A DNA stretch of 64,000 bases from Actinoplanes cyaneus (GTDB lineage: Bacteria; Actinomycetota; Actinomycetes; Mycobacteriales; Micromonosporaceae): contig NZ_BOMH01000025.1 in assembly GCF_016862095.1 (NCBI RefSeq), positions 62,001 through 126,000 on the forward strand, in the 5' to 3' direction. The translations under genes and the position numbers were made by a program. This document shows, in pieces, positions 1 to 64,000 of this stretch. The stretch's first letter is position 1; every line of letters starts with the position of its first letter. Below the pieces are notes generated by a model. That model did no database searches. It was given only the letters and a program-made list of their open reading frames with translations, and was not told where the DNA came from.

Positions 1-1482
1 GACGAGCGCGATCCGTTCGTACCCCAGCAATCGCCCTTTGGTGATCAGGTGCCGCGCCAGGCGCCGTCCCCATCCACGGCCGCGGAGATCGGGGTCGATC
101 ACCATGTCGTGCAGGTGCAGGCCGGCCGAGGTGAACGGCGACATCTCCGGGCGGGTGAGGTCGGGGAATTCCCCGGGCGGGTAGGGCAGCGCGAGCAGAT
201 AGCCGCCGATCCGGTCCCCGAGATCGAGCACGAACGACGTTTCCGGGCATGCCCGTGACCGCAATGCCGCCGGGCTCTCCGACAATTCCTGTTTGCCGTA
301 GGTCTCGGATTCGAGCGCGACGATCGCGGGCCAGTCCGGCTCGCCGATCGGGCGGATCCGCTCGGCCCGCACGGTGTCACAGGTCAGCGGGTCGAAGCCG
401 TTGAAACCGACAGTGGTGTAGCTGGTGGCATACGCGCCGGCGGAGTGGATCCACACCGGATCGCCCGAGGTCAGCCCGGCCGGGACCGGCACCGGGACGC
501 CACCGCCGAGCACGTCGTCGCTGTCGCAGCTGGGTCCGGCGACGACGGCGGGCACGACCGGGCCGTCCTCGTGTCCCGGGAATTCCATCCGATAGCGGAG
601 CTGGTCACCCTCGAAAAGGCCGTTGAATCGCCCGCGGCTCAGATAGAGCCAGGCTTGGCGGCGAATGGTGAATCGTGCGACCGTCGCGCGGATGACGCCG
701 TGATCGGCGACGAGATAGCGCCCCGGCTCGACGATGAACGCGAGCTCGCCGGCGAGGGCTCGCAATCGCCGCATCCCGGCCCGGATCGTCGCGAAGATCT
801 CCCCGGTCGGCGGGGTCAGCCCCGGATAACCGGCCGCCGGCAGACCACCACCGAGATTCACGAAGGCGAGCCGGATACCTTTCTCGCGCAGCCGTGGAAG
901 GAGTCCGGCGAGAGAGTCGAAAGCCCATTGCCATCCGCGTACGGTCATCTGCTGCGACCCCACGTGCAGGGACAGTCCCGCCGGTCGCAACCCGAGCGCC
1001 CGCGCCCGGTCCAGCACCCCGACCGGGTCGTCACTGCCGCACTTGCCGGTCAGCCCCCACACCGCGCCCGTCCCGGTGGTCGTCACCCGGCAGAAGACGC
1101 GGCTGCCCGGGGCGTGCCGGGCGATCGCCTCGACGTCCTCCACACAGTCCGTCGCGTACGTCGTGATGCCGAGCCGATACGCCGCCGCGATGTCGTCGTC
1201 GGACTTGACGGTGTTGCCGTAGTGCACGCGACGCGGGCGGACCCCGGTCCGCAACGCCTGCCGGATCTCGCCCGGGCTGGCGGCGTCGAAGCCCGCCCCG
1301 AGGTCGGCGAGGGTGGTCAGCACGTCGTCGACCGGGCACGCCTTCATCGCGAACCGCACGTCGGCCCCGGGCAGCTCGGCCCGCAGCCGCCGGTACTGGC
1401 TCTCGACGCCGGTCAGGTCGTAGACGATCCGGTCGGTGTCCGCCGTGGACAGGGCGGCGCTCAGATGTGGGGCGAGGGTCAT
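1..1482 (-). CDS. Ornithine/lysine-type PLP decarboxylase fused to a GNAT acetyltransferase (partial)
   Basis: The reading frame is open from the ATG at 1480-1482 to the left edge (494 codons), so the C-terminus is missing. Residues 1-370 are an alanine-racemase-fold decarboxylase of the ornithine decarboxylase family. Visible motifs are the PLP lysine in AMKACP (K47), HVGSQ (173-177), GGGLP (211-215), the PLP-phosphate motif EPGR (252-255), the catalytic CDSDD (319-323) and FNGF (360-363). From about 373 a GNAT domain begins, with the acetyl-CoA loop RGRGWG (467-472). Known family members decarboxylate ornithine, lysine or related diamino acids; the fused acetyltransferase could acylate the amine made (inference). 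The start lies 1 bp after the stop of the upstream gene, so the two are translationally coupled. Confidence 0.85.
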   Translation of the reverse strand, partial: MTLAPHLSAALSTADTDRIVYDLTGVESQYRRLRAELPGADVRFAMKACPVDDVLTTLADLGAGFDAASPGEIRQALRTGVRPRRVHYGNTVKSDDDIAAAYRLGITTYATDCVEDVEAIARHAPGSRVFCRVTTTGTGAVWGLTGKCGSDDPVGVLDRARALGLRPAGLSLHVGSQQMTVRGWQWAFDSLAGLLPRLREKGIRLAFVNLGGGLPAAGYPGLTPPTGEIFATIRAGMRRLRALAGELAFIVEPGRYLVADHGVIRATVARFTIRRQAWLYLSRGRFNGLFEGDQLRYRMEFPGHEDGPVVPAVVAGPSCDSDDVLGGGVPVPVPAGLTSGDPVWIHSAGAYATSYTTVGFNGFDPLTCDTVRAERIRPIGEPDWPAIVALESETYGKQELSESPAALRSRACPETSFVLDLGDRIGGYLLALPYPPGEFPDLTRPEMSPFTSAGLHLHDMVIDPDLRGRGWGRRLARHLITKGRLLGYERIALV

Positions 1483-1483
1483 C

Positions 1484-2746
1484 TCAGACGGGCGTCTCGC
1501 GGGCCGCGGCGATCAGCGCCGCCCACGCGTCGATCAGCAGCGCGTAGTCGTCCATGTCGCGCCGCGCCTCGATCAGCAGGGTGTCCCGGCGTTCCCGGAT
1601 CAGGTCGGCGACGCCGGTGAACCGCCCGCCGAGCCGCCGGTACGCCGCTTCCATGAGGTCGGCGGTCGTCTCGTTCGGCTCCCGCGGCTGCCAGGTACTC
1701 TCCCGGACCAGAGCGGCGATGTCCGCCGGGGCGTCGGTGGTCATCCGCTGGTAGACGAAGTGCAGGTAGTACATCGACAGGATGAACTTGGCGAACCGCA
1801 ACTGGTACGCCAGGAATCCGGCGTCAGTCTTGCGTTCCGCGGTGTGGAAATTGACGATGTGCCGGTTGTGCAGCAGACCCGGAAGCCCCGCTTTGTCCGC
1901 CACGTGAATGAGGAAGTAGTCGCTGCCGATGGTGTCCGTGGCGGGCGGCAGCGGAACCCTTTCCTGCAATCCGTGGAAGCTGATGTTGTGCATGTCGACG
2001 CGCATCGGGTCGACGACGGAAAGGATCGTGTGGTCGCCGTCGAACGGCGCGCTGCCGGTGAACGACTCGTCGACCAGCGCCCGTTTCTCCTCGTCGGTGC
2101 TGCCCGGCGCGGCCCAGAGGCTGACCAGGTCGTAGTAGGCGTCGTGGTCGCGGATGTCCTCGATGTCCACCGACATGCTGCCCACGAACGAGGCCCCGGC
2201 CATCGCGACCGGAAGGTCCCGGCGGCTGTCGTCGAGCCGGTCCTCGGTGGCCACGACGTCGCGCGCCGGCCTGCCCAGCGCGGACAGCTCCGCGTGGATC
2301 GGGAAGACCTTCTCCCCCGCGTACGTCTGGAAGTACAGGTCGGAGTCGCGGCGGTGCACGGTGTCGCAGCCCAGCGCGGCCGCGGTCAGGAACGCCCGGT
2401 TGGTGCACGCGCCGTAGGACAGTGCCTTCGGCTGCATCAGGTCCAGCAGCAGATCGGGCTTGGTCACGTCGGCCGCCCCGACGACCCGGCGCAGGAACTC
2501 CCGCTGCCGCGCGTCGTCGAGATGCCACACGTTCCGGGCCGCGGACAGCGCCGCCGCATGCTCCGCGAAATGCTCCGACGAGTCCAGGATCAGCAGGTGG
2601 ACGTCGACGTCGAAATGACCGGCCGCATATTCCGCCTCGGCTATCACCTCGGCCAATGTCGCCACGCATTCACGGTTGGTGGGAACGACCAGACACGCCC
2701 GGCGCCGATCCTTCACGCGCGTTTCCCCCGTCGCAGAATCACTCAT
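1484..2746 (-). CDS. DUF6271-type, glycosyltransferase-like protein
   Basis: A 420-residue soluble protein. The N-terminal part (ACLVVPTNRE, about residue 18) and the acidic motif RRDSD (about 132-136) resemble the nucleotide-sugar fold and DxD motif of GT-A glycosyltransferases. Overall it looks like the actinobacterial family I know as DUF6271; that name is from memory and not verified. No signal peptide or membrane segment is seen. It is the first gene of a two-gene unit and ends 1 bp before the decarboxylase-GNAT start, so both probably act in one pathway that modifies a small amine or amino acid (inference). The substrate cannot be told from the sequence. Confidence 0.65.
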   Translation of the reverse strand: MSDSATGETRVKDRRRACLVVPTNRECVATLAEVIAEAEYAAGHFDVDVHLLILDSSEHFAEHAAALSAARNVWHLDDARQREFLRRVVGAADVTKPDLLLDLMQPKALSYGACTNRAFLTAAALGCDTVHRRDSDLYFQTYAGEKVFPIHAELSALGRPARDVVATEDRLDDSRRDLPVAMAGASFVGSMSVDIEDIRDHDAYYDLVSLWAAPGSTDEEKRALVDESFTGSAPFDGDHTILSVVDPMRVDMHNISFHGLQERVPLPPATDTIGSDYFLIHVADKAGLPGLLHNRHIVNFHTAERKTDAGFLAYQLRFAKFILSMYYLHFVYQRMTTDAPADIAALVRESTWQPREPNETTADLMEAAYRRLGGRFTGVADLIRERRDTLLIEARRDMDDYALLIDAWAALIAAARETPV

Positions 2747-2908
2747 CGGTGCCCACCGATCAGGACAACGCGAGGGAATCTAGCGGACCATGCACGAGAC
2801 GGACAACCGAGACACCGCTCACATGTCGGAAACGCCTGGTCGCTGCCGGTTCCGGAACTTTCTGATCAGCCGGCCTCGACGTCGTCGACGCATCCGGACA
2901 ACGGTCGG

Positions 2909-2930
2909 GGCCGGCGTCACTGCGCCGGCC
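2909..2930 (-). terminator. Hairpin at the end of the nucleotidyltransferase/TM unit
   Basis: GGCCGGCG (2909-2916) and CGCCGGCC (2923-2930) form a perfect 8-bp stem around a 6-nt loop that contains the stop codon of the TM protein gene. There is no T-run, so termination is plausible but not proven. It also marks the boundary with the next same-strand transcription unit, which starts at 2746. Confidence 0.4.
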
Positions 2931-3447
2931 GGCCTCCTCGGACGATCTGCGCCGGCACTGCCGGGAAACGGGCCTGGCCCAGCGCGGCCCGCATCGTCGC
3001 CACGCACTCGTCACGGGCCACATCCACCCGCGTACGGTCGTAGTGCTGTTCCAGATTCATCTCCGCGTCGGTGAGACGCAGCGGTTTCTGCCAGGCCGTC
3101 TTCATCTGCTCGCCCACCTCGGCGCGCGCCTCGCCGGCAAGCCGCCGGTACGCCGCCGCGACCGCCGGCGCCTCGATGTCGAGCAGCGCCTGGTGGAAGG
3201 CGAGCCGGGAGTAGATCCGGCTGACCTCCTCGGTCAACTGGTGGCGGCCCTCGGGCGTGCCCGGCCGCCGGCGGATCCGATACGGCATCTCGGCGAAGTC
3301 CTCGACGACGCTCAGCGCCTCACCGAACGCGAGGGCCCGGCGTTCGCGCCGCGCGGCACGCCGGTTCAGCCCGTAGGTCAGCAGCGCGGTGAGCGCGGTG
3401 CCGAGGATCGCGATGACGGCCGTGGTCTGCGCGGCTGTCCAAGTCAT
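2917..3447 (-). CDS. Small one-TM protein, partner of the nucleotidyltransferase
   Basis: A 176-residue protein starting MTWTAAQ. A longer upstream frame exists but lacks family-like sequence, and this start follows the previous stop by 23 nt. Residues about 7-27 form one hydrophobic helix, followed by a basic stop-transfer patch (NRRAARRERR), so the C-terminal part should be cytoplasmic. That part is helical and charged, with no enzyme motif I recognise. It is co-directional with and directly downstream of a cGAS/DncV-like nucleotidyltransferase. In CBASS-type systems the gene in this position is often a membrane effector, so an effector or sensor role is possible. This rests on position and topology only. 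Confidence 0.7.
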   Translation of the reverse strand: MTWTAAQTTAVIAILGTALTALLTYGLNRRAARRERRALAFGEALSVVEDFAEMPYRIRRRPGTPEGRHQLTEEVSRIYSRLAFHQALLDIEAPAVAAAYRRLAGEARAEVGEQMKTAWQKPLRLTDAEMNLEQHYDRTRVDVARDECVATMRAALGQARFPAVPAQIVRGGRPAQ

Positions 3448-3470
3448 GCTGCGGCTACCGCCCCGGGACG

Positions 3471-4232
3471 TCAGATCTCGTGAAGGACGTCGATGATTCT
3501 TCCAGCCGTCGCGGGTTCCCATTGATCCGGCCCCGGGCCGAACAGGTGGTTGATACCGTTCTGGCACGGTAACTCCGCGAACGCGGCCGGGTCGCACCGC
3601 CGCAGCCAGTCGAGCGCGGCTCGATACGGATCGGGCCCGCGGTAGATCCCGTCGGGGACGTTGTGGAGCAGACACTCGAGAAGGTACGACGGGGCGTCCC
3701 AGGCGGAGAGCCCGGCCCGGATCCGGGCGCGCTTCGCCGTCCGTACCGCTGCCTTGAAGCCGCCGCGGGTGCGCAACTCCTTCGCGTCGCCGTTGCGCCG
3801 GTGCCGCTTGGGGAAGTTGACGATCGGGCGGCCCTCCCGATCACGGAAGAAGACCCCCTGCTCGTCCGTGCCCGGGCCGGTGGGCAGCCGGAACTCCGTC
3901 GCGACCAGGATGTCGACCATCTCGCCGAACAGCGACGCCGGGTCGTCGACGTTGAGGCATCGGCGACCCATCCGCACGTCGAACGACTCGCTCAGCGCGG
4001 CGAGGACGTCGTCACGGAACTGCTCCCAGCCGTACGCGAAAGGGGTCTTGAGCATGAGGACCAGATCGATGTCGCTGCCGGGCTCGATGAACGTGTCGTT
4101 CACGCGGGAGCCCTGGCCGAAGATCTCGTAGGAGCGCGGGTCGAGCAGTGCGGACCGCTCCAGCGCCACGCGCAGCTCGTCCTCGGCCCAGGAGAGCAGA
4201 GAGCCGGTGCGGCTGACAGACGTCACGGTCAC
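3471..4232 (-). CDS. cGAS/DncV-like nucleotidyltransferase (CD-NTase-like)
   Basis: A 253-residue protein from the GTG at 4230-4232. This start sits 6 nt after CATACT, a possible -10 of a leaderless promoter. The active-site pattern is FGQGS (38-42), the metal-binding pair D54-I-D56, and a third acidic residue D107 in EMVDILV. Further on, NFPKRHRRNGDAK (about 139-151) followed by RTRGGFK..VRTAKRAR matches the pattern seen in CD-NTases (YPK.H..NG..K..T...YK..VR..K). The family makes cyclic or linear oligonucleotides, or transfers NMP to small molecules. The partner TM gene favours signalling, but an antibiotic-type nucleotidyltransferase is not excluded. Confidence 0.75.
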   Translation of the reverse strand: MTVTSVSRTGSLLSWAEDELRVALERSALLDPRSYEIFGQGSRVNDTFIEPGSDIDLVLMLKTPFAYGWEQFRDDVLAALSESFDVRMGRRCLNVDDPASLFGEMVDILVATEFRLPTGPGTDEQGVFFRDREGRPIVNFPKRHRRNGDAKELRTRGGFKAAVRTAKRARIRAGLSAWDAPSYLLECLLHNVPDGIYRGPDPYRAALDWLRRCDPAAFAELPCQNGINHLFGPGPDQWEPATAGRIIDVLHEI

Positions 4233-4354
4233 GCCGCAAGTATGCCCCCGCCCTCGCTCTCGCGGCCGGGTGGTGACCTCCGCAACGCGGCGCCTCGAAT
4301 CTAGTTGCCAAGGAATATACTTCCAGGACACCTATTACGTACGAGGAGCAGCTC

Positions 4355-5256
4355 ATGACCATGGCCCAGCGCGCGGCACTCACCGCGGCACTCCGGCAAC
4401 CACGCCCGGCCGGCCCGCCCCGTCGATCGAGGACCTCCGGGCCGGATTCCGTTCGCTGATGGCCACCATGCACGTGCCCGATGACATCCGCACCACGCCG
4501 GCGACGCTCGGCTCCCGCCCGGCACTGCTCGTCGAACCCCTCGGGCAGCCGCGCGGCGGCACGATCCTCTACTTCCACGGCGGCGGCTTCTTCTCCGGCT
4601 CACCCCGGACCGCGCTGTCCGTCACCGCCAACCTCGTGACCAGGACGAACCTGCGGGCGTACTCGGTGGACTACCGGCTCGCGCCGGAACACCCGTTCCC
4701 GGCCGCGATCGAGGACACGCTCGCCGCCTACCGCGCGCTGCTCGATGCCGGTGAGGACCCCGCGACGATCGTGTTCGCCGGTGACTCCGCGGGCGGCGGC
4801 CTCACCGTCACCACCTGCCTGGCCGCTCGCGATGCCGGCCTGCCACTGCCCGCCGCGATCGCCGCCTTCTCCCCCGGCCTCGACGCGACCCGCACCGGCG
4901 CGAGCATGACCACGAAGGCCGGCGTCGACCCGTTCTTCACCCGCGAAGGCCTGGATCGCACCGGCGCCATGTACCTGGCCGGCCAGGATCCCCGGCAACC
5001 CCTGCTCAGCCCGGCGGTCTGCGCCGACCTGACCGGCTTCCCGCCCATGTTGCTGCAGACCGGCACCGACGAGTTGCTCCTCGACGACTCCACCCGCCTG
5101 GCCACCCGGGCCCGCGACGCCGGCGTCGACGTGATCCTCGACGTCACGGCCGGCGTCCCGCACGTCTTCCAGGCCTGGGCCGGCACCCTCACCGAGGCCG
5201 TCGACGCCCTCGACCGTGCCGCCCTCTTTCTCACTCAGCGCCTGCCCCGGGAGTGA
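4355..5256 (+). CDS. GDXG-family alpha/beta-hydrolase (esterase), apparent N-terminal frameshift
   Basis: The body is a hormone-sensitive-lipase-type esterase: oxyanion motif HGGG (near base 4580), nucleophile GDSAGG (near 4785), late Asp (GTDELLLDD) and His (GVPHVF). The best start is ATG 4355, 8 nt after AGGAG, giving MTMAQRAALTAALR as expected for the family. That frame, however, hits a stop at about 4457, while the conserved stretch SIEDLRAGF lies one frame back. A one-base loss between about 4395 and 4420 would explain this. Otherwise translation must begin at ATG 4459 and give a shortened enzyme. It may be a recent pseudogene or a sequence error. It is divergent from the nucleotidyltransferase. 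Confidence 0.7.
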
Positions 5257-5276
5257 GCACGAGGCAAAATGAGTGC

Positions 5277-5531
5277 ATGGAGACCAGCAGCCCGCACGAC
5301 GGTGACGGCGGCCGGGAGACGGCCCCCGCGGTGCTCACCGTCGACGGCGAGAGGTTCGCTCTGCGTGCGAGGGATTCCGGCACCGATTACACGTGGCTCA
5401 CCGGCCCCAACCCCGGCTACGGTTTCAGCGCGAGCCCGACCGCGGACCTGTCGGTCGAACAGCACACGGCAATGGTCCGCGATTTCCTGTCCGCCATCGA
5501 CCCCGCCACGGGATACCTGGCGGACGACTGA
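5277..5531 (+). CDS. Small hypothetical protein
   Basis: An 84-residue acidic protein beginning METSSPHDG; an in-frame GTG at 5253 overlapping the hydrolase stop is an alternative start. The middle (LTVDGERFALR..DSGTDYTWLTGPNPGYGF) looks like a compact beta-rich fold, and the C-terminus is helical. There is no signal peptide, membrane segment or known motif. It directly follows the esterase gene and may be co-transcribed with it. Confidence 0.55.
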   Translation: METSSPHDGDGGRETAPAVLTVDGERFALRARDSGTDYTWLTGPNPGYGFSASPTADLSVEQHTAMVRDFLSAIDPATGYLADD

Positions 5532-5558
5532 GCGCGCATCCCATCCCGCTCGCAGGCT

Positions 5559-6119
5559 TCAACCCGCCGTCGCCCGGCGGACCTGACGGTCTGCGGCTGT
5601 CACACTTCGCAGGTCCCGGGACAGATGGGCGCGCCGGAACCCCACCGTGCCGAGTCGCCTCAGGTCTGCTCGGTTGTCGTGCATGAGTTGCACGTGGAAG
5701 TAGTTGACGTATTCCAAGGCGCCGAAGAACGCAAAGGCCAGGCCCGGCCACGACGCCGCGCCCGGCTCACGGGCCACGGCGATGACGCACACGATGAGCA
5801 CGACGGCCAGGACGACCGGCAGGACTGCCCGGACAGCGGCGAACTGCCGACGGCCGGGAAGGTGCGGTTCCCTGCGCCGCAACTGCCGCAGCTTGAGCGC
5901 CCAGTACACCGCACCGACCACGAGCAGCACGGCGAACGCCGCGAACCCCGAGATGTTGACAGCGGTCGGCGGCAGGCCGATCGCCCCGAACCAGAGCCAC
6001 CCGTGCAACGGGATGTTCAGCAGCTCCAGCACCGCCAGCGAGCGAAGCCTTCGCCGGGTCGTCTCGCCTGGACAGTTGATCGGAGCACGAGTCAGCGGCA
6101 CCCGCCCACGATGGCACAC
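5559..6119 (-). CDS. Four-TM hypothetical membrane protein
   Basis: A 186-residue protein with a GTG start. Hydrophobic segments occur around residues 38-50, 52-72, 98-116 and 123-138. A central basic loop (KLRQLRRREPHLPGRR) separates the two pairs, and a tail NYFHVQLMHDN..DLRRLG follows. I recognise this pattern as a small actinobacterial membrane protein family without assigned function. The gene stands alone between two genes that are not obviously related. Confidence 0.6.
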   Translation of the reverse strand: MCHRGRVPLTRAPINCPGETTRRRLRSLAVLELLNIPLHGWLWFGAIGLPPTAVNISGFAAFAVLLVVGAVYWALKLRQLRRREPHLPGRRQFAAVRAVLPVVLAVVLIVCVIAVAREPGAASWPGLAFAFFGALEYVNYFHVQLMHDNRADLRRLGTVGFRRAHLSRDLRSVTAADRQVRRATAG

Positions 6120-6146
6120 GTCCGCACAGCGTTCTGCCGGCGATTC

Positions 6147-6725
6147 CTACCCGAGATCCGCGGATGCGGCACCGGCATCGAGCAGTTCCAGCAGCTTCAC
6201 CGTGGTGTTCCAGCTGCGCACCGTCATCGACTTGTACAGCGGTGACGTCATCATCACGCTCAACCGGCTCTTGGTGCGCTGAGCGCTGAGACGTTCCGCG
6301 TAGACGACGCCGTCACCCGGCCAGACCCTGTCGACGCCCTCGCGCGGGTTGAAGATCGGCATCACCTCCGCGGAATCGATGCCGATGAGGAAGATGGCGT
6401 CACTGTGGTACTTGTCCGGCTGGTCGCCGAAGCCCTCCGGCCGGTCGTCCACGACGGCCCGCAGCTGATCATGCGTGAGGACCAGGACTTTGACGAGTTC
6501 ACTGTCGAGCTCGAAGGCTTTCGGCAGCGCCGCTTCGATCCGGGCCGCCGTCTCGCCGGCGGGCCGGTCCGACGTCAGGATGACGTTGCCGCTGGCGATG
6601 AACGTCGAGACGCCGGAGAACCCGAGCCCTTCCAGGCATTTCCTCAGTTCCGCCATCGGCACCTTGTTCTTGCCCCCGACATTGATGCCGCGCAGAAGAA
6701 CCAGGAACGTGGTCACCACGCCCAT
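6147..6725 (-). CDS. DUF1697 family protein
   Basis: A 192-residue protein from ATG 6725; an upstream in-frame start at 6761 adds a poorly conserved arginine-rich stretch. The N-terminal signature LLRGINVGGKNKVPMAELR and the following SGNVILTS are hallmarks of DUF1697, a widespread family of unknown function with a ferredoxin-like fold. No partner gene is evident. Confidence 0.85.
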   Translation of the reverse strand: MGVVTTFLVLLRGINVGGKNKVPMAELRKCLEGLGFSGVSTFIASGNVILTSDRPAGETAARIEAALPKAFELDSELVKVLVLTHDQLRAVVDDRPEGFGDQPDKYHSDAIFLIGIDSAEVMPIFNPREGVDRVWPGDGVVYAERLSAQRTKSRLSVMMTSPLYKSMTVRSWNTTVKLLELLDAGAASADLG

Positions 6726-6837
6726 GGTACGGAGCAGCCGGCCCCCGCGGCGTGACGCCACGACAGGCGGCGGCCGCTGGTAGAAATCGCCGGCGTCTGA
6801 GCAGGGTTCGAAACTAGGCGCTGGCTAGGGTTCGGGG

Positions 6838-8001
6838 GTGGGTTCACTCGCGATCGGGCAGCGCTCCCTGGGCGATCCGCGGATCGGCTTCCCGCTGTGG
6901 CCGCCGCTGACCGACGGGTGCCCGCGGACCAGCACCGCCGACGTGGCGTACCCGGTGGACGTCGACTACGACTACGAGCGGGCCGGGGCGGAGCTGTATC
7001 CCGCGCTGCTGCCGCCGCTGCCGGCGCCGGGGCTCGGCGAGGGCCGGACCCCGCTGGTCGAGCTGGAGCCGGGCGTCTTCGTCAAGGACGAGTCCCGGAA
7101 TCCGACCTGGAGCCACAAGGACCGGCTCAACCGGTGCACGGTCAGCGCCGCCGTCGGGGTGGGCGCGGCCGGTGTCGTCGTGGCGTCGTCCGGCAATCAC
7201 GGGGCTTCCGCCGCCGCGTACGCGGCCCGCGCCGGACTTCCCTGCGTGGTGATCACCGGTCCGGAGCCACAGCCGGGCGTCGTCGCGTTCCTGCGCGCCT
7301 ACGGGGCGGTGGTCATGGCCGTACCGTGGGAAGGTCGTTGGCCCCTGATGCGGCGGATCGCCGAGCGCGCCGGTCTGCACCCGGTGAGCAGCACCACCGT
7401 CACGCACACCGGCCATCCGTTCGGCCCGGAGGGCTACAAGACGATCGCGTACGAGATCCACGCCGATCTCGGCACGCCGGAGGCGGTCTTCGTGCCGACG
7501 GGGTACGGCGAGCTGCTGTACGGCATCGCGAAGGGTTTCACCGAGCTGCGGCGCCTGGGCCGCGCGCGGCGTGTCCCCCGCATGATCGCGTGCGAGCCGG
7601 CCGCCGCCGCACCGCTCGTCAAGGCGCTGCGTGAGGGTGTTCCCGCGGCGCACGTCGAGGTGGGTGCCACCGACGCCGGGTCGATCGTGTCCCCGGTCAG
7701 TGGTTACCGCGGTGTCCTCGCGGTCCGGTCGAGCGACGGCCGGGCTCTCGCGGTGACCGACCCGCAGTTGCGGGCGGCCCAGGCGGAGCTCGCCCGGGCC
7801 GGCCTGTGGACGGAACTCGCCGGCGCCGCGGGCCTGGCCGGGCTGCGCGCTCTCGGCCCGGTCGAGGGTCCGGTGGTCTGCGTTGCCACGTCGAGCGGCC
7901 TCAAGAACCCGGTCCGTGACTCAGCGCCGGCACCGGCGGTGGTCACGGACTGGGCGCAGGCCGCCCGCATCCTGACGGCGTCCGGTCACTTCCAGTTGTA
8001 G
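6838..8001 (+). CDS. Threonine synthase-like PLP enzyme
   Basis: A 387-residue fold-type II PLP enzyme. The Schiff-base lysine is in PTWSHKDR (K about 100), the PLP-phosphate/substrate loop is SSGNHG, and a glycine-rich loop appears as PTGYGELLYG. GRTPLVELEPG and FVKDES are typical of threonine synthase and related beta-replacing enzymes. It is shorter than housekeeping ThrC and lacks that enzyme's N-terminal domain, so a specialised role (diaminopropionate, cysteine or threonine analogue chemistry) is possible. The GTG start lies 6 nt after TAGGGT, consistent with a leaderless mRNA. The 3' end overlaps the convergent PemK-like gene by 16 bp. Confidence 0.8.
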   Translation: MGSLAIGQRSLGDPRIGFPLWPPLTDGCPRTSTADVAYPVDVDYDYERAGAELYPALLPPLPAPGLGEGRTPLVELEPGVFVKDESRNPTWSHKDRLNRCTVSAAVGVGAAGVVVASSGNHGASAAAYAARAGLPCVVITGPEPQPGVVAFLRAYGAVVMAVPWEGRWPLMRRIAERAGLHPVSSTTVTHTGHPFGPEGYKTIAYEIHADLGTPEAVFVPTGYGELLYGIAKGFTELRRLGRARRVPRMIACEPAAAAPLVKALREGVPAAHVEVGATDAGSIVSPVSGYRGVLAVRSSDGRALAVTDPQLRAAQAELARAGLWTELAGAAGLAGLRALGPVEGPVVCVATSSGLKNPVRDSAPAPAVVTDWAQAARILTASGHFQL

Positions 8002-8402
8002 TTGCGCTGCAGGATCATCGCGACCCTGGTGAACCGCACCGGGTCCAGGATCGCGCCCTCGCGCCGGATCCCGTCCTCGTCGACCTCCAGGATGCGGTCG
8101 AGCCGCAGCCAGCTGGGGCGGTTGTCGCGGTCCCACTCGCCGGGGCCGAGCGCCAGCCAGTGCCGCTGGCCGTTGCGCTCGTCCTGGCTGGAGAGCATCA
8201 GGCCGAGCAACGTACGACCCTCGCGGCCGACCACGAGCACCGGCCGGTCCTTGCCCTTGGTCTCGTCGTCCTCGAACTCCACCCAGGTCCAGACGATCTC
8301 GCCCGGGTCCGCGTCGCCGTCGATGTCCGGCGCGTAGACGATGTGGCGCCCGCGCTCCTCGGTCGGCACCTGCCGCGGCCCGCGCCGGTGAGTGTTTTCC
8401 AT
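7986..8402 (-). CDS. PemK/MazF-like family protein without an adjacent antitoxin
   Basis: A 138-residue protein. The core GEIVWTWVEFEDDETKGKDRPVLVVGREG matches the PemK/MazF beta-barrel, where the GDI..V.F....KxRPVLVV segment carries the RNA-binding loop. No small antitoxin gene lies on either side: the upstream neighbour is a divergent methyltransferase and the 3' end runs into the PLP enzyme gene. It may therefore be a domesticated member rather than a true toxin (inference). Confidence 0.75.
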   Translation of the reverse strand: MENTHRRGPRQVPTEERGRHIVYAPDIDGDADPGEIVWTWVEFEDDETKGKDRPVLVVGREGRTLLGLMLSSQDERNGQRHWLALGPGEWDRDNRPSWLRLDRILEVDEDGIRREGAILDPVRFTRVAMILQRNYNWK

Positions 8403-8460
8403 CGGCGCACCGTACCGGATGTCGTAAGGTGGGCGGCGACGTCCACAAAGGAGCGTATCC

Positions 8461-9264
8461 GTGTCTCATCCCGGTCTGGACACCAGCCGCCCGCACCCGG
8501 CCCGGCGCTACGATTACTGGCTGGGCGGCAAGGACAACTTCGAGACCGACCGCGAGTCCGCGCGCCAGATCGAGGAGCGGATGCCGCTGGTCCGGCTCAC
8601 CGTGCAGGAGAACCGGTGGTTCCTGCACCGGGCGGTGCGTTTCCTGGCCCGGCAGGGCATCAGGCAGTTCCTGGACATCGGCACCGGCATCCCCACCTCG
8701 CCGAACACCCACGAGATCGCGCAGGAGATCGACCCGAGCGCCCGGGTCGTCTACGCCGACAACGACCCGCTCGTGCTCGCGCACGCCCGCGCGCTGCTGA
8801 CCGGCGACAAACGCGGCAGGACCGCCTACCTCGACGCCGACCTGCGCGACCCCGCCAAGATCCTCGGCAACGCGGACCTGCGGGACACGCTCGACCTGAC
8901 CCAGCCGGTCGCGCTGATGCTGATCGCGATCCTGCACTTCGTCCGGGACGCGGAGAACCCGCGCGCCATCCTCGACACACTGATCGACGCGCTGCCCGAC
9001 GGCAGTTACGTGGTGGCCAGCCACGTGACGCTCGAGTACATGACCCCGGAGGAGTTCAAGGCGGTCCGCGCGGTCGCCGAGGCCCAGTCGCAGTCCCGTT
9101 CCGGCGTGGAGCTGGCCGAGCTCTTCGCCCACCCCCGCCTGACGCCGATCGGGCCGGGCGTGCAGTCGGTGTCGCAATGGTGGGCGCAGGAGGCGCCGGC
9201 CCCGCGCCCGCGCGTCGAGGACGTCGCCTGCAACGGCTTCGTCGCCCGCGTGACCCGGGGATGA
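8461..9264 (+). CDS. DUF574-family SAM-dependent methyltransferase
   Basis: A 267-residue protein with a GTG start. RPHPARRYDYWLGGKDNFETDR at the N-terminus, FLDIGTGIPTSPNTHE as SAM-binding motif I and VVYADNDPLV as motif II identify the actinobacterial family PF04672. The C-terminal YMTPEEF..V and GVQSVSQWW also fit. Substrates are generally unknown. These genes are very abundant in filamentous actinomycetes, which supports the host assignment. Confidence 0.88.
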   Translation: MSHPGLDTSRPHPARRYDYWLGGKDNFETDRESARQIEERMPLVRLTVQENRWFLHRAVRFLARQGIRQFLDIGTGIPTSPNTHEIAQEIDPSARVVYADNDPLVLAHARALLTGDKRGRTAYLDADLRDPAKILGNADLRDTLDLTQPVALMLIAILHFVRDAENPRAILDTLIDALPDGSYVVASHVTLEYMTPEEFKAVRAVAEAQSQSRSGVELAELFAHPRLTPIGPGVQSVSQWWAQEAPAPRPRVEDVACNGFVARVTRG

Positions 9265-9294
9265 GCCGGGCCTGATTCTTGACGGCGCCGTCGG

Positions 9295-9478
9295 TCAGCG
9301 CGGGATCGCGCGGAGAAAAGCTTCGATCACCGCGTACGCCGAGGGCTGCGCCAGCACCTCGCGCGCGTAGGCCATGCCGGACTCGGCGTAACGCGCGACC
9401 GCCCGCCGGAAAAGCTGGTCCTTGTTGCCGTACGCCGCGTACATGCTGGTGCGGTTGATGTCCGCCCGCGCAGTGGCG
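9295..9478 (-). pseudogene. TetR-family regulator remnant (C-terminal part)
   Basis: Reading down from about 9478 the minus strand encodes RADINRTSMYAAYGNKDQLF, the recognition-helix end of a TetR HTH, then about 38 more residues ending in a proper stop at 9295-9297. No start and no first HTH helices are present, and the ligand-binding domain is cut to a stub. It lies back to back with an SDR remnant, so one deletion probably removed the 5' ends of both genes of a former divergent TetR/SDR pair. Confidence 0.6.
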
Positions 9479-9506
9479 TGAGTTCGCCTTCCTCTGAAGG
9501 AGCTGG

Positions 9507-9638
9507 CTCCGGCGTACCGATGAATCGCCTCGGTCGTCCTCGGAGATCGCGGACGTGGTCGTCTCCCTAGCGTCGGACGCCAGCTCCTTTATGATCGGCG
9601 CCGAGGTCTACGTCGACGGTGGCGCCAGCCGGGTCTGA
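9507..9638 (+). pseudogene. Short-chain dehydrogenase remnant (C-terminal part)
   Basis: In frame with the TGA at 9636 the plus strand encodes SEIADVVVSLASDASSFMIG followed by a VDGGAS-type ending, which is the classical C-terminus of SDR oxidoreductases (EIA..V.FLASD.SS..TG). The Rossmann fold and the YxxxK active site are absent. With the adjacent TetR stub this looks like a scar of a deleted TetR/SDR gene pair. An inverted AAGGAGCTGGC (9496-9506 and 9578-9588) brackets most of the remnant. Confidence 0.6.
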
Positions 9639-9735
9639 CGCAGGTCGCCGCCGGCCCGCTTCGCCACAGCGGCGCGGGCCGACGACGTCCACTATCATCG
9701 GTCGTCCACCGCTGTATGCCGCCCGGTGGTCCCGG

Positions 9736-11181
9736 ATGGAGATCGAAGCGGTGCAAAAGGCTTGGCTCCGGATATTCCCGCCCGTGCTGACCGCGGTTCT
9801 CGCGATCGTCATCAACCTTCTGACTGACGAGTTCACCTGGCTTCTCGGCCTTGCCTTCGTAGTTGTCCTGACCGTTCAGATCATCGTCGACTTCCGCGCG
9901 GGACAGCCGGCGGCCGGCGTGCCCGCTGCCACGCCTCGATCCGCGAGATCAGTGCCGGCCTTTCTCCGCAGCCGGCGGGTTTGGACGATGACCGCCGCGA
10001 GCGTGCTGGCCTTTGCCGTCGTCGTGCTGGCCGGTCTGGTGCAGGCGCGCTGGAAGTCGTTCCCGGAGGAGACGCACACCGCTCATGCGGTGGGTGACAC
10101 GAAGCCGAAATGCCCGGGGCCCGCCACCGGAAGTTATGCGATAGCCGTCGGTGCCCATTCAAATTCCCCACCGCCCCCGATCCCTCCCGAATTGATCATC
10201 CGGATGGTCGAAGGGTTGAACGGGGACGAGCGTGCGTCGATCGTCCGTGCTGACGGATCCCCGTCGTTGATCAAGCGGCTGAACTACTCCCACGAGGCAC
10301 ACCGGTCGGAAAGTCTGCAGAACCGACTGGCTGCGTCGAACCAGTTCATCATAGAAGTCGCCGCCGCGATCGACGGCGTTCGAGCCGATTCCGCCGAGGC
10401 TGCGCCCTTGGCGGCGCTGTCGCTGGCCGCGCGGGAGGCGGGCAAGGGCGGAGCGGTCGTTCTCCTGGACTCCGGACTCCAGACCGTGGCTCCGCTCGAC
10501 TTCCGGAAGGGCTTCATCACCACATCACCTATGGAGATCAGCACCTGGTTGAAGGAGAATCGTCTGCTTCCGGATCTGCGGGAGCGCACCGTGCTGCTTG
10601 CCGGGCTGGGCGACACGGCCGCCCCGCAACCAAGCCTCGACGAGGCTCTTCACGCCGATCTCGTGGCTATCTGGCAGCAGATCGTCAAGGACGCGGGCGC
10701 ATCCTGCGTCTCCGTGGTGGCGGAACCGGCGATGGGCACCACATTGTCCGGTCTACCGCCGGTCGGCGTGGTGCCGTTGCCCCGGACACCGTCGCTGGAC
10801 CTGTCCTGCCGTCCGTCGACCTTCGCGGCCGCCAGCGCGATCGGTTTCGTGGGTGACTCCACCACCTTCCGGAACCCCTCCGCAGCCAGGACAGCGCTGC
10901 AGAGCATCGCCGGCGAGATCATCGCCAGGAATCGACCGGTCACCATTACCGGGACCTCGTCGACCAGCGGCTCATCGGCGCAGCAGATGGCGCTCTCGCT
11001 GGCCCGTGCCAACGCGGTCGAAAGCGAACTCGTGCGGCTCGGCGTGCCCGTCAAATTGATCAACTCGAAGGGCGTCGGCACCGACTTCCCGGGCTTCGTC
11101 GAAGACACCGATGGGGCGGGGCACATCAATCCCGCGGTAGCCGGGCAGAACCGGGGTGTCATCCTCCAGCTGAGCTGCTGA
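9736..11181 (+). CDS. Two-TM protein with C-terminal OmpA-like domain
   Basis: A 481-residue protein; the start MEIEAVQKAW was chosen because family-like sequence begins there (the frame is open further upstream). TM segments lie near residues 14-52 (hydrophobic pair) and 92-110. An extracytoplasmic region (about 130-330) with TGSYAIAVGAHSNS and AVVLLDSGLQ resembles a von Willebrand A-type fold. From about 375 an OmpA/MotB-like peptidoglycan-binding domain follows (GFVGDSTTF, ALQSIAGEI, SLARANAVESEL, NRGVIL). It is probably a cell-envelope anchor. OmpA-like domains are unusual in Gram-positives but known in actinobacteria. Confidence 0.65.
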   Translation: MEIEAVQKAWLRIFPPVLTAVLAIVINLLTDEFTWLLGLAFVVVLTVQIIVDFRAGQPAAGVPAATPRSARSVPAFLRSRRVWTMTAASVLAFAVVVLAGLVQARWKSFPEETHTAHAVGDTKPKCPGPATGSYAIAVGAHSNSPPPPIPPELIIRMVEGLNGDERASIVRADGSPSLIKRLNYSHEAHRSESLQNRLAASNQFIIEVAAAIDGVRADSAEAAPLAALSLAAREAGKGGAVVLLDSGLQTVAPLDFRKGFITTSPMEISTWLKENRLLPDLRERTVLLAGLGDTAAPQPSLDEALHADLVAIWQQIVKDAGASCVSVVAEPAMGTTLSGLPPVGVVPLPRTPSLDLSCRPSTFAAASAIGFVGDSTTFRNPSAARTALQSIAGEIIARNRPVTITGTSSTSGSSAQQMALSLARANAVESELVRLGVPVKLINSKGVGTDFPGFVEDTDGAGHINPAVAGQNRGVILQLSC

Positions 11182-11312
11182 ACGTCGGCACCCCGCGGAA
11201 CACCCAGCCCGAGGCCGCCGCCGAGATGCTCCGGTTCCACCTCTACCGGGTCACCAGCGGTCGCCGTGGCGGCCCGGTCCCGCAGGAGCTTCCCGGGCCG
11301 CCGGCCCAGCTC

Positions 11313-12056
11313 TCAGCGCCCGGGCAGGGTCGTGAGCGCCTGCGAGCGTTGCGCCACCAGATCGGCGTAGGTGCCGTCGCGTTCCGCCCAGCGGTGCTGC
11401 CGCACGGCCTGCACGAGGATCTCGTCCGGGGTCGGATGTTGCCCGAGCAGCCCCATCACCTCGTCGAGGTAGTCGTCGAGGTCCAGCGCGCGCGGGTTCA
11501 GCCGCTTGTGCTCCGGCGTGGTCGCCACCCCCGGCGGCACCAGTTCGGTGACCTCGACGCCGGTGCCGGCGAGGTGGGCGCGCAACGCCTCGGTGTACGC
11601 GTGCACGCCCGCCTTCGTGGCGGCGTACGTGGCCATCAGGGGAAACGGCAGGAAGCCGATGCCGGAGCTGACCGTCATGAAGGTGCCGGCACCACGGCCG
11701 ACCAGGTGCGGGGTGAAAGCGTCGAGCACCCGGATGGTGCCCAGCAGGTTGGTCTGCACGGTCGTCTCGGCCACGGTGAAGTGCCCGGGGTCGCGCAGGT
11801 CCTCCGTCAGCTGAACCCCGGACATGGTGACCACGACGTCGAGGCCGGGGTGGCTGTCCAGCACGCTGTCGCGGGCCCGCCGCACCGAGTCGGCGTCGGT
11901 GACGTCGATCTCGACGGTGCCCAGACCGTCGAGGGAGACCGGGCGCCGGCCGCCGACGATGACGGTGCCGCCCGCGGCGGCGAAGCGGCGGGCCAGGCCC
12001 AGGCCGATGCCGGAGGTGCCCCCGGCGATGAAGACCGTGCGGTTGTTGATGTCCAT
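11313..12056 (-). CDS. SDR-family oxidoreductase (DltE-like)
   Basis: A 247-residue classical short-chain dehydrogenase: cofactor motif GGTSGIGLG (about 13-21), a TMSG in the NNAG position, catalytic S in TVSSGIGF and YAATK for Tyr/Lys. The C-terminal domain (TPEHKRLNPRALDLDDYLDEV) matches DltE-like oxidoreductases. It is transcribed divergently from an XRE/MmyB-type regulator 104 bp away, an arrangement in which the regulator usually controls the SDR. The 131 bp between its stop and the OmpA-like gene hold no gene I can support. Confidence 0.85.
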   Translation of the reverse strand: MDINNRTVFIAGGTSGIGLGLARRFAAAGGTVIVGGRRPVSLDGLGTVEIDVTDADSVRRARDSVLDSHPGLDVVVTMSGVQLTEDLRDPGHFTVAETTVQTNLLGTIRVLDAFTPHLVGRGAGTFMTVSSGIGFLPFPLMATYAATKAGVHAYTEALRAHLAGTGVEVTELVPPGVATTPEHKRLNPRALDLDDYLDEVMGLLGQHPTPDEILVQAVRQHRWAERDGTYADLVAQRSQALTTLPGR

Positions 12057-12100
12057 GAACACCAAGGTCGCAGCCTCGCCGGGGCCCAGGAAGTGCTCTG

Positions 12101-12113
12101 CTGATCCGGGTAG
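12101..12113. promoter_or_regulatory. Candidate box shared with the second XRE locus (53355-53367)
   Basis: CTGATCCGGGTAG lies in the divergent SDR/XRE intergenic region. The divergent DHA2-exporter/XRE region has CTGTTCCGGGTAG at 53355-53367, identical at 12 of 13 positions and in the same orientation relative to the XRE gene. It is a candidate operator for the two MmyB-type regulators, or part of the promoter facing the exporter or SDR. Confidence 0.4.
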
Positions 12114-12160
12114 TGGCAGGACCCCCTGTCCGCGCCCGCGCCGGTACTAGCCTCGGCCTC

Positions 12161-12964
12161 ATGAGCACCAATCGGCTGGGCGAATACCTGCGCGCGCGGC
12201 GCGAACTGGTCACGCCCGAGCAGGCCGGCATCCAGCCCGGCGCCCGCCGCAGGGTCAGTGGTCTGCGCCGCGAGGAGGTGGCGCTGCTCGCCGGGATCAG
12301 CGCCGACTACTACCTGCGGCTGGAACGCGGCCGCGACAAGAACCCGTCACCTCAGGTCCTCGAAGCGCTCGCCAGGGTCCTGCACCTGGACGAGGTCGAG
12401 AGCCGGTACCTGCTGGGTCTCGCCGCGCCCCGGCCCCGGAGCCGCCCCCGGGCCCGGGCCGAGCACGTGCCCGCGCGGCTGCACCACCTGCTGGCCGCCG
12501 TCGGGGTGCCGGCCTTCGTCGAGGGCCGGGCCTTCGACGTGCTGGCGGCCAACGCCCTGGCCACGGCACTGTCACCCCGGCTGCGCCCGGGCCAGAACCG
12601 GCTGCGCTCGATGCTGCTCGACCCGGAGGAGCGCGAGTTCCACGCCGACTGGGAACGCTCCGCGGCAAGCCTCGTCGCGGCGTTCCGCCAGACCATCGGC
12701 GACGCGCCCGACGACGCCCGGGTCGTCGGGCTGGTCGGCGAGCTGACGCTGTCCAGCGCGCGGTTCCGCTCGTTGTGGGCGCGTCACGACGTGCGGCAGT
12801 TGCGGGGCGGCACGACCACCGTCCGGCACCCGGTGGTCGGCGAGCTGACGCTGCACCGGGACAAGCTGCCGGTCGACGGCCTCCTGCTGGTGCTCTACTA
12901 CCCCGACGAGGCCGGCGAGAACGCCGAGAAGCTGCGCCTGCTGGCCTCGCTGGCCGCGTCCTGA
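12161..12964 (+). CDS. XRE-family regulator with MmyB-like ligand domain
   Basis: A 267-residue protein. An N-terminal helix-turn-helix (residues about 5-85; RRRVSGLRREEVALLAGIS, YYLRLERGRD) is followed by the MmyB-like domain (about 105-260; LDPEEREFHADWERSA, FRSLWARHDVR, HPVVGELTL). Such proteins bind a small ligand and repress a neighbouring gene, here probably the divergent SDR. The ATG lies 7 nt after TAGCCT (12148-12153), so the mRNA may be leaderless. Confidence 0.88.
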   Translation: MSTNRLGEYLRARRELVTPEQAGIQPGARRRVSGLRREEVALLAGISADYYLRLERGRDKNPSPQVLEALARVLHLDEVESRYLLGLAAPRPRSRPRARAEHVPARLHHLLAAVGVPAFVEGRAFDVLAANALATALSPRLRPGQNRLRSMLLDPEEREFHADWERSAASLVAAFRQTIGDAPDDARVVGLVGELTLSSARFRSLWARHDVRQLRGGTTTVRHPVVGELTLHRDKLPVDGLLLVLYYPDEAGENAEKLRLLASLAAS

Positions 12965-12980
12965 CGACGGCCCGGGTGCA

Positions 12981-13601
12981 CTACCACCGGTCGTCGTGGC
13001 GGGCCAGCGCCAGCGGGCGGCGACTGCGCCAGCCGTGCCGCTCCAGGTCGGGGACGTCCTGCAGGTGGCTGACCGGGCCGACGCACAGCCACGCGACCGG
13101 CCGGATGCCCACCGGGATGCCGAGCAGCTCCCGCAGGAAATCCTCGCGGTAGAACGACACCCAGCCCACGCCCAGGCCCTCGGCGGTCGCCGCGAGCCAC
13201 AGGTTCTGGATGGCCAGGCACACCGAGTAGAGGCCGGCGTCGGCGATCGCGTGCCGCCCTAGGATCCCCGGCCCGCCACGCTCCGGGTCGTAGGTCACCA
13301 CGATCGACAGCGTCGACTCCAGCACGCCGTCGATCTTGATGCGGGCGAACCGGGCAGCCGCGTCCCCGCCCAGCGTCGCGGCGAAGACGTCCCGTTCGTC
13401 ACGGACGTGCTCGTGGAATGCCTTCTTCAACCCTTCGTCGCGTACGACGATGAAGTCCCACGGCTGGGACATGCCCACACTCGGCGCGGCGTGCGCGGCG
13501 GTCAGGATGCGGTCCAGCACCGCGTCGTCCAGCGGCTCGCCGGTGAACTCGGCGCGGACGTCACGGCGGCGGTGGACGATCTCGTACAGGTCGTGCGTCA
13601 T
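12981..13601 (-). CDS. bluB: 5,6-dimethylbenzimidazole synthase (BluB)
   Basis: A 206-residue flavin enzyme of the nitroreductase fold. BluB destroys FMNH2 with oxygen to make DMB, the lower ligand of cobalamin. Diagnostic motifs are RRDVRAEF at the N-terminus, AAHAAPSVGMSQPWDF, LSIVVTYD, YSVCLAIQNLWLAATAEGLGVGWVSF and VAWLCVGPV. A cobalamin riboswitch lies just upstream on the same strand, which independently supports the call and indicates repression by adenosylcobalamin. Confidence 0.93.
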   Translation of the reverse strand: MTHDLYEIVHRRRDVRAEFTGEPLDDAVLDRILTAAHAAPSVGMSQPWDFIVVRDEGLKKAFHEHVRDERDVFAATLGGDAAARFARIKIDGVLESTLSIVVTYDPERGGPGILGRHAIADAGLYSVCLAIQNLWLAATAEGLGVGWVSFYREDFLRELLGIPVGIRPVAWLCVGPVSHLQDVPDLERHGWRSRRPLALARHDDRW

Positions 13602-13639
13602 GGGCAGGCTCCCGCTGCGCTCGACTCCGGGCAGGCCGG

Positions 13640-13830
13640 AGTGATCGGACGCGAGGCCGGTCTTCGGACTCCCGGATCGTCACCTCACCGCCCGCCTTCC
13701 CAGCCCGCCGGGCCAGTGGCTACGCGCGAACGCGTGTGGGCGGCAGCTCCCCGGTCACCGCGGCGGGCCCGTGCCGGATTCGCACCGGCTTCCCAGATTC
13801 TCCCCGCCGTCGCCGGCCGGGCACCTCGCA
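13640..13830 (-). promoter_or_regulatory. Cobalamin (B12) riboswitch upstream of bluB
   Basis: Read 5'-3' on the minus strand the leader shows GAGGTGCC, then GGGAAGCCGGTGCGAATCC followed by GGCACGGGCCCGCC. Next come GCCACTGG, GGGCTGGGAAGGCGGG and finally GGGAGTCCGAAGACCGGCC. These are the conserved blocks of the B12 riboswitch in the right order. The element ends about 40 nt before the bluB start. Boundaries are approximate. Confidence 0.9.
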
Positions 13831-13853
13831 ACAAGTTCGTGCCGTCCCGCACC

Positions 13854-14162
13854 CTATCCCGGCAGCAGCGGGCGCATGAAAGTGCGTTCGTATCGCAGCA
13901 CGCACCCCGACTCGTCCCGGATCCGGTCGGCCGCGACGAACTCCGGGTCGTCGCCGAACCGGGCACGGTACCGCTCATAGGCGGCCAGGCTCTCGAAGCT
14001 GAACAGCGCCTCCGCCCGGTCACTCGCACCCTCGGCCGGCAGGAAGTACCCGTGGTGAACGCCGCCGTGCTTCGCGACCAGGCGCATCCACTCCCGGGCG
14101 AAGCGCTCGAACGCCTCGATCTGGGCAGGGTCGATGGTGTAGTGCACAACGCAGGTGATCAC
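13854..14162 (-). CDS. NIPSNAP family protein
   Basis: A 102-residue dimeric alpha-beta barrel protein. HYTIDPAQIEAFERFAREW, GGVHHGYFLP, EALFSFESLAAYERYR and FGDDPEF are typical NIPSNAP features. The GTG start lies 6 nt after TATGCT, so it may be leaderless. Function is unknown; small relatives often assist quinone or aromatic oxidation. The 158 bp upstream contain only a possible 36-codon frame (14205-14321, after the amber stop of the LLM gene), which I do not consider established. Confidence 0.8.
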   Translation of the reverse strand: MITCVVHYTIDPAQIEAFERFAREWMRLVAKHGGVHHGYFLPAEGASDRAEALFSFESLAAYERYRARFGDDPEFVAADRIRDESGCVLRYERTFMRPLLPG

Positions 14163-14320
14163 CCGCCGAGCATAGGGTCGCCCACCCGGTGCGGCTCCGG
14201 TCCCGCTCAGCGCAGAGTGAGGTGGAAGGAGCGGGCGCCGCCGGCCCACGCGCGGTGCAGATCGGCCGGCACGGGCCCGCCCCGCCATGCCGCAGCCCCG
14301 GCCACACTGCGAAACACCGC

Positions 14321-15217
14321 CTAGGGGCGCTCGGCGGCGACCAGTTCCCGCACGGCCGGGGCGACCTCCGCCGCGTACTCCTCGATGGTCGCCGGGTCGT
14401 CGGTGGCCAGGATGAACGTGCTGATCCCATGTTCCAGGGCGAGCCCGGCCAGGTCCTCGGCCCACTGTTCGGCCGGGCCGTTCAGGAAGGAGCGGCCGAA
14501 CTGGCTGAACGTGCCGTTGATGTTGAGCAACCGGCGGACCCGCGCGGGATCGCGGCCGGACTCGCGGGCACTGTCGTCGATGTGCTCGTTGATCGTGGCG
14601 TAGTCGCCCGGCCCGCCCTCGAGGTAGGACAGCGACGGCAGCACCCCGTCCGCGGCGCGGCCGATCAGGCGCAGCATCCGGGGCTTGTACGCGCCGACCC
14701 AGATGCTCATGTCGTGTGCCGGAGCGGGCCCGCGCTTGAGGCCTTCCGCCTGGTAGAACTCGCCGTGCACGCTGACCGGGCCGGGCCGGTCGGCGTCCCA
14801 GACCGCGCGGATGACCCTGATCGCCTCGCCGAGCGCGGAGACGGCCTGGCCGGGGGTGAGCCGCCGGGCGCCCATCGCCTCGATGCCGTCCCAGAACGCG
14901 CCCGCGCCCAGACCCAGCTCGATCCGGCCGCCGGTGAGCCGATCCAGGCTCGCGTGGCTGCGGGCGAGCACGGCCGGCTGCCGCAGCGGCAGGCTGAGCA
15001 CGTTGCCGCTGAGCCGGATCCGGGAGGTGCGCGCCGCCGCGTACGTGATCAGCGTCCAGGTGTCGTGGAACTTCGGCAGGTACGGGTGGTCCTGGAACGT
15101 GGCCAGGTCGAGCCCGGCCCGGTCGGCGACCACTGCCAGTTCGACGGCCTGGTGCACCGGCTGGGCGGTGGGCGTGATGAACGTCCCGAACAGCAGCTCG
15201 TGTCCATAATCGGTCAT
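14321..15217 (-). CDS. LLM-class flavin-dependent oxidoreductase
   Basis: A 298-residue luciferase-like monooxygenase (TIM barrel, FMN or F420). Visible are ELAVVADRAGLDLATFQDHPY, SLDRLTGGRIELGLGAGAFWDGIEAMG, IWVGAYKPRMLRLIGRAADG and a C-terminal GISTFILATDDP. Its ATG overlaps the stop of the preceding gene (ATGA). It thus forms a translationally coupled pair with the LLM/FAD-oxidase fusion, which carries its own LLM domain. Confidence 0.9.
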   Translation of the reverse strand: MTDYGHELLFGTFITPTAQPVHQAVELAVVADRAGLDLATFQDHPYLPKFHDTWTLITYAAARTSRIRLSGNVLSLPLRQPAVLARSHASLDRLTGGRIELGLGAGAFWDGIEAMGARRLTPGQAVSALGEAIRVIRAVWDADRPGPVSVHGEFYQAEGLKRGPAPAHDMSIWVGAYKPRMLRLIGRAADGVLPSLSYLEGGPGDYATINEHIDDSARESGRDPARVRRLLNINGTFSQFGRSFLNGPAEQWAEDLAGLALEHGISTFILATDDPATIEEYAAEVAPAVRELVAAERP

Positions 15218-17286
15218 CGGGTCGCCGCCTTGATGTTGAAGTTGTCGCGGAACAGGTTGTCCGGGTCGTAGCGGTGCTTGAGCTCGCGCAGCCGGGCCAG
15301 GGTTCGCGGCGGGAACGCGTCCTCGACCCGCTCCGGGCTCAGATCGGTCTCGAAGCTCAGGTAGAGCCCGTCGAAATGCGCGGTCAGCGGCGCCCACGCG
15401 GCGTCCACCCGCTGCTTCGAGGAGCCCATCACGATGACCGAGAAGTTCGCCGAGCGGTGGGCGTAAGCGGTCTGCTCGGCCGGCACGTCGGCGACCGCGC
15501 CGCCGACCGTGCGGATCTGGAACCAGTGGACCGCGCCGCTCGCCAGCAGTTCCACGGCGGCCCGCGCGAACTCGGGCGTGAGGTGCTCGATCAGCCCGGA
15601 GCGGGACACCGGTTCGCCGGCCCCCTGGTGGTAACCGCCCTCGGCGGCGTTCGAGATCACCCCGGTGTACGGCGTGAGCACCACGTTCTGCTGGTAGAGC
15701 GGCGCGATCGCGGCGATCGGCTGCAACTGCTCGATGATCGTTTCCGGGTCGTCGTTGTCGACCACCGCCATGAGCTGGGCGAACACGGGCTGCCCGGGCC
15801 GCGGCGGACCCATGATCAGCTGGCCGCTGACGTCGCGGGGCGCCTCCTCGATGGCGCGGCCCCACTTGACGAGCAGGTCGGCGGGGTCGTCGGCGGCCAC
15901 GACGAGCTGGGCGAAGCCGACGTCGCCCACGTCGTACGCCTCGAACTCGAACGACGTCACGACACCGAAGTTGGCGCCGGCGCCGCGGACCGCCCAGAAC
16001 AGGTCGGCGTTCTCGCTGTCGGAGGCCCGCACGACGCTGCCGTCGGCGAGCACCATCTCGACGGCGACGAGGTGATCGATGGTGAGGCCGTGTTTGCGGG
16101 CCAGCCAGCCGACGCCGCCCGCGGTGGCGAGCCCGCCGACGCCGACGCCGCCGTAGTCACCGGAACTCAGCGCCCAGCCGTACGGGTGGATGGCCTGGGC
16201 GACGTCCGTCCAGCGCGCGCCGGGACCGACTCTGATCAGCCGCCGTGACTCGTCGAGCACCTCGATCGTGGTCATCGCGGCGAGACTGACCACGATGCCG
16301 CCGTCGTTCGTGGACCGCCCGCTGACTCCGTGCCCGGCGCTGCGCAGACCGAACGGCAGGTCCGGGTGCCGGCGCACGAAGGCCAGCGCGTCGACGACCT
16401 CGCTGGTGGTGCGCGGTCGCAGGACCAGACCGGGTGCGCCGCCGCGCATGTAGGTCGAGCGGACCCGTGCGTAGTCCAGGTCACCGGGCTCGACCGCGGT
16501 GCTCGCCAGCCCGGCCGGCACGCCGTCGTAGTCGATGCCGGGGCGGCGCTTCGCCCGTACCGAGGAAGGTCTGAAGATGATCGGCCCGGTGGCGTCCCGC
16601 AGGGTCTCCCACGCGGACAGGCCGGGCAGCTCGGCGGCGCGCACCAGGAACGTGTCCGCGCCGAGAGCGGTCAGCTCGGCCGGGCTCAGGCCCGGGCCGA
16701 CGATCAGCACCCGGCGGATCTCCTCGGGGTCCCGGCCCGCTTCGGTCGCCGCCGCTTCGAGCTGCTTGTACGCCGTGGCCAGCTCGTCCGCGGTGATCCG
16801 CTCGAGATCGGCGACCCAGGCGTCCGCGAGCCGCCCGGCCAGGCGCACCGACTGCTGGTCATTTCCGGTCAGCCAGATCGGGATGCGGTGAGCCGGCAAC
16901 GGGCCGCGCTGCGCCTTGGGGACGCGATGGTGCTCACCGAGGAACCGCAGCGGCCCGGTCTCGCCGGCGTCGAGCACCCCGCGCACGATGCCGGTCACCT
17001 CGTCGAGGTGCGCCCCGGTCAGCGCCAGTTCGAGCCGCCCGCCGGAGAGCAGGTCGAGGCTGGCGGCGGCCCGGCCCAGCACCGCCGGCTCGCCGCGCGC
17101 GACGTCGAGCCCGGTGGCGACCAGGCCGACCTTCTCGGTCTGACCGGCGATCCAGGTCAGGAGCGTCCAGTCGTCGCCGTCATCCGGCGCGTGCGGAACC
17201 GCGACCAGGTCGTAGCCCAGCTCCTCGGCCCGGCGGGCCTGCGCCACCGAGGTGACCAGCGCGCCGAACCGTACGGGGTGTGTCAT
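15214..17286 (-). CDS. Fusion of an LLM flavin oxidoreductase with a BBE-type FAD-linked oxidase
   Basis: A 690-residue two-domain protein. Residues 1-about 245 are an LLM oxidoreductase (GALVTSVAQARRAEELGYDLVAVPH, SLDLLSGGRLELALTGAH, IWLTGNDQQSVRLAGRLADAW). Residues about 250-690 are an FAD-binding PCMH/berberine-bridge oxidase (LVLRPRTTSEVV, FGLRSAGHGVSGRS, GVGVGGLATAGGVGWLARKHGLTID, RGAGANFGVVTSFEF, YDPDNLFRDNFNI). The frame is continuous with no internal stop. It is coupled to a second LLM gene. The two may catalyse successive oxidations of one substrate (inference). The start ATG 17286 has GGAGGG 7 nt upstream. Confidence 0.88.
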   Translation of the reverse strand: MTHPVRFGALVTSVAQARRAEELGYDLVAVPHAPDDGDDWTLLTWIAGQTEKVGLVATGLDVARGEPAVLGRAAASLDLLSGGRLELALTGAHLDEVTGIVRGVLDAGETGPLRFLGEHHRVPKAQRGPLPAHRIPIWLTGNDQQSVRLAGRLADAWVADLERITADELATAYKQLEAAATEAGRDPEEIRRVLIVGPGLSPAELTALGADTFLVRAAELPGLSAWETLRDATGPIIFRPSSVRAKRRPGIDYDGVPAGLASTAVEPGDLDYARVRSTYMRGGAPGLVLRPRTTSEVVDALAFVRRHPDLPFGLRSAGHGVSGRSTNDGGIVVSLAAMTTIEVLDESRRLIRVGPGARWTDVAQAIHPYGWALSSGDYGGVGVGGLATAGGVGWLARKHGLTIDHLVAVEMVLADGSVVRASDSENADLFWAVRGAGANFGVVTSFEFEAYDVGDVGFAQLVVAADDPADLLVKWGRAIEEAPRDVSGQLIMGPPRPGQPVFAQLMAVVDNDDPETIIEQLQPIAAIAPLYQQNVVLTPYTGVISNAAEGGYHQGAGEPVSRSGLIEHLTPEFARAAVELLASGAVHWFQIRTVGGAVADVPAEQTAYAHRSANFSVIVMGSSKQRVDAAWAPLTAHFDGLYLSFETDLSPERVEDAFPPRTLARLRELKHRYDPDNLFRDNFNIKAATR

Positions 17287-17301
17287 CGCGGTCCCTCCAC
17301 A

Positions 17302-17317
17302 GATTGATACGTCAATC
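17302..17317. promoter_or_regulatory. Inverted repeat in the promoter of the LLM/FAD-oxidase operon
   Basis: GATTGA-TACG-TCAATC is a perfect 6-bp inverted repeat with a 4-bp centre. It lies 16 bp upstream of the operon start, just downstream of GATACT on the minus strand, which may be the -10. A MarR- or TetR-type operator overlapping the transcription start is the simplest reading. No regulator gene is adjacent. Confidence 0.5.
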
Positions 17318-17342
17318 AGTATCGCACCGGAAGAGACCCTGC

Positions 17343-18143
17343 CTAACCGCGCGGGGCCACCAGCAGCGGCTGCGCGACCCGGCCCAGCAGTCCCCGATCG
17401 TCACTGAGCGTGCCGTGCGCGATCCCGACCCCGTCCGGCCCGATCGTGGTCGCGGCGTCGAAGAACATCCACGGCGACTCCGGCACGCGCTGCACGGTCA
17501 CGGTGAGTGTCGGCGGGATGAACAGCCATTCGGTGAGCGGCATCTCACCGGACAACCCGTTGCAGGAGTCCGCGACGACCAGCATCCGCTGCAGCGCCCC
17601 GGCCTCCTCACCGTCGACGAGCGGGATCCGCACCCGCGTCCACACCTTCGCCGGGCCGGTCCGGTTGAAGCCGCTCTCGACGAACCGCCACTCGATCGCC
17701 TCGCCGTACCCCCACTCGGCGCCGACGCCCTCGAAGTAGACCTCCGGCCGCGGCTCAGGCCCGGGCAGCGGCGGCGGCAGCGCGGCAGGCGTCGCCACCT
17801 GGGCGGTCGCGCCCGGCTGCCGCCGGATCCGCCAGCCGGACGCCCGGACGGCGAGCTTGCCGTTCGCCCACAGCTCGGCCTCGACCAGCTCGACCCGTTT
17901 GCCGGGCCGCACCACCCGCGCCTGCGTCCGGACCCGCCCCTGCGGGATCCCGCCGAGGAAGTCCACGCTGATCCGGGCGATCGGCAGGCCGTCGTCCGGG
18001 TCGCAGCGCTCGATCGCCCGGGCCAGCAGCGCGGCGGGCGGGCCGCCGTGCTGCAGGCTGAAGTCCCACGGGCTGGCCGTGGCCGGGGTGGACTCGTACT
18101 CGTCGTCGCCCACCGGCAGGTAGAACGCCTCGTGATCGGACAC
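17343..18143 (-). CDS. Thioesterase family protein (double hot-dog)
   Basis: A 266-residue protein. It shows the pattern of the acyl-CoA thioesterase-like family with two hot-dog halves: WDFSLQHGGPPAALLARAIERC in the first, then VVADSCNGLSG, LTVTVQRVPES and IGIAHGTLSDDRG-like ending (GVGIAHGTLSDDRG) in the second. It is likely a hydrolase of acyl-CoA. It lies upstream of and co-directional with the LLM operon but outside the inverted repeat, so it is probably a separate unit. Confidence 0.8.
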   Translation of the reverse strand: MSDHEAFYLPVGDDEYESTPATASPWDFSLQHGGPPAALLARAIERCDPDDGLPIARISVDFLGGIPQGRVRTQARVVRPGKRVELVEAELWANGKLAVRASGWRIRRQPGATAQVATPAALPPPLPGPEPRPEVYFEGVGAEWGYGEAIEWRFVESGFNRTGPAKVWTRVRIPLVDGEEAGALQRMLVVADSCNGLSGEMPLTEWLFIPPTLTVTVQRVPESPWMFFDAATTIGPDGVGIAHGTLSDDRGLLGRVAQPLLVAPRG

Positions 18144-18235
18144 GGAACTCCTCGGTCTCGGCGCTGACCCTCGACTCTAGGCGGCGTTCATCGGCGCGTC
18201 GCCCGATGGTCGATGTCTGCCGATAGCTTTCGCCC

Positions 18236-19630
18236 ATGCGAATCGGTCGAATGCTGACGGTTGCCGTCATAGCCGCAGGTTGTGCTCTGGTCGCGAATGG
18301 TCCGGCCACCGCCCACCCGGCGGGCACGATCCAGGTCAGAAACCACAAGCCGGACGTACGGGTCCCGTTCGTCAGCCGGCACGCCGGCGAGGCCGTCCTC
18401 GATCTGCGGGCCGCCGCCCCCGGCACGGACTGGGCCACCCGCGGCGCGGAGTCGGCCGTCGTGTCGATCTTCGTCGACGGGAGGTACGCCGCGGACCTGG
18501 TCGTCTCCGGCGCCCAGCCACTGGCCCGGCAGCTTGCGCTCGGGCGGGTTGCGGCCGGCGTACACACGCTGAAGTTGCACTTTGCCGCCGACCGGTCGCC
18601 GGTCGACAGGGCGAGCGTCCGCATCGACCGGCTCCGGGTCACCACCTACGACAAGCGTGACCCGGAGTACCAGGTCCTGCGCTTCGCGCCGATCATGTAC
18701 GGCCGCAACGTGCCCGAGCTCGGCAGCCGATTCCAGAGCGCGACGACGGACGTGCCGCTCCTCGCGTGGCACGAGGTCACGCCGGCGGCGACGCCCGGGC
18801 ACACCGTCCTGACGTACTCGCTGATCTGGAGCAACGAGGACGGCGGCACCAACACGCCGGCGCTGATGGCCCGCTGGGGACGGACGACCGACATCGAGTG
18901 GACGTACGCCGTCGAGCTCGACGAGCACGGCGAGCGCGTCCCGGGCAGTGACACCTACCAGGCCGCGAACCACCAGACGCTGCACTACACGGGCGCCTAC
19001 GAGGGCGACCACCCGCGGCTGGAGACGTGCACGTCGAACAACAACATGTGCGACGTCGTCGACGACCCGATGCGGTTCTTCCTCTCCACGCTGCCGACGC
19101 TCCCGGCCGGGCAGCCGCGCGAGCACCTGATGGACACCAACCCGTGGACCTATCGGATCATGGCCGAGGAGATGACCCGCGAGGGCAAGATCGAGATTCC
19201 TTCGCCGTACGCCGTGAGCACGCCCGAGGTCAGCGACCAGCGCAACTACCTCTACGCGGCGGTCAGCAAGACCACCCAGGGCGTGAACTCGGGCAGCTCG
19301 TGGGTGGGGGTGGCCCTCGGCGTGAAGCTGACCAGCGGGGACACCGTCCACCTGTCCCACCACGTGGACCCGGCCTGGTCGATCCAGCGTGACGTGCCGG
19401 CCGCCACGACGGTCGAGCTGCCGGCCGGCACGACCCTCGACGACATCGCCGCGGTGAGCGTCCACCGCATCGTCGTGGGCACCGACACCGCCGCCCCGGT
19501 GCAGGTCACGGCGTTGTCCCGGGGCTTCCTCCTGAGCGAGTCGTACCTGCCGGGCTCGTCCTTCCTGAACTGGACCGGCAACGTCACCCTCACCCCGGAA
19601 TCCCCGTCCGCGGTCGTCTGGACCCGCTGA
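18236..19630 (+). CDS. Secreted protein of unknown function
   Basis: A 464-residue exported protein. Residues 1-27 are a Sec signal peptide (MRIGR, hydrophobic core, ATAHP cleavage region). The mature part begins with a beta-rich module (about 28-140), followed by a larger domain with RFAPIMYGR, LLAWHEV, TYSLIWSNEDGG and a Cys pair (CTSNNNMC). No catalytic motif is recognised. It may bind polysaccharide or lipid. The ATG is 6 nt after TAGCTT (18224-18229), suggesting a leaderless mRNA. The 285 bp after it (19631-19915) hold nothing I can support. Confidence 0.6.
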   Translation: MRIGRMLTVAVIAAGCALVANGPATAHPAGTIQVRNHKPDVRVPFVSRHAGEAVLDLRAAAPGTDWATRGAESAVVSIFVDGRYAADLVVSGAQPLARQLALGRVAAGVHTLKLHFAADRSPVDRASVRIDRLRVTTYDKRDPEYQVLRFAPIMYGRNVPELGSRFQSATTDVPLLAWHEVTPAATPGHTVLTYSLIWSNEDGGTNTPALMARWGRTTDIEWTYAVELDEHGERVPGSDTYQAANHQTLHYTGAYEGDHPRLETCTSNNNMCDVVDDPMRFFLSTLPTLPAGQPREHLMDTNPWTYRIMAEEMTREGKIEIPSPYAVSTPEVSDQRNYLYAAVSKTTQGVNSGSSWVGVALGVKLTSGDTVHLSHHVDPAWSIQRDVPAATTVELPAGTTLDDIAAVSVHRIVVGTDTAAPVQVTALSRGFLLSESYLPGSSFLNWTGNVTLTPESPSAVVWTR

Positions 19631-19915
19631 CCCCGCACGCCGCCCGGCCGGCGCCCACAGTCGTCACCCGCACCGGTAGACGACCATGAGCACCAGCCGG
19701 GCCGGCCGGTGCCGGCGGTCAGCCGGCGGCTCGGGTGGCTCCGCCGAGGGCTCCCGACGAGCCGTTTACGCACGCACGGCCGACCCGCCCGTCGTCGCGG
19801 GCCCCGCCTCGTGACGCGGCGCGCCGGTCGGGGTGGCGGACTCTGCGGTCGACGGCGGACCCGGCAGCGCGGGTGCCGCGAGACCCGCGACGCGCCGCTC
19901 CTGTCCGACGAGAGG

Positions 19916-20755
19916 TCAATCGATCGGCAGTGGCCAGCCGTCCAGCACGTGACCGGGATGTTCGCGCAGGAACCGCCGCCGGACCTCGACATATCGCGTC
20001 GGGGTGAGCCCGGTGAAGGCCCGGAACTCGTGGCCGAAGTGGGCCTGGTCGAAGTACCCGGCGCCGCCGGCGACGCCGGCCCAGTCGATCGGTCCGGCGG
20101 GGTCGATCGCGAGCACGGTGGCGGCGAAGCGGTAGCTGCGGGCCAACTGCTTCGGCGTGACGCCGATGAGCTCCTTGAACCGCCGTGCCAGGTGAGTGCT
20201 GCTGACACCGGCCGCCACCCTCAGGTCGCCGATCGCCACCGCCCCGCCGGTCGCCGCGATGACGCTGCTCGCCTGGCGGACCAGGCCCAGGCCGGCGGTC
20301 TCGCCCAGCCGCCGCATCAGCTCCTCCTCGAGCAGCGTCAGCATCTCGTGCGGCTCGTCCGCCGTGGCCAGCCGGTCCCGCAGCCGGGCGACGGCCGGCC
20401 GGCCCCACACCTGCTCCATCGTCACCGGCCGGTCGCACAGCTCGGCCGCGGGCATCGGCAGGAACGGCGCCGCGCCCCACGGCTTGAAGTGCACGCCGAC
20501 GGACCGGGTCCGGGGTGGGTAACCGAACTCGTACGCGCGGGCGGGCGTGGTGACCATGCAGCCGTCGGCGTACTCGGCCGTCTCGATGCCGTCGCCGGCG
20601 CGGATGCGCAACGGTGCCCCGAGGTTGACGATGAGGAACGCCGCCGGACTTGCCGGGAGCGCCAGCCGGGCGTACGGCGGCGTGCCCTCCAGGTAGTAGA
20701 GGTCGTCGATCAGCCCGTCCAGCGGCGGTCGCGGCACTCTGGACACGTACTGCAT
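19916..20755 (-). CDS. AraC-family transcriptional regulator
   Basis: A 279-residue protein. The N-terminal sensor half (about 1-150) resembles the DUF6597/cupin-like domain of actinobacterial AraC proteins (GLIDDLYYLEG, VGVHFKPWGAAPFL). The C-terminal double HTH (about 170-265) shows SSTHLARRFKELIGVTPKQLARSYRF and GYFDQAHFGHEFRAFTGLTPTRY, the canonical AraC signature. No target is obvious. It is co-directional with the CGNR-type gene but separated by 75 bp. Confidence 0.9.
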   Translation of the reverse strand: MQYVSRVPRPPLDGLIDDLYYLEGTPPYARLALPASPAAFLIVNLGAPLRIRAGDGIETAEYADGCMVTTPARAYEFGYPPRTRSVGVHFKPWGAAPFLPMPAAELCDRPVTMEQVWGRPAVARLRDRLATADEPHEMLTLLEEELMRRLGETAGLGLVRQASSVIAATGGAVAIGDLRVAAGVSSTHLARRFKELIGVTPKQLARSYRFAATVLAIDPAGPIDWAGVAGGAGYFDQAHFGHEFRAFTGLTPTRYVEVRRRFLREHPGHVLDGWPLPID

Positions 20756-20830
20756 TCCCCCAGCATCGCCGACGCCACTCGGGCATCGCGTGCCGGGTGG
20801 ACAAAGGCTGAGGCCCCGGCCCTGCTCGCC

Positions 20831-21382
20831 CTACGCCGTACGGCTGCGGTAGGCGCGCATCTTCGCGCGGCTGCCGCAGATCGACATCGTGCACCAACGG
20901 CTGCGCCCGGCGGGACTGCGGTCGTAATACACCCACTGGCACGGATCCGACTCGCACGCCTTGAGCCGCTGCCAGGTCCCGGCGCGGACGGCGTCGGCCA
21001 CTGCCGCGGCGAGCGTGGCGACGATCAGCGGCACGCCGGTCAGGCCGGGGGCGGGGACCACTGACGCGTCACCGGACGCGGTGATGGCCAGGACCAGCGG
21101 GCCGCGCGCCAGCAAGTCGCCGAGGGGCGCGGGCACGGCGACACCGACGTGTGCCCGGCACGCCGCGCGCAGCGCCTCCCGCACGTCACGGCACACTGCG
21201 ACCTCCTCCTCCGAGAGGTCCGCCGGCTCATGCGCTCCCTCGACGTGAGCCCGCCAGAAATCCCGGAACTCGCCGGGATCGCGCAGGACATCGGTGCCGC
21301 CCTCCAGGTCAGCCGTATTGACGAAGTCCTGGACCAGGGCAAGGGAACCGGGTGCGGCGGGTCGGTTCCCGGGTTGCTCCAT
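20831..21382 (-). CDS. CGNR zinc-finger regulator (ABATE domain)
   Basis: A 183-residue protein. The N-terminal ABATE domain (LALVQDFVNTADL, about 12-130) precedes a C-terminal zinc finger: CESDPCQWVYYDRSPAGRSRWC then CGSRAKMRAYR. The usual CGNR tetrapeptide is CGSR here. It is divergent from an MFS exporter 60 bp away, with a perfect palindrome between them, so it most likely controls that exporter and itself. Confidence 0.88.
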   Translation of the reverse strand: MEQPGNRPAAPGSLALVQDFVNTADLEGGTDVLRDPGEFRDFWRAHVEGAHEPADLSEEEVAVCRDVREALRAACRAHVGVAVPAPLGDLLARGPLVLAITASGDASVVPAPGLTGVPLIVATLAAAVADAVRAGTWQRLKACESDPCQWVYYDRSPAGRSRWCTMSICGSRAKMRAYRSRTA

Positions 21383-21390
21383 GCGAACAC

Positions 21391-21451
21391 GTTACCTCTG
21401 TGCCAGCATCATCAGGTAACCGTTACCGAAGAAGGGGTTCTGATGGTAACC
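21391..21451. promoter_or_regulatory. Operator cluster between CGNR regulator and MFS exporter
   Basis: A perfect palindrome GGTAAC-C-GTTACC lies at 21415-21427. A further half-site GTTACC occurs at 21391-21396, and GGTAACC at 21445-21451 lies within the first codons of the exporter. The arrangement fits a regulator dimer blocking both divergent promoters. The CGNR protein is the natural candidate. Confidence 0.65.
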
Positions 21452-22744
21452 AAGCCTGGCCTGCTCAAGCGCGATCGTGACTTCCGCTGGTTCTGGGGTG
21501 GCCACACCGTCTCCGTCTTCGGCACCCAGATCACGGCGGTCGCGCTGCCGCTCGTCGCCGTGCTGACCCTGCACTCCGGCGCGGGCGCGGTGGCGGCCAT
21601 CTCGACCGCCTCGTTCCTGCCCAATCTGATCTTCCCGCTGCTGGCCGGCCACTGGCTCGAGCACCGGCGGCGACGCCGCGTCATGATCTGGTCGGACATC
21701 CTGCGTGGCGTCGCGCTGGCGGTCGTTCCGGTGGCCCACTTCGCGGGCCTGCTGTCCGTGCCGCTGCTGGCAGCGGTCGCCTTCGCGGTGGGCGCGCTCA
21801 GCGTCGTGTTCGACACCGGCAGCTTCGCGTACGTGCCGAACATGGTCGAGGAGGTCGACCTGCCCGCCGCCAACCGCGCCGTGCAGGGCTCACGCACCGC
21901 CTCGGAGATCGCCGGTCCCGGCTTCGCCGGACTGCTGGTCAACCTGCTCGGCCCGCCGATGGCGCTGCTGGCCGACTCGATCAGTTACCTGATGAGCGCG
22001 CTCGGCGTGGCGGCGGCCAGGCGGCCCGAGCCGGCCCCACCGGAGCCCGGGGACAGCACCCACTTCTGGGACGGTCTGCGTCCGATCGTGACCAACCCGT
22101 TCCTGCGTGCGCTGACCGTGCACGCCGCCGGTTACAACCTGGCCTGGCAGATCCTCAGCATCAACCTGATCGTCTATCTGATCAGCGAGCGTGGCCTCGG
22201 CGCCGGCCTGTACGGTCTGGCGCTGAGCGCGAGCGGGGTCGGCGCTTTCGCCGGGACCATGCTGGCCTCCCGCCTCGCCGACCGGATCGGCTACGGCCGG
22301 GCGTTCGCCACCGCGCTGGCCTTCTCGACCGGGGTGCCCCTGTTCATCGCGGTGCTGCCCGGGCGTGGGGTGGCCCTGGCCGCGGCACTGGCGGCCTGTC
22401 AGATCGCGGCCGGCTTCGGCCTCGGCACAGCGAACGTGCTCTCGCTGACGCTCCGCCAGATCGTCGCGCCGAAGAACGCGCTGACCCGGACCGGTGCCGG
22501 CTATCGCCTGCTCATCTACGGCGTCATCCCGCTCGGCAGCGTGCTCGGCGGTGCCGTCGGCGGTGCGCTGGGCAGCCGGGCCGCGGTGGCGCTCGGCGCG
22601 GCCGGCATGGCGCTGTCGACGATCCCGATGATGGCCCGCCGCATCCGCGGCCTGGCGTCGCCCGAGGACGCCCGCGACGTCGAGCAGCCGGCTCCCGCGC
22701 CCGACCCGGCCGGCCACGGGCGGCCCCACAGCGACGTCTCGTGA
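21443..22744 (+). CDS. MFS exporter (EntS-like)
   Basis: A 433-residue membrane protein; ATG 21443 was chosen over longer upstream frames because it directly precedes LLKRDRDFRWFWGGHTVSVFG, the usual N-terminus. About 12 TM helices are predicted by eye; LEHRRRRRVMIWSD marks the loop 2-3 motif. It belongs to the MFS_3/EntS-type group exporting siderophores or drugs. It is divergent from the CGNR regulator and ends at a hairpin shared with the convergent PPOX gene. Confidence 0.88.
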   Translation: MVTKPGLLKRDRDFRWFWGGHTVSVFGTQITAVALPLVAVLTLHSGAGAVAAISTASFLPNLIFPLLAGHWLEHRRRRRVMIWSDILRGVALAVVPVAHFAGLLSVPLLAAVAFAVGALSVVFDTGSFAYVPNMVEEVDLPAANRAVQGSRTASEIAGPGFAGLLVNLLGPPMALLADSISYLMSALGVAAARRPEPAPPEPGDSTHFWDGLRPIVTNPFLRALTVHAAGYNLAWQILSINLIVYLISERGLGAGLYGLALSASGVGAFAGTMLASRLADRIGYGRAFATALAFSTGVPLFIAVLPGRGVALAAALAACQIAAGFGLGTANVLSLTLRQIVAPKNALTRTGAGYRLLIYGVIPLGSVLGGAVGGALGSRAAVALGAAGMALSTIPMMARRIRGLASPEDARDVEQPAPAPDPAGHGRPHSDVS

Positions 22745-22780
22745 CCACCGAGAATCTCAGCCGCCTGCCGTACGACGACG

Positions 22781-22819
22781 CCGGCTCGGAGAGGCACGCG
22801 CCGCGCTCCTCCGAGCCGG
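22781..22819. terminator. Bidirectional hairpin between convergent genes
   Basis: CCGGCTCGGAG (22781-22791) and CTCCGAGCCGG (22809-22819) form an 11-bp perfect stem with a 17-nt loop. It sits in the 85-bp gap between the MFS exporter (+) and the F420-type oxidoreductase (-), as expected for a shared terminator. No T-run is present. Confidence 0.6.
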
Positions 22820-22829
22820 TCGGAGCCGG

Positions 22830-23237
22830 TCAGGAGAGCAGCTTGCCCCAGACGTGCCAGCGCTCGATCTCCAGGTGCGCGGCGACCCGGGGACTCTCCC
22901 GGTTCGGGTAGTCGTTACCGGTGTAGTGACGGGACAGCCGGTCGATCTGGGCCAGGCCGGTGTCCTCGGTGATCGGGCCGACCCGTCCCTGCAGGCTCAC
23001 GTGGGTGTACCAGTCGTCGGCCGCGAGCACGGTCAGCGAGACCCGCGGGTCGGCTCGCAGGTGCTTGATGCGGGCACGGGTGGCGTCCAGCCCGAGCAGC
23101 ACCCGGCCGTCGTCCTCGAGCAGGTACCACGTGGCCACGGTGACCGGACGGCCGTCGGCGGCGACGGTGGCCATCACGGCGGGATTGGGCTGCCGGAGCA
23201 GGGCGAGAACGTTCTCGGGCAGAGGCGTGGAAGACAT
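22830..23237 (-). CDS. PPOX-class F420-dependent oxidoreductase
   Basis: A 135-residue split-barrel flavin/deazaflavin protein. NVLALLRQPNPAVMATVAADGRPVTVATWYLLEDDGRVLLG and IKHLRADPRVSLTVL are typical of the F420-binding PPOX family. The ATG lies 7 nt after TAGTGT, so the mRNA may be leaderless. Substrate unknown. Confidence 0.9.
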   Translation of the reverse strand: MSSTPLPENVLALLRQPNPAVMATVAADGRPVTVATWYLLEDDGRVLLGLDATRARIKHLRADPRVSLTVLAADDWYTHVSLQGRVGPITEDTGLAQIDRLSRHYTGNDYPNRESPRVAAHLEIERWHVWGKLLS

Positions 23238-23268
23238 GCCCTCGACACTAGATCGTCCCGCCCCCGCG

Positions 23269-23982
23269 TCAGTGGCGTGGGCCGTGGATCTCCTGGTGCA
23301 ATCGCTCCATCCGCTCGTCGAGGCGGGCCGCGTCCTCGGCGGCCGCGGCCAGCTCGTCGCGCAGCGGGGCCGGCACGTCGGCGTCGTGCTTGTAGTAGAT
23401 CTTGTGTTCGAGGCTGGCCCAGAAGTCCATCGCGACGGTGCGCAGCTGGACCTCGACCGGCACGGCCACCACCTGGTCGGAGAGGAAGACCGGGATCTCG
23501 ACGATCAGGTGCAGGCTGCGGTATCCGTTCGGCTTCGGCTGGGCGATGTAGTCCTTGGTGGTGACCAGGTGGATGTCGGGCTGCTGGGTGAGCATCCGGG
23601 CGACCGTGTAGACGTCGGGCACGAAACCGCAGACGATCCGGATGCCGGCGATGTCACGGATCCGGGAGCGCAGGTCGTCCATGGTCATCGGGCAGCCGAT
23701 CCGCCGGGCCTTGGCGGTGATGCTGGCGAGGCTCTTGAGGCGGGGGCTGACGTGCTCGATCGGGTTGCCGCGCCCGCGGTGCGCGAGTTCCTCGGCCAGG
23801 ATGTTGATCTTCGTGCCGATCTCGGCGAGGCCGAACTTGTACACCATCAGGAACGTGTTGAGCTCGGATCGCACGTGGTGCGGCATCTCCGGCTCGGGCG
23901 TGGTGAAGATCAGCGGACGCAGCCGTGCGACCTGCCGGTCACCGATGCCGAGGAACTCCGGCTCGGGATGGTCGGTGGTCAC
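23269..23982 (-). CDS. Small alarmone synthetase ((p)ppGpp synthetase, RelA/SpoT domain)
   Basis: A 237-residue single-domain synthetase without the HD hydrolase or regulatory domains of Rel. It would transfer pyrophosphate from ATP to GDP or GTP. Motifs are DIAGIRIVCGFVPDVY, QPKPNGYRSLHLIVEIP (substrate Tyr) and VEVQLRTVAMDFWASLEHK. The GTG start has GAGGAG 8 nt upstream. The 278 bp between this start and the EamA gene stop hold no feature I can support. Confidence 0.88.
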   Translation of the reverse strand: MTTDHPEPEFLGIGDRQVARLRPLIFTTPEPEMPHHVRSELNTFLMVYKFGLAEIGTKINILAEELAHRGRGNPIEHVSPRLKSLASITAKARRIGCPMTMDDLRSRIRDIAGIRIVCGFVPDVYTVARMLTQQPDIHLVTTKDYIAQPKPNGYRSLHLIVEIPVFLSDQVVAVPVEVQLRTVAMDFWASLEHKIYYKHDADVPAPLRDELAAAAEDAARLDERMERLHQEIHGPRH

Positions 23983-24260
23983 GATCAGATCTCCTCGGTA
24001 CGTCCGGTGGCCCCTCCACCGTCCATCGGCAGTCCCCGCGCGCACAGTAGCGGACCGGCGCCCGCCCCGGGCGAAGAGCCACCGGAACGCACCGTGACAG
24101 CGACAGGCCCGCTGCGGACGCTCGGCGGCACGATCGCGGGACCGGTCGCGCGCTGTGGCCGTACGCCCAATTCTGCCGTTGATCTTCCGTCTTGTGCCGC
24201 GGCCCGGGACGTGACCGAGAAGAAAAGCCACGGTGGCCCCTGGGAAGGCCCGGGAGGAGC

Positions 24261-25214
24261 TCAGTGCGCGATCAGTGGACGCGCCTCGTCCTCGTCGGCG
24301 ACGACCGGCTGTTCGGCGGGCTGCTCGGCGGGGATCGCCGCGATGCCGGCGAGGATCAGCGCGCCGCCGAGCATCTGCAGCAGGCTGAGCCGCTCCCCCA
24401 CCACGATCCACGCGAGGATCGAGGCGAAGACGACCTCCAGCAGTCCGACGAAGGAGGCGAGCCGTGACCCCAGACGACCGGACCCGAAGATCCCTGAGGC
24501 GTACGCGACAGCGGTCCCGAAGACAGCGACCACGCCCAGCGGCACCCACCACGGCACGACCGCCCCGAGCAGCGGCACGTCCCCGAAGGTGGCCGTCATC
24601 GGCACCACACCGGCCGCACCCGCCAGCCCGAGCACGAGCCCGCCGAGCAGCAGACCGACGCCGGCCAGCGCGACCGGCGGCAACCCGTCGGCGGGCCGGG
24701 CCGCGACCACGAAGTAGACGGCGCAGCCGATCGCCGCCCCGAACGCCAGGGCGAGCCCGGCCGGGTCCACGGCCTGCAACGCGCCCGGCCCGATGACCAG
24801 CACCAGCCCGCCGATGGCGAGCACCGAGCCGACCAGCACCGCCGGCCGGGGCAGGCGCCGGGTGACCACCCACGTCGCGAGCACGAGCAGCAGCGGAGCC
24901 AGGTATTCCACCAGCAGCGCTGTCGACACCGGCACCCGGCTGATCGCCGCGAAGTACGTCAGCTGGGTGAACGCGACGGCGATCACGCCCATCCCGAACA
25001 GCCGCCAGCGGCCGCGCCACAGCGCACCCCAGTTCCCGCGCAGCGAGAGCAGCACGAACGGCAGCAGCAGGAGCCCGGCGGCCAGCGCCCGGGCGGTGAC
25101 CGCGGCGGCCGGTGACCAGCCCGCCTCGAGGAGCGGCTTGATGAACGCGCCGGACGTGCCGAACGAGGCGGCCGAGATGACCGCGGCGGCCAGCCCGATG
25201 GACTGCGGTTTCAT
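24261..25214 (-). CDS. EamA/DMT-family transporter
   Basis: A 317-residue protein with ten hydrophobic helices in two EamA repeats: ISAASFGTSGAFIKPLLEAG in the first, and TAVAYASGIFGSGRLGSRLASFVGLLEVVFASILAW in the second. It probably exports amino acids or metabolites. It is divergent from a second CGNR regulator across 70 bp, repeating the regulator/exporter layout at 20.8-22.7 kb. Confidence 0.88.
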   Translation of the reverse strand: MKPQSIGLAAAVISAASFGTSGAFIKPLLEAGWSPAAAVTARALAAGLLLLPFVLLSLRGNWGALWRGRWRLFGMGVIAVAFTQLTYFAAISRVPVSTALLVEYLAPLLLVLATWVVTRRLPRPAVLVGSVLAIGGLVLVIGPGALQAVDPAGLALAFGAAIGCAVYFVVAARPADGLPPVALAGVGLLLGGLVLGLAGAAGVVPMTATFGDVPLLGAVVPWWVPLGVVAVFGTAVAYASGIFGSGRLGSRLASFVGLLEVVFASILAWIVVGERLSLLQMLGGALILAGIAAIPAEQPAEQPVVADEDEARPLIAH

Positions 25215-25284
25215 GGCAACTCCCGGGTCATGGACTAAGTTGGTTACGCCCCTGACGCTAGGCTCGGCTGAGTGAGGAGTCAAA

Positions 25285-25836
25285 TTGCTTTTTGCCCCTG
25301 ACACCGAGGAGGCTCTGGAGTTCGCGGCTGTGCTCGCCAACACCGACGCGGGCGCCTCCAAGTCCGGCTCCGACGAGCTCGCCACCGTGGACGGCCTGCG
25401 CCGGTTGCTCTCCGGCAACGTCTTCACCGGCCGCGTCGACTTCGACCAGGCGGAACTGGACGAGGTCCGCGAGGCACGCGCGCAGATCCGCGCGGTGTGG
25501 ACACTGGGCCGCGACGAGGCTGTCGAGGCGGTGAACCGGATGCTGCGTGAGGCACGCGCGGTGCCGTACCTGACCCGGCACGACGGCTCCGACTGGCACC
25601 TCCACGCCACCGACCCGGACGCGCCGCTCGCCGAGCGGATCCGGGTCGAGGCGGCGCTCGCCCTGATCGACGTCATCCGGATGAACGAGATGGGCCGCCT
25701 GCGCGTCTGCGCCGCCGACGACTGCACCGGCATCTTCATCGACCTGTCCCGCAACGGCTCGAAGCGCTTCTGCACCGTCCGCTGCGGGAACCGGATGAAC
25801 ATGGTCGCCTTCCGCGCCCGCAAGGCCTCCGCCTGA
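25285..25836 (+). CDS. CGNR zinc-finger regulator (ABATE domain), second copy
   Basis: A 183-residue protein with the canonical finger: CAADDCTGIFIDLSRNGSKRFCTVRCGNRMNMVAFRAR, i.e. CxxxxC then CxxxCGNR. The N-terminal ABATE domain spans about 5-130. The start is TTG 25285 after GAGGAG. It is divergent from the EamA transporter. The intergenic sequence lacks the GGTAAC palindrome of the first pair, so the two regulators should have different operators. Confidence 0.88.
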   Translation: MLFAPDTEEALEFAAVLANTDAGASKSGSDELATVDGLRRLLSGNVFTGRVDFDQAELDEVREARAQIRAVWTLGRDEAVEAVNRMLREARAVPYLTRHDGSDWHLHATDPDAPLAERIRVEAALALIDVIRMNEMGRLRVCAADDCTGIFIDLSRNGSKRFCTVRCGNRMNMVAFRARKASA

Positions 25837-25860
25837 TCCGCCGCGCGGCCCCCGGGCACG

Positions 25861-27135
25861 CTAGCCGAGGTCGGCCGGCAGCTCCCACAGCGCCCGCGGC
25901 AGGCGGGCGTTGCTCGCGCTCCAGATCATCGTCAACCGGCTCGTCCCGCCCGGCGCGGACAGGGCCACCATCGGTCTCGCCTGCTGGTTGAGCCCTTTCA
26001 GGCCGAAGAGCGCCACCTCGTGCTGCGGCGCCCGGCCGGCCGCGCGGCGCTCGTCCTGCCAGGTGCGGAACGCGTCGGCGAACCGCCACGGCGCACACCC
26101 GGCCAGCTGGTCGTAGAGGCTGCGCACCCAGGTCTCGGTGTACCGCGCGTACGAGTAACTGATCGGGAACCCGTCCAGGAGCGCGGCCAGATCGGCGTCG
26201 ACCTCGACGCCGGAGAGGGTCAGCGCGTCGGCGATCGCGTTGCGGTCGAGCAGGTCGGTGATCGGGCGCACCTGCTCGGCCGACGGCGCCTGCCAGCGCT
26301 GCCCGGGTGTCGTGTCCTGCCCGGACACCCGCCACAGCCAGGGCAGCCGGTCCCACCGATGGTCCTGGTTGACGTCGATGAGGGCCTCGACCCGGGCGAC
26401 CAGTTCCCCGCCGTCGTTGCGCACCGACAGCCACGGGCCGCGCCTGCCGAGCACGATCCCGTAGCCGGTCAGCGCGACCACGGCACTGCGCGAGTACCGC
26501 CCGTTGCGGTCCCGCGGGAAGTGGAAGCAGACCTGCGCGTGATCCAGATCGGTCAGATCGGCAGCCAGCACGGGCCGCTGCACCGCCGGGACCGTGGACT
26601 CGTCGACCTCGATCCGGACCCGGCCGGCCCGGGCCGCGTCGGTGCGGGCGGCGAGCAGCTTGGCACGCCGGGCGGGCCGCCGGGGGTCGGGCGGCGGCGG
26701 GGTGGCCCGCAGCGTGTCCCGGTAGCTGTGCCAGAGGCGGATCGCGTCGACCACGCCCTCCTCGGTGCCGACCAGCTGCCGCGGCGCCCACACCGCGCCG
26801 CTGTCACCCGGCTCGTCGAGCGTGGTCACCTCGAAGTAGACGTCGCCGACCAGGTCGTACTCCAGGTCGACGTCGCGCGCCCACAGGTGCGGGTCGGTCG
26901 AGGATTCACCCGTGCGGTGCGCGGCGACCACGGTGACCTGCATGCTGCCCGGCCCGTCCGGCTCGTCGACGATCAGGCCGGTCAGCCCGTCCGGGATCTG
27001 GCCGTAGAAGTCGTAGTACGGGGTGAGGAGGCCGAACGACACCGGGATGCTCAGCCGGCGCAGCCGTCCGACGACGCCGGCAAGCAGTCGCTGGCGCTGG
27101 TCACGGTGTCTGTCGAGAGGCGCGGACACGCGCAC
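25861..27135 (-). CDS. Large hypothetical cytoplasmic protein
   Basis: A 424-residue protein with a GTG start; a second GTG two codons on is possible. No signal peptide, membrane helix or known motif is seen. It is rich in Trp, Asp and Arg, with repeated beta-type stretches (GLLTPYYDFYGQIPDGLTGL, YFEVTTLDE, LSVRNDGGELVARVEALIDV). Its start overlaps the end of the MddA-like gene by 35 bp, so the two are probably co-transcribed. I cannot assign a function. Confidence 0.6.
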   Translation of the reverse strand: MRVSAPLDRHRDQRQRLLAGVVGRLRRLSIPVSFGLLTPYYDFYGQIPDGLTGLIVDEPDGPGSMQVTVVAAHRTGESSTDPHLWARDVDLEYDLVGDVYFEVTTLDEPGDSGAVWAPRQLVGTEEGVVDAIRLWHSYRDTLRATPPPPDPRRPARRAKLLAARTDAARAGRVRIEVDESTVPAVQRPVLAADLTDLDHAQVCFHFPRDRNGRYSRSAVVALTGYGIVLGRRGPWLSVRNDGGELVARVEALIDVNQDHRWDRLPWLWRVSGQDTTPGQRWQAPSAEQVRPITDLLDRNAIADALTLSGVEVDADLAALLDGFPISYSYARYTETWVRSLYDQLAGCAPWRFADAFRTWQDERRAAGRAPQHEVALFGLKGLNQQARPMVALSAPGGTSRLTMIWSASNARLPRALWELPADLG

Positions 27136-27835
27136 GATCGTAGCGCCGAATCGCTCCGGGCACGATCGACGGGACTCGCTGCGCGTACCGCCGATATTCC
27201 TCGCCGTAGCGAGCGCGCAGGTCGCGTTCCTCGAATCGGATTCCGATCAGGATGTACACCGTTCCGGAGATCGCGAAGAAAAGGTGTCCCACGCTCATCC
27301 GCGGGGTCGCCCAGAAAGCGATCACCATGCCGAGCATCATCGGGTGCCGCAGCCGGCGATAGAGCCGGCTCTCGGTGAATGCCGGCTCGCGGTATTCCTG
27401 GCCGCGCCACCGCGTGTAAGCCTGCTTCAGGCCGAACAGGTCCCAGTGGTCCACCATGTAGGTCGACCAGATCACCAGCGCCCAGCCGGCCGCGTAGACC
27501 ACCCACAGCAGCCCGCTGACCTGCCAGATCACGTGTGGAGCGGGCTGCCACCAGGAGAGCAGCGCCAGCATCACGAGGCTCGCGGCCAGCACGAACGTGG
27601 CGCGTTCGGCGGCTTGCGGAATCAGTCGGGTCAATCTCTTCTTGAATCCGGCCCGAGCCATGATCGTGTGCTGCACGGCGAAGGCCAGCAGCAGCGCGCC
27701 GTCGATCGCCAGGGCTGCCGGCGCCGGCAGCCCGGCCGGATCGTCGATCGGGCCGGTGAGGAAAACGATCGCCCAGGCGATGCTGGACAGAAACGCGGCA
27801 TAGGCGACAGCGGCGTAGCCGAGAACAATCATCAC
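27101..27835 (-). CDS. Methanethiol S-methyltransferase-like membrane protein (MddA/NnrU type)
   Basis: A 244-residue protein with about six TM helices. AVQHTIMARAGFK, STYMVDHWDLFGLKQ, YREPAFTESRLYRRLRHPMMLG, AFWATPRMSVGHLFFAISGTVYILIGIRFEERDL and YGEEYRRYAQRVP match MddA, which methylates methanethiol to dimethyl sulfide, and more broadly the isoprenylcysteine methyltransferase-like fold with the conserved RHP and EERDL motifs. The exact thiol substrate is not certain. Confidence 0.75.
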   Translation of the reverse strand: MMIVLGYAAVAYAAFLSSIAWAIVFLTGPIDDPAGLPAPAALAIDGALLLAFAVQHTIMARAGFKKRLTRLIPQAAERATFVLAASLVMLALLSWWQPAPHVIWQVSGLLWVVYAAGWALVIWSTYMVDHWDLFGLKQAYTRWRGQEYREPAFTESRLYRRLRHPMMLGMVIAFWATPRMSVGHLFFAISGTVYILIGIRFEERDLRARYGEEYRRYAQRVPSIVPGAIRRYDRARVRASRQTP

Positions 27836-27880
27836 CCCATTCTGAGCACGGCGGACCGGCGGGGCAGGCCGGGAAATACC

Positions 27881-28906
27881 TCAGTTCGCGCCGCCGGTCG
27901 CCACGTACCAGGCGGCGATCTGCGCCCGTGACCGGAAGTCCATCCGCAGCCGGATCCGCTCGACGTGCGCCTCCGCGGACCGCTCCGCGATGCCGAGCCG
28001 CTCGCCGATCTCCCGGTTGGTGCAGCCCTGCGCGATCAGCCCGGCGACCTCCCGCTGCCGCGCGGTCAGCGCCGGAACAGCGCCACGCCGCCGCACCGGC
28101 AGCCCGAGGAAGCGCCGGATCTCCCGGATCAGCGGCTCGGGATCACCCACGTACGGCAGATGGGAACGCCCCGGGATCACCGCGAACCGTGCGCCCGGAA
28201 TCCCGTCCGCGAGCCGCCGCCCCTGCTCGATCGGGGCCGCCCGGTCGCGCTCGCGATGCACCACCAGCGTCGGTGCGGTGACCCTCCTCAGAAGATCAAG
28301 GACGTCGATTCGGTACGCCATGAGCAGCATCGCGCAGGCCGTCTCCGCGCTCGCCGACTCGCGCTGGTACCGGGCGAACGCCGTCCGCGCCGGCCCCTCG
28401 ACGTCCGGCGCGAACACGTCCCCGAGCAGTCCCGACGCCAGCCCCCAGTGCTGCCGCACCAGCCCGAGCACGTGGGTCTGGATCTCCGGCGCCGCCACGT
28501 CGGGCCCGTACGCCCAGCCGCCGTAGAGCACGAGCCGCGACACGCTCGACGGGTGCCGCGCCGCCCATGCCGCCGCGACCGCCGCCCCGCTGGAGACGCC
28601 CATCAGGTCGCACCGATCAGTTCCGGTCGCGTCGAGCACCGCCCGGAGCGCGTCGAACTCGTCCTCCAGCGTGTGATCCGGGGACACGGCCGGGGTGGAC
28701 AGGCCACAGCCCGGTTTGTCGTACCGGATGAGCCGTCGCCCTTCGGAGAGCGCCTCGAAGAAGCCGCGCTCGGCGGGCAGCGCCCAGCTCAGCTCCAGGT
28801 GACTGAGCCATCCGTTGACGTAGACCAGCGGTGGCCCGCTGCCACTGACCGCGTAGGCGACGCGTGCCCCGCCCGGCGACCGCGTCCACGCGACGCGCTG
28901 TCCCAT
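27881..28906 (-). CDS. Alpha/beta-hydrolase fused to a LuxR-type DNA-binding domain
   Basis: A 341-residue protein. Residues about 10-265 form an alpha/beta-hydrolase (VNGWLSHLELSW, RYDKPGCGLS, nucleophile in GVSSGAAVA, VVHRERDRAAP, PGRSHLPY). Residues about 275-335 are a LuxR HTH (LTARQREVAGLIAQGCTNREIGERLGIAERSAEAHVERIRLRM). Such fusions may use the hydrolase fold as a ligand sensor for transcription. The ATG is 6 nt after TAGACT (leaderless). It is divergent from the CMD-family gene, which may be its target. Confidence 0.88.
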   Translation of the reverse strand: MGQRVAWTRSPGGARVAYAVSGSGPPLVYVNGWLSHLELSWALPAERGFFEALSEGRRLIRYDKPGCGLSTPAVSPDHTLEDEFDALRAVLDATGTDRCDLMGVSSGAAVAAAWAARHPSSVSRLVLYGGWAYGPDVAAPEIQTHVLGLVRQHWGLASGLLGDVFAPDVEGPARTAFARYQRESASAETACAMLLMAYRIDVLDLLRRVTAPTLVVHRERDRAAPIEQGRRLADGIPGARFAVIPGRSHLPYVGDPEPLIREIRRFLGLPVRRRGAVPALTARQREVAGLIAQGCTNREIGERLGIAERSAEAHVERIRLRMDFRSRAQIAAWYVATGGAN

Positions 28907-28998
28907 CCGCCGAGTCTATGAGACCCAGGTCACGTCACAATCCGGCAGCCCGGACGGTCATAGAGGTGTCAGCAGCTCCACGGCGAAGGAGATACATC

Positions 28999-29472
28999 AT
29001 GAGCATCCGGCTGAACTTCCAGAGCAGTGAGGTCGCCACCAAGGCCTACAAGGGCTTCCTCGCGGTCACCCGCGCCGTGGCGTCGTCGCCGCTGCCGGAG
29101 TCGACTGCCCACCTGGTCGAGATCCGGGCCAGCCAGATCAACGGCTGCGCGTTCTGCATCGACATGCACACCAAGGACGCGGTGCATGCCGGCGAGACCC
29201 ACCAGCGGCTGCACCTGGTCGCCGGCTGGCGCGAGGCCACCGTCTTCACCGAGGCCGAGCGGGCCGCGCTGGAACTCGCCGAGCAGGGCACCCGGATCGC
29301 CGACGCGGCCGGCGGCGTTCCCGACGAGGTGTGGGAGAACGCCGCCAAGCACTACGACGACGAGCAGCTCGCCGCCCTGGTGTCGCTGATCGCGGTCATC
29401 AACTCCTGGAACCGCCTGAACGTCATCCTGCAGAACCCGGCCGGCGACTACGTCCCCGGCCAGCACGGCTGA
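28999..29472 (+). CDS. Carboxymuconolactone decarboxylase-family (AhpD-like) protein
   Basis: A 157-residue all-helical protein. EIRASQINGCAFCIDMHTKDA contains the CxxC and downstream His of the AhpD core. This is the thiol site used in alkylhydroperoxide reduction and is typical of peroxidase-type CMD proteins. VSLIAVINSWNRLNV is the conserved C-terminal helix. GAAGGAG precedes the ATG by 10 nt. It is followed by a strong terminator. Confidence 0.9.
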   Translation: MSIRLNFQSSEVATKAYKGFLAVTRAVASSPLPESTAHLVEIRASQINGCAFCIDMHTKDAVHAGETHQRLHLVAGWREATVFTEAERAALELAEQGTRIADAAGGVPDEVWENAAKHYDDEQLAALVSLIAVINSWNRLNVILQNPAGDYVPGQHG

Positions 29473-29485
29473 CCCGAGGCCCCTC

Positions 29486-29514
29486 GTGCGGGGACGGATC
29501 GGCCGTCCCCGCAC
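29486..29514 (+). terminator. Strong hairpin after the CMD-family gene
   Basis: GTGCGGGGACGG (29486-29497) pairs perfectly with CCGTCCCCGCAC (29503-29514) around a 5-nt loop. The stem begins 14 nt after the stop codon. No T-run follows. Confidence 0.7.
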
Positions 29515-29780
29515 GCCGGCCGGCGTGATCGGACCGCCTACCGGAACGGCCATTGAGGACTGCTACCGGAACTTCCGGAAAGCATTGCTTCGCTTGCGAA
29601 GTATCGGAAACAAACCTACAAATACTTGACTTGACAAATTCCTGCCGGACCCGTTCACTCCCCTGGCAACGTGATCTTGCGCTCTCTGCGCAACCCGGCC
29701 ACGGTCCAGCTCATCAGCGGATTCGCGTCACGCATCAGGCGTCGGCGCGGATCCGCGTCGTTCGTCAGGAGTCGTCAGGG
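29515..29780. other. Intergenic stretch with a locally AT-rich patch
   Basis: This gap holds no gene. Around 29595-29640 it is markedly AT-richer than the rest of the window and contains TTGACTTGACA (about 29626-29636), which could serve as a -35 for the AbfB-domain gene. No convincing -10 is seen at the right distance. Confidence 0.35.
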
Positions 29781-30557
29781 ATGCCGGAGAATGCCGGTCG
29801 CGAGACATCGAGCCGCGCGCTGCTCGTACTCGCCGTGACCACAGTGCTCGCGGTGCTGGGTTTCGCCACGGCGGTCACCATCCTGCAGGCCGGCTCGCCG
29901 TCGTCGCCGAACCCGCCGGCGCCTCCGCTGAACTGGGCGATGCCCACGCCCTCGCCGGCGGTCTCGATCCTGCCGGCGCCCAGCGCCGCACTGCCCACCG
30001 GCTCCTACCAGCCGCCGATCGACACCCGCCCGGTGCGTGACGGCGCCCGCCCGCAGCCGGGAACCACAGCCCGGCACAGCGCTCCCGCCTCGCGGAGCGC
30101 GGCCGCGGTGCGAACCAGCAGCACACCGCCGGGCCTCGTCGTCGGCACCACCATCGGGCTGGGCCTGCCGATCATGCCCGGATACCGGGTGCGGTACCGG
30201 GACTCCGCCGTCGGCGTCGGCGTGATCACGGCGGCGGACGCCCCGGCGGACCGGATGGACGCCAGGTTCGTCACCAGGGCGGGACGGGCGGACGCCGGCT
30301 GCCTGTCGTTCGAGTCGGCCGGCCGCCCCGGCTACTTCCTGCGGCACCGCGATTTCGTGCTGCGCCTGGAACAGGCCACGGGCGCCCCGCTGTTCGACCG
30401 GGACGCCACCTTCTGCCCCGTGGCGAACGGCGACGGGACGGCACTGCGATCCGTCAACTACCCCGACCGCCACCTCGTGGTGGCCGGCGGCGGCATCCAG
30501 CTGGCGGCGGTGCCGGCCCGATGGGCGACCGGCTTCCAGGCCCTCGCTCCACTCTGA
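29781..30557 (+). CDS. Membrane-anchored protein with AbfB (arabinose-binding) domain
   Basis: A 258-residue protein. One N-terminal TM helix (about 14-34) is followed by a Pro/Ser/Thr-rich linker (35-115) and a C-terminal beta-trefoil of the AbfB type. The trefoil shows GYRVRYRDSAVGVGVI, DARFVTRAGRADAGCLSFESAGRPGYFLRHRDFVLRLE and SVNYPDRHLV. AbfB modules bind arabinose side chains of plant polysaccharides. No catalytic module is attached, so it is a surface sugar-binding protein. Confidence 0.75.
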   Translation: MPENAGRETSSRALLVLAVTTVLAVLGFATAVTILQAGSPSSPNPPAPPLNWAMPTPSPAVSILPAPSAALPTGSYQPPIDTRPVRDGARPQPGTTARHSAPASRSAAAVRTSSTPPGLVVGTTIGLGLPIMPGYRVRYRDSAVGVGVITAADAPADRMDARFVTRAGRADAGCLSFESAGRPGYFLRHRDFVLRLEQATGAPLFDRDATFCPVANGDGTALRSVNYPDRHLVVAGGGIQLAAVPARWATGFQALAPL

Positions 30558-30609
30558 CGCCGGCTCCTCCGCCGACCGCCTCGAGTACCGCGCTACCGGC
30601 CGCGAGTGG

Positions 30610-31012
30610 TCATGCGCTGGTTTGGTTGCGGTAGGCCGCCCACTGCGATGTCCACGCCGCCAGATCGTGGATCCAGGCTGCGGTGGCTCCCGCGGCCTTG
30701 GACGCCCACTTCTGCGCGTTCTTCGTCGCGAAGAAGTCCAGAACTTCCGCGTCGACCGATCCCCACGCGGGATGCCGCGACAGGCGAGTAGGACCCGCGG
30801 ACGGCCTCACTCACCCGCAGCTCGAAGCGCAACGACCGGACACCGAAATCGGTGTGGGCCGCCTTCACGAACACCTTCCCGCGCGTGCCGGTGACGGTCG
30901 CGGCGATCTCCGCATGGTCACCGGCCGTCGCCGGGGTGGCGTGGGTTCCTCCCACCCGGTCGGCTATCTCTTCCGTGACGGCCTTGGGCAGAGCGGCCCA
31001 GTCAGTGCGCAT
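30610..31012 (-). pseudogene. Aminoglycoside-phosphotransferase-like gene with internal deletion
   Basis: The 5' part (from ATG 31012) encodes MRTDWAALPKAVTEEIADR and KVFVKAAHTDFGVRSLRFE, a typical N-terminus with the P-loop lysine of APH-like kinases. After about 70 codons the frame loses similarity. A family-like C-terminus (VDAEVLDFFATKNAQKW, AAWTSQWAAYRNQ) then appears in another frame ending at 30610. The HxDxxxxN and DxD catalytic centre, about 200 residues, is absent, so an internal deletion destroyed the enzyme. In the 180 bp upstream I see no established gene. Confidence 0.6.
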
Positions 31013-31192
31013 CGGTCAGGTGGCCCTTTCAGATTCCCGGGTTCGGCGGGCAGCAGGACTTCGCCTCGCCGTCCCAGAACACGCGTGAGCGGCCCGGTCG
31101 AGCCGGCCGTGCTGGTGCCAGGCCCGGGAGGTGCCGACCGGATCCCCGGCCGTGGCGTTCACGGGATGAGCACAGCGACAACGGCGTCCAGG

Positions 31193-31630
31193 TCAAGTCT
31201 TGCGGCGGATCTCGGCTGTGGCGGCCTGCAACGCGGGCGCCGCCTTCTCGAAGAAGTCGAAGAGCAACTCGATCTGCTCCGGCGTGTACTGCTGGAGCAA
31301 GGCGCCCAGATGCCGCCGGGCCGGGCCGGTGATCGCGTCGATGTCGAGGTTCGGCACGTGCTCGACCAGCACCCGGCGACGGTCGGCCGGGTCGGCGACC
31401 CGGCGGGCGTGCCCTAGTCGTTCCAGCCGGTCGATGAGCCGCGTGGTGGCGCCGGTGGTCAGGCCGGTCCGCTCGGCGAGCGCGCCCGAGGTCAACGGCC
31501 CGGCCTGCTCCAGGACGCTGAGCGCGAACCAGTCGGTGGTGTTCAGCCCGGCGGCCGTGGCGAGGGCGACCCCGTTGAGGCCGACCGCGTCGAGGTAGCG
31601 CCGGAAAACCTGGTGCGCGTCCGCCCGCAT
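31193..31630 (-). CDS. MarR-family regulator
   Basis: A 145-residue winged-helix protein. LNTTDWFALSVLEQAGPLTSGALAERTGLTTGATTRLIDRLERLGHARRVADPADRRRVLVEH carries the recognition helix and DxRxxR wing of MarR. It is divergent from an NTF2-like protein with an inverted repeat in the 53-bp gap, which it probably binds. Confidence 0.92.
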   Translation of the reverse strand: MRADAHQVFRRYLDAVGLNGVALATAAGLNTTDWFALSVLEQAGPLTSGALAERTGLTTGATTRLIDRLERLGHARRVADPADRRRVLVEHVPNLDIDAITGPARRHLGALLQQYTPEQIELLFDFFEKAAPALQAATAEIRRKT

Positions 31631-31649
31631 TTAGCTTCCCTCGGTTAGT

Positions 31650-31669
31650 ATCTGCACAAGCGCAGATAT
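31650..31669. promoter_or_regulatory. Inverted repeat operator between MarR and NTF2-like genes
   Basis: TATCTGC-ACAAGC-GCAGATA is a 7-bp perfect inverted repeat with a 6-bp spacer, centred in the 53-bp divergent region. Its size and position suit a MarR dimer repressing both genes. Confidence 0.65.
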
Positions 31670-31683
31670 TACCGGGAGGAACA

Positions 31684-32136
31684 ATGGTTGGCGAGCGGAT
31701 CGACGACCGGCGTGCCGTCGAGGCGACGATCGACGCGCTGCGGCAGGCGTGGGCACGGCACGACCACCAGGCGTACGCGGACCAGTTCACCATCGACGCG
31801 ACGTATGTGACCTGGGTCGGGACCAGGTATCAGGGGCGGACCGACATCGCCGGCAGCCATCGTGAGCTGTGGTCGAGGTTCCTCAAGGGCACGACCCTCG
31901 TGGATGAGATCACCGACGTCCGGTTCCTCGGCCCGGACACCGCCGTCGTGACGAGCCGCGGCGACGTGCTGAAGGGCAACCGGGCCGGGCGGCTCGGCAA
32001 GGTGCAGACCTATGTGCTGGTCCGCGACCCGGATACGCGCTGGCGGATCGCAGCGTTCCAGAACACCAAGCACAAAGCGCTGGCCGAGGCCGTGTCATTT
32101 CGTGTCGCGCCCGGCCTTCGCCCCGGCAGCCAGTGA
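31684..32136 (+). CDS. SgcJ/EcaC-type NTF2-like protein
   Basis: A 150-residue cone-shaped alpha+beta protein. AVEATIDALRQAWARHDHQAYADQFTIDATYVTWVG and RGRTDIAGSHRELW-like sequence (YQGRTDIAGSHRELW), then TRGDV and WRIAAFQNT, match the SgcJ/EcaC family. These bind small aromatic or isoprenoid ligands, and some are cyclases. It starts after GGGAGG. The 3' end overlaps the convergent response regulator by 42 bp. Confidence 0.82.
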   Translation: MVGERIDDRRAVEATIDALRQAWARHDHQAYADQFTIDATYVTWVGTRYQGRTDIAGSHRELWSRFLKGTTLVDEITDVRFLGPDTAVVTSRGDVLKGNRAGRLGKVQTYVLVRDPDTRWRIAAFQNTKHKALAEAVSFRVAPGLRPGSQ

Positions 32137-32484
32137 GGCGTTGACGCAGCTCAACATCTCGGCAGCGGTGAAGGGCTTGTGCAGCAGAGCGGTGGCGCCG
32201 GCCGTGATCACCCGGTCGTCGTCGGGCATGAGCACGCCGCTGATGAAGATGATCGGCGTCAGTTCGGTCGCCGGGTTGCCACGGATCTTCGCGCAGAGCT
32301 CCAGCCCGTCCATCTCCGGCATGTCGACGTCGCTGATGACCAGGTCCGGGTCGTGGAACAGTACGGCCCGCCAACCCTGGGCGCCGTCCTCGGCGGAGAT
32401 CACCCGATGGCCTGCCCGGCGCATCAGCAGCAGCGAGATCTCCCGGATGTCCGGATCATCCTCTGCCATGACAATGGTCGCCAT
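32095..32484 (-). CDS. Single-domain response regulator (REC only)
   Basis: A 129-residue receiver domain without an output domain. Acidic pocket residues lie in AEDDPD (8-12), the phospho-acceptor is D52 in VISDVDMPEMDG, and the conserved Lys is K103 in LHKPF. It probably relays phosphate by protein contact. No histidine kinase is nearby. It is divergent from a hydrolase gene. Confidence 0.92.
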   Translation of the reverse strand: MATIVMAEDDPDIREISLLLMRRAGHRVISAEDGAQGWRAVLFHDPDLVISDVDMPEMDGLELCAKIRGNPATELTPIIFISGVLMPDDDRVITAGATALLHKPFTAAEMLSCVNASLAAGAKAGRDTK

Positions 32485-32525
32485 GGCGGTGAGATGCCCC
32501 GTACAACCATCGACTAACGTCCGAC

Positions 32526-32545
32526 CTTCTACAACCGGGTAGAAG
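32526..32545. promoter_or_regulatory. Inverted repeat 1 in the REC/hydrolase intergenic region
   Basis: CTTCTAC-AACCGG-GTAGAAG is a perfect 7-bp inverted repeat with a 6-bp spacer, about 42 bp upstream of the response regulator start. It could be an operator for either divergent gene. Confidence 0.4.
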
Positions 32546-32570
32546 ATGGCCGTTCACCGACGAGGACCTC

Positions 32571-32595
32571 ATAGCGGACACGCTCTGTCCGCTAT
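32571..32595. promoter_or_regulatory. Inverted repeat 2: TetR-like operator before the hydrolase
   Basis: ATAGCGGACA (32571-32580) and TGTCCGCTAT (32586-32595) form a perfect 10-bp inverted repeat with a 5-bp centre. It ends 6 bp before the TAGCGT box (32602-32607) that likely serves as the -10 for the leaderless hydrolase gene. AGCGGACA/TGTCCGCT resembles operators of TetR-type repressors, yet no such gene is adjacent. Confidence 0.6.
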
Positions 32596-32614
32596 TCACC
32601 CTAGCGTCGACGGC

Positions 32615-33271
32615 ATGACGACATACGTGCTGGTTCCGGGGTTCTGGCTTGGCGGATGGGCCTGGGACGCGGTGGCCCCCAAGATCGAGGAACAGGGTCA
32701 CGACGTACGGCAGATCTCGCCGCCCCTCGACCCGGGAATCGGCGTCGAGGAGCACATCGAGCAGCTCACCGACGTGCTGAACACGCTCGACGACGTGGTG
32801 CTGGCCGGGCACAGCTACGGCGGCATGGTGATGACCGCGGCGGCCGACCGGATGCCGGCACGGATCAGGCGCCTCGTCTACGTCGACACCGGCCCATTGC
32901 CGGACGGCATGTCGCAGGCGGACTTCGACGGGACACCACCCGTGGCGGTCGACGGCATGCTGCCCGTGCCCGCACAGGCGCCCCCGGCCGCGACCGGCTT
33001 CGACTGGTCGATCGTGCGCGACCGCGGCCGCCCGCAGCCGGTCGCGACCGCCACCGATCCGGTGCGGCATCGAGACCGGTGGCGGGCGCTGCCCCGTACG
33101 GCAATCCTCTGCTCCTTCTCGGAAACGCAGCTGCGTGAGCTGGCCGCGACCGTGCCCCTCTTCGGCCCGATGGCCGGCGACGGCTGGACCTACCGCGAGC
33201 TGCCGACCGGCCACTGGCCGATGTTCTCCGAGCCGGACGCCCTGGCGTCCCTGCTGCTCAGCAGCGACTGA
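32615..33271 (+). CDS. Alpha/beta-hydrolase
   Basis: A 218-residue EstA/methylketone-synthase-like hydrolase: LVPGFWLGGWAWDAV (oxyanion region), nucleophile in VLAGHSYGGMV, and a C-terminal TGHWPMFSEPDALA carrying the catalytic His. It is likely an esterase. ATG 32615 is 7 nt after TAGCGT, with the TetR-like operator immediately upstream, so expression is probably repressible. Confidence 0.88.
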   Translation: MTTYVLVPGFWLGGWAWDAVAPKIEEQGHDVRQISPPLDPGIGVEEHIEQLTDVLNTLDDVVLAGHSYGGMVMTAAADRMPARIRRLVYVDTGPLPDGMSQADFDGTPPVAVDGMLPVPAQAPPAATGFDWSIVRDRGRPQPVATATDPVRHRDRWRALPRTAILCSFSETQLRELAATVPLFGPMAGDGWTYRELPTGHWPMFSEPDALASLLLSSD

Positions 33272-33275
33272 CCAG

Positions 33276-33305
33276 CGCGGGCCCGGCTCGTCCGCCGGGC
33301 CCGCG
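33276..33305. terminator. Hairpin between convergent hydrolase genes
   Basis: CGCGGGCCCGG (33276-33286) and CCGGGCCCGCG (33295-33305) form a perfect 11-bp stem with an 8-nt loop, starting 5 nt after the stop of the plus-strand hydrolase. It may act on both strands. Confidence 0.65.
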
Positions 33306-33436
33306 ACGTCGTCAGCGTCCCCCCGGGTTCCCGGTGGCGGGCCAGGCGCGGCCGGCACCTCCCGCACGTCGATCCCGACAGCGCTCCGGCACGAGCGGCG
33401 GAGCCGGCGGTCAGGTCCGCGGCGAGCGACGGCCGG

Positions 33437-33982
33437 TCACAGCCCGCTGACGAAGGAGTCCATGGCGGCGGTGGCCTCGCGGAGGACGTCGACGGAACGG
33501 ACCGGGTCGCCGGGGATCTCCAGGCCGTGGGCGGCCTTTCCGGCCTCGAAGAACGGACGCCCGAGACCGCGGGCGACCGCTGGCTCCCAATCCGGATCGC
33601 CGGCGGCGCCGAGCAGCAGGAACGGCGCCGTGCCACGGTGCAGGTCGGCGGGCAGTTCCGAGTCGCGCAGGATCGGGGTGAGCCAGACGGCGGGCAGGCC
33701 CCGCTCGGCGGCGAGCGCGGCCGCGAAGCAGCCCATCGACTTGCCGGCCAGGGCGATCCGCCGGTCCGGCTCGGCGGCGAGCACCTGGCCGAGGTGGTAG
33801 TGGACGTAGGAGCGCAACTGCCGGTTCCACAGCGCCACATCGTCACTGCGCGGCGGCAGCAGCGACGGCCAGCGGATCTGCCGGGTGGTCCAGCCGTGCT
33901 TCGCGAAGACCTCGCCGGCGAAGTGCAGGAGCGGGCGTTCCGCCGAATAGGCGTAACCCGGGATCAACAGCGCAACTGCCAT
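33437..33982 (-). CDS. Alpha/beta-hydrolase family protein
   Basis: A 181-residue small hydrolase: ALLIPGYAYSAERPLLHFAGEVF, nucleophile region IALAGKSMGCFAAALAA (GKSMG) and LLLGAAGDPDW for the acidic residue. The C-terminal His is likely in AAHGLEIPGD. It begins 13 bp after the stop of the MFS gene and is probably co-transcribed with it. Confidence 0.8.
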   Translation of the reverse strand: MAVALLIPGYAYSAERPLLHFAGEVFAKHGWTTRQIRWPSLLPPRSDDVALWNRQLRSYVHYHLGQVLAAEPDRRIALAGKSMGCFAAALAAERGLPAVWLTPILRDSELPADLHRGTAPFLLLGAAGDPDWEPAVARGLGRPFFEAGKAAHGLEIPGDPVRSVDVLREATAAMDSFVSGL

Positions 33983-33995
33983 CCAACGATGATAT

Positions 33996-35204
33996 TCAAT
34001 TCACGGTACGGGCGTGAGCCGTCCCGGCGGCCCGTTCCACCGCGGCCCGCGCCAGCACGAAGGCGGCGACGACCAGCTGCAGGAGTCCCGCCGCCACCAG
34101 TGTCGGGCGGGCGCCGGCCAGGCCGATCACCGCGCCGCCGAGCAGCATGCCGATCGTGGCCGCGCCGTCGTGCACGACGCTTTCCGCGGCGAACGCGGCC
34201 CGCCGTTCCGCGCCCGTCGTCCGGCTGCTGATCAACGTGTTCCCGGCGGCGATCCCGAACGGCATGACAGCGCCGCCGACTGCCGCGCAGACGGCGACGA
34301 ACGGGACCGAGCCGGCACCGCCCGCCATGGCCACGAAGGATGCTCCGAGCACGATCCAGGCGGTCGCGGCGGTCGGCAGCGCGGGCAGTCGCGTGGTCAG
34401 CGCGGGGACCAGGAGCGCGCCGCAGACCGAGCCGATGCCGTACCCGGTCAGGCCGGCCACGATCAGCACCCCGGGGCGTCCGGTCTGCGCGCCGAGCACT
34501 GCCAGACCCAGCGCGAACGCGAACCAGGCCGCTCCCCCGACGCCGCTCATCACCAGGACCCGGCGCAGCTCCGCGTGGCGGCGCCACACCTGCCGCAGCC
34601 GCACCGGCGGTTCCGGGGACTGCGGGCGGGCGTGCTCACCGCGTACGCGCGATTGCAGGAGAGCGGCCACCGCGAGGCCGCAGCATTCGGACCAGAGCAG
34701 ACCGATCGTGCCGCCCGCCGCGACAGCGGCAGCGGCGATCGGCGGCGCGACGACCATGCTGACGCGGTGCGCGAGATCCTGCCACGCCAGCGCGCGAGCG
34801 GCCGTTCCGGCGCCGAGGCGATCACCGAGGTCGGCGGTCAGGGCGTGTCGCGCCGGCCCGGCGACAGCGGCGGCGAAACCCGAGATCAGACCCGCCACTG
34901 CCAGGTGTACGGCGGTGACCCCGCCCGCCGACGCGGCCACCGGCACGATGAGCAGCCCGGCCACCTGCACGAGCATGGTGACGCTGAGCGATCGTCCATC
35001 GGTGACGAGTCGCCGCGGCCGGCCCGCCCACCACCCCGACGTGACCAGTGGCAGCCCGGCCGCCCCGGCGACCAGCCCGGTGGTCCACGCCGAACCGGTC
35101 TGTTCCAGCGCGACCAGCGGCAACGCGATCGCCGTCAGCCGCTGACCCAGCCAGCTCACGAACGTGGTCAGCAGCAGCGTTCCCAGATCCCGGCGTTCTC
35201 GCAT
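33996..35204 (-). CDS. MFS transporter
   Basis: A 402-residue, 12-TM transporter starting MRERRDLGTLLLTTFVSWLGQRLTAIALPLVA. An in-frame start at 35267 would lie only 12 bp from the divergent LysR start, so the internal ATG is preferred. It is related to MFS_3-type exporters. It lies divergent from a LysR regulator and is followed by a hydrolase gene, suggesting a small detoxification or export unit. Confidence 0.85.
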   Translation of the reverse strand: MRERRDLGTLLLTTFVSWLGQRLTAIALPLVALEQTGSAWTTGLVAGAAGLPLVTSGWWAGRPRRLVTDGRSLSVTMLVQVAGLLIVPVAASAGGVTAVHLAVAGLISGFAAAVAGPARHALTADLGDRLGAGTAARALAWQDLAHRVSMVVAPPIAAAAVAAGGTIGLLWSECCGLAVAALLQSRVRGEHARPQSPEPPVRLRQVWRRHAELRRVLVMSGVGGAAWFAFALGLAVLGAQTGRPGVLIVAGLTGYGIGSVCGALLVPALTTRLPALPTAATAWIVLGASFVAMAGGAGSVPFVAVCAAVGGAVMPFGIAAGNTLISSRTTGAERRAAFAAESVVHDGAATIGMLLGGAVIGLAGARPTLVAAGLLQLVVAAFVLARAAVERAAGTAHARTVN

Positions 35205-35265
35205 GTCGTCGATGCTGTCCGGCGAACCGTGACCGACGGTAGCGTGCTGGGCGTCGGTGCCGGGC

Positions 35266-35280
35266 ATAGGCTGTGCCTAT
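35266..35280. promoter_or_regulatory. LysR-type operator overlapping the regulator's own start
   Basis: ATAGGC-TGT-GCCTAT is a perfect 15-bp palindrome fitting the LysR consensus T-N11-A (ATAG-N7-CTAT). It overlaps TAGGCT, which sits 6 nt before the LysR ATG as a leaderless -10, and reaches into that ATG. It therefore predicts strict autoregulation and control of the divergent MFS gene. Confidence 0.65.
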
Positions 35281-36121
35281 GGGCTCATTGCCGGAGGTCG
35301 ACGACCTGCGCCTGGTCACCGCGATCGTCCGCCTCGGCTCGGTCGGCGCGGCCGCCCGCGAGCTGCTGATCAGTCAGCCGTCGGCCAGTCAGCGGCTCGC
35401 CGCGCTGGAGCGCCGGGTCGGTGAACGGCTCTTCGACCGGGATCCGACGGGCGCCCGGCCGACCGGCGCGGGTCGGGAGATGGCCGACCGGGCCGCGCAC
35501 ATCCTGGGGCACCTGGCGGTGCTCGTCGACCAGACGCGGGCCGCCGCGCGCGAACGGCCGCTGACCGTCGGTACGTTCCCCAGTTTCGCGCCACTGCTGT
35601 TCCCGGCGCTGGACGTGCCGGTCACGCAGGTCACCGACCACGGCGACCGGATGATCGGATGGGTGGCGGAAGGGTCGCTGGACGCGGTGGTGGTGGCGAT
35701 CGCCGATCAGGTGACGCTGCCCCCGGGCGTGGTCGCGACGCCGATCGGGCGGGACAGTCACGCGATGCTGTTCCCGGCCGGGGTGGCCGGGCCGGGTCGC
35801 GGGCGTCGGCCGTACCGGGAAAGGGTGGTGATCGTCTACACCATCGACCTGTCGGCGCAGGTCCTGCGGGACCGGATGATCGCCCTGGGTGCCGAGCCGC
35901 GGTCTGCGGCGACCGCGGAGACCGCGGTGCGGACAGCGCGGGCGCTGGGTGTGCCGGCGCTGATGCCGAGCTGCCTGGCGCGGATGTACGCCGGTCCGGA
36001 GGAGACGGTGACGGCCGCGCCGGTGCGCAACGTGCTGCGCCTGGCCCTGGTCACTCCCGGGCCCCCGCCGACGGCGCTGGATCCCGGAACCCTCGCGGCC
36101 CGGCTCGGCCTGCACGGGTGA
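35279..36121 (+). CDS. LysR-family regulator
   Basis: A 280-residue protein. The N-terminal HTH (about 5-65; LRLVTAIVRLGSVGAAARELLISQPSASQRLAALERRVGERLFDRD) is canonical. The effector domain (about 90-280) begins LTVGTFPSFAPLLF. The ATG at 35279 is preferred over the GTG at 35273 because it lies 6 nt downstream of a TAGGCT box. Confidence 0.92.
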   Translation: MGSLPEVDDLRLVTAIVRLGSVGAAARELLISQPSASQRLAALERRVGERLFDRDPTGARPTGAGREMADRAAHILGHLAVLVDQTRAAARERPLTVGTFPSFAPLLFPALDVPVTQVTDHGDRMIGWVAEGSLDAVVVAIADQVTLPPGVVATPIGRDSHAMLFPAGVAGPGRGRRPYRERVVIVYTIDLSAQVLRDRMIALGAEPRSAATAETAVRTARALGVPALMPSCLARMYAGPEETVTAAPVRNVLRLALVTPGPPPTALDPGTLAARLGLHG

Positions 36122-36180
36122 CGACGGACGGCAGCGGTTGCCGTCATCGGCGGGGCCTGCCCGGCCGGACAGATCCAGAC

Positions 36181-36205
36181 GTTTCCACTTTTCGTCGGTG
36201 GGCAC
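36181..36205 (+). promoter_or_regulatory. Putative SigB-type stress promoter
   Basis: GTTT (36181-36184), 15 bp, then GGGCAC (36200-36205). This resembles the actinobacterial SigB/SigF-group consensus GTTT-N14-16-GGGTAT. It lies 45 bp before the small repeat protein gene. A similar element precedes dps. Confidence 0.4.
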
Positions 36206-36249
36206 GTATCAGGAAGACACACCGACGACACGACAGGAGGCCCCCCGAC

Positions 36250-36465
36250 ATGGCCGGCAAGGAACACGATGTGAACCGTAGCGCGCGCAGCGGCCGATTC
36301 GTCAAGGAGTCGACCACGAAGCGGGATCCGAAGTCCACGACCACCGAGCACGTCGGGAAGGACCACGGCGACCGCGAGGTGAACCGGAGCACCAGCACCG
36401 GCCGGTTCGTCAAGAAGACGACCGCTGAGCTGCACCCGTCAACGACCGAGACGCAGAAGGTCTGA
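36250..36465 (+). CDS. Small basic protein made of two repeats
   Basis: A 71-residue hydrophilic protein built of two imperfect 27-residue repeats: NRSARSGRFVKESTTKRDP (about 9-35) and NRSTSTGRFVKKTTAELHP (about 45-71). They share RSxxxGRFVKxxT...P.ST. AGGAGG lies 9 nt before the ATG. Similar short repeats occur in plasmid and actinobacterial small proteins of unknown role; nucleic-acid binding is a guess from the charge. The 3' end overlaps the convergent MFS gene by 56 bp. Confidence 0.7.
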   Translation: MAGKEHDVNRSARSGRFVKESTTKRDPKSTTTEHVGKDHGDREVNRSTSTGRFVKKTTAELHPSTTETQKV

Positions 36466-37594
36466 TCAGCAGCAGTCCCCCGGTTGCCGCTCCCAGCAGT
36501 TGACACGCGGCAATGGCGATCAGCAGGACCGCGGGATCGCCCGACGCGAGCAGACCACCGGCGGCGGCTCCGGCCGCCGCCGCGGTCACCTTGAAACCGG
36601 CGCCCAGCGTGAACACCTGGGTACGCAGCCCGGGCGGCGCCTCCCGGTCGCGGGTGGTGAACACCGCGACCGAGGCCACGCCGCTGAACACGCCGGCGAC
36701 GGCGAAAAGCACCGCCTGCCACCCCACCACCGCCAGCGCGAACGGAACCGTCATCGCCGCGGTGCAGAGCAGCACCACCAGCTCCGGGCGCCGGTGCACC
36801 ACCGGGATCCGGGTGCAGATCACCGAGCCGAACAACCCGCCGCAGGCACTCGCCGAGACCAGCAAACCGGTCAGCGCGGGCCGGTGCGCCTGAGCCGCGA
36901 TCGAGGCGGCGGCCAGCGGCATCGCCCCGAAACCCAGAAGCTGGAACGTCGACGCGGCGGTCACCGCTGCCAGACGCGGTCGTCTCACGAAGACCATCAG
37001 ACCCGCGATCGGCCGTACTGGCTGGGCCTCCGGCGCCGATCTCCCGCGCAACGGCAAGGTCAGGAACAACGCCGCCCCGGCCACGACGAAGCCGCCCAGC
37101 CCGGCCAGCGCCCAGCCCGCTCCCGCCCAGCCGGCCAGCACCGCGGCGACCGCCGGGCCGGCGATGCCCGCGGTGCCGTAGGTGCCGGCGTCGAGACTGA
37201 AGGCGCGGGCCCGATTCCCCGGCGCCAGCTCACCGAGCAGACTGCTCAGGCCGCCCAGCAACAACGGGGACAGGCATCCGGCGACGGCCAGGATCAGCGC
37301 GGCGGCCCAGGACGACGTGCCAATCAGGGTCGCGGCGGCGGCCAGGCTCACGCCGTACCAGAGGAAGGCCGTCGTGTAGAGCAGCCGGCGGCGCCGGATC
37401 CGGTCGGCGGCCGCTCCGACCAGCGGCGCGGCGAGCACGTGCGGCACCATCAACGCCGCGACCAGCAGCCCGCCGAGAGCCGCGTCGTCGGCGCGCTCCA
37501 GCGCGAGCAGGACGATCGCGACCCGGGCGCCCTCGTCGGCGAGACGGGCGCAGACGGCTGCCAGCAGATATCGAGCCAGGATCATGGATCTCAT
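36410..37594 (-). CDS. MFS transporter
   Basis: A 394-residue, 12-TM protein from MRSMILARYLLAAVCARLADEGARVAIVLLALE; a second ATG 9 nt inside is equally possible. The loop AADRIRRRRLLYTTAFLWYG is the motif between helices 2 and 3. Substrate unknown. It is divergent from dps across about 105 bp. Confidence 0.85.
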   Translation of the reverse strand: MRSMILARYLLAAVCARLADEGARVAIVLLALERADDAALGGLLVAALMVPHVLAAPLVGAAADRIRRRRLLYTTAFLWYGVSLAAAATLIGTSSWAAALILAVAGCLSPLLLGGLSSLLGELAPGNRARAFSLDAGTYGTAGIAGPAVAAVLAGWAGAGWALAGLGGFVVAGAALFLTLPLRGRSAPEAQPVRPIAGLMVFVRRPRLAAVTAASTFQLLGFGAMPLAAASIAAQAHRPALTGLLVSASACGGLFGSVICTRIPVVHRRPELVVLLCTAAMTVPFALAVVGWQAVLFAVAGVFSGVASVAVFTTRDREAPPGLRTQVFTLGAGFKVTAAAAGAAAGGLLASGDPAVLLIAIAACQLLGAATGGLLLIRPSASRSLTGAAQRSSS

Positions 37595-37636
37595 TCTCGA
37601 CCGGGCAGTGGCCTCCGGCACGTTGCGCGGAATGGC

Positions 37637-37661
37637 GTTTGCGCATTCGTGGGCAGGGAAC
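37637..37661 (+). promoter_or_regulatory. Putative SigB-type promoter of dps
   Basis: GTTT (37637-37640), 15 bp, GGGAAC (37656-37661), 39 bp before the dps start. It matches the GTTT-N15-GGG architecture found before the small repeat protein gene and fits stress or stationary-phase control. Confidence 0.4.
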
Positions 37662-37700
37662 AAAAGCGGGTCGAGAAACCTGGAAAAGGAGTGATGAGCG

Positions 37701-38279
37701 ATGCCACCGCGTAAGCGAGCGACAATCAGCACCACGAGCCCGAGCTACACCGTGCCCGGGATCAAGCCCGAGGTCGCCGGTGAGGTCATCGCGCTGCTGC
37801 AGGACCGGCTGAACGCGCTGAACGACCTTGCGCTGACCTTGAAGCACATTCACTGGAATGTCGTCGGTCCGCATTTCATCGCGGTGCACCAGATGCTCGA
37901 CCCGCAGGTCGACGCGGTCCGCGAGATGGTCGACGCCCTGGCTGAGCGGATCGCCACCCTCGGCGGCTCGCCGGTCGGCACGCCGGGCGCGCTGGTCGCC
38001 CAGCGGTCGTGGGACGACTACTCGATCGGCCGCGCCGACACCAACTCGCACCTGGCCGCGCTCGACATCGTCTACACCGGCGTGATCGAGGCGCACCGGG
38101 AGGCGATCGAGAAGACCGACGAGCCCGACCCGGTGACGCAGGACCTGCTCATCGCCCAGGCCGGGCAGCTCGAGCAGTACCACTGGTTCGTCCGCGCCCA
38201 CCTGGAGAACGCCGCCGGTGTGCTGGTGACCGAGGGTGTCAAGGACGAGAAGACCGCCGCGAAGCGCGGCAAGCGCTGA
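37701..38279 (+). CDS. dps: Dps-family ferritin-like DNA-protection protein
   Basis: A 192-residue protein. LKHIHWNVVGPHFIAVHQMLDPQVDAVREMVDALAERIATLGG contains the ferroxidase ligands (His, Asp, Glu) of Dps. Both ends carry extra basic residues (MPPRKRA; AAKRGKR), as in Dps proteins that bind DNA through their tails. It oxidises and stores Fe(II) and protects DNA from peroxide. AAGGAG lies 9 nt upstream. Confidence 0.93.
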   Translation: MPPRKRATISTTSPSYTVPGIKPEVAGEVIALLQDRLNALNDLALTLKHIHWNVVGPHFIAVHQMLDPQVDAVREMVDALAERIATLGGSPVGTPGALVAQRSWDDYSIGRADTNSHLAALDIVYTGVIEAHREAIEKTDEPDPVTQDLLIAQAGQLEQYHWFVRAHLENAAGVLVTEGVKDEKTAAKRGKR

Positions 38280-38295
38280 CCTGCGCATCCGAAAC

Positions 38296-38322
38296 GGCCG
38301 CCGGTGCTCCCGGCGGCCTTTT
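38296..38322 (+). terminator. Rho-independent terminator of dps
   Basis: GGCCGCCGG (38296-38304), a TGCTC loop and CCGGCGGCC (38310-38318) are followed by TTTT. This is the most canonical intrinsic terminator in the window. Confidence 0.85.
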
Positions 38323-38391
38323 CGTCGGCGTCATCGCCGTCCCACAGCTCGCGCCGCATCGGGGTGTCCGTCGAGCCGGGCACGGCAGTGG

Positions 38392-39255
38392 TCACAGGAT
38401 TGGTTTGCCACCCGTGACCGGGATGATCGCACCGGAGATGAAGCTGGCCTCGTCGGAGGCGAGCAGCACGTACGCGGGAGCGACCTCCTTCGGCTCACCG
38501 GCGCGCCCCAGCGGCGTGTTCTTGCCGAACTCGGCGACCTGCTCCGGTGGCATCGTCGACGGGATCAGCGGCGTCCAGATCGGCCCGGGCGCGACCGCGT
38601 TGACCCGGATCCCCCGCTCGCCGAGCATCTGCGCGAGCCCCGCGGTGAAGTTCGCAATCGCGCCCTTCGTCGTCGCGTACGGCAGGAGCGTCGGCTTCGG
38701 CTGGTCGTAGTTCACCGAGCTGGTGTTGATGATCGACGCGCCCTCCCCCAGGTGTGGCAGGGCGGCCTTCACCAGCCGGAACATCGCGGTGATGTTGGTG
38801 TCGAAGGTGTGCTGCCACTCCTCGTCGGAGATCTCCTCCACCGTCTCGTGGGTCATCTGGAACGCCGCGTTGTTCACCAGGACGTCGATGCCGCCGAGGT
38901 CGCGCACCGCCTGCTCGACGATCCGCTTGCTCAGCGCCGGGTCGGTGAGGTCCCCCGGCACGAGGGCCACCTTGCGCCCGGCCGCCTCGACCAGCGCCGC
39001 GGTGTCCCGCGCGTCGTCCTGCTCCTGCGGCAGGTAGGAGATCAGCACGTCGGCGCCTTCGCGCGCGAACGCGATCGCGACCGCCCGCCCGATGCCGCTG
39101 TCCCCGCCGGTGATCACCGCCCGTTTGCCGGTGAGCCGCCCCGAGCCGCGGTAGGACTCCTCGCCGTGGTCGGGTTTGCGGTCCATCCGGGTGGTGAGGC
39201 CGGGTGGCTGCTGCTGCCGTTCCTTCTCCTGCTGGTCTTCCTTGGTGGTGGTCAT
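38392..39255 (-). CDS. SDR oxidoreductase (YghA-like)
   Basis: A 287-residue extended-N-terminus SDR. After a hydrophilic tail (1-40), VITGGDSGIGRAVAIAFAREGADV is the cofactor motif. NNAAF, the catalytic Ser in NTSSVNYD, YATTK, and the C-terminal APGPIWTPLIPSTMPPEQVAEFG and SFISGAIIPVTGG follow. YghA/GsiC-type relatives are often osmotic or general-stress proteins, fitting the nearby dps. Confidence 0.92.
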   Translation of the reverse strand: MTTTKEDQQEKERQQQPPGLTTRMDRKPDHGEESYRGSGRLTGKRAVITGGDSGIGRAVAIAFAREGADVLISYLPQEQDDARDTAALVEAAGRKVALVPGDLTDPALSKRIVEQAVRDLGGIDVLVNNAAFQMTHETVEEISDEEWQHTFDTNITAMFRLVKAALPHLGEGASIINTSSVNYDQPKPTLLPYATTKGAIANFTAGLAQMLGERGIRVNAVAPGPIWTPLIPSTMPPEQVAEFGKNTPLGRAGEPKEVAPAYVLLASDEASFISGAIIPVTGGKPIL

Positions 39256-39400
39256 ACCGGCCGCATTCCCGTGCCGACCGACCCGAAACGCGGCCTTTCG
39301 CCCCCTGCGTCTCCGGACCCGGCGCCGGTCAGCACGCAGCCCTGCCGCCGCTCTCGGTCCCACCGGCACCCGCCGCCCTCTCGGGTCGCGCCGGTGGCGG

Positions 39401-39787
39401 TCAGCGCTCGACCCGGTCGCCCCACTCGGTCGCGCCGGTGGCGGTCACCGCCAGGTGGACGAAGATGCTGTCGTCGGCGGCACCGTGCCAGTGCGGGACT
39501 CCCGGCTCGACGTGCACCCAGTCCCCCGGCTGCAGTTCGCGCGGCTCGTCGAGGCCCTCCCACTGGATCAGGCCGCGGCCGGCCACGACGATCAGCGCCT
39601 GTTCGCCGGTGTGGACGTGCCAGTGCGAGCGGCCGCCCGGCGCGTACGCGAAGCGGTGTCCACGCAGGCCGCCGGGCTGCTCCGCACGCAGGACGTCGGC
39701 CTGCCACACCTGCCCGTCGAAGTTCTCCGCCGACCCGGCCGGGGACGGGACCGACGATTCCGGCACGACCTTGAAGTAGGTGCTCAT
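39401..39787 (-). CDS. Cupin-domain protein
   Basis: A 128-residue single cupin. The first metal motif GGRSHWHVHTGEQALIVVAGRG and the second PGDWVHVEPGVPHWHGA provide the His and Glu ligands. It is probably a small oxygenase or isomerase-like metal enzyme. GAGGAG directly abuts the ATG, which is closer than usual. Confidence 0.85.
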   Translation of the reverse strand: MSTYFKVVPESSVPSPAGSAENFDGQVWQADVLRAEQPGGLRGHRFAYAPGGRSHWHVHTGEQALIVVAGRGLIQWEGLDEPRELQPGDWVHVEPGVPHWHGAADDSIFVHLAVTATGATEWGDRVER

Positions 39788-39838
39788 CTCCTCATAGTGC
39801 CGCTCCGGACTGCAACAAAATGCAAACGACGGAGTTTC

Positions 39839-39867
39839 TTGTTTGTTAATCGACGTCCTCCTATGCT
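39839..39867 (+). promoter_or_regulatory. SigA-like promoter of the pectate lyase gene
   Basis: -35 TTGTTT (39839-39844), 17-bp spacer, -10 TATGCT (39862-39867). The expected start near 39874 lies just before the LacI-type palindrome. Confidence 0.55.
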
Positions 39868-39882
39868 CGGCGGAAGAACCGT

Positions 39883-39898
39883 AGGAAAGCGCTTTCCT
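39883..39898. promoter_or_regulatory. LacI-type operator of the pectate lyase gene
   Basis: AGGAAAGC-GCTTTCCT is a perfect 16-bp palindrome centred on CG, the hallmark of LacI/GalR-family operators. It lies just downstream of the predicted transcription start, so binding would block transcription. The regulator must be encoded elsewhere. Confidence 0.75.
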
Positions 39899-39925
39899 GC
39901 ACCCCATCCCCAAGGAGCGCCGAGC

Positions 39926-41482
39926 ATGAGAAAAACCCGGTTCATCGCCGCCGCCGGCACCGCCGTGGCCGCGGGCGCCATCGCCCTCGTCCTCCCCAAC
40001 GCCCAGGCCTCCGCCGCCGTCACCGGCTCGGCCAGCGGATTCGCCACCCAGAACGGCGGCACGACCGGCGGTGCCGGCGGCACCACCGTGCGGGCCACCA
40101 CCGGCACCCAGATCCACCAGGCCCTCTGCGGCCGCGCCAGCGCCAGCACCCCGATCGTCATCGAGGTGACCGGCACCATCAACCACGGCAACACGACGAA
40201 GGTCTCCGGCGCCAGCTGCAACACCGCCGCCGACCGGATCGAGCTGAAGGACATCTCCAACGTCACCATCGTCGGGGTCGGCAGCGCCGTCTTCGACCAG
40301 CTGGGCATCCACATCCGGAACTCCAGCAACATCATCATCCAGAACGTGACCGTCCAGAACGTGAAGAAGTCCGGCTCGCCGACGTCGAACGGCGGCGACG
40401 CGATCGGCATGGAGACCGACGTCCACAACATCTGGGTCGACCACACGTCACTGATCGCCTCGGGCGGCGAGTCGGCGGGTTACGACGGGCTGTTCGACAT
40501 GAAGGACAACACGAAGTACGTAACCCTGTCCTACAGCATCCTGCGCAACTCCGGCCGGGGCGGGCTGGTCGGCTCCGGCGACAGCGACCTGGCCAACGGG
40601 CCGGTCACGTTCCACCACAACTGGTACGAGAACATCGACTCCCGCACACCGCTGCTGCGCGGCGCGACAGCGCACATCTACAACAACTACTACCACAGCC
40701 TCAACGAGTCCGGGATCAACCCGCGCGCGGGTGGCAAGGCCAGAGTCGACAACAACTACTTCCAGGACTCGAAGGACGTGCTCGGCACGTTCTACACCGA
40801 CCTGCCCGGATACTGGCAGGTCAGCGGCAACATCTTCGACAACGTGACCTGGACTGCACCGGGTGAGGACAACAACCCGGCCGGGCCGAACCCGGTCTCG
40901 AACACGAGCGTCTCGATCCCGTACGCGTACACGCTGGACAACGCGTCGTGCGTGCCCGCCGTCGTGAAGGCGACGGCCGGGGCGAACACCGGGCTGAAGA
41001 GCTCCACCGGCACCTGCGCCACCACGACGAGCAGCCCCAGCCCGACCACGTCGAGCAGCCCGTCGACCTCGCCGTCCACCCCGCCGTCGCCGTCGACGAG
41101 CCCGACCCAGCCGAGCGGCACGAACCTGAGCCTCGCCTCGGGCGCCGGCGCGGACGGCTCCAGCAAGGCCAGCGGCACCAGTTACGGCAACGTCAAGGAC
41201 GCGAGCCTGAGCACGTACTGGTCGCCGAGCGGCACCACCGGCGACATCTCGATCAAGTGGGGCTCGGCCACCACCGTCTCCCGCATCAACCTCCGCGAGG
41301 TCACGAGCGGCGTCATCGGCTCCTACCAGGTGGTCAACGGCGCCACGGGAGCCGTCCTGGCCTCCGGCTCCGGTGCCGGCGTGATCAGTTTCGCCGCGAC
41401 CTCCACGACGAAGATCACCTTCAGGATCACTGCCGCTTCCGGTACACCGAAGGTCGCCGAGTTCGAGACCTACGCGTCCTGA
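39926..41482 (+). CDS. Secreted pectate lyase (PL1) with C-terminal carbohydrate-binding module
   Basis: A 518-residue exported enzyme. Signal peptide 1-31 (MRKTRF, AQASAAV). The right-handed beta-helix lyase spans about 32-365: GVGSAVFDQLGIHIRNSSNIIIQNVTVQNV, WVDHTSLIA, DMKDNTKYVTLSYSIL, VTFHHNWYENIDSRTPLLR (calcium and catalytic Arg region). A Ser/Thr/Pro linker (about 365-395) leads to a discoidin-like module (NLSLASGAGADGSSKAS, VKDASLSTYWSP). It cleaves polygalacturonate by beta-elimination outside the cell. GGAG lies 9 nt upstream. Confidence 0.93.
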   Translation: MRKTRFIAAAGTAVAAGAIALVLPNAQASAAVTGSASGFATQNGGTTGGAGGTTVRATTGTQIHQALCGRASASTPIVIEVTGTINHGNTTKVSGASCNTAADRIELKDISNVTIVGVGSAVFDQLGIHIRNSSNIIIQNVTVQNVKKSGSPTSNGGDAIGMETDVHNIWVDHTSLIASGGESAGYDGLFDMKDNTKYVTLSYSILRNSGRGGLVGSGDSDLANGPVTFHHNWYENIDSRTPLLRGATAHIYNNYYHSLNESGINPRAGGKARVDNNYFQDSKDVLGTFYTDLPGYWQVSGNIFDNVTWTAPGEDNNPAGPNPVSNTSVSIPYAYTLDNASCVPAVVKATAGANTGLKSSTGTCATTTSSPSPTTSSSPSTSPSTPPSPSTSPTQPSGTNLSLASGAGADGSSKASGTSYGNVKDASLSTYWSPSGTTGDISIKWGSATTVSRINLREVTSGVIGSYQVVNGATGAVLASGSGAGVISFAATSTTKITFRITAASGTPKVAEFETYAS

Positions 41483-41589
41483 CCACGCCGCCGGCGTCCG
41501 GGCTCGACTGCCGGGCGTCGGCGCCCGCGCGTCCGGGGGCAAGGCGGCAACGACTCGCGCGACCCGGTAACGGCGGACGGTGCAACAGA

Positions 41590-41726
41590 TCCCGGCTGGC
41601 TTCCAGGGGTGTATCCCAGCTCCAACACACCCCTCAGCGCCAGCCGCGACCAACCGGCTGGCCGCCAAGGGCGCATCCCCGCCTCGACACACCCCGCAGC
41701 GCCAGCCGCGACCAACCGGCTGGCCG
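41590..41726. repeat. Intergenic direct repeats with internal hairpin (62-bp period)
   Basis: Two 40-bp copies (41625-41664 and 41687-41726) differ at one position and share ACACACCCC..CAGCGCCAGCCG. Each contains GCCAGCCG-CGACCAAC-CGGCTGGC, an 8-bp hairpin. A degraded third copy precedes them (about 41590-41624, CCCGGCTGGC..). The whole 372-bp gap between the pectate lyase and the M50 gene holds no gene I can support. Confidence 0.75.
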
Positions 41727-41854
41727 ACAGGTGTGTGACGCTGCTGCTACGCGGGGGGCGACGGCCGTTGTCGCGGGCCAGGGAACGACGGCGTGACCGG
41801 GCGCCACGGGACGAGGCGGGTGCGGGCGGGCGGCTCGACGACGTACCCGGGAAG

Positions 41855-42955
41855 TCAGTTCGTGAAGTGGAGGATCAGGCTGTAGTAGTTCATCGAGATC
41901 ATCGCCAGCAGCATGGCCACGAAGACGGTGCTGATCAGGCCGTAGGCCAGGTACATGCCACGCCGTGCGGTGGAGACCGCCCGGTGGGCCGCGGGCAGCG
42001 GACGGCGGAAGATCACGTGCCCCAGGTAGCGGAAGGCGCGATCCCGCAGGTTGATCTCGCCGAGGCCGGCCTCCATGGCGTGGTGGCCGTCGGTGAACGG
42101 GAGCAGCGGGTTCAGGTTGTTGAAGACGATGAACAGCTGCATGCCGAGCAGCCAGCGCAGGTCCGCGAACCGCACCGGGTCGAGCAGGATCAGCAGCGCG
42201 CAGATGCCGGTCGCGATCAGGTCGACCAGCGGCCCGATCAGGGCGACGGCGCTGCGCCCGAAGCGGGAGCGGACCCGGTAGGCGTCGGTGCGGTCGACGT
42301 ACGTCAGCGGGATCAGCAGGCAGAACATCTTCACGCCGGCCTCGCGGACCGGCACGCCCAGCGCCTGGCAGACCGACGCGTGGCCCATCTCGTGGACTGC
42401 GGCCTGCACCAGCAGCACTCCGACGGTCAGGAGCCACGGCGGGCCGGCGAACGAGAGCGGCGCCGGAAGGGCCGTCGCCAGGACGATGAGGACCGTCGAC
42501 GCGAGTGCGGCCGCCACCGTCAGCGTGGTGAACGTGCGCGGGTAACGGGCCAGCGCCATCGACGGCGGGCGCAGCATGCGGTTCAGGTGCCGGGCCGGGA
42601 TGCGGATCCGGGGCGCGAGGCGCAGGAACCAGAGGAAGGCCCGCTGCCCGCCGCGTGGGGGGTCGGGCGGCACTGACAGGACGCCTGCCGCACGCAGGTC
42701 GGTCAGGAAGGACAGCAGAACAGGGGCACGATCGCGTACGCCGTCAGGTCCGCGCGACCGCCGGGCGGCCTCCAGCAGCGCGGTGCCGGTCCGGGAGCCG
42801 TCCAGCAGGGGGATGAGGCGGGCTCCGGTCCGGCTCAGGCGGACGTATCTGCCGCTCACCGGATCGAAGAGCAGGGAGTGACCGTCGGCGCCGTCGATGA
42901 GAGTGACCTCGGGTGCCAGTGCGACGGGCCTCTCCAGCCAGTCCGTGGTGGTCAT
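41855..42955 (-). CDS. PqqD-like/M50 (site-2-protease-like) membrane protein of the TOMM operon
   Basis: A 366-residue protein. Residues 5-95 resemble a PqqD/RRE-type peptide-binding domain (LAPEVTLIDGADGHSLLFDPVSGRYVRLSRTGARLIPLLDG). After a short linker come about six TM helices with zinc motif HEMGH (188-192) and the distal site NPLLPFTDG (282-290), as in S2P-family proteases. In a peptide operon it may bind the precursor leader and cut or release the peptide at the membrane. It is the last gene, 79 bp after the precursor stop, behind a hairpin. Confidence 0.8.
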   Translation of the reverse strand: MTTTDWLERPVALAPEVTLIDGADGHSLLFDPVSGRYVRLSRTGARLIPLLDGSRTGTALLEAARRSRGPDGVRDRAPVLLSFLTDLRAAGVLSVPPDPPRGGQRAFLWFLRLAPRIRIPARHLNRMLRPPSMALARYPRTFTTLTVAAALASTVLIVLATALPAPLSFAGPPWLLTVGVLLVQAAVHEMGHASVCQALGVPVREAGVKMFCLLIPLTYVDRTDAYRVRSRFGRSAVALIGPLVDLIATGICALLILLDPVRFADLRWLLGMQLFIVFNNLNPLLPFTDGHHAMEAGLGEINLRDRAFRYLGHVIFRRPLPAAHRAVSTARRGMYLAYGLISTVFVAMLLAMISMNYYSLILHFTN

Positions 42956-42983
42956 CGGGGGCCTTCCGTCTACCCGGGCGGGG

Positions 42984-43013
42984 CCGGGGGCACGCCGTGC
43001 GGCGCACCCCCGG
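42984..43013 (-). terminator. Hairpin between precursor and M50 gene (likely attenuator)
   Basis: CCGGGGG..CCCCCGG with an inner CGCCG/CGGCG stem and a 2-nt internal loop forms a 12-bp hairpin, 21 nt after the precursor stop. Such elements after RiPP precursor genes lower downstream expression so that precursor is in excess. Confidence 0.55.
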
Positions 43014-43034
43014 GTCGATCTCAGCTGACGAACG

Positions 43035-43307
43035 TCAGTGCATGCCGCGGGTGCCACCGCACGGGCCGCAGTGATGACAGCCGCGGGTGCCGCCGCACGG
43101 GCCGCAGTGATGGCAGCCGCGGGTGCCCCCGCAAGGGCCGCAAGGGCCGCACGGCCCGCAGGGGCCGCACGGTCCGCAGCCACCGCAGCCACCGGTGCCG
43201 AGCAGCGACGCGCTGACCACGGTCGGCAGCTGCTCGGCGGTCAGATCGTCCTCCAACCAGAGGTCGAGTTCATCGATGACCTCGGGTCCGTTCAGTTCAC
43301 TGTGCAT
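43035..43307 (-). CDS. TOMM (thiazole/oxazole-modified) precursor peptide, Cys-rich repeat core
   Basis: A 90-residue precursor. The acidic leader (1-about 40; [19 protein letters not shown]) ends in SLLGTGG, a plausible cleavage site. The core (41-90) has 13 Cys at 41, 44, 47, 50, 53, 56, 59, 65, 68, 71, 77, 80 and 83. It consists of CGGC, five GPC units, then two [12 protein letters not shown] units and a final CGGTRGMH. The 12-residue units are encoded by near-identical 36-bp DNA repeats. Regular CxxC spacing resembles heterocycloanthracin-type substrates of YcaO cyclodehydratases; His pairs and GGTRG are unusual. AGGAG lies 9 nt upstream. Confidence 0.88.
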
Positions 43308-43418
43308 GCGACTCAGCTCCTTCGATGTGTCGTGTCCATGCAGGTTCCGGTCGGCGTTCGGGCCTTCCGGCCGGGGTCCGTACGCCGGAAACGCGGACCC
43401 CAGACTGTGGACCGGGCG

Positions 43419-44153
43419 CTACGCCGCCGTTGCGGTCGCGGGGTGCGCGACGGCGAAGGCGAGCAGTGGCGCGCGGTGATAGCCGTCGGCGCCCGCACGT
43501 TCCCGCAGCACGTGGGGCAGCAGACCGGCGAAGACGGTGCCGGCCAGGCGCAGGCGCAGGGCGGCCAGCCAGGCGGCGTGCCCGGCCGCGCCGGCCCGCG
43601 ACAGCAGCAGGCGGTGGCCGTGGCTGCCGTGCCGGTCGAGCGAGCCGGCCAGGTTGCCGGTGATCACGAGCAGGGCGGCCGCCTGGGCGAACTCCGTCTG
43701 GATGACCAGGTCGGCGGCTTCCTGGCCGGTCGGCAGGCTCGCGACGCGGCGCAGGGCGTCGCGTCCCGGCAGGTACCGGTAGAGGCCGGTGCCGACGCCG
43801 GTGACCCGCCAGGTGGCGCAGAAGAACTCCAGGCGGACGCCGGCGTCGCGCTCGCCGGGCCAGGACTCGGCGTCCATCGTCTCGGCGGCCGCGAAGATCG
43901 CGGAGAGCTCGGCGGCGGTGATCGGCTCGGGCCCGTAGTCGCGGACCGCGACCCGGCCGGGCAGCACCTCGTCCAGCGTGGCGCGCGGCGGGGCCGGCGA
44001 CGGCAACTCGGTGATCGGTCCCTGATCGGGTGCGGGCATCAGGTGGGTGGGCACCGGTGTGAGCGGGCGGCGGGCCCCGGCCGCGTCCAGCCGGCTGTCG
44101 ATCATCAGCTCGCCGAGGATCCGGTAGCGGTCCTGGTCGGTGGTGACAGTCAT
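43419..44153 (-). CDS. SagB/McbC-type azoline dehydrogenase (nitroreductase fold)
   Basis: A 244-residue protein of the FMN nitroreductase superfamily: VAVRDYGPEPITAAELSAIFAAAETMD (the R-x-Y/F start of the family), CATWRVTGVGTGLYRYLPGRDAL, and the C-terminal RERAGADGYHRAPLLAFAVAHP. In TOMM clusters such proteins oxidise azolines to azoles. This is the second dehydrogenase of the operon; the first is fused to the ThiF domain. It lies 46 bp after the fusion gene and 111 bp before the precursor. Confidence 0.82.
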   Translation of the reverse strand: MTVTTDQDRYRILGELMIDSRLDAAGARRPLTPVPTHLMPAPDQGPITELPSPAPPRATLDEVLPGRVAVRDYGPEPITAAELSAIFAAAETMDAESWPGERDAGVRLEFFCATWRVTGVGTGLYRYLPGRDALRRVASLPTGQEAADLVIQTEFAQAAALLVITGNLAGSLDRHGSHGHRLLLSRAGAAGHAAWLAALRLRLAGTVFAGLLPHVLRERAGADGYHRAPLLAFAVAHPATATAA

Positions 44154-44199
44154 GGCAGGCCTCCACAGGCGGTCGTTCCGGGCTGCTCAGAAACGGTCA

Positions 44200-45831
44200 T
44201 CACAGGCCTCCCGCGATGCCGTCCAGGGCGATCACGGCGGTGACCGGCTCGGTGTCCGGGTCGGTGCGCAGCGCGTCGTGGATCGCCGTGTCGTCCCAGC
44301 GGGTGGCGAACCGGCTGGTGATGCCGTGCGTCGCCGCGACGGCGGAGAGCTGGGCGAGCGCGCACCCGGCGTCGAGGCCGAGGATCCGGTAGGCGAAGTC
44401 GAAGTACTTGGCCCCGACGACGGCGAGGGCCCCGGTGAGCACCAGCAGCGCGGACGGGCCGGTCTCCTCGAGCTCGGGGCAGGCACCGGCCGACGCGGCC
44501 CGGACGCGGCCCAGGCTGTGGTCGGCGCGCTGGTAGAAGTACCAGCCCGGGTCCAGCCCCTCGACGCCGGACGCGAGCAGGTACGCCTGCACCGACCCCA
44601 GGTTCCCACCGGTCGGCGCCCACCGGCTGATCTGACCCGGCAGGCCGTTGTCACCGAGGTCGCGCAGACCCGCCGTACGGCGAAGAAGATCTGACAGTGA
44701 CCCGTCGCCCAGCGCGAGACGCGGGGCGGCCTTGAACTCCTTGTTGTAGCGCTGCAGCGCGTGGTTCGCGGGCCGGTAGTGCGCCTGGTGCTCCTTGGGG
44801 TTGAGCCATTCCCGGGCGGGGAAGGCGACCGCCTGCTCGTAGCGGTGGGCCACCGGCGGCGTCTGCGTCGCGGCGTTCGGGTCGGCGGGCAGGCAGACCG
44901 GGCAGCCGGGCCGGCGGAAGGCGCCGACGGCGAGTTGCGACCACTCGTTCAGGTCGTAGACCGTGCAGACCTGCATCGACGGTGTCTGGCCGACCCGGGA
45001 GAGCAGGTGAACGGTTTCGGTCACGGCCAGCGCCACCCAGGCCGCGGCGCGGGCCGGGGACGGCACTCCCGCCGGGCCGGACCGGTTCCGCGCGAAGCAG
45101 TCGTGGCAGCAGGTGTATCGGGCGTCGAACAGGGGCCCGACCTCGGCGGTGTTCGCGCCGGCCGCGGTCCGAAGCCAGCTGACCCCGGCTTCCCGGCAGG
45201 CGGCGTCGACCTTCGCCATCGCGGCGGCGTCCCCGTCGTCGACGGCGACCAGGAAGTCACCGGCGGTCAGCTCCTCACCGGCCCAGGGGTGCGCGTCGGC
45301 GCCCGCGCCGGCCAGTTCGGCGCGCAGCGTCGCGGCGAGCGGCCCGGCCCCGGCGACCAGCACCCGGGTACGGGCCAGGCGCTCGCACGCCTCGTTGCGG
45401 CTGCGGTTGACCCGGGTGGTGTCCAGGTTCCGGCCGAGGTATCCGGCGACCTCGGGCGGGATCACCTCGACGACCTCGCCGACCGGTCCGTCCTGCAGCA
45501 GGCCGCTCACGTAGAGCAGGGACACGCAGCCGTGCAACGACTTCAGCGGTACGCGCGGGAGCGCCTCGGCCAGCTCGGCCACCGTGCGGGTGCCGTCCAG
45601 GTACGGCAGCAGCCGGGGAACGAGCTGCACCGCCGAACGGCCGCGGAGCACGGTCTGCCGGTTGCCGGTGCCCACGAACGCGACGCCGTCGACCAGCGGC
45701 ACCTGGACCAGGCCGGCCGCCAGGCACGGGCGAGCCGGCGGGGCGAACTGGGGGTCGGTGGCCACGGCGTACGCCATGGTCGCCGCGTCCATGCGCCCGT
45801 CGGTGCGGGTGGTCTCCTCGACCTGGATCAT
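44200..45831 (-). CDS. Fusion of ThiF-like cyclodehydratase partner and SagB dehydrogenase
   Basis: A 543-residue protein. The N-terminal part (about 25-290) is an E1/ThiF-like domain of TOMM cyclodehydratases: leader-binding region VQLVPRLLPYLDGTRTVAELAEALP, then VLVAGAGPLAATLRAEL, CCHDC and CPVC (zinc tetracysteine). From about 310 a SagB-type nitroreductase follows: HYRPANHALQRYNKEFK, RWAPTGGNLGSVQAYLLASGVEGLDPGWYFYQ, FDFAYRILGLDAGCALAQLSAVAATHG. It probably presents the precursor to YcaO and oxidises the resulting azolines. Its start overlaps the previous stop by 4 bp. Confidence 0.85.
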   Translation of the reverse strand: MIQVEETTRTDGRMDAATMAYAVATDPQFAPPARPCLAAGLVQVPLVDGVAFVGTGNRQTVLRGRSAVQLVPRLLPYLDGTRTVAELAEALPRVPLKSLHGCVSLLYVSGLLQDGPVGEVVEVIPPEVAGYLGRNLDTTRVNRSRNEACERLARTRVLVAGAGPLAATLRAELAGAGADAHPWAGEELTAGDFLVAVDDGDAAAMAKVDAACREAGVSWLRTAAGANTAEVGPLFDARYTCCHDCFARNRSGPAGVPSPARAAAWVALAVTETVHLLSRVGQTPSMQVCTVYDLNEWSQLAVGAFRRPGCPVCLPADPNAATQTPPVAHRYEQAVAFPAREWLNPKEHQAHYRPANHALQRYNKEFKAAPRLALGDGSLSDLLRRTAGLRDLGDNGLPGQISRWAPTGGNLGSVQAYLLASGVEGLDPGWYFYQRADHSLGRVRAASAGACPELEETGPSALLVLTGALAVVGAKYFDFAYRILGLDAGCALAQLSAVAATHGITSRFATRWDDTAIHDALRTDPDTEPVTAVIALDGIAGGL

Positions 45832-46472
45832 CGCCACACTCCCTGCAGCAGCTCGGGCAGCCGTTCGTACGACCGCGTCGTCTCGTCCCGTCCCAGCCCG
45901 CACCGCGGGCAACCGTGCGCGCCGACCACCCGGCCGGTCCGCACCTGCTGGGCCGGCACCTCGATCTGGCGCACCCGGCCCGCCTCGCTGGCCGCGTCGG
46001 CGCGCAGCCGGTCGACCGCCTCGGCCGCGAGCGCCGCGGCGAGCAGCGCGGTCGACGGGAGGAAGCCGTCCGGGCCGGCCTCGGGGTGGGCGTCGTAGTG
46101 GTCGCCGGTCGCCGCGCGGATGACGCGGGCGTTGTCGTGCTGGGCGATCCGGCGGCGGTAGCAGTCGTGGCAGGCGCCGAGGCCGGGGACGACGGCCGGG
46201 CCGACTTCGAGCTGGGGATGGTCGAGGATCACCGGCAGCCAGGGCCGGCCGGTCCGGAACGACTCCTCGTCGAACTCGCGCTCCAGCCGTGGAGCGCGAC
46301 GCCAGGAGGCGAGAAGATTGATTCCGCTTTGTCGTGATAAAACGTCCAGAACCTCGGCGACCGGCAGCCCGCCGGGCGCGTCCACCACCGACACGTGGGG
46401 AACCAGGTCCCGCAGCCGCTCGGCGACCGCGTACCCGAACGGTCCCACCGCGGTGATGATCAGGTGCGACAT
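45828..46472 (-). CDS. TOMM leader-binding/ThiF-like partner protein
   Basis: A 214-residue protein with a Rossmann-like start (LIITAVGPFGYAVAERLRD) and two CxxC motifs, CHDCYRRR and CPRCGLG, the zinc site of ThiF-like proteins. It resembles the discrete cyclodehydratase partner proteins of heterocycloanthracin-like clusters. Having both a discrete and a fused ThiF-like protein suggests that they work as a pair with YcaO. It follows ycaO by 9 bp and overlaps the next gene by 4 bp. Confidence 0.75.
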   Translation of the reverse strand: MSHLIITAVGPFGYAVAERLRDLVPHVSVVDAPGGLPVAEVLDVLSRQSGINLLASWRRAPRLEREFDEESFRTGRPWLPVILDHPQLEVGPAVVPGLGACHDCYRRRIAQHDNARVIRAATGDHYDAHPEAGPDGFLPSTALLAAALAAEAVDRLRADAASEAGRVRQIEVPAQQVRTGRVVGAHGCPRCGLGRDETTRSYERLPELLQGVWR

Positions 46473-46481
46473 GGTGACTCC

Positions 46482-47810
46482 TCAGGCGAACGGCTGCGGC
46501 CAGGAATTGAGCTCGGACTCGGGCCGGCTGGGATAGCCCATCCGCACCGGCGCCTCGTACAGCCGCGGACTGCCGAGGAAGCGCGAGCGGTACGTGAACG
46601 AGAGCGGCAGCAGCCCGGGAATCACCGCGCGGACCACGGTCATCCCGGCACGGATCGCCTCGTCCGGGCTCAAGTCCACCAGGTACGAGTCGAGCCCGCT
46701 CGCGTCCAGCCGATCCAGCACCACCCGTAGGTCCGCGGCCGCGTCGCCGGTGGCCAGGTTCGGCATCTCGGACAGGCGGCGGCGTGCGCTGCCGCCGAGC
46801 AGGAAGTCGTAGGCCGGCGCGCGGGACGGGTGGCCCATGTAGATCGCGCCGTCCGACACCCCGCTGAAGTCGTGCACGTCGTCCGGCGCCTTGTCGCCCT
46901 GCAGCGCGATCCGCACGGACACCGTCTCGGAGATCGCCTTCGCGGCGGCCACCTGCGGGTCGAGGGCGGCCGCGCAGGCCACGACGGTGTCGCAGTCGGG
47001 ATGGTTCGGGGCGGTCGAGACGGCGTACACGATCGGGATCCCGAGGTCGGTGGTCGCGTCGAACAGCTCGACCGTCACGTCCCGGTCCGCGTACAGGTCG
47101 AGGAACTTGCGCAGCTGCGGCCCGGCCACGTCCAGCTCGATCCGCGGCAGCGCGAGCTCCTGCAGCCAGACCAGGCTGATCGCGTCGCGCTCGATCACCT
47201 CGCAGAGCGCGCCGGTGACCGCGCGGACCGGGTCGCTGTGCGCCGCCGCGCCGGTCGAGATCGGGTTGGTGATCTTCTCCGCCCCGTGCGCGGCGATGTG
47301 CATGTAGACCAGCACCGCCGGGACCCAGGAGAGTTCCCGCGTACGCAGGTTCATCCCCTTGATCCACCGCATCCGCTCGGACTTGGCGGGCGGGACGACC
47401 GGGCAGTGCGGGTCGGCGAGCTCCGTCGCGGAGCAGCGCGGCAGCGCGTCGAGGTCGAGGACGTCCTCACCGAGGGCGGTCAGTTCGTCGGCGGTCGCCC
47501 AGCGCAGCTGCGCGTCGGCGTAGAGGCTGTTCGCGTACCGTTCGAGCGCCTCGGCGCAGGCCACCATCCGCGCGTGCTCCGGGTCCACCCCGGTGCCGGT
47601 GCCGTCCAGACTGCCCAGGCAGTCCGGCCCGCACATCGTGTCGATCACCGTCGACACGTCACCGAGGTTCGCGGAGAAAACCTTCAGCGGCGGGTTCGAC
47701 GGCTCGACCGGCAGCTGCTGCACCCCGGTTATCAGGCCGCCCAGCGGAGAGACCAGGTCCTGCAGCGTGCCCGTCGCCCGCCGCGCCACCTCTGTGGCCA
47801 CCGCACTCAT
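46482..47810 (-). CDS. YcaO cyclodehydratase
   Basis: A 442-residue ATP-dependent enzyme that cyclises Cys, Ser or Thr side chains onto the preceding carbonyl to give thiazolines or oxazolines. The ATP-site helices show ACAEALERYANSL (84-96) and GALCEVIERDAISLVW (about 195-210), with NPISTGAAAH between them. The C-terminus ends in WPQPFA, similar to the proline-rich tail that completes the active site of TOMM YcaO proteins. It is the first gene of the operon; the start MSAVATEV was chosen over a longer MTRGCAE. Confidence 0.93.
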   Translation of the reverse strand: MSAVATEVARRATGTLQDLVSPLGGLITGVQQLPVEPSNPPLKVFSANLGDVSTVIDTMCGPDCLGSLDGTGTGVDPEHARMVACAEALERYANSLYADAQLRWATADELTALGEDVLDLDALPRCSATELADPHCPVVPPAKSERMRWIKGMNLRTRELSWVPAVLVYMHIAAHGAEKITNPISTGAAAHSDPVRAVTGALCEVIERDAISLVWLQELALPRIELDVAGPQLRKFLDLYADRDVTVELFDATTDLGIPIVYAVSTAPNHPDCDTVVACAAALDPQVAAAKAISETVSVRIALQGDKAPDDVHDFSGVSDGAIYMGHPSRAPAYDFLLGGSARRRLSEMPNLATGDAAADLRVVLDRLDASGLDSYLVDLSPDEAIRAGMTVVRAVIPGLLPLSFTYRSRFLGSPRLYEAPVRMGYPSRPESELNSWPQPFA

Positions 47811-48043
47811 CTCCGCGCACCCTCTCGTCAACCGGCTCGCGCCGGCCGGACGGTCCGGCGCGTACTCAAGCCTCGTCCCGAGAAAGCGCGTTTCGCTGGT
47901 GTTTACGGAAATTGCAGCCTGGGTAAATTAATGCGCTTTTGTTAGGAATGTAGGGACAGTAACCTGCCCCTGCCCTCGGTCGTTACAGGTACCGTTTCAC
48001 CGCCCATTTCCCAGTACGCCGATAGGCCTTGTCGCCGCACTGA
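47811..48043. promoter_or_regulatory. Leader region of the TOMM operon
   Basis: This 233-bp gap is AT-rich near 47895-47975 compared with its surroundings and lies just upstream of ycaO, so it probably holds the operon promoter. I cannot fix -35 and -10 boxes with confidence. No gene is seen. The downstream end abuts the stop of the CDF transporter gene. Confidence 0.35.
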
Positions 48044-48980
48044 TCACTCCAGGGTGACAGTCACCTGGGTGACCGACTCGTCCTCCAGAAGTGCACGCCG
48101 CAGCCGCGTCACCCGGCCCACCAGGTCGTCGTCGGTCTTCGGCGTCACCCACAGATTGACCAGCAGCTGCGACGGACCGACCCAGACCCCGTGCAGGTCC
48201 TTGATCTCGGCCACCCACTCCTCGTCGCGCACCCGCTCGCGGATCGGGTCGAGCACGTCCGCCGGGGCCGACTCGTCCAGCAGCAGCCCCTTCGAGCGCC
48301 GCGCCAGCAGGAACGCCACCCCGATCAGCAGCAGGCCGATCGTCATGCTGCCGACCGCGTCCCAGCCCGCCCAGCCGGTCGTCGCGTGCAGCACCAGCGC
48401 CGCGAGCGCGATGGCGAGGCCGGCCAGCGCCGCGGTGTCCTCCAGGAAGACCGTCGTCACGCTCGGGTCGGACGCGTGCCGCAGGTGATGCCGCATCGAC
48501 CGGCCCTGCTCGCGGGCCTCCTCGCGCAGCTGCTTGTGCGCGGTGTACCAGGAGAAACTCTCGAAACCGGCGGCCACCACGAGGACCCCGACGCCGACCC
48601 AGAGCGACTCCACCGGCTCGGGCGCCAGCAGGCTGCGAACCCCCTCACCGATCGACAGCACGCCGCCGACCAGGAAGATCCCCAGCGCGGCGAGGAACGT
48701 CCAGAAATACCGTTCCTGCCCGTACCCGAAGGGATGTTTCTCGTCCGGCCCTTTACGGGACTTCTTCAGCCCGACCAGCAGCAACACCTCATTGCCGGTA
48801 TCCGCCACCGAGTGAGCCGCCTCCGCCCACATCGAGGCCGACCCGGTCAGGAACCCGGCGACGATTTTCGCGATGGCGATGGCCAGATTCGCGGCCACCG
48901 CCACGAGCACCGTCCAGGTGCTGCCCTTTTCCTTGTCGGATCCATTTCCGGTACGGCCGTTGTCCGCGCTGTTCTCCACG
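48044..48980 (-). CDS. Cation diffusion facilitator (zinc-type) transporter
   Basis: A 312-residue protein with six TM helices. ASMWAEAAHSVADTGNEVLLLVG carries the HxxxD metal site of helix 2 and TTVFLEDTAALAGLAIAL that of helix 5. KKSRKGPDEKHPFGYGQERYFW is the CDF loop, and a C-terminal cytoplasmic domain ends VTVTLE. It exports Zn, Fe or similar divalent ions by proton exchange. The GTG at 48980 (MENSADNG) is preferred over the GTG at 49015. Confidence 0.88.
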
Positions 48981-49147
48981 AATCCGCCGTTACCCGCCCG
49001 CCCGCGCGGGCACACGTGTCGATCCTCTCCCGGGCGACGCTTTCCACCGCGACGATCCCGTCACCGGCGGCATGATGCCGGGTGGAACCAGCGGTGCCGC
49101 GCCGACGTCTGACCCGCTGAACCGTCAGCAGAACTCGGGGGAAGACG

Positions 49148-50143
49148 ATGCGTGGTGTGGTCAAGGCGGCGGCGATCGTCCTGGCAGTGGGAGTCCTGGC
49201 AGCGTGCGCACGCCCGGCGGGAGCACCTGAGCCCGCCGCGTCGCCGGCGGAATCGGCCGCCGACCGGCCGGCGCTGCCGGCCGGTTGGCGGTGGGAGTCG
49301 TTCGGCGGCGTCCAGGTCGGCGTCCCCGGCGACTGGGGCTGGGACAACCAGGCGATCCGGCTCGACGCCTGGTGCGTCAAACCGGGAGACCATCCGCCCG
49401 CGGTCGCCCGGCCCGGGGGCCCGATTCCGGCCATCGCCTGTGGCGGCGGGACGAACGGGACACCGCCCGGATCCCTGATCGCGAACACCGGCTGGACCGT
49501 CGGTTTCGGCCGCACGGATCAGAGCGACGGCATCACCCGCGAAGGTGACCGCACCACGGTGCGGCGCGACAGCGTGGAGGTGATCGTCCAGGCGCCGGAG
49601 CAGCTGCGCGACCGGATCGTCGCCACCGTTCACCGGGTGACGGTCGACGACGCCGGCTGCCCGGTCACCCATCAGATCAGCACCGGCCCCGACCTGCGTC
49701 CGGCACCGCCGGCAGACGTCACGGCCCTGCACGACGTGACCTCGCTCTCCGCCTGCAAGTACCCGCTGCCGGAGGCGGGTCCCGGCCGGGTGCCGCCGCG
49801 TCTGCTGTCCGGCCTGCGCCTGGACGGCGCGGCCGCCGCCGACGAGGTGCGCCGCATCGCCGCCGCGCCGGCCGGAAGCGGCGACCTGGACACCCCGGCG
49901 GACTGCCTGCCCGAGGCCGCCCACGGGAACGAGATCATCGTGCTCCTGGTGCGATCCGCGACCGGCCTCGCCGAGATGACGATGCGCTACGCCGGGTGCG
50001 TCCAGAACGGCTTCGACGACGGCACGACCGTCCGGCGGCTGACCAAGGCCGCCGTCGCTCCCCTGGTGGCCGGCCCGAACAGGATCTACGGCGGCTTCTC
50101 CGGCCCACCGGAGAAGGCGGACCTGCTACTCCCCCACGACTGA
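49148..50143 (+). CDS. Lipoprotein of unknown function
   Basis: A 331-residue protein with an N-terminal lipobox: hydrophobic stretch then VLAACA, so Cys about 20 would be lipidated. An Ala/Pro/Glu-rich spacer follows. The mature part has two similar halves with Cys pairs and WESFGGVQVGVPGDWGWDN. Family not recognised. It is divergent from the CDF transporter across 167 bp. Confidence 0.7.
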   Translation: MRGVVKAAAIVLAVGVLAACARPAGAPEPAASPAESAADRPALPAGWRWESFGGVQVGVPGDWGWDNQAIRLDAWCVKPGDHPPAVARPGGPIPAIACGGGTNGTPPGSLIANTGWTVGFGRTDQSDGITREGDRTTVRRDSVEVIVQAPEQLRDRIVATVHRVTVDDAGCPVTHQISTGPDLRPAPPADVTALHDVTSLSACKYPLPEAGPGRVPPRLLSGLRLDGAAAADEVRRIAAAPAGSGDLDTPADCLPEAAHGNEIIVLLVRSATGLAEMTMRYAGCVQNGFDDGTTVRRLTKAAVAPLVAGPNRIYGGFSGPPEKADLLLPHD

Positions 50144-50195
50144 GGCACGCCCGGTCCGAGTCCTTTGTCTGGAAGTACGCCGGTAGAAACCGTTG

Positions 50196-50459
50196 TCACC
50201 GCTCGGGGTCGCCGGCTTTCTCGACCGGCCGGTAGCCCTCCGCGAACCGGGCCTCGCGATGCTCCTGAACCCAGCGCCGGCCCGCGGCAGGGTCCTGCCC
50301 CCAGTGCGGGATCGCATCGGCGACGACCTTGCCGTCGCGCTCGTGGACGACGCGGATCTCGGCGCCCTCGTCGTCGATCGACGCCATGACCGTCACGGTG
50401 TCGGCGCCCTGCGGCGTCTCTCGTCGGTAGACCTCTGTCGTGATGGGCATGGCAAGCAT
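50196..50459 (-). CDS. Small hypothetical protein
   Basis: An 87-residue acidic protein starting MLAMPITTEVYRRETP (an internal ATG three codons on is possible). Alternating strands (DTVTVMASIDDEGAEIRVVHE) and a C-terminal helix with WGQDPAAGRRWVQEHR are visible. No known motif. Confidence 0.5.
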   Translation of the reverse strand: MLAMPITTEVYRRETPQGADTVTVMASIDDEGAEIRVVHERDGKVVADAIPHWGQDPAAGRRWVQEHREARFAEGYRPVEKAGDPER

Positions 50460-50647
50460 GATGACACCGGGGCCCGTGGGGGCAGACCCGCCCTTCGGCC
50501 GACATCCACGACCGCCGATCAAACTTCCGGCGGATGTCACCACGCAACGCCGCCGCTGTTGCCGGCACCCGTCGCCGACTGGTCGCGGGACCACTGACTG
50601 GCGTACGAAGTAGGTGGCACATCCACAGTGATTCCTGGAGGTCCGCA

Positions 50648-51193
50648 GTGACCGTAGTCTCCATCCGGAAGGTCGGTGACCCGGTGCTCCGCCAGATCGC
50701 CGCGCCGGTCACCGACTTCGACGCCGAGCTGGACAGGCTGGTCGGCGATCTGACGCAGACGCTCGCCCAGTCCCGGGGCGCCGGGCTCGCCGCGCCGCAG
50801 ATCGGCGTCGGCCTGCGGGTCTTCGCGATCAACCCGGACCTGCCGGGCAACGACCTGAAACTCGACCACCTGGTCAACCCGGTCCTGGAGTTCCCCGATG
50901 AGGAGGAGCAGTACGGTCCGGAGGGCTGCCTGTCCATCCCCGGGATCTATCTGGACACCAAGCGGCGGATGAACGTGTCCGCCAAGGGTTTCACGAAGAA
51001 GGGCGACCCGGTCCAGGTCGTCGGCGACGGCATCCTCGCCCGCTGCATGCAGCACGAGACCGACCACCTGGACGGCATCCTGTTCATCGACCGGCAGGAC
51101 GCCGAGGGCCGGCAGCGGATCCTGGACACCCTGCGGGAGGCTGCCTGGTTCGAGGGCCTCCCGGCGCCGGCGGTCAAGGTCAGCCCGCACTGA
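50648..51193 (+). CDS. def: Peptide deformylase
   Basis: A 181-residue metalloenzyme that removes the formyl group from nascent proteins. All three motifs are present: GAGLAAPQIG (motif 1), EGCLSIPG (motif 2, metal Cys) and QHETDHLDG (motif 3, HExxH). The GTG start has GGAGG close upstream. It stands apart from fmt, so it is probably an accessory copy. Confidence 0.95.
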   Translation: MTVVSIRKVGDPVLRQIAAPVTDFDAELDRLVGDLTQTLAQSRGAGLAAPQIGVGLRVFAINPDLPGNDLKLDHLVNPVLEFPDEEEQYGPEGCLSIPGIYLDTKRRMNVSAKGFTKKGDPVQVVGDGILARCMQHETDHLDGILFIDRQDAEGRQRILDTLREAAWFEGLPAPAVKVSPH

Positions 51194-51316
51194 CGCGGCG
51201 GTCGCGTCCCAGCGGCTCCGATCCTGCTCGGCGGTCGGGACCAGGCCGGGCCACCGACCGCCCGCGGAGTGCGGGTGACCCGCGTCCGGGATGGCAGGAC
51301 ACAGCGGTGCGACGGG

Positions 51317-51811
51317 TCACGAAGGGGTGAGCCGCGGCGCGAGCATCCCCTCCGGGATCGGGGCCTTGCCGATCATCGCGATGAGCTCCCTGGTCCAGGT
51401 GGTCAGCGCGGCGACGGGGATCCCATGAGGGGCGATCGGCGCGTACGGCGCGATCCGCTCCCCCGCCCGGCTGAGCAGCCGGACCGCGCCGATCTCGTTG
51501 CCGCGCCGCAGGTGGGTCACGCCGACCGCGAGCTGCGCCAGGCCCTTCCACAGCTCGCGGGTGTCGTCGTCGCACGCTTTCCAAGCGCCTTCGAGGACCT
51601 CGTGGGCGTGGAACGGCCGGCCGTCGGCGAGCAGCCGCTCGGCCTCGCGCAACGCCTCCGCGGGCGGCAGGACGAGATCGTCCGGGGTGGTGGGGACACC
51701 GGTCAGGCCGTGCGGCAGCGGGCGGCCGAGCCCGTCCCGCGGCCGGGCGTTGCGGGCCCGGCCGGTCGCGTCCCGGTCCCGCTGCACGCGCTGAGGTTCC
51801 ATGCCCTCCAT
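51317..51811 (-). CDS. DUF309 domain protein
   Basis: A 164-residue protein. PFHAHEVLEGAWKACDDDTRELWKGLAQLAVGVTHLRRGNEIGAVRLLSRA is the DUF309 signature (HxxHE..W). Function unknown. It lies 20 bp after the end of the DHA2 transporter gene on the same strand and is likely co-transcribed with it. Confidence 0.88.
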   Translation of the reverse strand: MEGMEPQRVQRDRDATGRARNARPRDGLGRPLPHGLTGVPTTPDDLVLPPAEALREAERLLADGRPFHAHEVLEGAWKACDDDTRELWKGLAQLAVGVTHLRRGNEIGAVRLLSRAGERIAPYAPIAPHGIPVAALTTWTRELIAMIGKAPIPEGMLAPRLTPS

Positions 51812-51831
51812 ACTGCCCCGCCCCCGGTCCG

Positions 51832-53313
51832 TCAGTGGCGGCGCGGGCGTCCGTTCCCCGCCCGGCTCACGTCGCCGGTGCGCGGCGCCCGGCCCACGTC
51901 GCCGGTGCGCGGCGCCCGCAGGAACAGCGCGACGGCTGCCGCGGTCAGCATGCACAGGGCGGCGTTGACCACCACTGCGGTGCGTACCGCGGTGAGGATG
52001 TCGCCGGTGGCCTCGCCGCCGGGCGAGGCGAGGCCGGCGCTGACGACCGCGGACATGACCGGGATCCCGAGGGTGATGCCGATCTGCTGGCTCATCGTCG
52101 CGAGCCCTGCGGCGAGGCCCTGTTCCCCGTCGGGCAGACCGGAGGTGGCGGTGACCATGAACCCGACGATCGCGACGAGGTTCGCTGTGCCGCCGATGAA
52201 CGTGGCGGCCAGCAGCAACGGCATCCCGGCCCGGTCCGGCCCCAGGAACACCAGCACCAGCGTCGCCATCGCCTGGACGCTCATGCCGAGCGCCAACGCC
52301 CGCTGAGGGTTGCCGAGCCGGGCGATCACCCTGGGGCCGAGGACGCCGCCGAGGACGGTGCCGAGGCCGAGGACGGCGAAGGACAGCCCGGCCGCCAGCG
52401 GCGCGAAGCCGAGGACTTCCTGCAGGTAGAGGGTCAGCAGGAAGACCAGCGAGGTCTCGGTCGCGAACGCGAGGATCCCCGCGAGGTTGCCCCACGCGAC
52501 GGTGCGACGGCGCAGGATCCGGACCGGCACCAGTGGCTCGGCGACCCGGCGTTCGATCACCCAGAACGTACCCAGCAGCAGGGCGCCGGCAAGCAGGCCG
52601 CCCGGGGCACGGGGGTCGACCCAGCCGTGCTGTCCCGCGCTGACCAGGCCGAACACGACCGCGAGGAGACCCGCGGTGACGGTTACCGCGCCGGGGACGT
52701 CCAGACGGGGTCGCCGCTCGGGACGGCTCTCCACGAGCACGACCGGGGCGACGGCCAGGACGGCGGCGGCGACCACGACGTTGATGAAGAACGCCCACCG
52801 CCAGCTCAGCAGGTCGGTGATGACGCCACCGAGGATCGCGCCGGTGGTGAACCCGGCTGCCATCAGCGCGCCGTTGAGGCCCAGCGCCCGGTCCCGACGC
52901 GGCCCCTCCGGGAACGAGGTGGTCAGCAACGCGAGGGCGGCCGGGGTGACGGCCGCCGTGGCGAGGCCCTGCGCGACCCGGGCGACGAGCAGGACGGCAG
53001 GACCGGTGGCCAGTCCACCCGCCAGCGAGGAGACTCCGAGCAGCGCGATGCCGGCAAGGAACACGCGGCGCCGCCCGGCGAGGTCGGCGACCCGGCCGAA
53101 CAGCAGCGTGAAGCCGGCCGCGCACAGCGCGAAGGAGGTGGCGATCCACTGCAGACCGGAGAGCGCGAACCCGACGTCGGCGCCGATCGCCGGCAGCGCC
53201 ACGTTGAGAATGGAGAAGTCGACGGCCAGGGTGAAGCTGGCGGTCAGCAGCACCGCGAGGGCGAGCCGATCACGGACACCCGCCGTGCTGCGGGTCAGGA
53301 AGGTACTGGTCAT
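51832..53313 (-). CDS. DHA2-family MFS drug exporter (14 TM)
   Basis: A 493-residue transporter: FSILNVALPAIGADVGFALSGLQWIATSFALCAAGFTLLFGRVADLAGRRRVFLAGI contains motifs D1 and A of DHA2 exporters. It probably confers drug or metabolite efflux. The C-terminal tail holds a 9-residue tandem repeat (RAPRTGDVG, RAPRTGDVS) encoded by an exact 27-bp period at 51868-51920. It is divergent from an XRE regulator. Confidence 0.92.
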   Translation of the reverse strand: MTSTFLTRSTAGVRDRLALAVLLTASFTLAVDFSILNVALPAIGADVGFALSGLQWIATSFALCAAGFTLLFGRVADLAGRRRVFLAGIALLGVSSLAGGLATGPAVLLVARVAQGLATAAVTPAALALLTTSFPEGPRRDRALGLNGALMAAGFTTGAILGGVITDLLSWRWAFFINVVVAAAVLAVAPVVLVESRPERRPRLDVPGAVTVTAGLLAVVFGLVSAGQHGWVDPRAPGGLLAGALLLGTFWVIERRVAEPLVPVRILRRRTVAWGNLAGILAFATETSLVFLLTLYLQEVLGFAPLAAGLSFAVLGLGTVLGGVLGPRVIARLGNPQRALALGMSVQAMATLVLVFLGPDRAGMPLLLAATFIGGTANLVAIVGFMVTATSGLPDGEQGLAAGLATMSQQIGITLGIPVMSAVVSAGLASPGGEATGDILTAVRTAVVVNAALCMLTAAAVALFLRAPRTGDVGRAPRTGDVSRAGNGRPRRH

Positions 53314-53354
53314 GCGTCGAATCTGCAGCTGTGGTCCCGGCGACAGCCAGGCCA

Positions 53355-53367
53355 CTGTTCCGGGTAG
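53355..53367. promoter_or_regulatory. Candidate box shared with the SDR/XRE region at 12101-12113
   Basis: CTGTTCCGGGTAG is 12/13 identical to the box in the first XRE-divergent region and has the same orientation relative to the regulator gene. It is a candidate operator of MmyB-type regulators. Confidence 0.4.
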
Positions 53368-53431
53368 GCGGGGCCAGACTGGTACCGGCGGGGACAGGCA
53401 GCGGACGGCGACGCCGGGCAGGATGGGCGTC

Positions 53432-54322
53432 ATGCACAGTGAGCGCGAGCTGGCCGGCTTCCTCCGGAGTCGCCGGGCCCGGTTGCGGCCCGAGGACGTC
53501 GGGCTGGTGTCGTACGGGCAGCGCCGGGTGCCGGGCCTGCGCCGTGAGGAGCTGGCCCAGCTGGCCGGGGTCAGCCCGATCTACTACACCCGGCTGGAGC
53601 AGGGGCAGAGCACCAACGCCTCCGAGTCGGTCATCGAGGCCCTCGCCCGGGCACTGGCCCTCACCGACGACGAGCGTGCCTACCTGCACGAGCTGGCCCG
53701 GCCGCGACCGGCGAAGCGGCGCCGCCCGCCGCGTGCCGAGACCGCCCGCCGGGGCGTCGAGCAGCTGATCACCGCGATGCGCGACGTGCCGGCCCTGGTG
53801 CTGGACCGCCGCAGCGACGTCCTGGCGTGGAACGAACTCGGCCACCTGCTGTTCGCCGGGCACTACGACCGGGCGGCGCCGGCCCGGCCCGCGGACCGGC
53901 CGAACCTGACGCGGATGCTCTTCCTCGACCCGCACACCCGCGAGCTGTACCGGCGCTGGGACGAGGAGGCCGGGCGCGCCGTGGCGTCGCTCCGGATCGC
54001 CGCGGGCCGCTACCCCGACGATCCGGCGCTGACCGCGCTGGTGGGTGAGCTGATCGTCAAGAGCCCCGAGTTCGCGGCGTGCTGGGCCAAGCACCCCGTC
54101 CAGGTCTGCGGGGCGGGCACCAAGCACCTGCACCACCCCGTCGTCGGTGACCTGGTCCTCGACTACGAGGCCCTGCACCTTCCGGAGGACGACGGGCAGC
54201 GGCTGCTGACCTACACGCCGGCCGCCGGATCGGGCCACGAGGCCGCCCTGCAGCTGCTCAGGGCCTCCGGCCACGCAACGAGTGAGTCTCGCCACGGAGC
54301 GACCCTCGACACCTTGACGTGA
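53432..54322 (+). CDS. XRE-family regulator with MmyB-like ligand domain
   Basis: A 296-residue protein: HTH (about 5-80; RRVPGLRREELAQLAGVSPIYYTRLEQGQ) plus MmyB-like domain (about 100-275; LVLDRRSDVLAWNELGHLLF, LFLDPHTRELYRRWDEEA, HPVVGDLVLDYEALHLPEDDGQRLLTYT). It probably represses the divergent DHA2 exporter in response to the exported compound. Confidence 0.9.
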   Translation: MHSERELAGFLRSRRARLRPEDVGLVSYGQRRVPGLRREELAQLAGVSPIYYTRLEQGQSTNASESVIEALARALALTDDERAYLHELARPRPAKRRRPPRAETARRGVEQLITAMRDVPALVLDRRSDVLAWNELGHLLFAGHYDRAAPARPADRPNLTRMLFLDPHTRELYRRWDEEAGRAVASLRIAAGRYPDDPALTALVGELIVKSPEFAACWAKHPVQVCGAGTKHLHHPVVGDLVLDYEALHLPEDDGQRLLTYTPAAGSGHEAALQLLRASGHATSESRHGATLDTLT

Positions 54323-54336
54323 AGTCGGCTTTACGT
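54317..54336. promoter_or_regulatory. Near-palindrome upstream of the flavin reductase gene
   Basis: ACGTGAAG-TCGG-CTTTACGT is an 8-bp inverted repeat with one mismatch, overlapping the end of the XRE gene and 14 bp before the GTG of the flavin reductase. It may be an operator. No neighbouring regulator is clearly linked. Confidence 0.45.
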
Positions 54337-54350
54337 TTTACCGTCTGCCC

Positions 54351-54845
54351 GTGGATCTAGAAACACTGCACGGTGTCGGCGAACGCATGAAGGGCGCGTT
54401 CCGCCGGTATCCGACCGGGGTGGCGGTGATCGCCGCGGCCGGCCCGGACGGCCCGGTCGGGCTGACCGCGTCCAGCGTCGCCTCGGTCGCCGTCGACCCG
54501 CCCGCGCTGTCGTTCTCGGTCATGGGCAGCCAGTCGGCGCGGGCCTTGCTGACCGCGCCGGGCTTCGTCGTGCACCTGCTCGGCACCCGCCACGCGGGGC
54601 TGGCCCACCACTTCGCGCGCTCCGGCGGCGAGCGCTTCACCCCGGGTCAGGGCTGGAGCACGCTGCCGACGGGTGAGCCGATCCTGTTCGACGCGGTCGC
54701 CGCGCTGCGGTGCGCACCGCTGCACCGCGTGCCGGTGGGCGATTCGACATTGGTCGTGGCGAAGGTGCTCGAGGTCTTCCACGGACCCGAGGACCGTCCC
54801 CTGATCCACCATTCCCGGCAGTTCATGAGCACCGAGGAATTCTGA
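54351..54845 (+). CDS. Flavin reductase family protein
   Basis: A 164-residue split-barrel FMN protein: AFRRYPTGVAVIAAAGPDGPVGLTASSVASVAVDPPALSFSV is the typical start of HpaC-like reductases, and RPLIHHSRQFMS is near the C-terminus. It supplies reduced flavin to a partner monooxygenase, or reduces a substrate. GTG start. Confidence 0.9.
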   Translation: MDLETLHGVGERMKGAFRRYPTGVAVIAAAGPDGPVGLTASSVASVAVDPPALSFSVMGSQSARALLTAPGFVVHLLGTRHAGLAHHFARSGGERFTPGQGWSTLPTGEPILFDAVAALRCAPLHRVPVGDSTLVVAKVLEVFHGPEDRPLIHHSRQFMSTEEF

Positions 54846-54984
54846 CCCGGGTCGTGAACTCGCGCCACGATCTGCCCTGCGACCCCATTGACAACCCTTT
54901 GCGCGTACGTCGTGAAAGCTCCGCCTCGTGGCTCCGTCCGCGAGGCCGCTGCCACTCCAGGCAGGCGCGCGACCCACGGTTTCG

Positions 54985-55037
54985 GGCTGGTTCTCATGGG
55001 CGTTATCCGGGACGGATAACGCCCATGAGAACCAGCC
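54985..55037. repeat. Long perfect hairpin, dispersed repeat copy A
   Basis: Two 24-bp arms (54985-55008 and 55014-55037) are perfectly complementary around a 5-nt loop. The outer end is GGCTGG/CCAGCC and the inner end GTTATCC/GGATAAC. Copies B and C at 62.8-63.0 kb share the outer GGCTGG, the CTCA..GG block and the inner GTTATC. It lies between convergent genes, so it could also terminate transcription. The surrounding 368-bp gap has no gene. Confidence 0.85.
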
Positions 55038-55097
55038 GGAAGGCCGGGCCGCCCGCATGCCCGGCCCCGGCCCCACGTCGCGTCCCCGGCGGGCGTT

Positions 55098-55204
55098 CAC
55101 GGCTGGGTCGACGCACTCGACATGACCCTGAGTGCCAGCCGCACGCGCGCGGCTGGCACCTACGGCTGGGTCGACGGACCTGACACGACCGTGAGTGCCA
55201 GCCG
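55098..55204. repeat. Two 44-bp direct repeats with a hairpin between
   Basis: Copies at 55098-55141 and 55161-55204 share ACGGCTGGGTCGACG at the left and TGAGTGCCAGCCG at the right, with few differences. Between and overlapping them, GTGCCAGCCGC-ACGCGC-GCGGCTGGCAC forms an 11-bp perfect hairpin. The GGCTGG/CCAGCC elements link them to the hairpins nearby. Confidence 0.7.
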
Positions 55205-55213
55205 GGGGCCGGG

Positions 55214-56581
55214 TCACGTGGCGGGGAGGGCGTACTTGTCGGGCTTGCCGCTCGGGGCCAAGGGGACGTGGTCGATGACGGTCACGGTCTTGGGGACCGA
55301 GGACGGGCCCAGGTGCGCGGCCACCCGGGAACGCAGGGCGGCCGCGTCCGGGGTGCGGCCGGTGACCGGGACGACGTACGCGTGAATCGCCTCTCCGGTC
55401 TCGTCGTCGGGGCGTCCGATCACGTAGGCCTCGGCGACCGCGGGGTCCGCCGCCAGCGCGCGCTCGATCGGGCCGGCGTAGACCAGCGTGGCCTGCACGA
55501 TGATCACGTCGCGGGCCCGGCCGAGCAGCCGCAGGTAGCCGTCGTCGCCGAGCGTGGCCAGATCGCGGGTGCGGACCCAGCCGTCGACGAAGACGCGCGC
55601 CGACTCCTCCGGGTCCTGCCAGTAGAAACTGGCCTGCGCGGGCGTACGCACGTAGAGCTCGCCGTCCTGGAACCGCAGCGACGTGACCGGCGGTGGCCGG
55701 CCGACCGAGTCCAGCCGCTCCCCCGGCATCGCCATGGAGATCATCCCGGTCTCGGTCTGGCCGTAACCGTGGAAGATCACCGGCCCGAGCACGTCGAGCG
55801 CCTCCCGGAGCCGGCCCGGCTCGAGCGGCGAGCCGGAGACCATCAGCGCTCGCAGGCTGCTCAGGTCGACCGGGTTCGCGCGCTGGGCGCGGACGAGCTG
55901 GTGCAGTTTGCCGACCGTAATCACGCTCGCGGTGGCCCGGTGCTCGGCGATCGTGCCCGGGAACGCCGGCGGGTGGGCGGCGACGAGCGTGCCACCGGCG
56001 GCGAGCGTCAGGATGCCGTACTCCAGCATGACCTGGCTGCTCAGCGAGCCGAAGACGAGGTAGCGGTCGAGTCGTCGCGCCAGCTCGGCGACGGCCGGCG
56101 GCCAGCGGTCCGGGTGGGCTGCCCAGGCCGCGGACATCGCCGCGTACGTCTGTGCGCAGCCCTTGGGGTTGCCGGTGCTGCCGCTGGTGTAGATGATCCG
56201 CGCGACGTCGCCGGGCCGGCCGCCGACGTCGATCGGCTTCTCCGGGAAGCCGGACAACGAGCGGACCGCCGCGTCGTCGAGCAGCACGGCGTCGTCCCGT
56301 TCGAGCAGGTGGGACAGCTGACCCGGGGCGAGCCCGGACGGCATCCCGGAGACGCGCGCGCCGACCGCGAACGCCGCGATCGTCGCCGCGAAGGCGTGCG
56401 CGTCGACGGAGAGCCGCAGCGCCACCCCGCGTCCCGGCCCGAGCCCGTGCTGCCGTAGCCCGGTCGCGATCCGCCGGACCAGCGACAACATCTCCGCCGC
56501 GGTGACCACGCGATCACCGTCCTCGAAGACCGGCCGATCGCCGCCCTCGGCGAGCAGTTCGAGCACCGGAGCCGGCCACAT
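55214..56581 (-). CDS. AMP-dependent acyl/aryl-CoA ligase
   Basis: A 455-residue adenylate-forming enzyme: P-loop IIYTSGSTGNPKGC, GYGQTETG (motif A5), DGWVRTRDLATLGDDGYLRLLGRARDVI (A7-A8) and the C-terminal catalytic Lys in PLAPSGKPDKYALP. It would adenylate a carboxylic acid and transfer it to CoA or another acceptor. Gene order (2 bp after the monooxygenase, divergent from a tyrosine-ammonia-lyase-like gene) suggests a cinnamate or coumarate-like substrate (inference). Confidence 0.88.
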   Translation of the reverse strand: MWPAPVLELLAEGGDRPVFEDGDRVVTAAEMLSLVRRIATGLRQHGLGPGRGVALRLSVDAHAFAATIAAFAVGARVSGMPSGLAPGQLSHLLERDDAVLLDDAAVRSLSGFPEKPIDVGGRPGDVARIIYTSGSTGNPKGCAQTYAAMSAAWAAHPDRWPPAVAELARRLDRYLVFGSLSSQVMLEYGILTLAAGGTLVAAHPPAFPGTIAEHRATASVITVGKLHQLVRAQRANPVDLSSLRALMVSGSPLEPGRLREALDVLGPVIFHGYGQTETGMISMAMPGERLDSVGRPPPVTSLRFQDGELYVRTPAQASFYWQDPEESARVFVDGWVRTRDLATLGDDGYLRLLGRARDVIIVQATLVYAGPIERALAADPAVAEAYVIGRPDDETGEAIHAYVVPVTGRTPDAAALRSRVAAHLGPSSVPKTVTVIDHVPLAPSGKPDKYALPAT

Positions 56582-56583
56582 CG

Positions 56584-58104
56584 TCAGAGGACGCCCTTGA
56601 TGAAGCGGGCGAGCGGCTCCTGGTGGACCGGCGGCACGTTCCACTGGTTCTCCAGGTTCTCCGCGAGGTGGTGCTCGGCGATCACCTCGCGGTGCCGGCG
56701 CACGCGGACGACCGGGTGCAGGTAACTGGCCCGGTGCGCGGTGGTGGCGTCGTTCTCGGCGACGCGCGGGATCGTGATGTCGAACGGGTCGACCTGGTCG
56801 TGGCCGGGCCCGTATTCGAGGGTGACCACGAACGCGAGCGGTTCCGGGCCGAGGTAGGCGACGGGCACCTCCTCGCGGTAGTGCGCGGCGCCGTTCTCGA
56901 CAGTGACCACGTCGGCGAGGACGGCGAACTGCTGCCACAGCCCGGACGAGACGTTGATCCGGGCGATGATCGCGTCGGTGATCGCTTCCGGCGTGGCTTC
57001 GACCGGGGTGGACGGCCACGGGATGTCGTGGTGGCGGCTGCGCAGGATGTGGTGGAGCGCGCGGACGGCGTACCGGAATCCGTGGATGAACCCGTTCGTC
57101 GACTTCTTGAAGTCGCGCTGCTGGGAGAGGGTGCCGGCGAAGTAGAGACCGGGCACGTCGACCGATTCGAAGGCCGGGGTCTGCTCCGGGAACCGGTCGT
57201 TGATCACCAGGCGCGGGCGGGCCGACTCGTCGAAGATGGACGCGTCGAAGCGGAAGCCGGTGGCCAGGATGATCCGGTCGTAGTCGATCTCGCGCAGCCG
57301 TTCGCTGGTCCGCGCGTAGCGGAAGGTGATCCGGAATCCGCCGTCGTCGCGCCGGGTGATGCGCTCGACGGTGCCGTCCAGCACCGCGTTCTGCGACTTC
57401 AGCTGGTACGTGTCGAGGAAGTTGTTGTTGACCGCGCGCAGATGCCCGACGTAGTGGGTCTGCCAGGCGAGTCGCACCGAGTGCGGGCCGGCCACGTGGA
57501 TGACCGCGGCGGTCTCGACGAGCGCGTCAGCGGTCTCGAACGCGGAGTTGCCCTTGCCGATGATCAGGACCCGCTGGTTGACGAAGTCGTCCGGGTCGAC
57601 GCTGACCGTGTCGTAGCGCTCGCACAGCTCGGCGCCCTCGATCGGCGGGACGTAGAACCGCGAGACGCCGGTGGCGACGACGACCTTCGCCGCCGTGAAG
57701 GTTTCCTCCGCGGTCGCGACGGTGAAGATTCCCTCCGCGGAGCGCGACACGCGCTGCACTTTCCTGCCGTAAAGAACGTTCAGACCGTCGGAGAAATCCT
57801 TCAGGTAACGCACGAAGTCGTCCGCCGCCGGGAAGTACTTCCGGCTGTAGTTCTTGAAAAGAAGCGCCGGGTCCTCGGTCAGCAGCGAGTTCCAGTCCGC
57901 CCGCAGGTTGAACTCCGGGTCGTCGGAACCGGTCCACACCTTGTTGATGGAGATCAGCGTCCGGTGCCGCGGATAGCGGGTGAAGAATGTCCCCGCCGCG
58001 TCACCGGCCTCCAGGACGACGTAGTCATGACCGTCGCGCTCCAGCAGCGCGGCGAGCTGCAGGCCGGCCGGCCCGGCGCCGATGATGAGATAGTCGTGCG
58101 TCAT
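56584..58104 (-). CDS. Flavin-containing (FAD/NADPH) monooxygenase
   Basis: A 506-residue FMO-like protein: FAD motif GAGPAG (9-14), TRYPRHRTLISINK, NADPH motif IIGKGNSAFET, and ILATGFRF, the late FAD/NADPH motif. The extended C-terminus (about 380-506) is not part of minimal FMOs. It is highly similar along its whole visible length to the partial gene at 63125 (TRYPRHRTLISINK, HYVGHLRAVNNNFLDTYQLKS in both). It forms an operon with the ligase. Confidence 0.9.
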   Translation of the reverse strand: MTHDYLIIGAGPAGLQLAALLERDGHDYVVLEAGDAAGTFFTRYPRHRTLISINKVWTGSDDPEFNLRADWNSLLTEDPALLFKNYSRKYFPAADDFVRYLKDFSDGLNVLYGRKVQRVSRSAEGIFTVATAEETFTAAKVVVATGVSRFYVPPIEGAELCERYDTVSVDPDDFVNQRVLIIGKGNSAFETADALVETAAVIHVAGPHSVRLAWQTHYVGHLRAVNNNFLDTYQLKSQNAVLDGTVERITRRDDGGFRITFRYARTSERLREIDYDRIILATGFRFDASIFDESARPRLVINDRFPEQTPAFESVDVPGLYFAGTLSQQRDFKKSTNGFIHGFRYAVRALHHILRSRHHDIPWPSTPVEATPEAITDAIIARINVSSGLWQQFAVLADVVTVENGAAHYREEVPVAYLGPEPLAFVVTLEYGPGHDQVDPFDITIPRVAENDATTAHRASYLHPVVRVRRHREVIAEHHLAENLENQWNVPPVHQEPLARFIKGVL

Positions 58105-58128
58105 GCGGCGGAAATTACCGACGCGATT

Positions 58129-58142
58129 TCAGAGGGCTCTGA
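58129..58142. promoter_or_regulatory. Inverted repeat between monooxygenase and ammonia-lyase genes
   Basis: TCAGAG-GG-CTCTGA is a perfect 6-bp inverted repeat in the 63-bp divergent region. TAGCGT (58154-58159) follows, 8 nt before the lyase ATG. The second monooxygenase has a related upstream sequence (CTCTGAAAATTCGCTGAG and TAGCGT), so both may be co-regulated. Confidence 0.5.
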
Positions 58143-58167
58143 GAAGTCGTCACTAGCGTCCGAAACC

Positions 58168-59646
58168 ATGACGATCGAGGTGGATCTGGCGGCCCCGCTG
58201 CGCATCGCGGACCTGCGCGCCGCCCGCGAGCCGATCACCGTGCTGGCCGGTCCGGAGGTCCGCGAACGGCTCACGGCCGGGCGCGCCTTCCTGGCCAAGG
58301 TGCTCGGCGACGACCGCGCGGTCTACGGCGCGACGACGGGTTTCGGCGCGCTCGTCGGCTACGCGGGCCGTGCCGACCAGCGCGACCAGGCCGACAACAC
58401 GCTCGCGCACCTCGGCGCCGGCCACGGCCCGGACCTCGACCCGGAGCTCGCCCGCGCCACCCTGCTCGTCCGGGCGCACTCGCTCGCGCGCGGCGCCTCG
58501 GGCGTGTCACCGCACGTCGTCGACGCGCTCGCGGCCGCGCTGGGCACGACGTTCGCCCCGGCGATGCCGCGGCTCGGCTCGGTCGGCGCGAGCGGCGATC
58601 TGATCCCGCTGGGCGCAGCGGCGCAGGCACTGCGCGGGCGGGGAAACGCCTACGTGCACGGCGAGCGCCTGCCCGCCGCGGAGGCACTGGACCGGGCCGG
58701 GCTCACCCCGCTGCCACTCGACGGGCGGGACGCGCTCGCGCTGGTCAACGGCACGTCGCTGACCACGGCCGCGACCGCGCTGGCGCTCGACCGGATCCGC
58801 ACGTCGCATCGCGTGATCCAGGCGCTGTCGTGCGTGCTGGCGGATCTGCTCGGCTGCGACCCGCAGTTCCTCGACGAGTCACTGCTGATCGCTTACGGAC
58901 ACCCGGGCGCGAACGCCGTCGGCGCGCGGATGCGGTCGCTCCTCGACGGGGTGACGCCGTCGGGGAGCCGGCCGCTGCAGGAGCCGTACTCCATCCGCTG
59001 CACGCCACAGCTGCTCGGCGCGGCCGAGGACGCGCTGCGCTATGCCGACGGCGTCGTCGCGGCCGACCTCGCGAGTGTCAGCGACAACCCGCTGTTCTTC
59101 CCGGGCGCCGACAAGGTCGTACACGGAGGCAACTTCTTCGGGCAACCCGCCGCCTTCGCCGCCGACGTCCTCACGATGGTGCTGGGACAGCTCGGCAACC
59201 TGGCCGAACGCCAGCTCGACCTGCTCGTCGACCCGGTCCGCAACGGCGGGCTCCCGCCGATGCTCGCGGCCGGCCCCGGTCAGCAGCACGGCCTGCAGGG
59301 CGTCCAGCTGGCGTCCACCGCGCTGATCGCGGAGATCCGCCGCGACGCGATGCCGGCAAGTCTGCAGAGCCTGCCGACGAACCTTCACAACCAGGACGTC
59401 ATTCCCCTGGGTACGCAGTCAGCCCTGCGCGCCCTCGACCAGTCCCGCCTGCTCGGCCTGATCACCGGCTCGCTCGCGCTGGGCCTGCGTCAGGCCGTGC
59501 ACGTCGGCGCGCGTACCCCGACCGCGCCCGCGTCCGCGCGACTGATCGACGCGCTCGCCGACGCCATCGCGCCGATCGACCCGGACCGGCCGCTGGAATC
59601 CGACGTCCGCCGGGCCGCCGAGATCGTGGAGTCCCACGTGTCCTGA
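58168..59646 (+). CDS. Aromatic amino acid ammonia-lyase, probably tyrosine-selective
   Basis: A 492-residue MIO enzyme. The Ala-Ser-Gly triad that forms the MIO cofactor is 141-143 (SVGASGDLIPL), and the catalytic Tyr is in YGATTGFG (53-60). The selectivity loop reads NTLAHLGAGHG (77-87). H81-L82 align with the His-Leu pair of bacterial tyrosine ammonia-lyases rather than the Ser-His of histidine ammonia-lyase (from memory of those families). SRPLQEPYSIRCTPQ and GGNFFGQP are also typical. It would give coumarate from tyrosine, a fitting substrate for the ligase. Confidence 0.85.
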   Translation: MTIEVDLAAPLRIADLRAAREPITVLAGPEVRERLTAGRAFLAKVLGDDRAVYGATTGFGALVGYAGRADQRDQADNTLAHLGAGHGPDLDPELARATLLVRAHSLARGASGVSPHVVDALAAALGTTFAPAMPRLGSVGASGDLIPLGAAAQALRGRGNAYVHGERLPAAEALDRAGLTPLPLDGRDALALVNGTSLTTAATALALDRIRTSHRVIQALSCVLADLLGCDPQFLDESLLIAYGHPGANAVGARMRSLLDGVTPSGSRPLQEPYSIRCTPQLLGAAEDALRYADGVVAADLASVSDNPLFFPGADKVVHGGNFFGQPAAFAADVLTMVLGQLGNLAERQLDLLVDPVRNGGLPPMLAAGPGQQHGLQGVQLASTALIAEIRRDAMPASLQSLPTNLHNQDVIPLGTQSALRALDQSRLLGLITGSLALGLRQAVHVGARTPTAPASARLIDALADAIAPIDPDRPLESDVRRAAEIVESHVS

Positions 59647-59675
59647 CGCCGTCGCGCCGGTCACCGGGGCTGCGG

Positions 59676-61115
59676 TCAGGAGTCGCCCAGGCGCGGAGTG
59701 ACGGTGCGGACGGCGACCGGAGCGCCGGGTCCCCCGCCCGGCCGCGAACGGTACTCAGCGACGCCCACGCACGTGAACAGCAGCGCCGCCACCTCGTCGG
59801 GCTCGCCGAGCAGGCCCGGCACCTCCGAGTCGAGGAAGGTCATCCCGGTGGCGCTGGCGCCCAGCGCGTACACCGCCAGGTGCAACCGGCCCTCGACCAG
59901 CCCCGCCGCCAGCTGGGCGTCACGGTAGCCGCGGTCGTCGAGGGCCGCGAGGGGCACGGCCGCGATCACCACGTACGCCGCGTCGGCGGCCAGCGCCTGG
60001 TCCAGGCAGATCCGCAGCAGCTCGTCACGCTGGTCCCCGGTCCGCAGCGGCTGTTCCAGGTCCGGCCACCGGTACAGGCCCGGGGTGACGCCGTCGACGC
60101 CGTGCACGACCACCCAGTGCGGCACGTGCACGCCACGCAGCGCCGCGGCGAGCGGCCAGCGCAACTGCTCGGAGGTCAGCGTCCGGGACCGGTCCATCCG
60201 GCGCTGCGACCCGCGGCGGCGGACGATCTCGTCGAGCGAGCCGGACGGCGGCACCTCGGCCAGCGTGGTCCCCACCGCCCACGGCTCGCCCAGCGTGTCC
60301 CGCTCGCCGGCACGCTGCGCGGCGGTGCACAGTGGCAGCTCCACCTCGGGCAGCTCCCCGGGAACCGCGGGGCCGCCCGGCCGGATCGCCGGGCCGCCGT
60401 CACCGAGCGAGAGCAGCGCCACCGGGTACTCGTGCACGCCGTCCGCGCCGACCAGCTCCCGCACTGTCGCATCCGGGAACAGCGACCGCAGCCGCGGCAC
60501 GAGGCCGGCGCTGTCCGCCGCTGCGGTCAGCTGGGCCAGCACGGTGCCGGCGTCCCAGTACAGGTGGCGCCAGCCGCGTTCGGCGTAACGCCAGCCGGTC
60601 CGCCACGGAACTCCCGTCACGACCAGGGTGGACACGTCGCCGTCGGCGGCCGGGGCGATCCGGGCGAGGGCGTGCCGCACCGGGTCGTACCAGTACACCG
60701 CGTCGGGCACGCCGGCGATCCCGCGGGCGCTGACATAGATCTCGAGCGGGAACCGTGCCCCGGCCGAACCGGCCGCCCGGAACAGGAACGGCTTGCCGTT
60801 GCGCTCGCCGGTCCGCACGACGCCCGCGCCGAGGAACAGCAGCCGTCCCAGTTGCGCCGCATCCAGCGGCAGGGCCGGGGTTGCGGCACCGGCCAGGACC
60901 GCGGTGGCGCTCACCCCCGGATCGGGCAGCTCGCGGGGCAGTTCCAGCACGTCGAGGCCATCCGGATACGCCTTGACCTGCGGCGGGAACGTGGCCAGGT
61001 CGTTCGGGGCCAAGTCGTGGCGCACCCGCGGGTCGTCGACGGGGACATCCCATTCACGGTCCGGCACGTACGACGTGAGCCGGTGCAGCAGCCCGGCGCC
61101 CTCATCGAGATTCAC
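59676..61115 (-). CDS. SagB-family dehydrogenase with two nitroreductase-like halves
   Basis: A 479-residue protein. The first half starts LLHRLTSYVPDREWDVP and has LGRLLFLGAGVVRTG and FRAAGSAGARFPLEIYVSARGI (SagB-like). The second (about 275-479) has SLDEIVRRRGSQRRMDRSRTLTSEQLRWPL and CLDQALAADAAYVVIAAVPL. SagB proteins oxidise azolines in peptide natural products, but stand-alone tandem forms occur elsewhere. It lies 12 kb from the TOMM operon and beside the ammonia-lyase, so its partner is unclear. GTG start. Confidence 0.8.
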   Translation of the reverse strand: MNLDEGAGLLHRLTSYVPDREWDVPVDDPRVRHDLAPNDLATFPPQVKAYPDGLDVLELPRELPDPGVSATAVLAGAATPALPLDAAQLGRLLFLGAGVVRTGERNGKPFLFRAAGSAGARFPLEIYVSARGIAGVPDAVYWYDPVRHALARIAPAADGDVSTLVVTGVPWRTGWRYAERGWRHLYWDAGTVLAQLTAAADSAGLVPRLRSLFPDATVRELVGADGVHEYPVALLSLGDGGPAIRPGGPAVPGELPEVELPLCTAAQRAGERDTLGEPWAVGTTLAEVPPSGSLDEIVRRRGSQRRMDRSRTLTSEQLRWPLAAALRGVHVPHWVVVHGVDGVTPGLYRWPDLEQPLRTGDQRDELLRICLDQALAADAAYVVIAAVPLAALDDRGYRDAQLAAGLVEGRLHLAVYALGASATGMTFLDSEVPGLLGEPDEVAALLFTCVGVAEYRSRPGGGPGAPVAVRTVTPRLGDS

Positions 61116-61215
61116 CCCGTCACTCTGCCAGACACCAGGGTCGGCTTCGTGCCGTCCGTACCGCCGGCAACGCGCCGGGACTGGCGAGGCTCACGATTTC
61201 GGCGATGATGGGCCC

Positions 61216-62214
61216 ATGACGGTGGTCATCGTGGGCGGAGGCGTCGCGGGCGCGGCGACAGCACTGGCACTGCGGCAGACCGGCATCGAGGCGGAGATCT
61301 ACGAGGCGCACGCCTCCGGTGGGGAGGACGCGGGGGCCTTCCTCACCGTGATGGCCAACGGGATGGCCGCGCTCGACGAACTCGGAGCCACCGCCGTCGT
61401 GGAGGCGATCTCCTCCCCGGCCCGGGCCGTCTCGCTGTGGGACGCGCAGGGCCGGCACCTGGGGCGCCGCCCGATCGAGGGCTCGGCGCGGTCGATGACC
61501 CGGGCGGCGCTGTACCGGGCGTTGCAGGACCTCGCCGCCGCCCGTGGCGTCCCGGTCCACCACGGCAAGCGGATGACCGGCGCCCTCGCCACCGGGGACG
61601 GCGTCGAGGTGTCGTTCGCGGACGGCAGCACGGTCGCCGGCGACCTGCTCGTCGGCGCGGACGGCATCCACTCCCGGACGCGCCGGCTCATCGATCCGCA
61701 GGCGCCGGAGCCGCGTCATTCCGGTCAGCACGTCGTCTACGGCTACGCGCCCGGCAACCCGGCCGGCGTCGACCCCGACGAGTACCACATGATCCGCGGC
61801 AGCCGCGCCTTCTTCGGCTTCACCGTCCCGTCCGGCGACGATCGCACCTGGTGGTTCGCCCGCATCGAGGGCCGGCCCGGCTCGGTCGCCGAGATGTTCC
61901 GCGACGACCCCGTCCCGGCCGCGGCGATCATCGCGGCGACCGGCTCCGACCTGGTGGGTGGCGACTCCTACGACATTCCGACGACCCCGCGCTGGCACAA
62001 CAGCCGTCTGGTCCTGACCGGCGACGCCGCTCACGCCGCGACCCCGGCCGCCGCCCAGGGCGCGTCGATGGCCCTGGAGGACGCGGTCGCCCTCGCCGCG
62101 GCCCTGCGCGAGCACGGCGACCCGGCCACGGCCTTCGCCGCCTACGAGAGCACGCGACGCCGGCAGACCGAGGAGACCGTGGCCGCCAGCGCCCGCCTGA
62201 TCAGCGGCCGGTGA
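61216..62214 (+). CDS. FAD-dependent aromatic-ring monooxygenase
   Basis: A 332-residue PHBH-fold enzyme: GGGVAGAATALALRQTGIEAEIYEA (FAD dinucleotide motif), DLLVGADGIHSRTR (DG motif) and LTGDAAHAATPAAAQGASMALEDAVALA (GD motif). It resembles FAD-dependent oxidoreductases that hydroxylate aromatic or polyketide substrates. It is divergent from the SagB gene, and its 3' end overlaps DinB by 14 bp. Confidence 0.92.
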   Translation: MTVVIVGGGVAGAATALALRQTGIEAEIYEAHASGGEDAGAFLTVMANGMAALDELGATAVVEAISSPARAVSLWDAQGRHLGRRPIEGSARSMTRAALYRALQDLAAARGVPVHHGKRMTGALATGDGVEVSFADGSTVAGDLLVGADGIHSRTRRLIDPQAPEPRHSGQHVVYGYAPGNPAGVDPDEYHMIRGSRAFFGFTVPSGDDRTWWFARIEGRPGSVAEMFRDDPVPAAAIIAATGSDLVGGDSYDIPTTPRWHNSRLVLTGDAAHAATPAAAQGASMALEDAVALAAALREHGDPATAFAAYESTRRRQTEETVAASARLISGR

Positions 62215-62695
62215 CGCCGTCGATCAGCTCGCGCAGGATGTCGGCGTGCCCGGCATGCCGGACGGTCTCGCCGGTCACGTGCGCGATCAGCCACCGCAGC
62301 GTGCGATGCTCGCCGTCGACCGCGGTCACGGAACGCGCCTCGGGGCCGCCCGCTGCCGCGATGTGCGCGTCGCTCTCCGCGATCGCCGCGCGGTAGTCGG
62401 CGATGACCTGCTCCGCCGAGCGCTCCGCCGGCACGACCATGTCGAAGTCGACGCCGGCCCATCGGGCGTCACCGGCGAGCGTGTAGCCGAACCAGTACCG
62501 CTCGCTGTCGGTCAGGTGCTGCACCAGCCCGAGCAGCGTCGTGTCGGACACCACCAGCCGGCGCCGCAGTTGCTCCTCGTCCAGCCCGTCGGTCTTCTTC
62601 ACCACGCACGATCGTGCGAACGTCAGGAATGCCAGCGCCGTGTCCAGCTCGCCGCCGTCGTTCACCGGCACGCGCTCACGCTGAGTCTCAAGCAT
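62201..62695 (-). CDS. DinB-family protein (DUF664)
   Basis: A four-helix-bundle protein of about 164 residues. VVSDTTLLGLVQHLTDSERYWFGYTLAG and RWLIAHVTGETVRHAGHADILRELIDG give the conserved His residues of the metal site. Relatives include mycothiol-dependent enzymes. ATG 62695 is preferred because it lies 7 nt after TAGGGT; a GTG at 62716 is the alternative. Confidence 0.88.
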   Translation of the reverse strand: MLETQRERVPVNDGGELDTALAFLTFARSCVVKKTDGLDEEQLRRRLVVSDTTLLGLVQHLTDSERYWFGYTLAGDARWAGVDFDMVVPAERSAEQVIADYRAAIAESDAHIAAAGGPEARSVTAVDGEHRTLRWLIAHVTGETVRHAGHADILRELIDGVTGR

Positions 62696-62763
62696 GCCCG
62701 CGACCCTATCGTCCACCTAGGGCTCACACGCCTCGCAGAATCCAACCGAGCCCGCCCCCAGCG

Positions 62764-62840
62764 CGCGTCACGCCTCCTGGCTGGTGCTCACGGTGGTTAT
62801 CCAGCTGGATAACGACCGTGAGCACCAGCAGGAGGCGTGA
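62764..62840. repeat. Long hairpin, dispersed repeat copy B
   Basis: A 77-bp inverted repeat with arms of about 38 bp: CGTCACGCCTCC, GGCTGGTGCTCACGGT and GTTATCCAG on the left, mirrored on the right with two or three mismatches or bulges. It is followed by CGGCGGCCGC, as is copy C. It lies in the 429-bp divergent region between DinB and the second monooxygenase, so it is not a simple shared terminator. No gene is seen in that region. Confidence 0.85.
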
Positions 62841-62901
62841 CGCGGCGGCCGCAGCCGCAACCACAGCGGAAGCCGCCGACGGACCACGGCCGGGGCCGTC
62901 A

Positions 62902-62967
62902 CGCTTCCGGCTGGCGCTCACGGTCGTTATCGGTCCGGATAACCACCGTGAGCGCCAGCCGGAAGCG
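62902..62967. repeat. Long hairpin, dispersed repeat copy C
   Basis: A 66-bp inverted repeat: CGCTTCCGGCTGGCGCTCAC and GGTCGTTATC on the left, GATAACCACCGTGAGCGCC and AGCCGGAAGCG on the right, with one mismatch. It is about 138 bp from copy B in the same orientation. Both are preceded by CGTCACG-like and followed by CGGCGGCCGC-like sequence, so the pair is probably a tandem duplication of one element. Confidence 0.85.
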
Positions 62968-63124
62968 CACGCGGCGGCCGCGGGCGGGACCACGGCGGGG
63001 CTGTCGGCGGGTGCGCCGGGACTGCGGTGGGGCGGCCGCGAGCGGGCATCGGCTGTGCGCCGCGCGGACGGTGAGCCGGTTCGCTCTGAAAATTCGCTGA
63101 GTTCTGGTTCGTAGCGTCGGCGCC

Positions 63125-64000
63125 ATGCCGCTTGATTACTTGATCGTCGGGGCCGGGCCGGCCGGCCTGCAGCTCGCCGCCCTGCTGGAAGCTGACGGCA
63201 AGCGCGACTACCTGGTGCTGGAGGGTGCGGCCGGGCCAGGCGCGTTCTTCACGCGGTACCCGCGGCACCGGACGCTGATCTCCATCAACAAGCCGCGCAC
63301 CGGCTCCGACGACCCGGAGCTGAACCTGCGGCTGGACTGGAACTCGCTGCTGAGCGACGACCCGGAACTGCTGTTCGGGAAGTACACCGAACGCTACTTC
63401 CCGGCCGCCGACGATTACGTCCGCTATCTGAACGATTTTGCGCGCGGCCTGCGGATCACCTACGACACCCGGGTCACCAGGATCAGCAAGAACGGCGACC
63501 TGTTCCAGGTCGAGGCCGGCGACGAGACGTTCACCGCGCGGCGTGTCGTCGTCGCCACGGGTGTGTCGCAAAGCTATCGGCCCGACATTCCCGGGTTCGA
63601 GCTGGCCGAGGGATACGACGAGATGTCCGTCGACCCGCGCGATTTCCTGGACCAGCGGGTGCTGATCATCGGCAAGGGGAACTCCGCGTTCGAGACCGCT
63701 GACAACCTGATGGAGACGACCACGGTGATCCACGTGGCCGGGCCGAGCTCGGTGCATCTGGCCTGGCGGACGCATTACGTCGGGCATCTGCGCGCGGTCA
63801 ACAACAACTTCCTGGACACGTACCAGCTGAAGTCCGCGAATGCGATTCTCGACGGCACCGTCAAGCGGATCGAGCGCGACGGCGACGGCTTCAAGGTCAC
63901 CTTCAGTTTCTCGCGCGCGAACGAGGTCGTCAAAGAGCTGCGTTACGACCGGGTCCTGGCGTGCACCGGGTTCCGTTTCGACGCGTCCGTCTTCGACGAG
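63125..64000 (+). CDS. Flavin-containing monooxygenase, second copy (partial)
   Basis: The first 292 codons of an FMO-like gene that runs off the right end. It is collinear with the gene at 56584: GAGPAGLQLAALLE, FFTRYPRHRTLISINKPRTG, NADPH motif IIGKGNSAFET, HYVGHLRAVNNNFLDTYQLKS, and CTGFRFDASVFDE at the end. ATG lies 7 nt after TAGCGT (63112-63117), a promoter layout also found before the ammonia-lyase gene. It probably acts in the same pathway on a related intermediate. Confidence 0.9.
   Translation, partial: MPLDYLIVGAGPAGLQLAALLEADGKRDYLVLEGAAGPGAFFTRYPRHRTLISINKPRTGSDDPELNLRLDWNSLLSDDPELLFGKYTERYFPAADDYVRYLNDFARGLRITYDTRVTRISKNGDLFQVEAGDETFTARRVVVATGVSQSYRPDIPGFELAEGYDEMSVDPRDFLDQRVLIIGKGNSAFETADNLMETTTVIHVAGPSSVHLAWRTHYVGHLRAVNNNFLDTYQLKSANAILDGTVKRIERDGDGFKVTFSFSRANEVVKELRYDRVLACTGFRFDASVFDE

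Follow-up and report, generated by a model that had tools for sequence, protein, structure and literature searches.

A probable six-gene azole-RiPP cassette with a Cys-X-X repeat precursor and an RRE-M50 protease in Actinoplanes

In the Actinoplanes cyaneus DNA analysed here (64 000 nt, hereafter the window), six minus-strand genes lying between positions 41855 and 47810 include one for a short peptide with 13 cysteines. What would such a peptide be turned into, and is the gene set one of the azole-peptide systems described already? A preliminary description had proposed an azole-RiPP (TOMM) operon of six co-directional genes; all six were found on that strand, and the gene content, as well as family and domain matches, agreed with the call and with the assigned roles. 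We consider it likely that this cassette is a self-contained azole-RiPP system yielding long linear poly-thiazole peptides, neither dehydrated nor macrocyclised.

The cassette and its distribution

The order of transcription is YcaO, ThiF-like protein, RRE/E1-SagB fusion, second SagB-like protein (SagB2), precursor and RRE-M50 protein. The features, from the operon's upstream side, are as follows.

47892..47911, minus strand: conserved operon-upstream motif TTTCCGNAAACCNCAGCGAA, a promoter/operator candidate
46482..47810, minus strand: YcaO cyclodehydratase, discrete D protein, 442 aa, C-terminus ..WPQPFA (TIGR03604, PF02624)
45828..46472, minus strand: ThiF/E1-like partner, 214 aa, with two invariant CxxC (TIGR03882)
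44200..45831, minus strand: RRE-like and E1-like domain fused to SagB-type azoline dehydrogenase with KY motif (structure and profile matches)
43419..44153, minus strand: SagB2, without KY motif (PF00881, E 6.6e-8)
43308..43403, minus strand: conserved two-hairpin element with ribosome-binding site ahead of the precursor (model R1)
43035..43307, minus strand: precursor peptide, 90 aa, divided provisionally into a conserved leader (40 aa) and a core (50 aa) that has 13 Cys and, in their register, 3 Thr
41855..42955, minus strand: PqqD/RRE-like domain with M50 intramembrane metalloprotease, 366 aa (PF02163, PF05402)

The search for this gene order, suggested in the preliminary description, turned up all six genes, identically arranged, in another 10 genomes of the genus, i.e. 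in 11 of 67 Actinoplanes genomes with the window's own; the 11 carriers showed seven different cassette neighbourhoods. Wherever a clear precursor was found, in 11 genomes, the YcaO/E1/SagB genes are there as well, and the 10 aligned copies have intact, conserved enzymes. The precursor search (E ≤ 0.001) gave matches in 22 genomes, 11 of which were counted as carriers; the 11 uncounted ones had E from 2e-7 to 1e-3, and in both G049 and G068 a second, weak match was likewise left out. Matches at L013 and L016 were dropped as low-complexity frames by appearance, those at L018, L026 and L028 as having no repeated-Cys frame by the criterion used, and those in G040 and G147 as having no cassette in the regions around them; the other eight uncounted genomes were judged on precursor E-value alone.

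The word ‘complete’, applied to the operon earlier, holds for the six genes, but not beyond them: no seventh gene, transporter included, was common to the neighbourhoods of all 11 cassettes. Neither a transporter nor an immunity gene could be recognised, and an exported antibiotic thus has no support. A cation-efflux gene was present near the cassette in 5 of the 11 genomes and missing from the region examined in 6. A plasmid location was considered and dropped (tblastn with the fusion protein gave two distant records only), as was a defence system (the five enzymes had no PADLOC match at E ≤ 0.001). We did not recognise the cassette in the open-licence literature searched, represented mostly by titles and the first parts of abstracts.

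Precursor peptide and upstream elements

The window core starts with five GPC units, followed by further repeat units; the tandem repeat noticed earlier was seen both in the protein and in DNA, as a 36-bp repeat (2.8 copies, 93% match). In this core, 10 of the 12 steps from one Cys to the next span 3 residues (5000 core shuffles gave a mean of 1.7 and a maximum of 7); over 14 cores the spacing of 3 was found in 170 of 202 steps, with a shuffle maximum of 48. Given the 10 regular steps out of 12 and the conservation in 10 further genomes, the cassette is not a product of chance.

The leader is under purifying selection (pN/pS 0.086; 26 codons, 12 genes), and the core is hypervariable but keeps the Cys-X-X spacing. 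Numbers of Cys in the relatives' cores range from 8 to 24; Asp and Glu are found in none of the 14 cores, His is missing from 4 of them, and Ser and Thr are both missing from 7. In 10 of 17 six-residue gaps between core Cys the vacant Cys slot is filled by Thr or Ser, and all six core Thr, which belong to one shared unit and are not independent, sit in the Cys register after Gly. GGTRG, previously taken for a unit of separate kind, is actually a Cys slot occupied by Thr inside the 3-residue register. Of the 12 Cys that follow the first one in the window core, 7 have Pro before them. At L034 there is an extra precursor, which is His-rich; A. regularis carries three precursors. New cores probably arise as C-X-X units are gained, lost or replaced, with the leader and the enzymes staying constant.

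Matches to model R1 were observed upstream of 13 of 14 precursor genes, one precursor being an orphan. Folded alone, the window copy of the two-hairpin element was no better than shuffles (z -0.60). Covariation support is modest: 4 pairs changed on both sides, a count reached in 16 of 500 shuffles; this count leaves out L029:5726 (E 0.093, likely a chance row), with which there were 8 pairs, reached in 0 of 500. Across the 67 genomes the motif TTTCCGNAAACCNCAGCGAA matched 8 times, in 7 cases immediately upstream of a cassette. Two Rfam matches in the 41.7-48.1 kb region (E ≤ 1) were both far under gathering scores and were taken as chance.

Enzymes of the cassette

The YcaO protein, the only YcaO match in the genome, scored 283 bits against TIGR03604 (cut-off 219, E 2.5e-84) and matched PF02624 with E 1.5e-69; its YcaO domain starts at residue 72 of 442, and the protein aligned to LynD 354-775 (E 7e-26). 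The ThiF-like partner, with 64-81% identity to nine relatives, matched TIGR03882 with 53.4 bits (cut-off 36.9), its profile matching the E1 region of LynD/TruD with E 0.003-0.006.

The fusion protein scored under the cut-offs of the SagB model TIGR03605 (68.8 bits, cut-off 78.4) and of TIGR03882 (29.5 bits, cut-off 36.9). Its residues 48-112 matched the solved PbtF chain 8t19 (E 0.0097), and a profile built with 24 relatives matched the N-terminal region of TruD/LynD/MusD, as well as the dehydrogenases CyaGox and McbC. The KY motif is kept by the fused SagB in 9 of 10 Actinoplanes copies, L039 having RY in its place. In SagB2, for which the PF00881 nitroreductase match was over the cut-off and whose profile matched nitroreductases, KY is replaced by RH or RN in 11 of 11 Actinoplanes copies; SagB2 is likely a non-canonical dehydrogenase subunit.

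The earlier notion of a PqqD-M50 protein held up, with PF02163 over its cut-off (29.1 bits, cut-off 27.2) and PqqD PF05402 just under its own (21.7 bits, cut-off 23.4; E 2.5e-4). The HExxH and NPLxP..DG motifs are kept in 11 of 11 copies. Matches to solved structures were weak (E 0.07-0.7) with no RRE structure among them, and hhalign of the RRE-like ends of the M50 and fusion proteins gave a probability of 46% only. The gene most likely starts at 42955 rather than at the upstream GTG at 43192, which overlaps the precursor; we prefer the former because of where the relatives' proteins align. The daptide protease model NF041824 matched residues 11-353 with E 1.9e-30, at 106 of the 300 bits of the equivalog cut-off, and the protein was not assigned to daptide proteases. 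As in the daptide protein MpaP, an RRE-site-2 protease that removes the leader (PMC10036551), an N-terminal RRE is fused to an intramembrane protease, and the M50 protein is a homologue; unlike in daptides, the cassette has no modifying enzyme of the daptide types that PMC10036551 names.

Comparison with described families

The preliminary description did not know the combination of regular CxxC spacing with His-His and GGTRG units from heterocycloanthracin-, goadsporin- or plantazolicin-type peptides; Cys-X-X periodicity by itself, however, is the hallmark of heterocycloanthracins, and the Bacillus precursor BA_2677 is reported to have thirteen Cys with ten spacings of two residues (PMC2674419). 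A hypervariable Cys-X-X core behind a constant leader is a shared feature, as are precursors encoded away from the enzymes (PMC2674419; PMC4603692). However, the window precursor was not matched by the heterocycloanthracin leader model TIGR03601 at E ≤ 1; heterocycloanthracins have a fused truncated C-D cyclodehydratase and separate F and B proteins, whereas in the cassette the RRE/E1 part is fused to SagB; and a term search of the available text of PMC2674419 found no mention of an M50 protease. By leader and gene architecture we rejected heterocycloanthracin membership. Dehydrazoles, considered with regard to the relatives' Ser/Thr cores, have a long nitrile-hydratase-like leader, a LanM-type dehydratase and an S8 protease in the cluster (PMC10676384); with its 40-aa leader and neither of these two enzymes, the cassette was not placed among them.

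The enzyme set appears to match the unfused azole module found in thiopeptides of the sulfomycin/berninamycin type. As in sulfomycin, berninamycin and TP-1161, there is a discrete YcaO, a discrete ThiF-like protein, an RRE-ThiF-SagB fusion and a second dehydrogenase, in the same order as in L093, a berninamycin-type cluster whose precursor scored 59.6 bits with NF033401; for the Sul proteins the likeness comes from their description in PMC10634744, and the TP-1161 and berninamycin cyclodehydratases are reported to be unfused (PMC4603692). Clusters at L088, L089, L090, L092 and L095 have the same row plus M50 beside a split LanB, and L091, where YcaO and ThiF genes were not called, resembles them. 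These L088-type clusters, with thiocillin-family (NF033482) precursors, show 41-46% (YcaO), 34-41% (fusion) and 34-41% (M50) identity to the cassette and a leader of similar design; they differ by the split LanB and by Ser/Thr-rich precursors of 55-62 aa (49-72 bits with NF033482 in the three tested). Among six Actinoplanes precursors tested with this model (cut-off 25), the best was L036 with 23.4; the window scored 16.9 and L038 10.6, and L035 and L039 were unmatched. Unlike the sulfomycin type, the cassette has no LanB dehydratase and no second YcaO (sulfomycin has SulC and SulD), and its core has no Ser/Thr run; there is a linked RRE-M50 protease instead.

A split LanB dehydratase was found beside none of the 11 cassettes. 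PF14028, which found four of four control clusters, had no match in 7 of the 11 genomes with a cassette, among them that of the window, and was present away from the cassette in the other 4; the L088-type LanB protein had no match in any of the 11. PF04738 matched in 6 of 11 genomes, away from the cassette, but in control genome G608 a divergent dehydratase escapes it, and PF14028 took its place as the absence test; the absence of a LanB-type dehydratase therefore rests on PF14028 and the L088-type protein. For the pyridine-forming [4+2] enzyme, another thiopeptide trait, the observations cover the cassette neighbourhoods, which have no seventh gene in common, and genome-wide PF14028. With the LanB-type dehydratase missing, thiopeptide membership was rejected. 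What is new is that an unrelated leader, an azole module like that of sulfomycin and berninamycin and an RRE-M50 protease come together where no dehydratase is present in the cassette; the novelty is not in the Cys spacing, since the latter already marks heterocycloanthracins.

Alternative interpretations

A related machinery and leader, together with the LanB C-terminal domain elsewhere in 4 genomes and PF04738 matches elsewhere in 6, could indicate a decaying thiopeptide cluster, or one borrowing a dehydratase from elsewhere in the genome, the product being a thiopeptide-like dehydrated macrocycle. The PF14028 and L088-type LanB results speak against it, half of the cores (7 of 14) would offer nothing to dehydrate, and intact, conserved enzymes do not suggest decay; we regard this reading as very improbable. 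Slightly less probable still is an unmodified peptide acting as a small protein that binds metal through Cys/His, in the manner of a metallothionein or metallophore, with the enzymes acting elsewhere or the thiols staying free. The CxxC spacing, the HH pairs, the His-rich extra precursor and the cation-efflux gene near five cassettes would fit it. Thr and Ser can form rings and bind metal poorly, and their occurrence in Cys slots disfavours the metal-binding product that the preliminary description had allowed for, as do the always-linked enzymes. Cores without His and regions without the efflux gene point the same way.

A larger though still small probability goes to azolines only, or to rings at some Cys, with free Cys left over in the mature product to form disulfides or bind metal. 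SagB2 has no KY motif, very closely spaced Cys may hinder ring installation, and many of them follow Pro; on the other side, the fused SagB keeps KY in nearly all copies, and micrococcin has all six of its Cys converted (PMC10634744).

Proposed pathway and product

Conversion of Cys to thiazoles, suggested from the start, is kept as the leading idea for the poly-thiazole system favoured here, and we infer the following order of steps. First, the N-terminal RRE of the ThiF/E1-SagB fusion would bind the leader; with E1-like domains holding it, YcaO would cyclodehydrate core Cys to azolines, and possibly in-register Thr/Ser as well. Oxidation of the azolines to azoles would fall to the fusion's SagB domain, acting with the KY-less SagB2 and the ThiF-like protein as in the SulE-SulF-SulG complex (SulEFG and SulDEFG complexes offer a precedent; PMC10634744). 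The RRE-M50 protein would subsequently bind the same leader and cut it off at the membrane. The predicted product is a poly-thiazole peptide, linear, cationic and rich in Gly, with up to 13 thiazoles for the window, or 16 rings if Thr react; rings at Thr would be methyloxazoles. For a window core taken from its first Cys, the calculated monoisotopic mass is 4650.67 Da without modification and 4390.33 Da with 13 thiazoles, each azoline accounting for a loss of 18.011 Da and each azole for 20.026 Da.

A broader proposal, which we see as nearly balanced but leaning to the doubtful side, is a genus-wide family of poly-thiazole chains with up to ~24 rings: a thiopeptide azole module working without dehydratase, release by an intramembrane protease that an RRE guides, with no dedicated transporter, cores made of interchangeable C-X-X units in a fixed 3-residue register, and precursor genes each accompanied in their moves by a two-hairpin mRNA element, which would let one enzyme set serve extra or orphan precursors.

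The 14 natural cores behind one leader make substrate tolerance directly testable. If rings do form, the cassette would be a compact route to long poly-azole peptides, with six genes in about 6 kb, natural core diversity and an occurrence in seven chromosomal settings; it would show a thiopeptide-type azole module working without dehydratase, and azole chemistry paired with an RRE-M50 protease.

Organization and occurrence of the cassette

Six genes run on the minus strand of the window from 47810 down to 41855, in the order YcaO, ThiF-like, ThiF/E1-SagB fusion, second SagB-like protein (SagB2), precursor and RRE-M50; the stop codon of the ThiF-like gene overlaps the start codon of the fusion gene. 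A single YcaO match was found in the window's genome (10.36 Mb, 183 contigs). With the window precursor as query, 22 of 354 genomes of the family were matched at E ≤ 0.001. The cassette was present in 11 of them, the window's genome included, all from the genus Actinoplanes (67 genomes in the collection); the other 11 were weak precursor matches (E 2e-7 to 1e-3), left out of the carrier count. Gene order was identical in all 10 relatives; the liguriensis copy is interrupted by N runs and frame breaks of the draft assembly.

Five copies (the window, L029, L030, L034 and L038) lie in a common neighbourhood, flanked beyond YcaO by a cation-efflux gene and beyond M50 by a pectate lyase. The remaining six (L031, L032, L035, L036, L037 and L039) had no flanking gene in common with these five or with each other (at least 50% identity, within 8.5 kb); thus, the cassette occupies seven neighbourhoods. 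As no seventh gene accompanied all cassettes among the 11 neighbourhoods, we consider the six genes to be the unit. Directly downstream of the operon we saw a 62-bp tandem repeat (2.2 copies; window 41592-41726).

Two candidate regulatory elements were delineated:

Window 47892-47911, minus strand: 20-base motif upstream of YcaO and the operon, a promoter or operator candidate.
Window 43308-43403, minus strand; also L033:9560-9646, and ahead of precursors in L029-L032 and L034-L038: two-hairpin element, two GC-rich hairpins with a conserved ribosome-binding site.

Searched with one mismatch allowed in the 67 genomes, the 20-base motif had eight matches, seven of them upstream of cassettes; it is more divergent at the other four cassettes. 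The two-hairpin element with its ribosome-binding site precedes 13 of 14 precursor genes, the orphan of L033 among them. Across the 67 genomes it was located at 13 places in 11 genomes, 12 of them ahead of precursors; the 13th, in genome G067, was a weak match (E 0.003) without a recognised precursor. In L039 two hairpins can fold, yet the model finds no match. Covariation was modest, with both partners altered in 4 of 21 pairs, a count reached in 16 of 500 shuffles, and the window copy folded no better than shuffles (z -0.60).

Precursor family

In the window precursor (90 aa), a leader of 40 aa precedes a core of 50 aa that carries 13 Cys. Of the 14 precursors collected, 11 lie in cassettes and two more next to the A. 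regularis cassette (L034); the last, an orphan (L033), stands far from the cassette of its genome, G022, and the 19 kb fetched around it contain no cassette enzymes. Within the leader, the stretch [26 protein letters not shown] is almost invariant, and leader pN/pS was 0.086 (26 codons, 12 genes; L034b and L039 excluded).

Cores vary from 29 to 70 residues (the L029 precursor, truncated by N, aside) and from 8 to 24 Cys. Steps between successive Cys were of exactly three residues in 170 of 202 cases, with a mean of 30.5 and a maximum of 48 in 1000 shuffles. Asp and Glu are absent from all 14 cores; Arg, Lys or His is found in every one. In the 17 six-residue Cys gaps, the vacant Cys slot is taken by Thr/Ser (10), His (6, all in L037) or Gly (1). 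The six Thr present across the cores all follow Gly and stand in a vacant Cys slot or in the equivalent last slot of the window core, these not being independent cases, as all derive from one common GGTRG unit. Of Ser, 5 of 28 are in register with the three-residue spacing; all 15 Ser of L039 are out of register. The second A. regularis precursor (L034:9185-9394, minus strand), downstream of M50, is unusually His-rich, with 11 His in a 29-residue core.

Predicted enzymes of ring formation and leader removal

The alignment of YcaO with LynD spans the entire YcaO part (E 7e-26). Fusion residues 48-112 match PbtF (8t19; E 0.0097), the RRE-bearing component of the GE2270 thiopeptide pathway. In a profile of 24 relatives, the N-terminal part of the fusion matches MusD, TruD and LynD, and the C-terminal part CyaGox and McbC. 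The fused SagB carries the Lys-Tyr motif, required for azoline oxidation in McbC, in 9 of 10 Actinoplanes copies, L039 having Arg-Tyr instead; SagB2 has Arg-His or Arg-Asn at this position in all 11 copies.

For sulfomycin, PMC10634744 places RREs on SulB and SulF, names SulF and SulG as dehydrogenases and gives SulBC, SulEFG and SulDEFG as active complexes; the dehydrogenase is termed heterotrimeric in the title of Du 2020, as cited in PMC8448680. In domain content, the row YcaO, ThiF, fusion and SagB2 corresponds to sulfomycin D-E-F-G.

All 11 M50 copies retain HExxH and a downstream NPL(L/F)P...DG motif, the latter shortened by a single residue in L036, L037 and L039; hydropathy indicates about four membrane segments. 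Among named families, the daptide protease model comes closest (106 bits against a cut-off of 300). Leader removal is the best reading of the M50 role, because the daptide leader is taken off by an RRE-dependent intramembrane peptidase (PMC10036551) and EpeP, the M50 protease of epipeptides, has been proposed to function in cleavage and export (PMC10885120). That export passes through the M50 protease is speculation.

Anatomy and precedent suggest that RRE-guided cyclodehydration and oxidation of core Cys would come first, with RRE-guided leader removal as the next step.

Dehydratases

The C-terminal thiopeptide dehydratase domain PF14028 was detected at the cluster in all four control genomes (G503, G442, G608 and G567). 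Among the 11 cassette genomes, it was not found in seven, the window's genome included; in the other four (G049, G059, G066 and G068) it was on another contig or >0.5 Mb away. The LanB of L088, a distant cluster, gave no match when searched against the 11; this query also misses thiopeptide genome G567. The dehydratase model PF04738, which also misses a divergent control, had matches in six of the 11, none at the cassette. Therefore, the cassette does not include LanB-type dehydration, and most cassette genomes have none to draw on.

Relatives outside the cassette clade

We considered 17 more distant fusion-protein neighbourhoods: nine in family genomes (every non-cassette place) and eight from a class sample of 394 genomes (eight of the nine other genomes with matches; G720 left out). 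Five of them, from other families of the class (L088, L089, L090, L092 and L095), have the same enzyme row with M50, a split LanB and Ser/Thr-rich precursors; L091, also from another family, resembles them, with YcaO and ThiF genes uncalled. Each of the six has 1-4 called Ser/Thr-rich precursors, and all three tested precursors of this type matched the thiocillin-family model. No description of these clusters (L088-L092, L095) was recognised in the open-licence literature searched.

L069:7049-12746, in another genus of the family, is a six-gene cassette with M50 and without LanB beside it; its 65-aa precursor is Cys-rich and non-periodic, and its genome carries LanB domains elsewhere. Thiopeptide-type clusters were L093, with a berninamycin-type precursor, and L072 and L094, with similar enzymes and no precursor called. 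L073-L077 centre on a precursor of 45-53 aa; L073-L075 have two YcaO genes and L077 one, and L076 was placed there by the YcaO tree. The precursors of L073, L074 and L075 (45-47 aa) end in CNYPMCA or CSNPMCA, and these clusters include a gene presumably related to DUF692-type oxidases. L070 and L071 fell into none of the other groups. When the M50 profile was run against 397 genomes from the order, two more (G779 and G817) matched at E ≤ 1e-30.

Actinoplanes proteins form a single clade in the YcaO, fusion and M50 trees (100/100 each). The fusion tree joins this clade with L088, L089, L090 and L095 at weak support (86/79), and the M50 tree does so at 100/100, under midpoint rooting only and with a long-branch warning; in the YcaO tree the Actinoplanes clade is separate from both thiopeptide-type and LanB-M50 clusters.

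Position among azole peptides

In its working the cassette would resemble the azole half of a thiopeptide pathway, and in core design it resembles heterocycloanthracin; the features tested place it in neither group. The predicted cationic Gly-thiazole chain is reminiscent of microcin B17, a likeness of the chain that does not imply a gyrase target. The Actinoplanes cassette is real, conserved and coherent, and represents an azole RiPP of new design.
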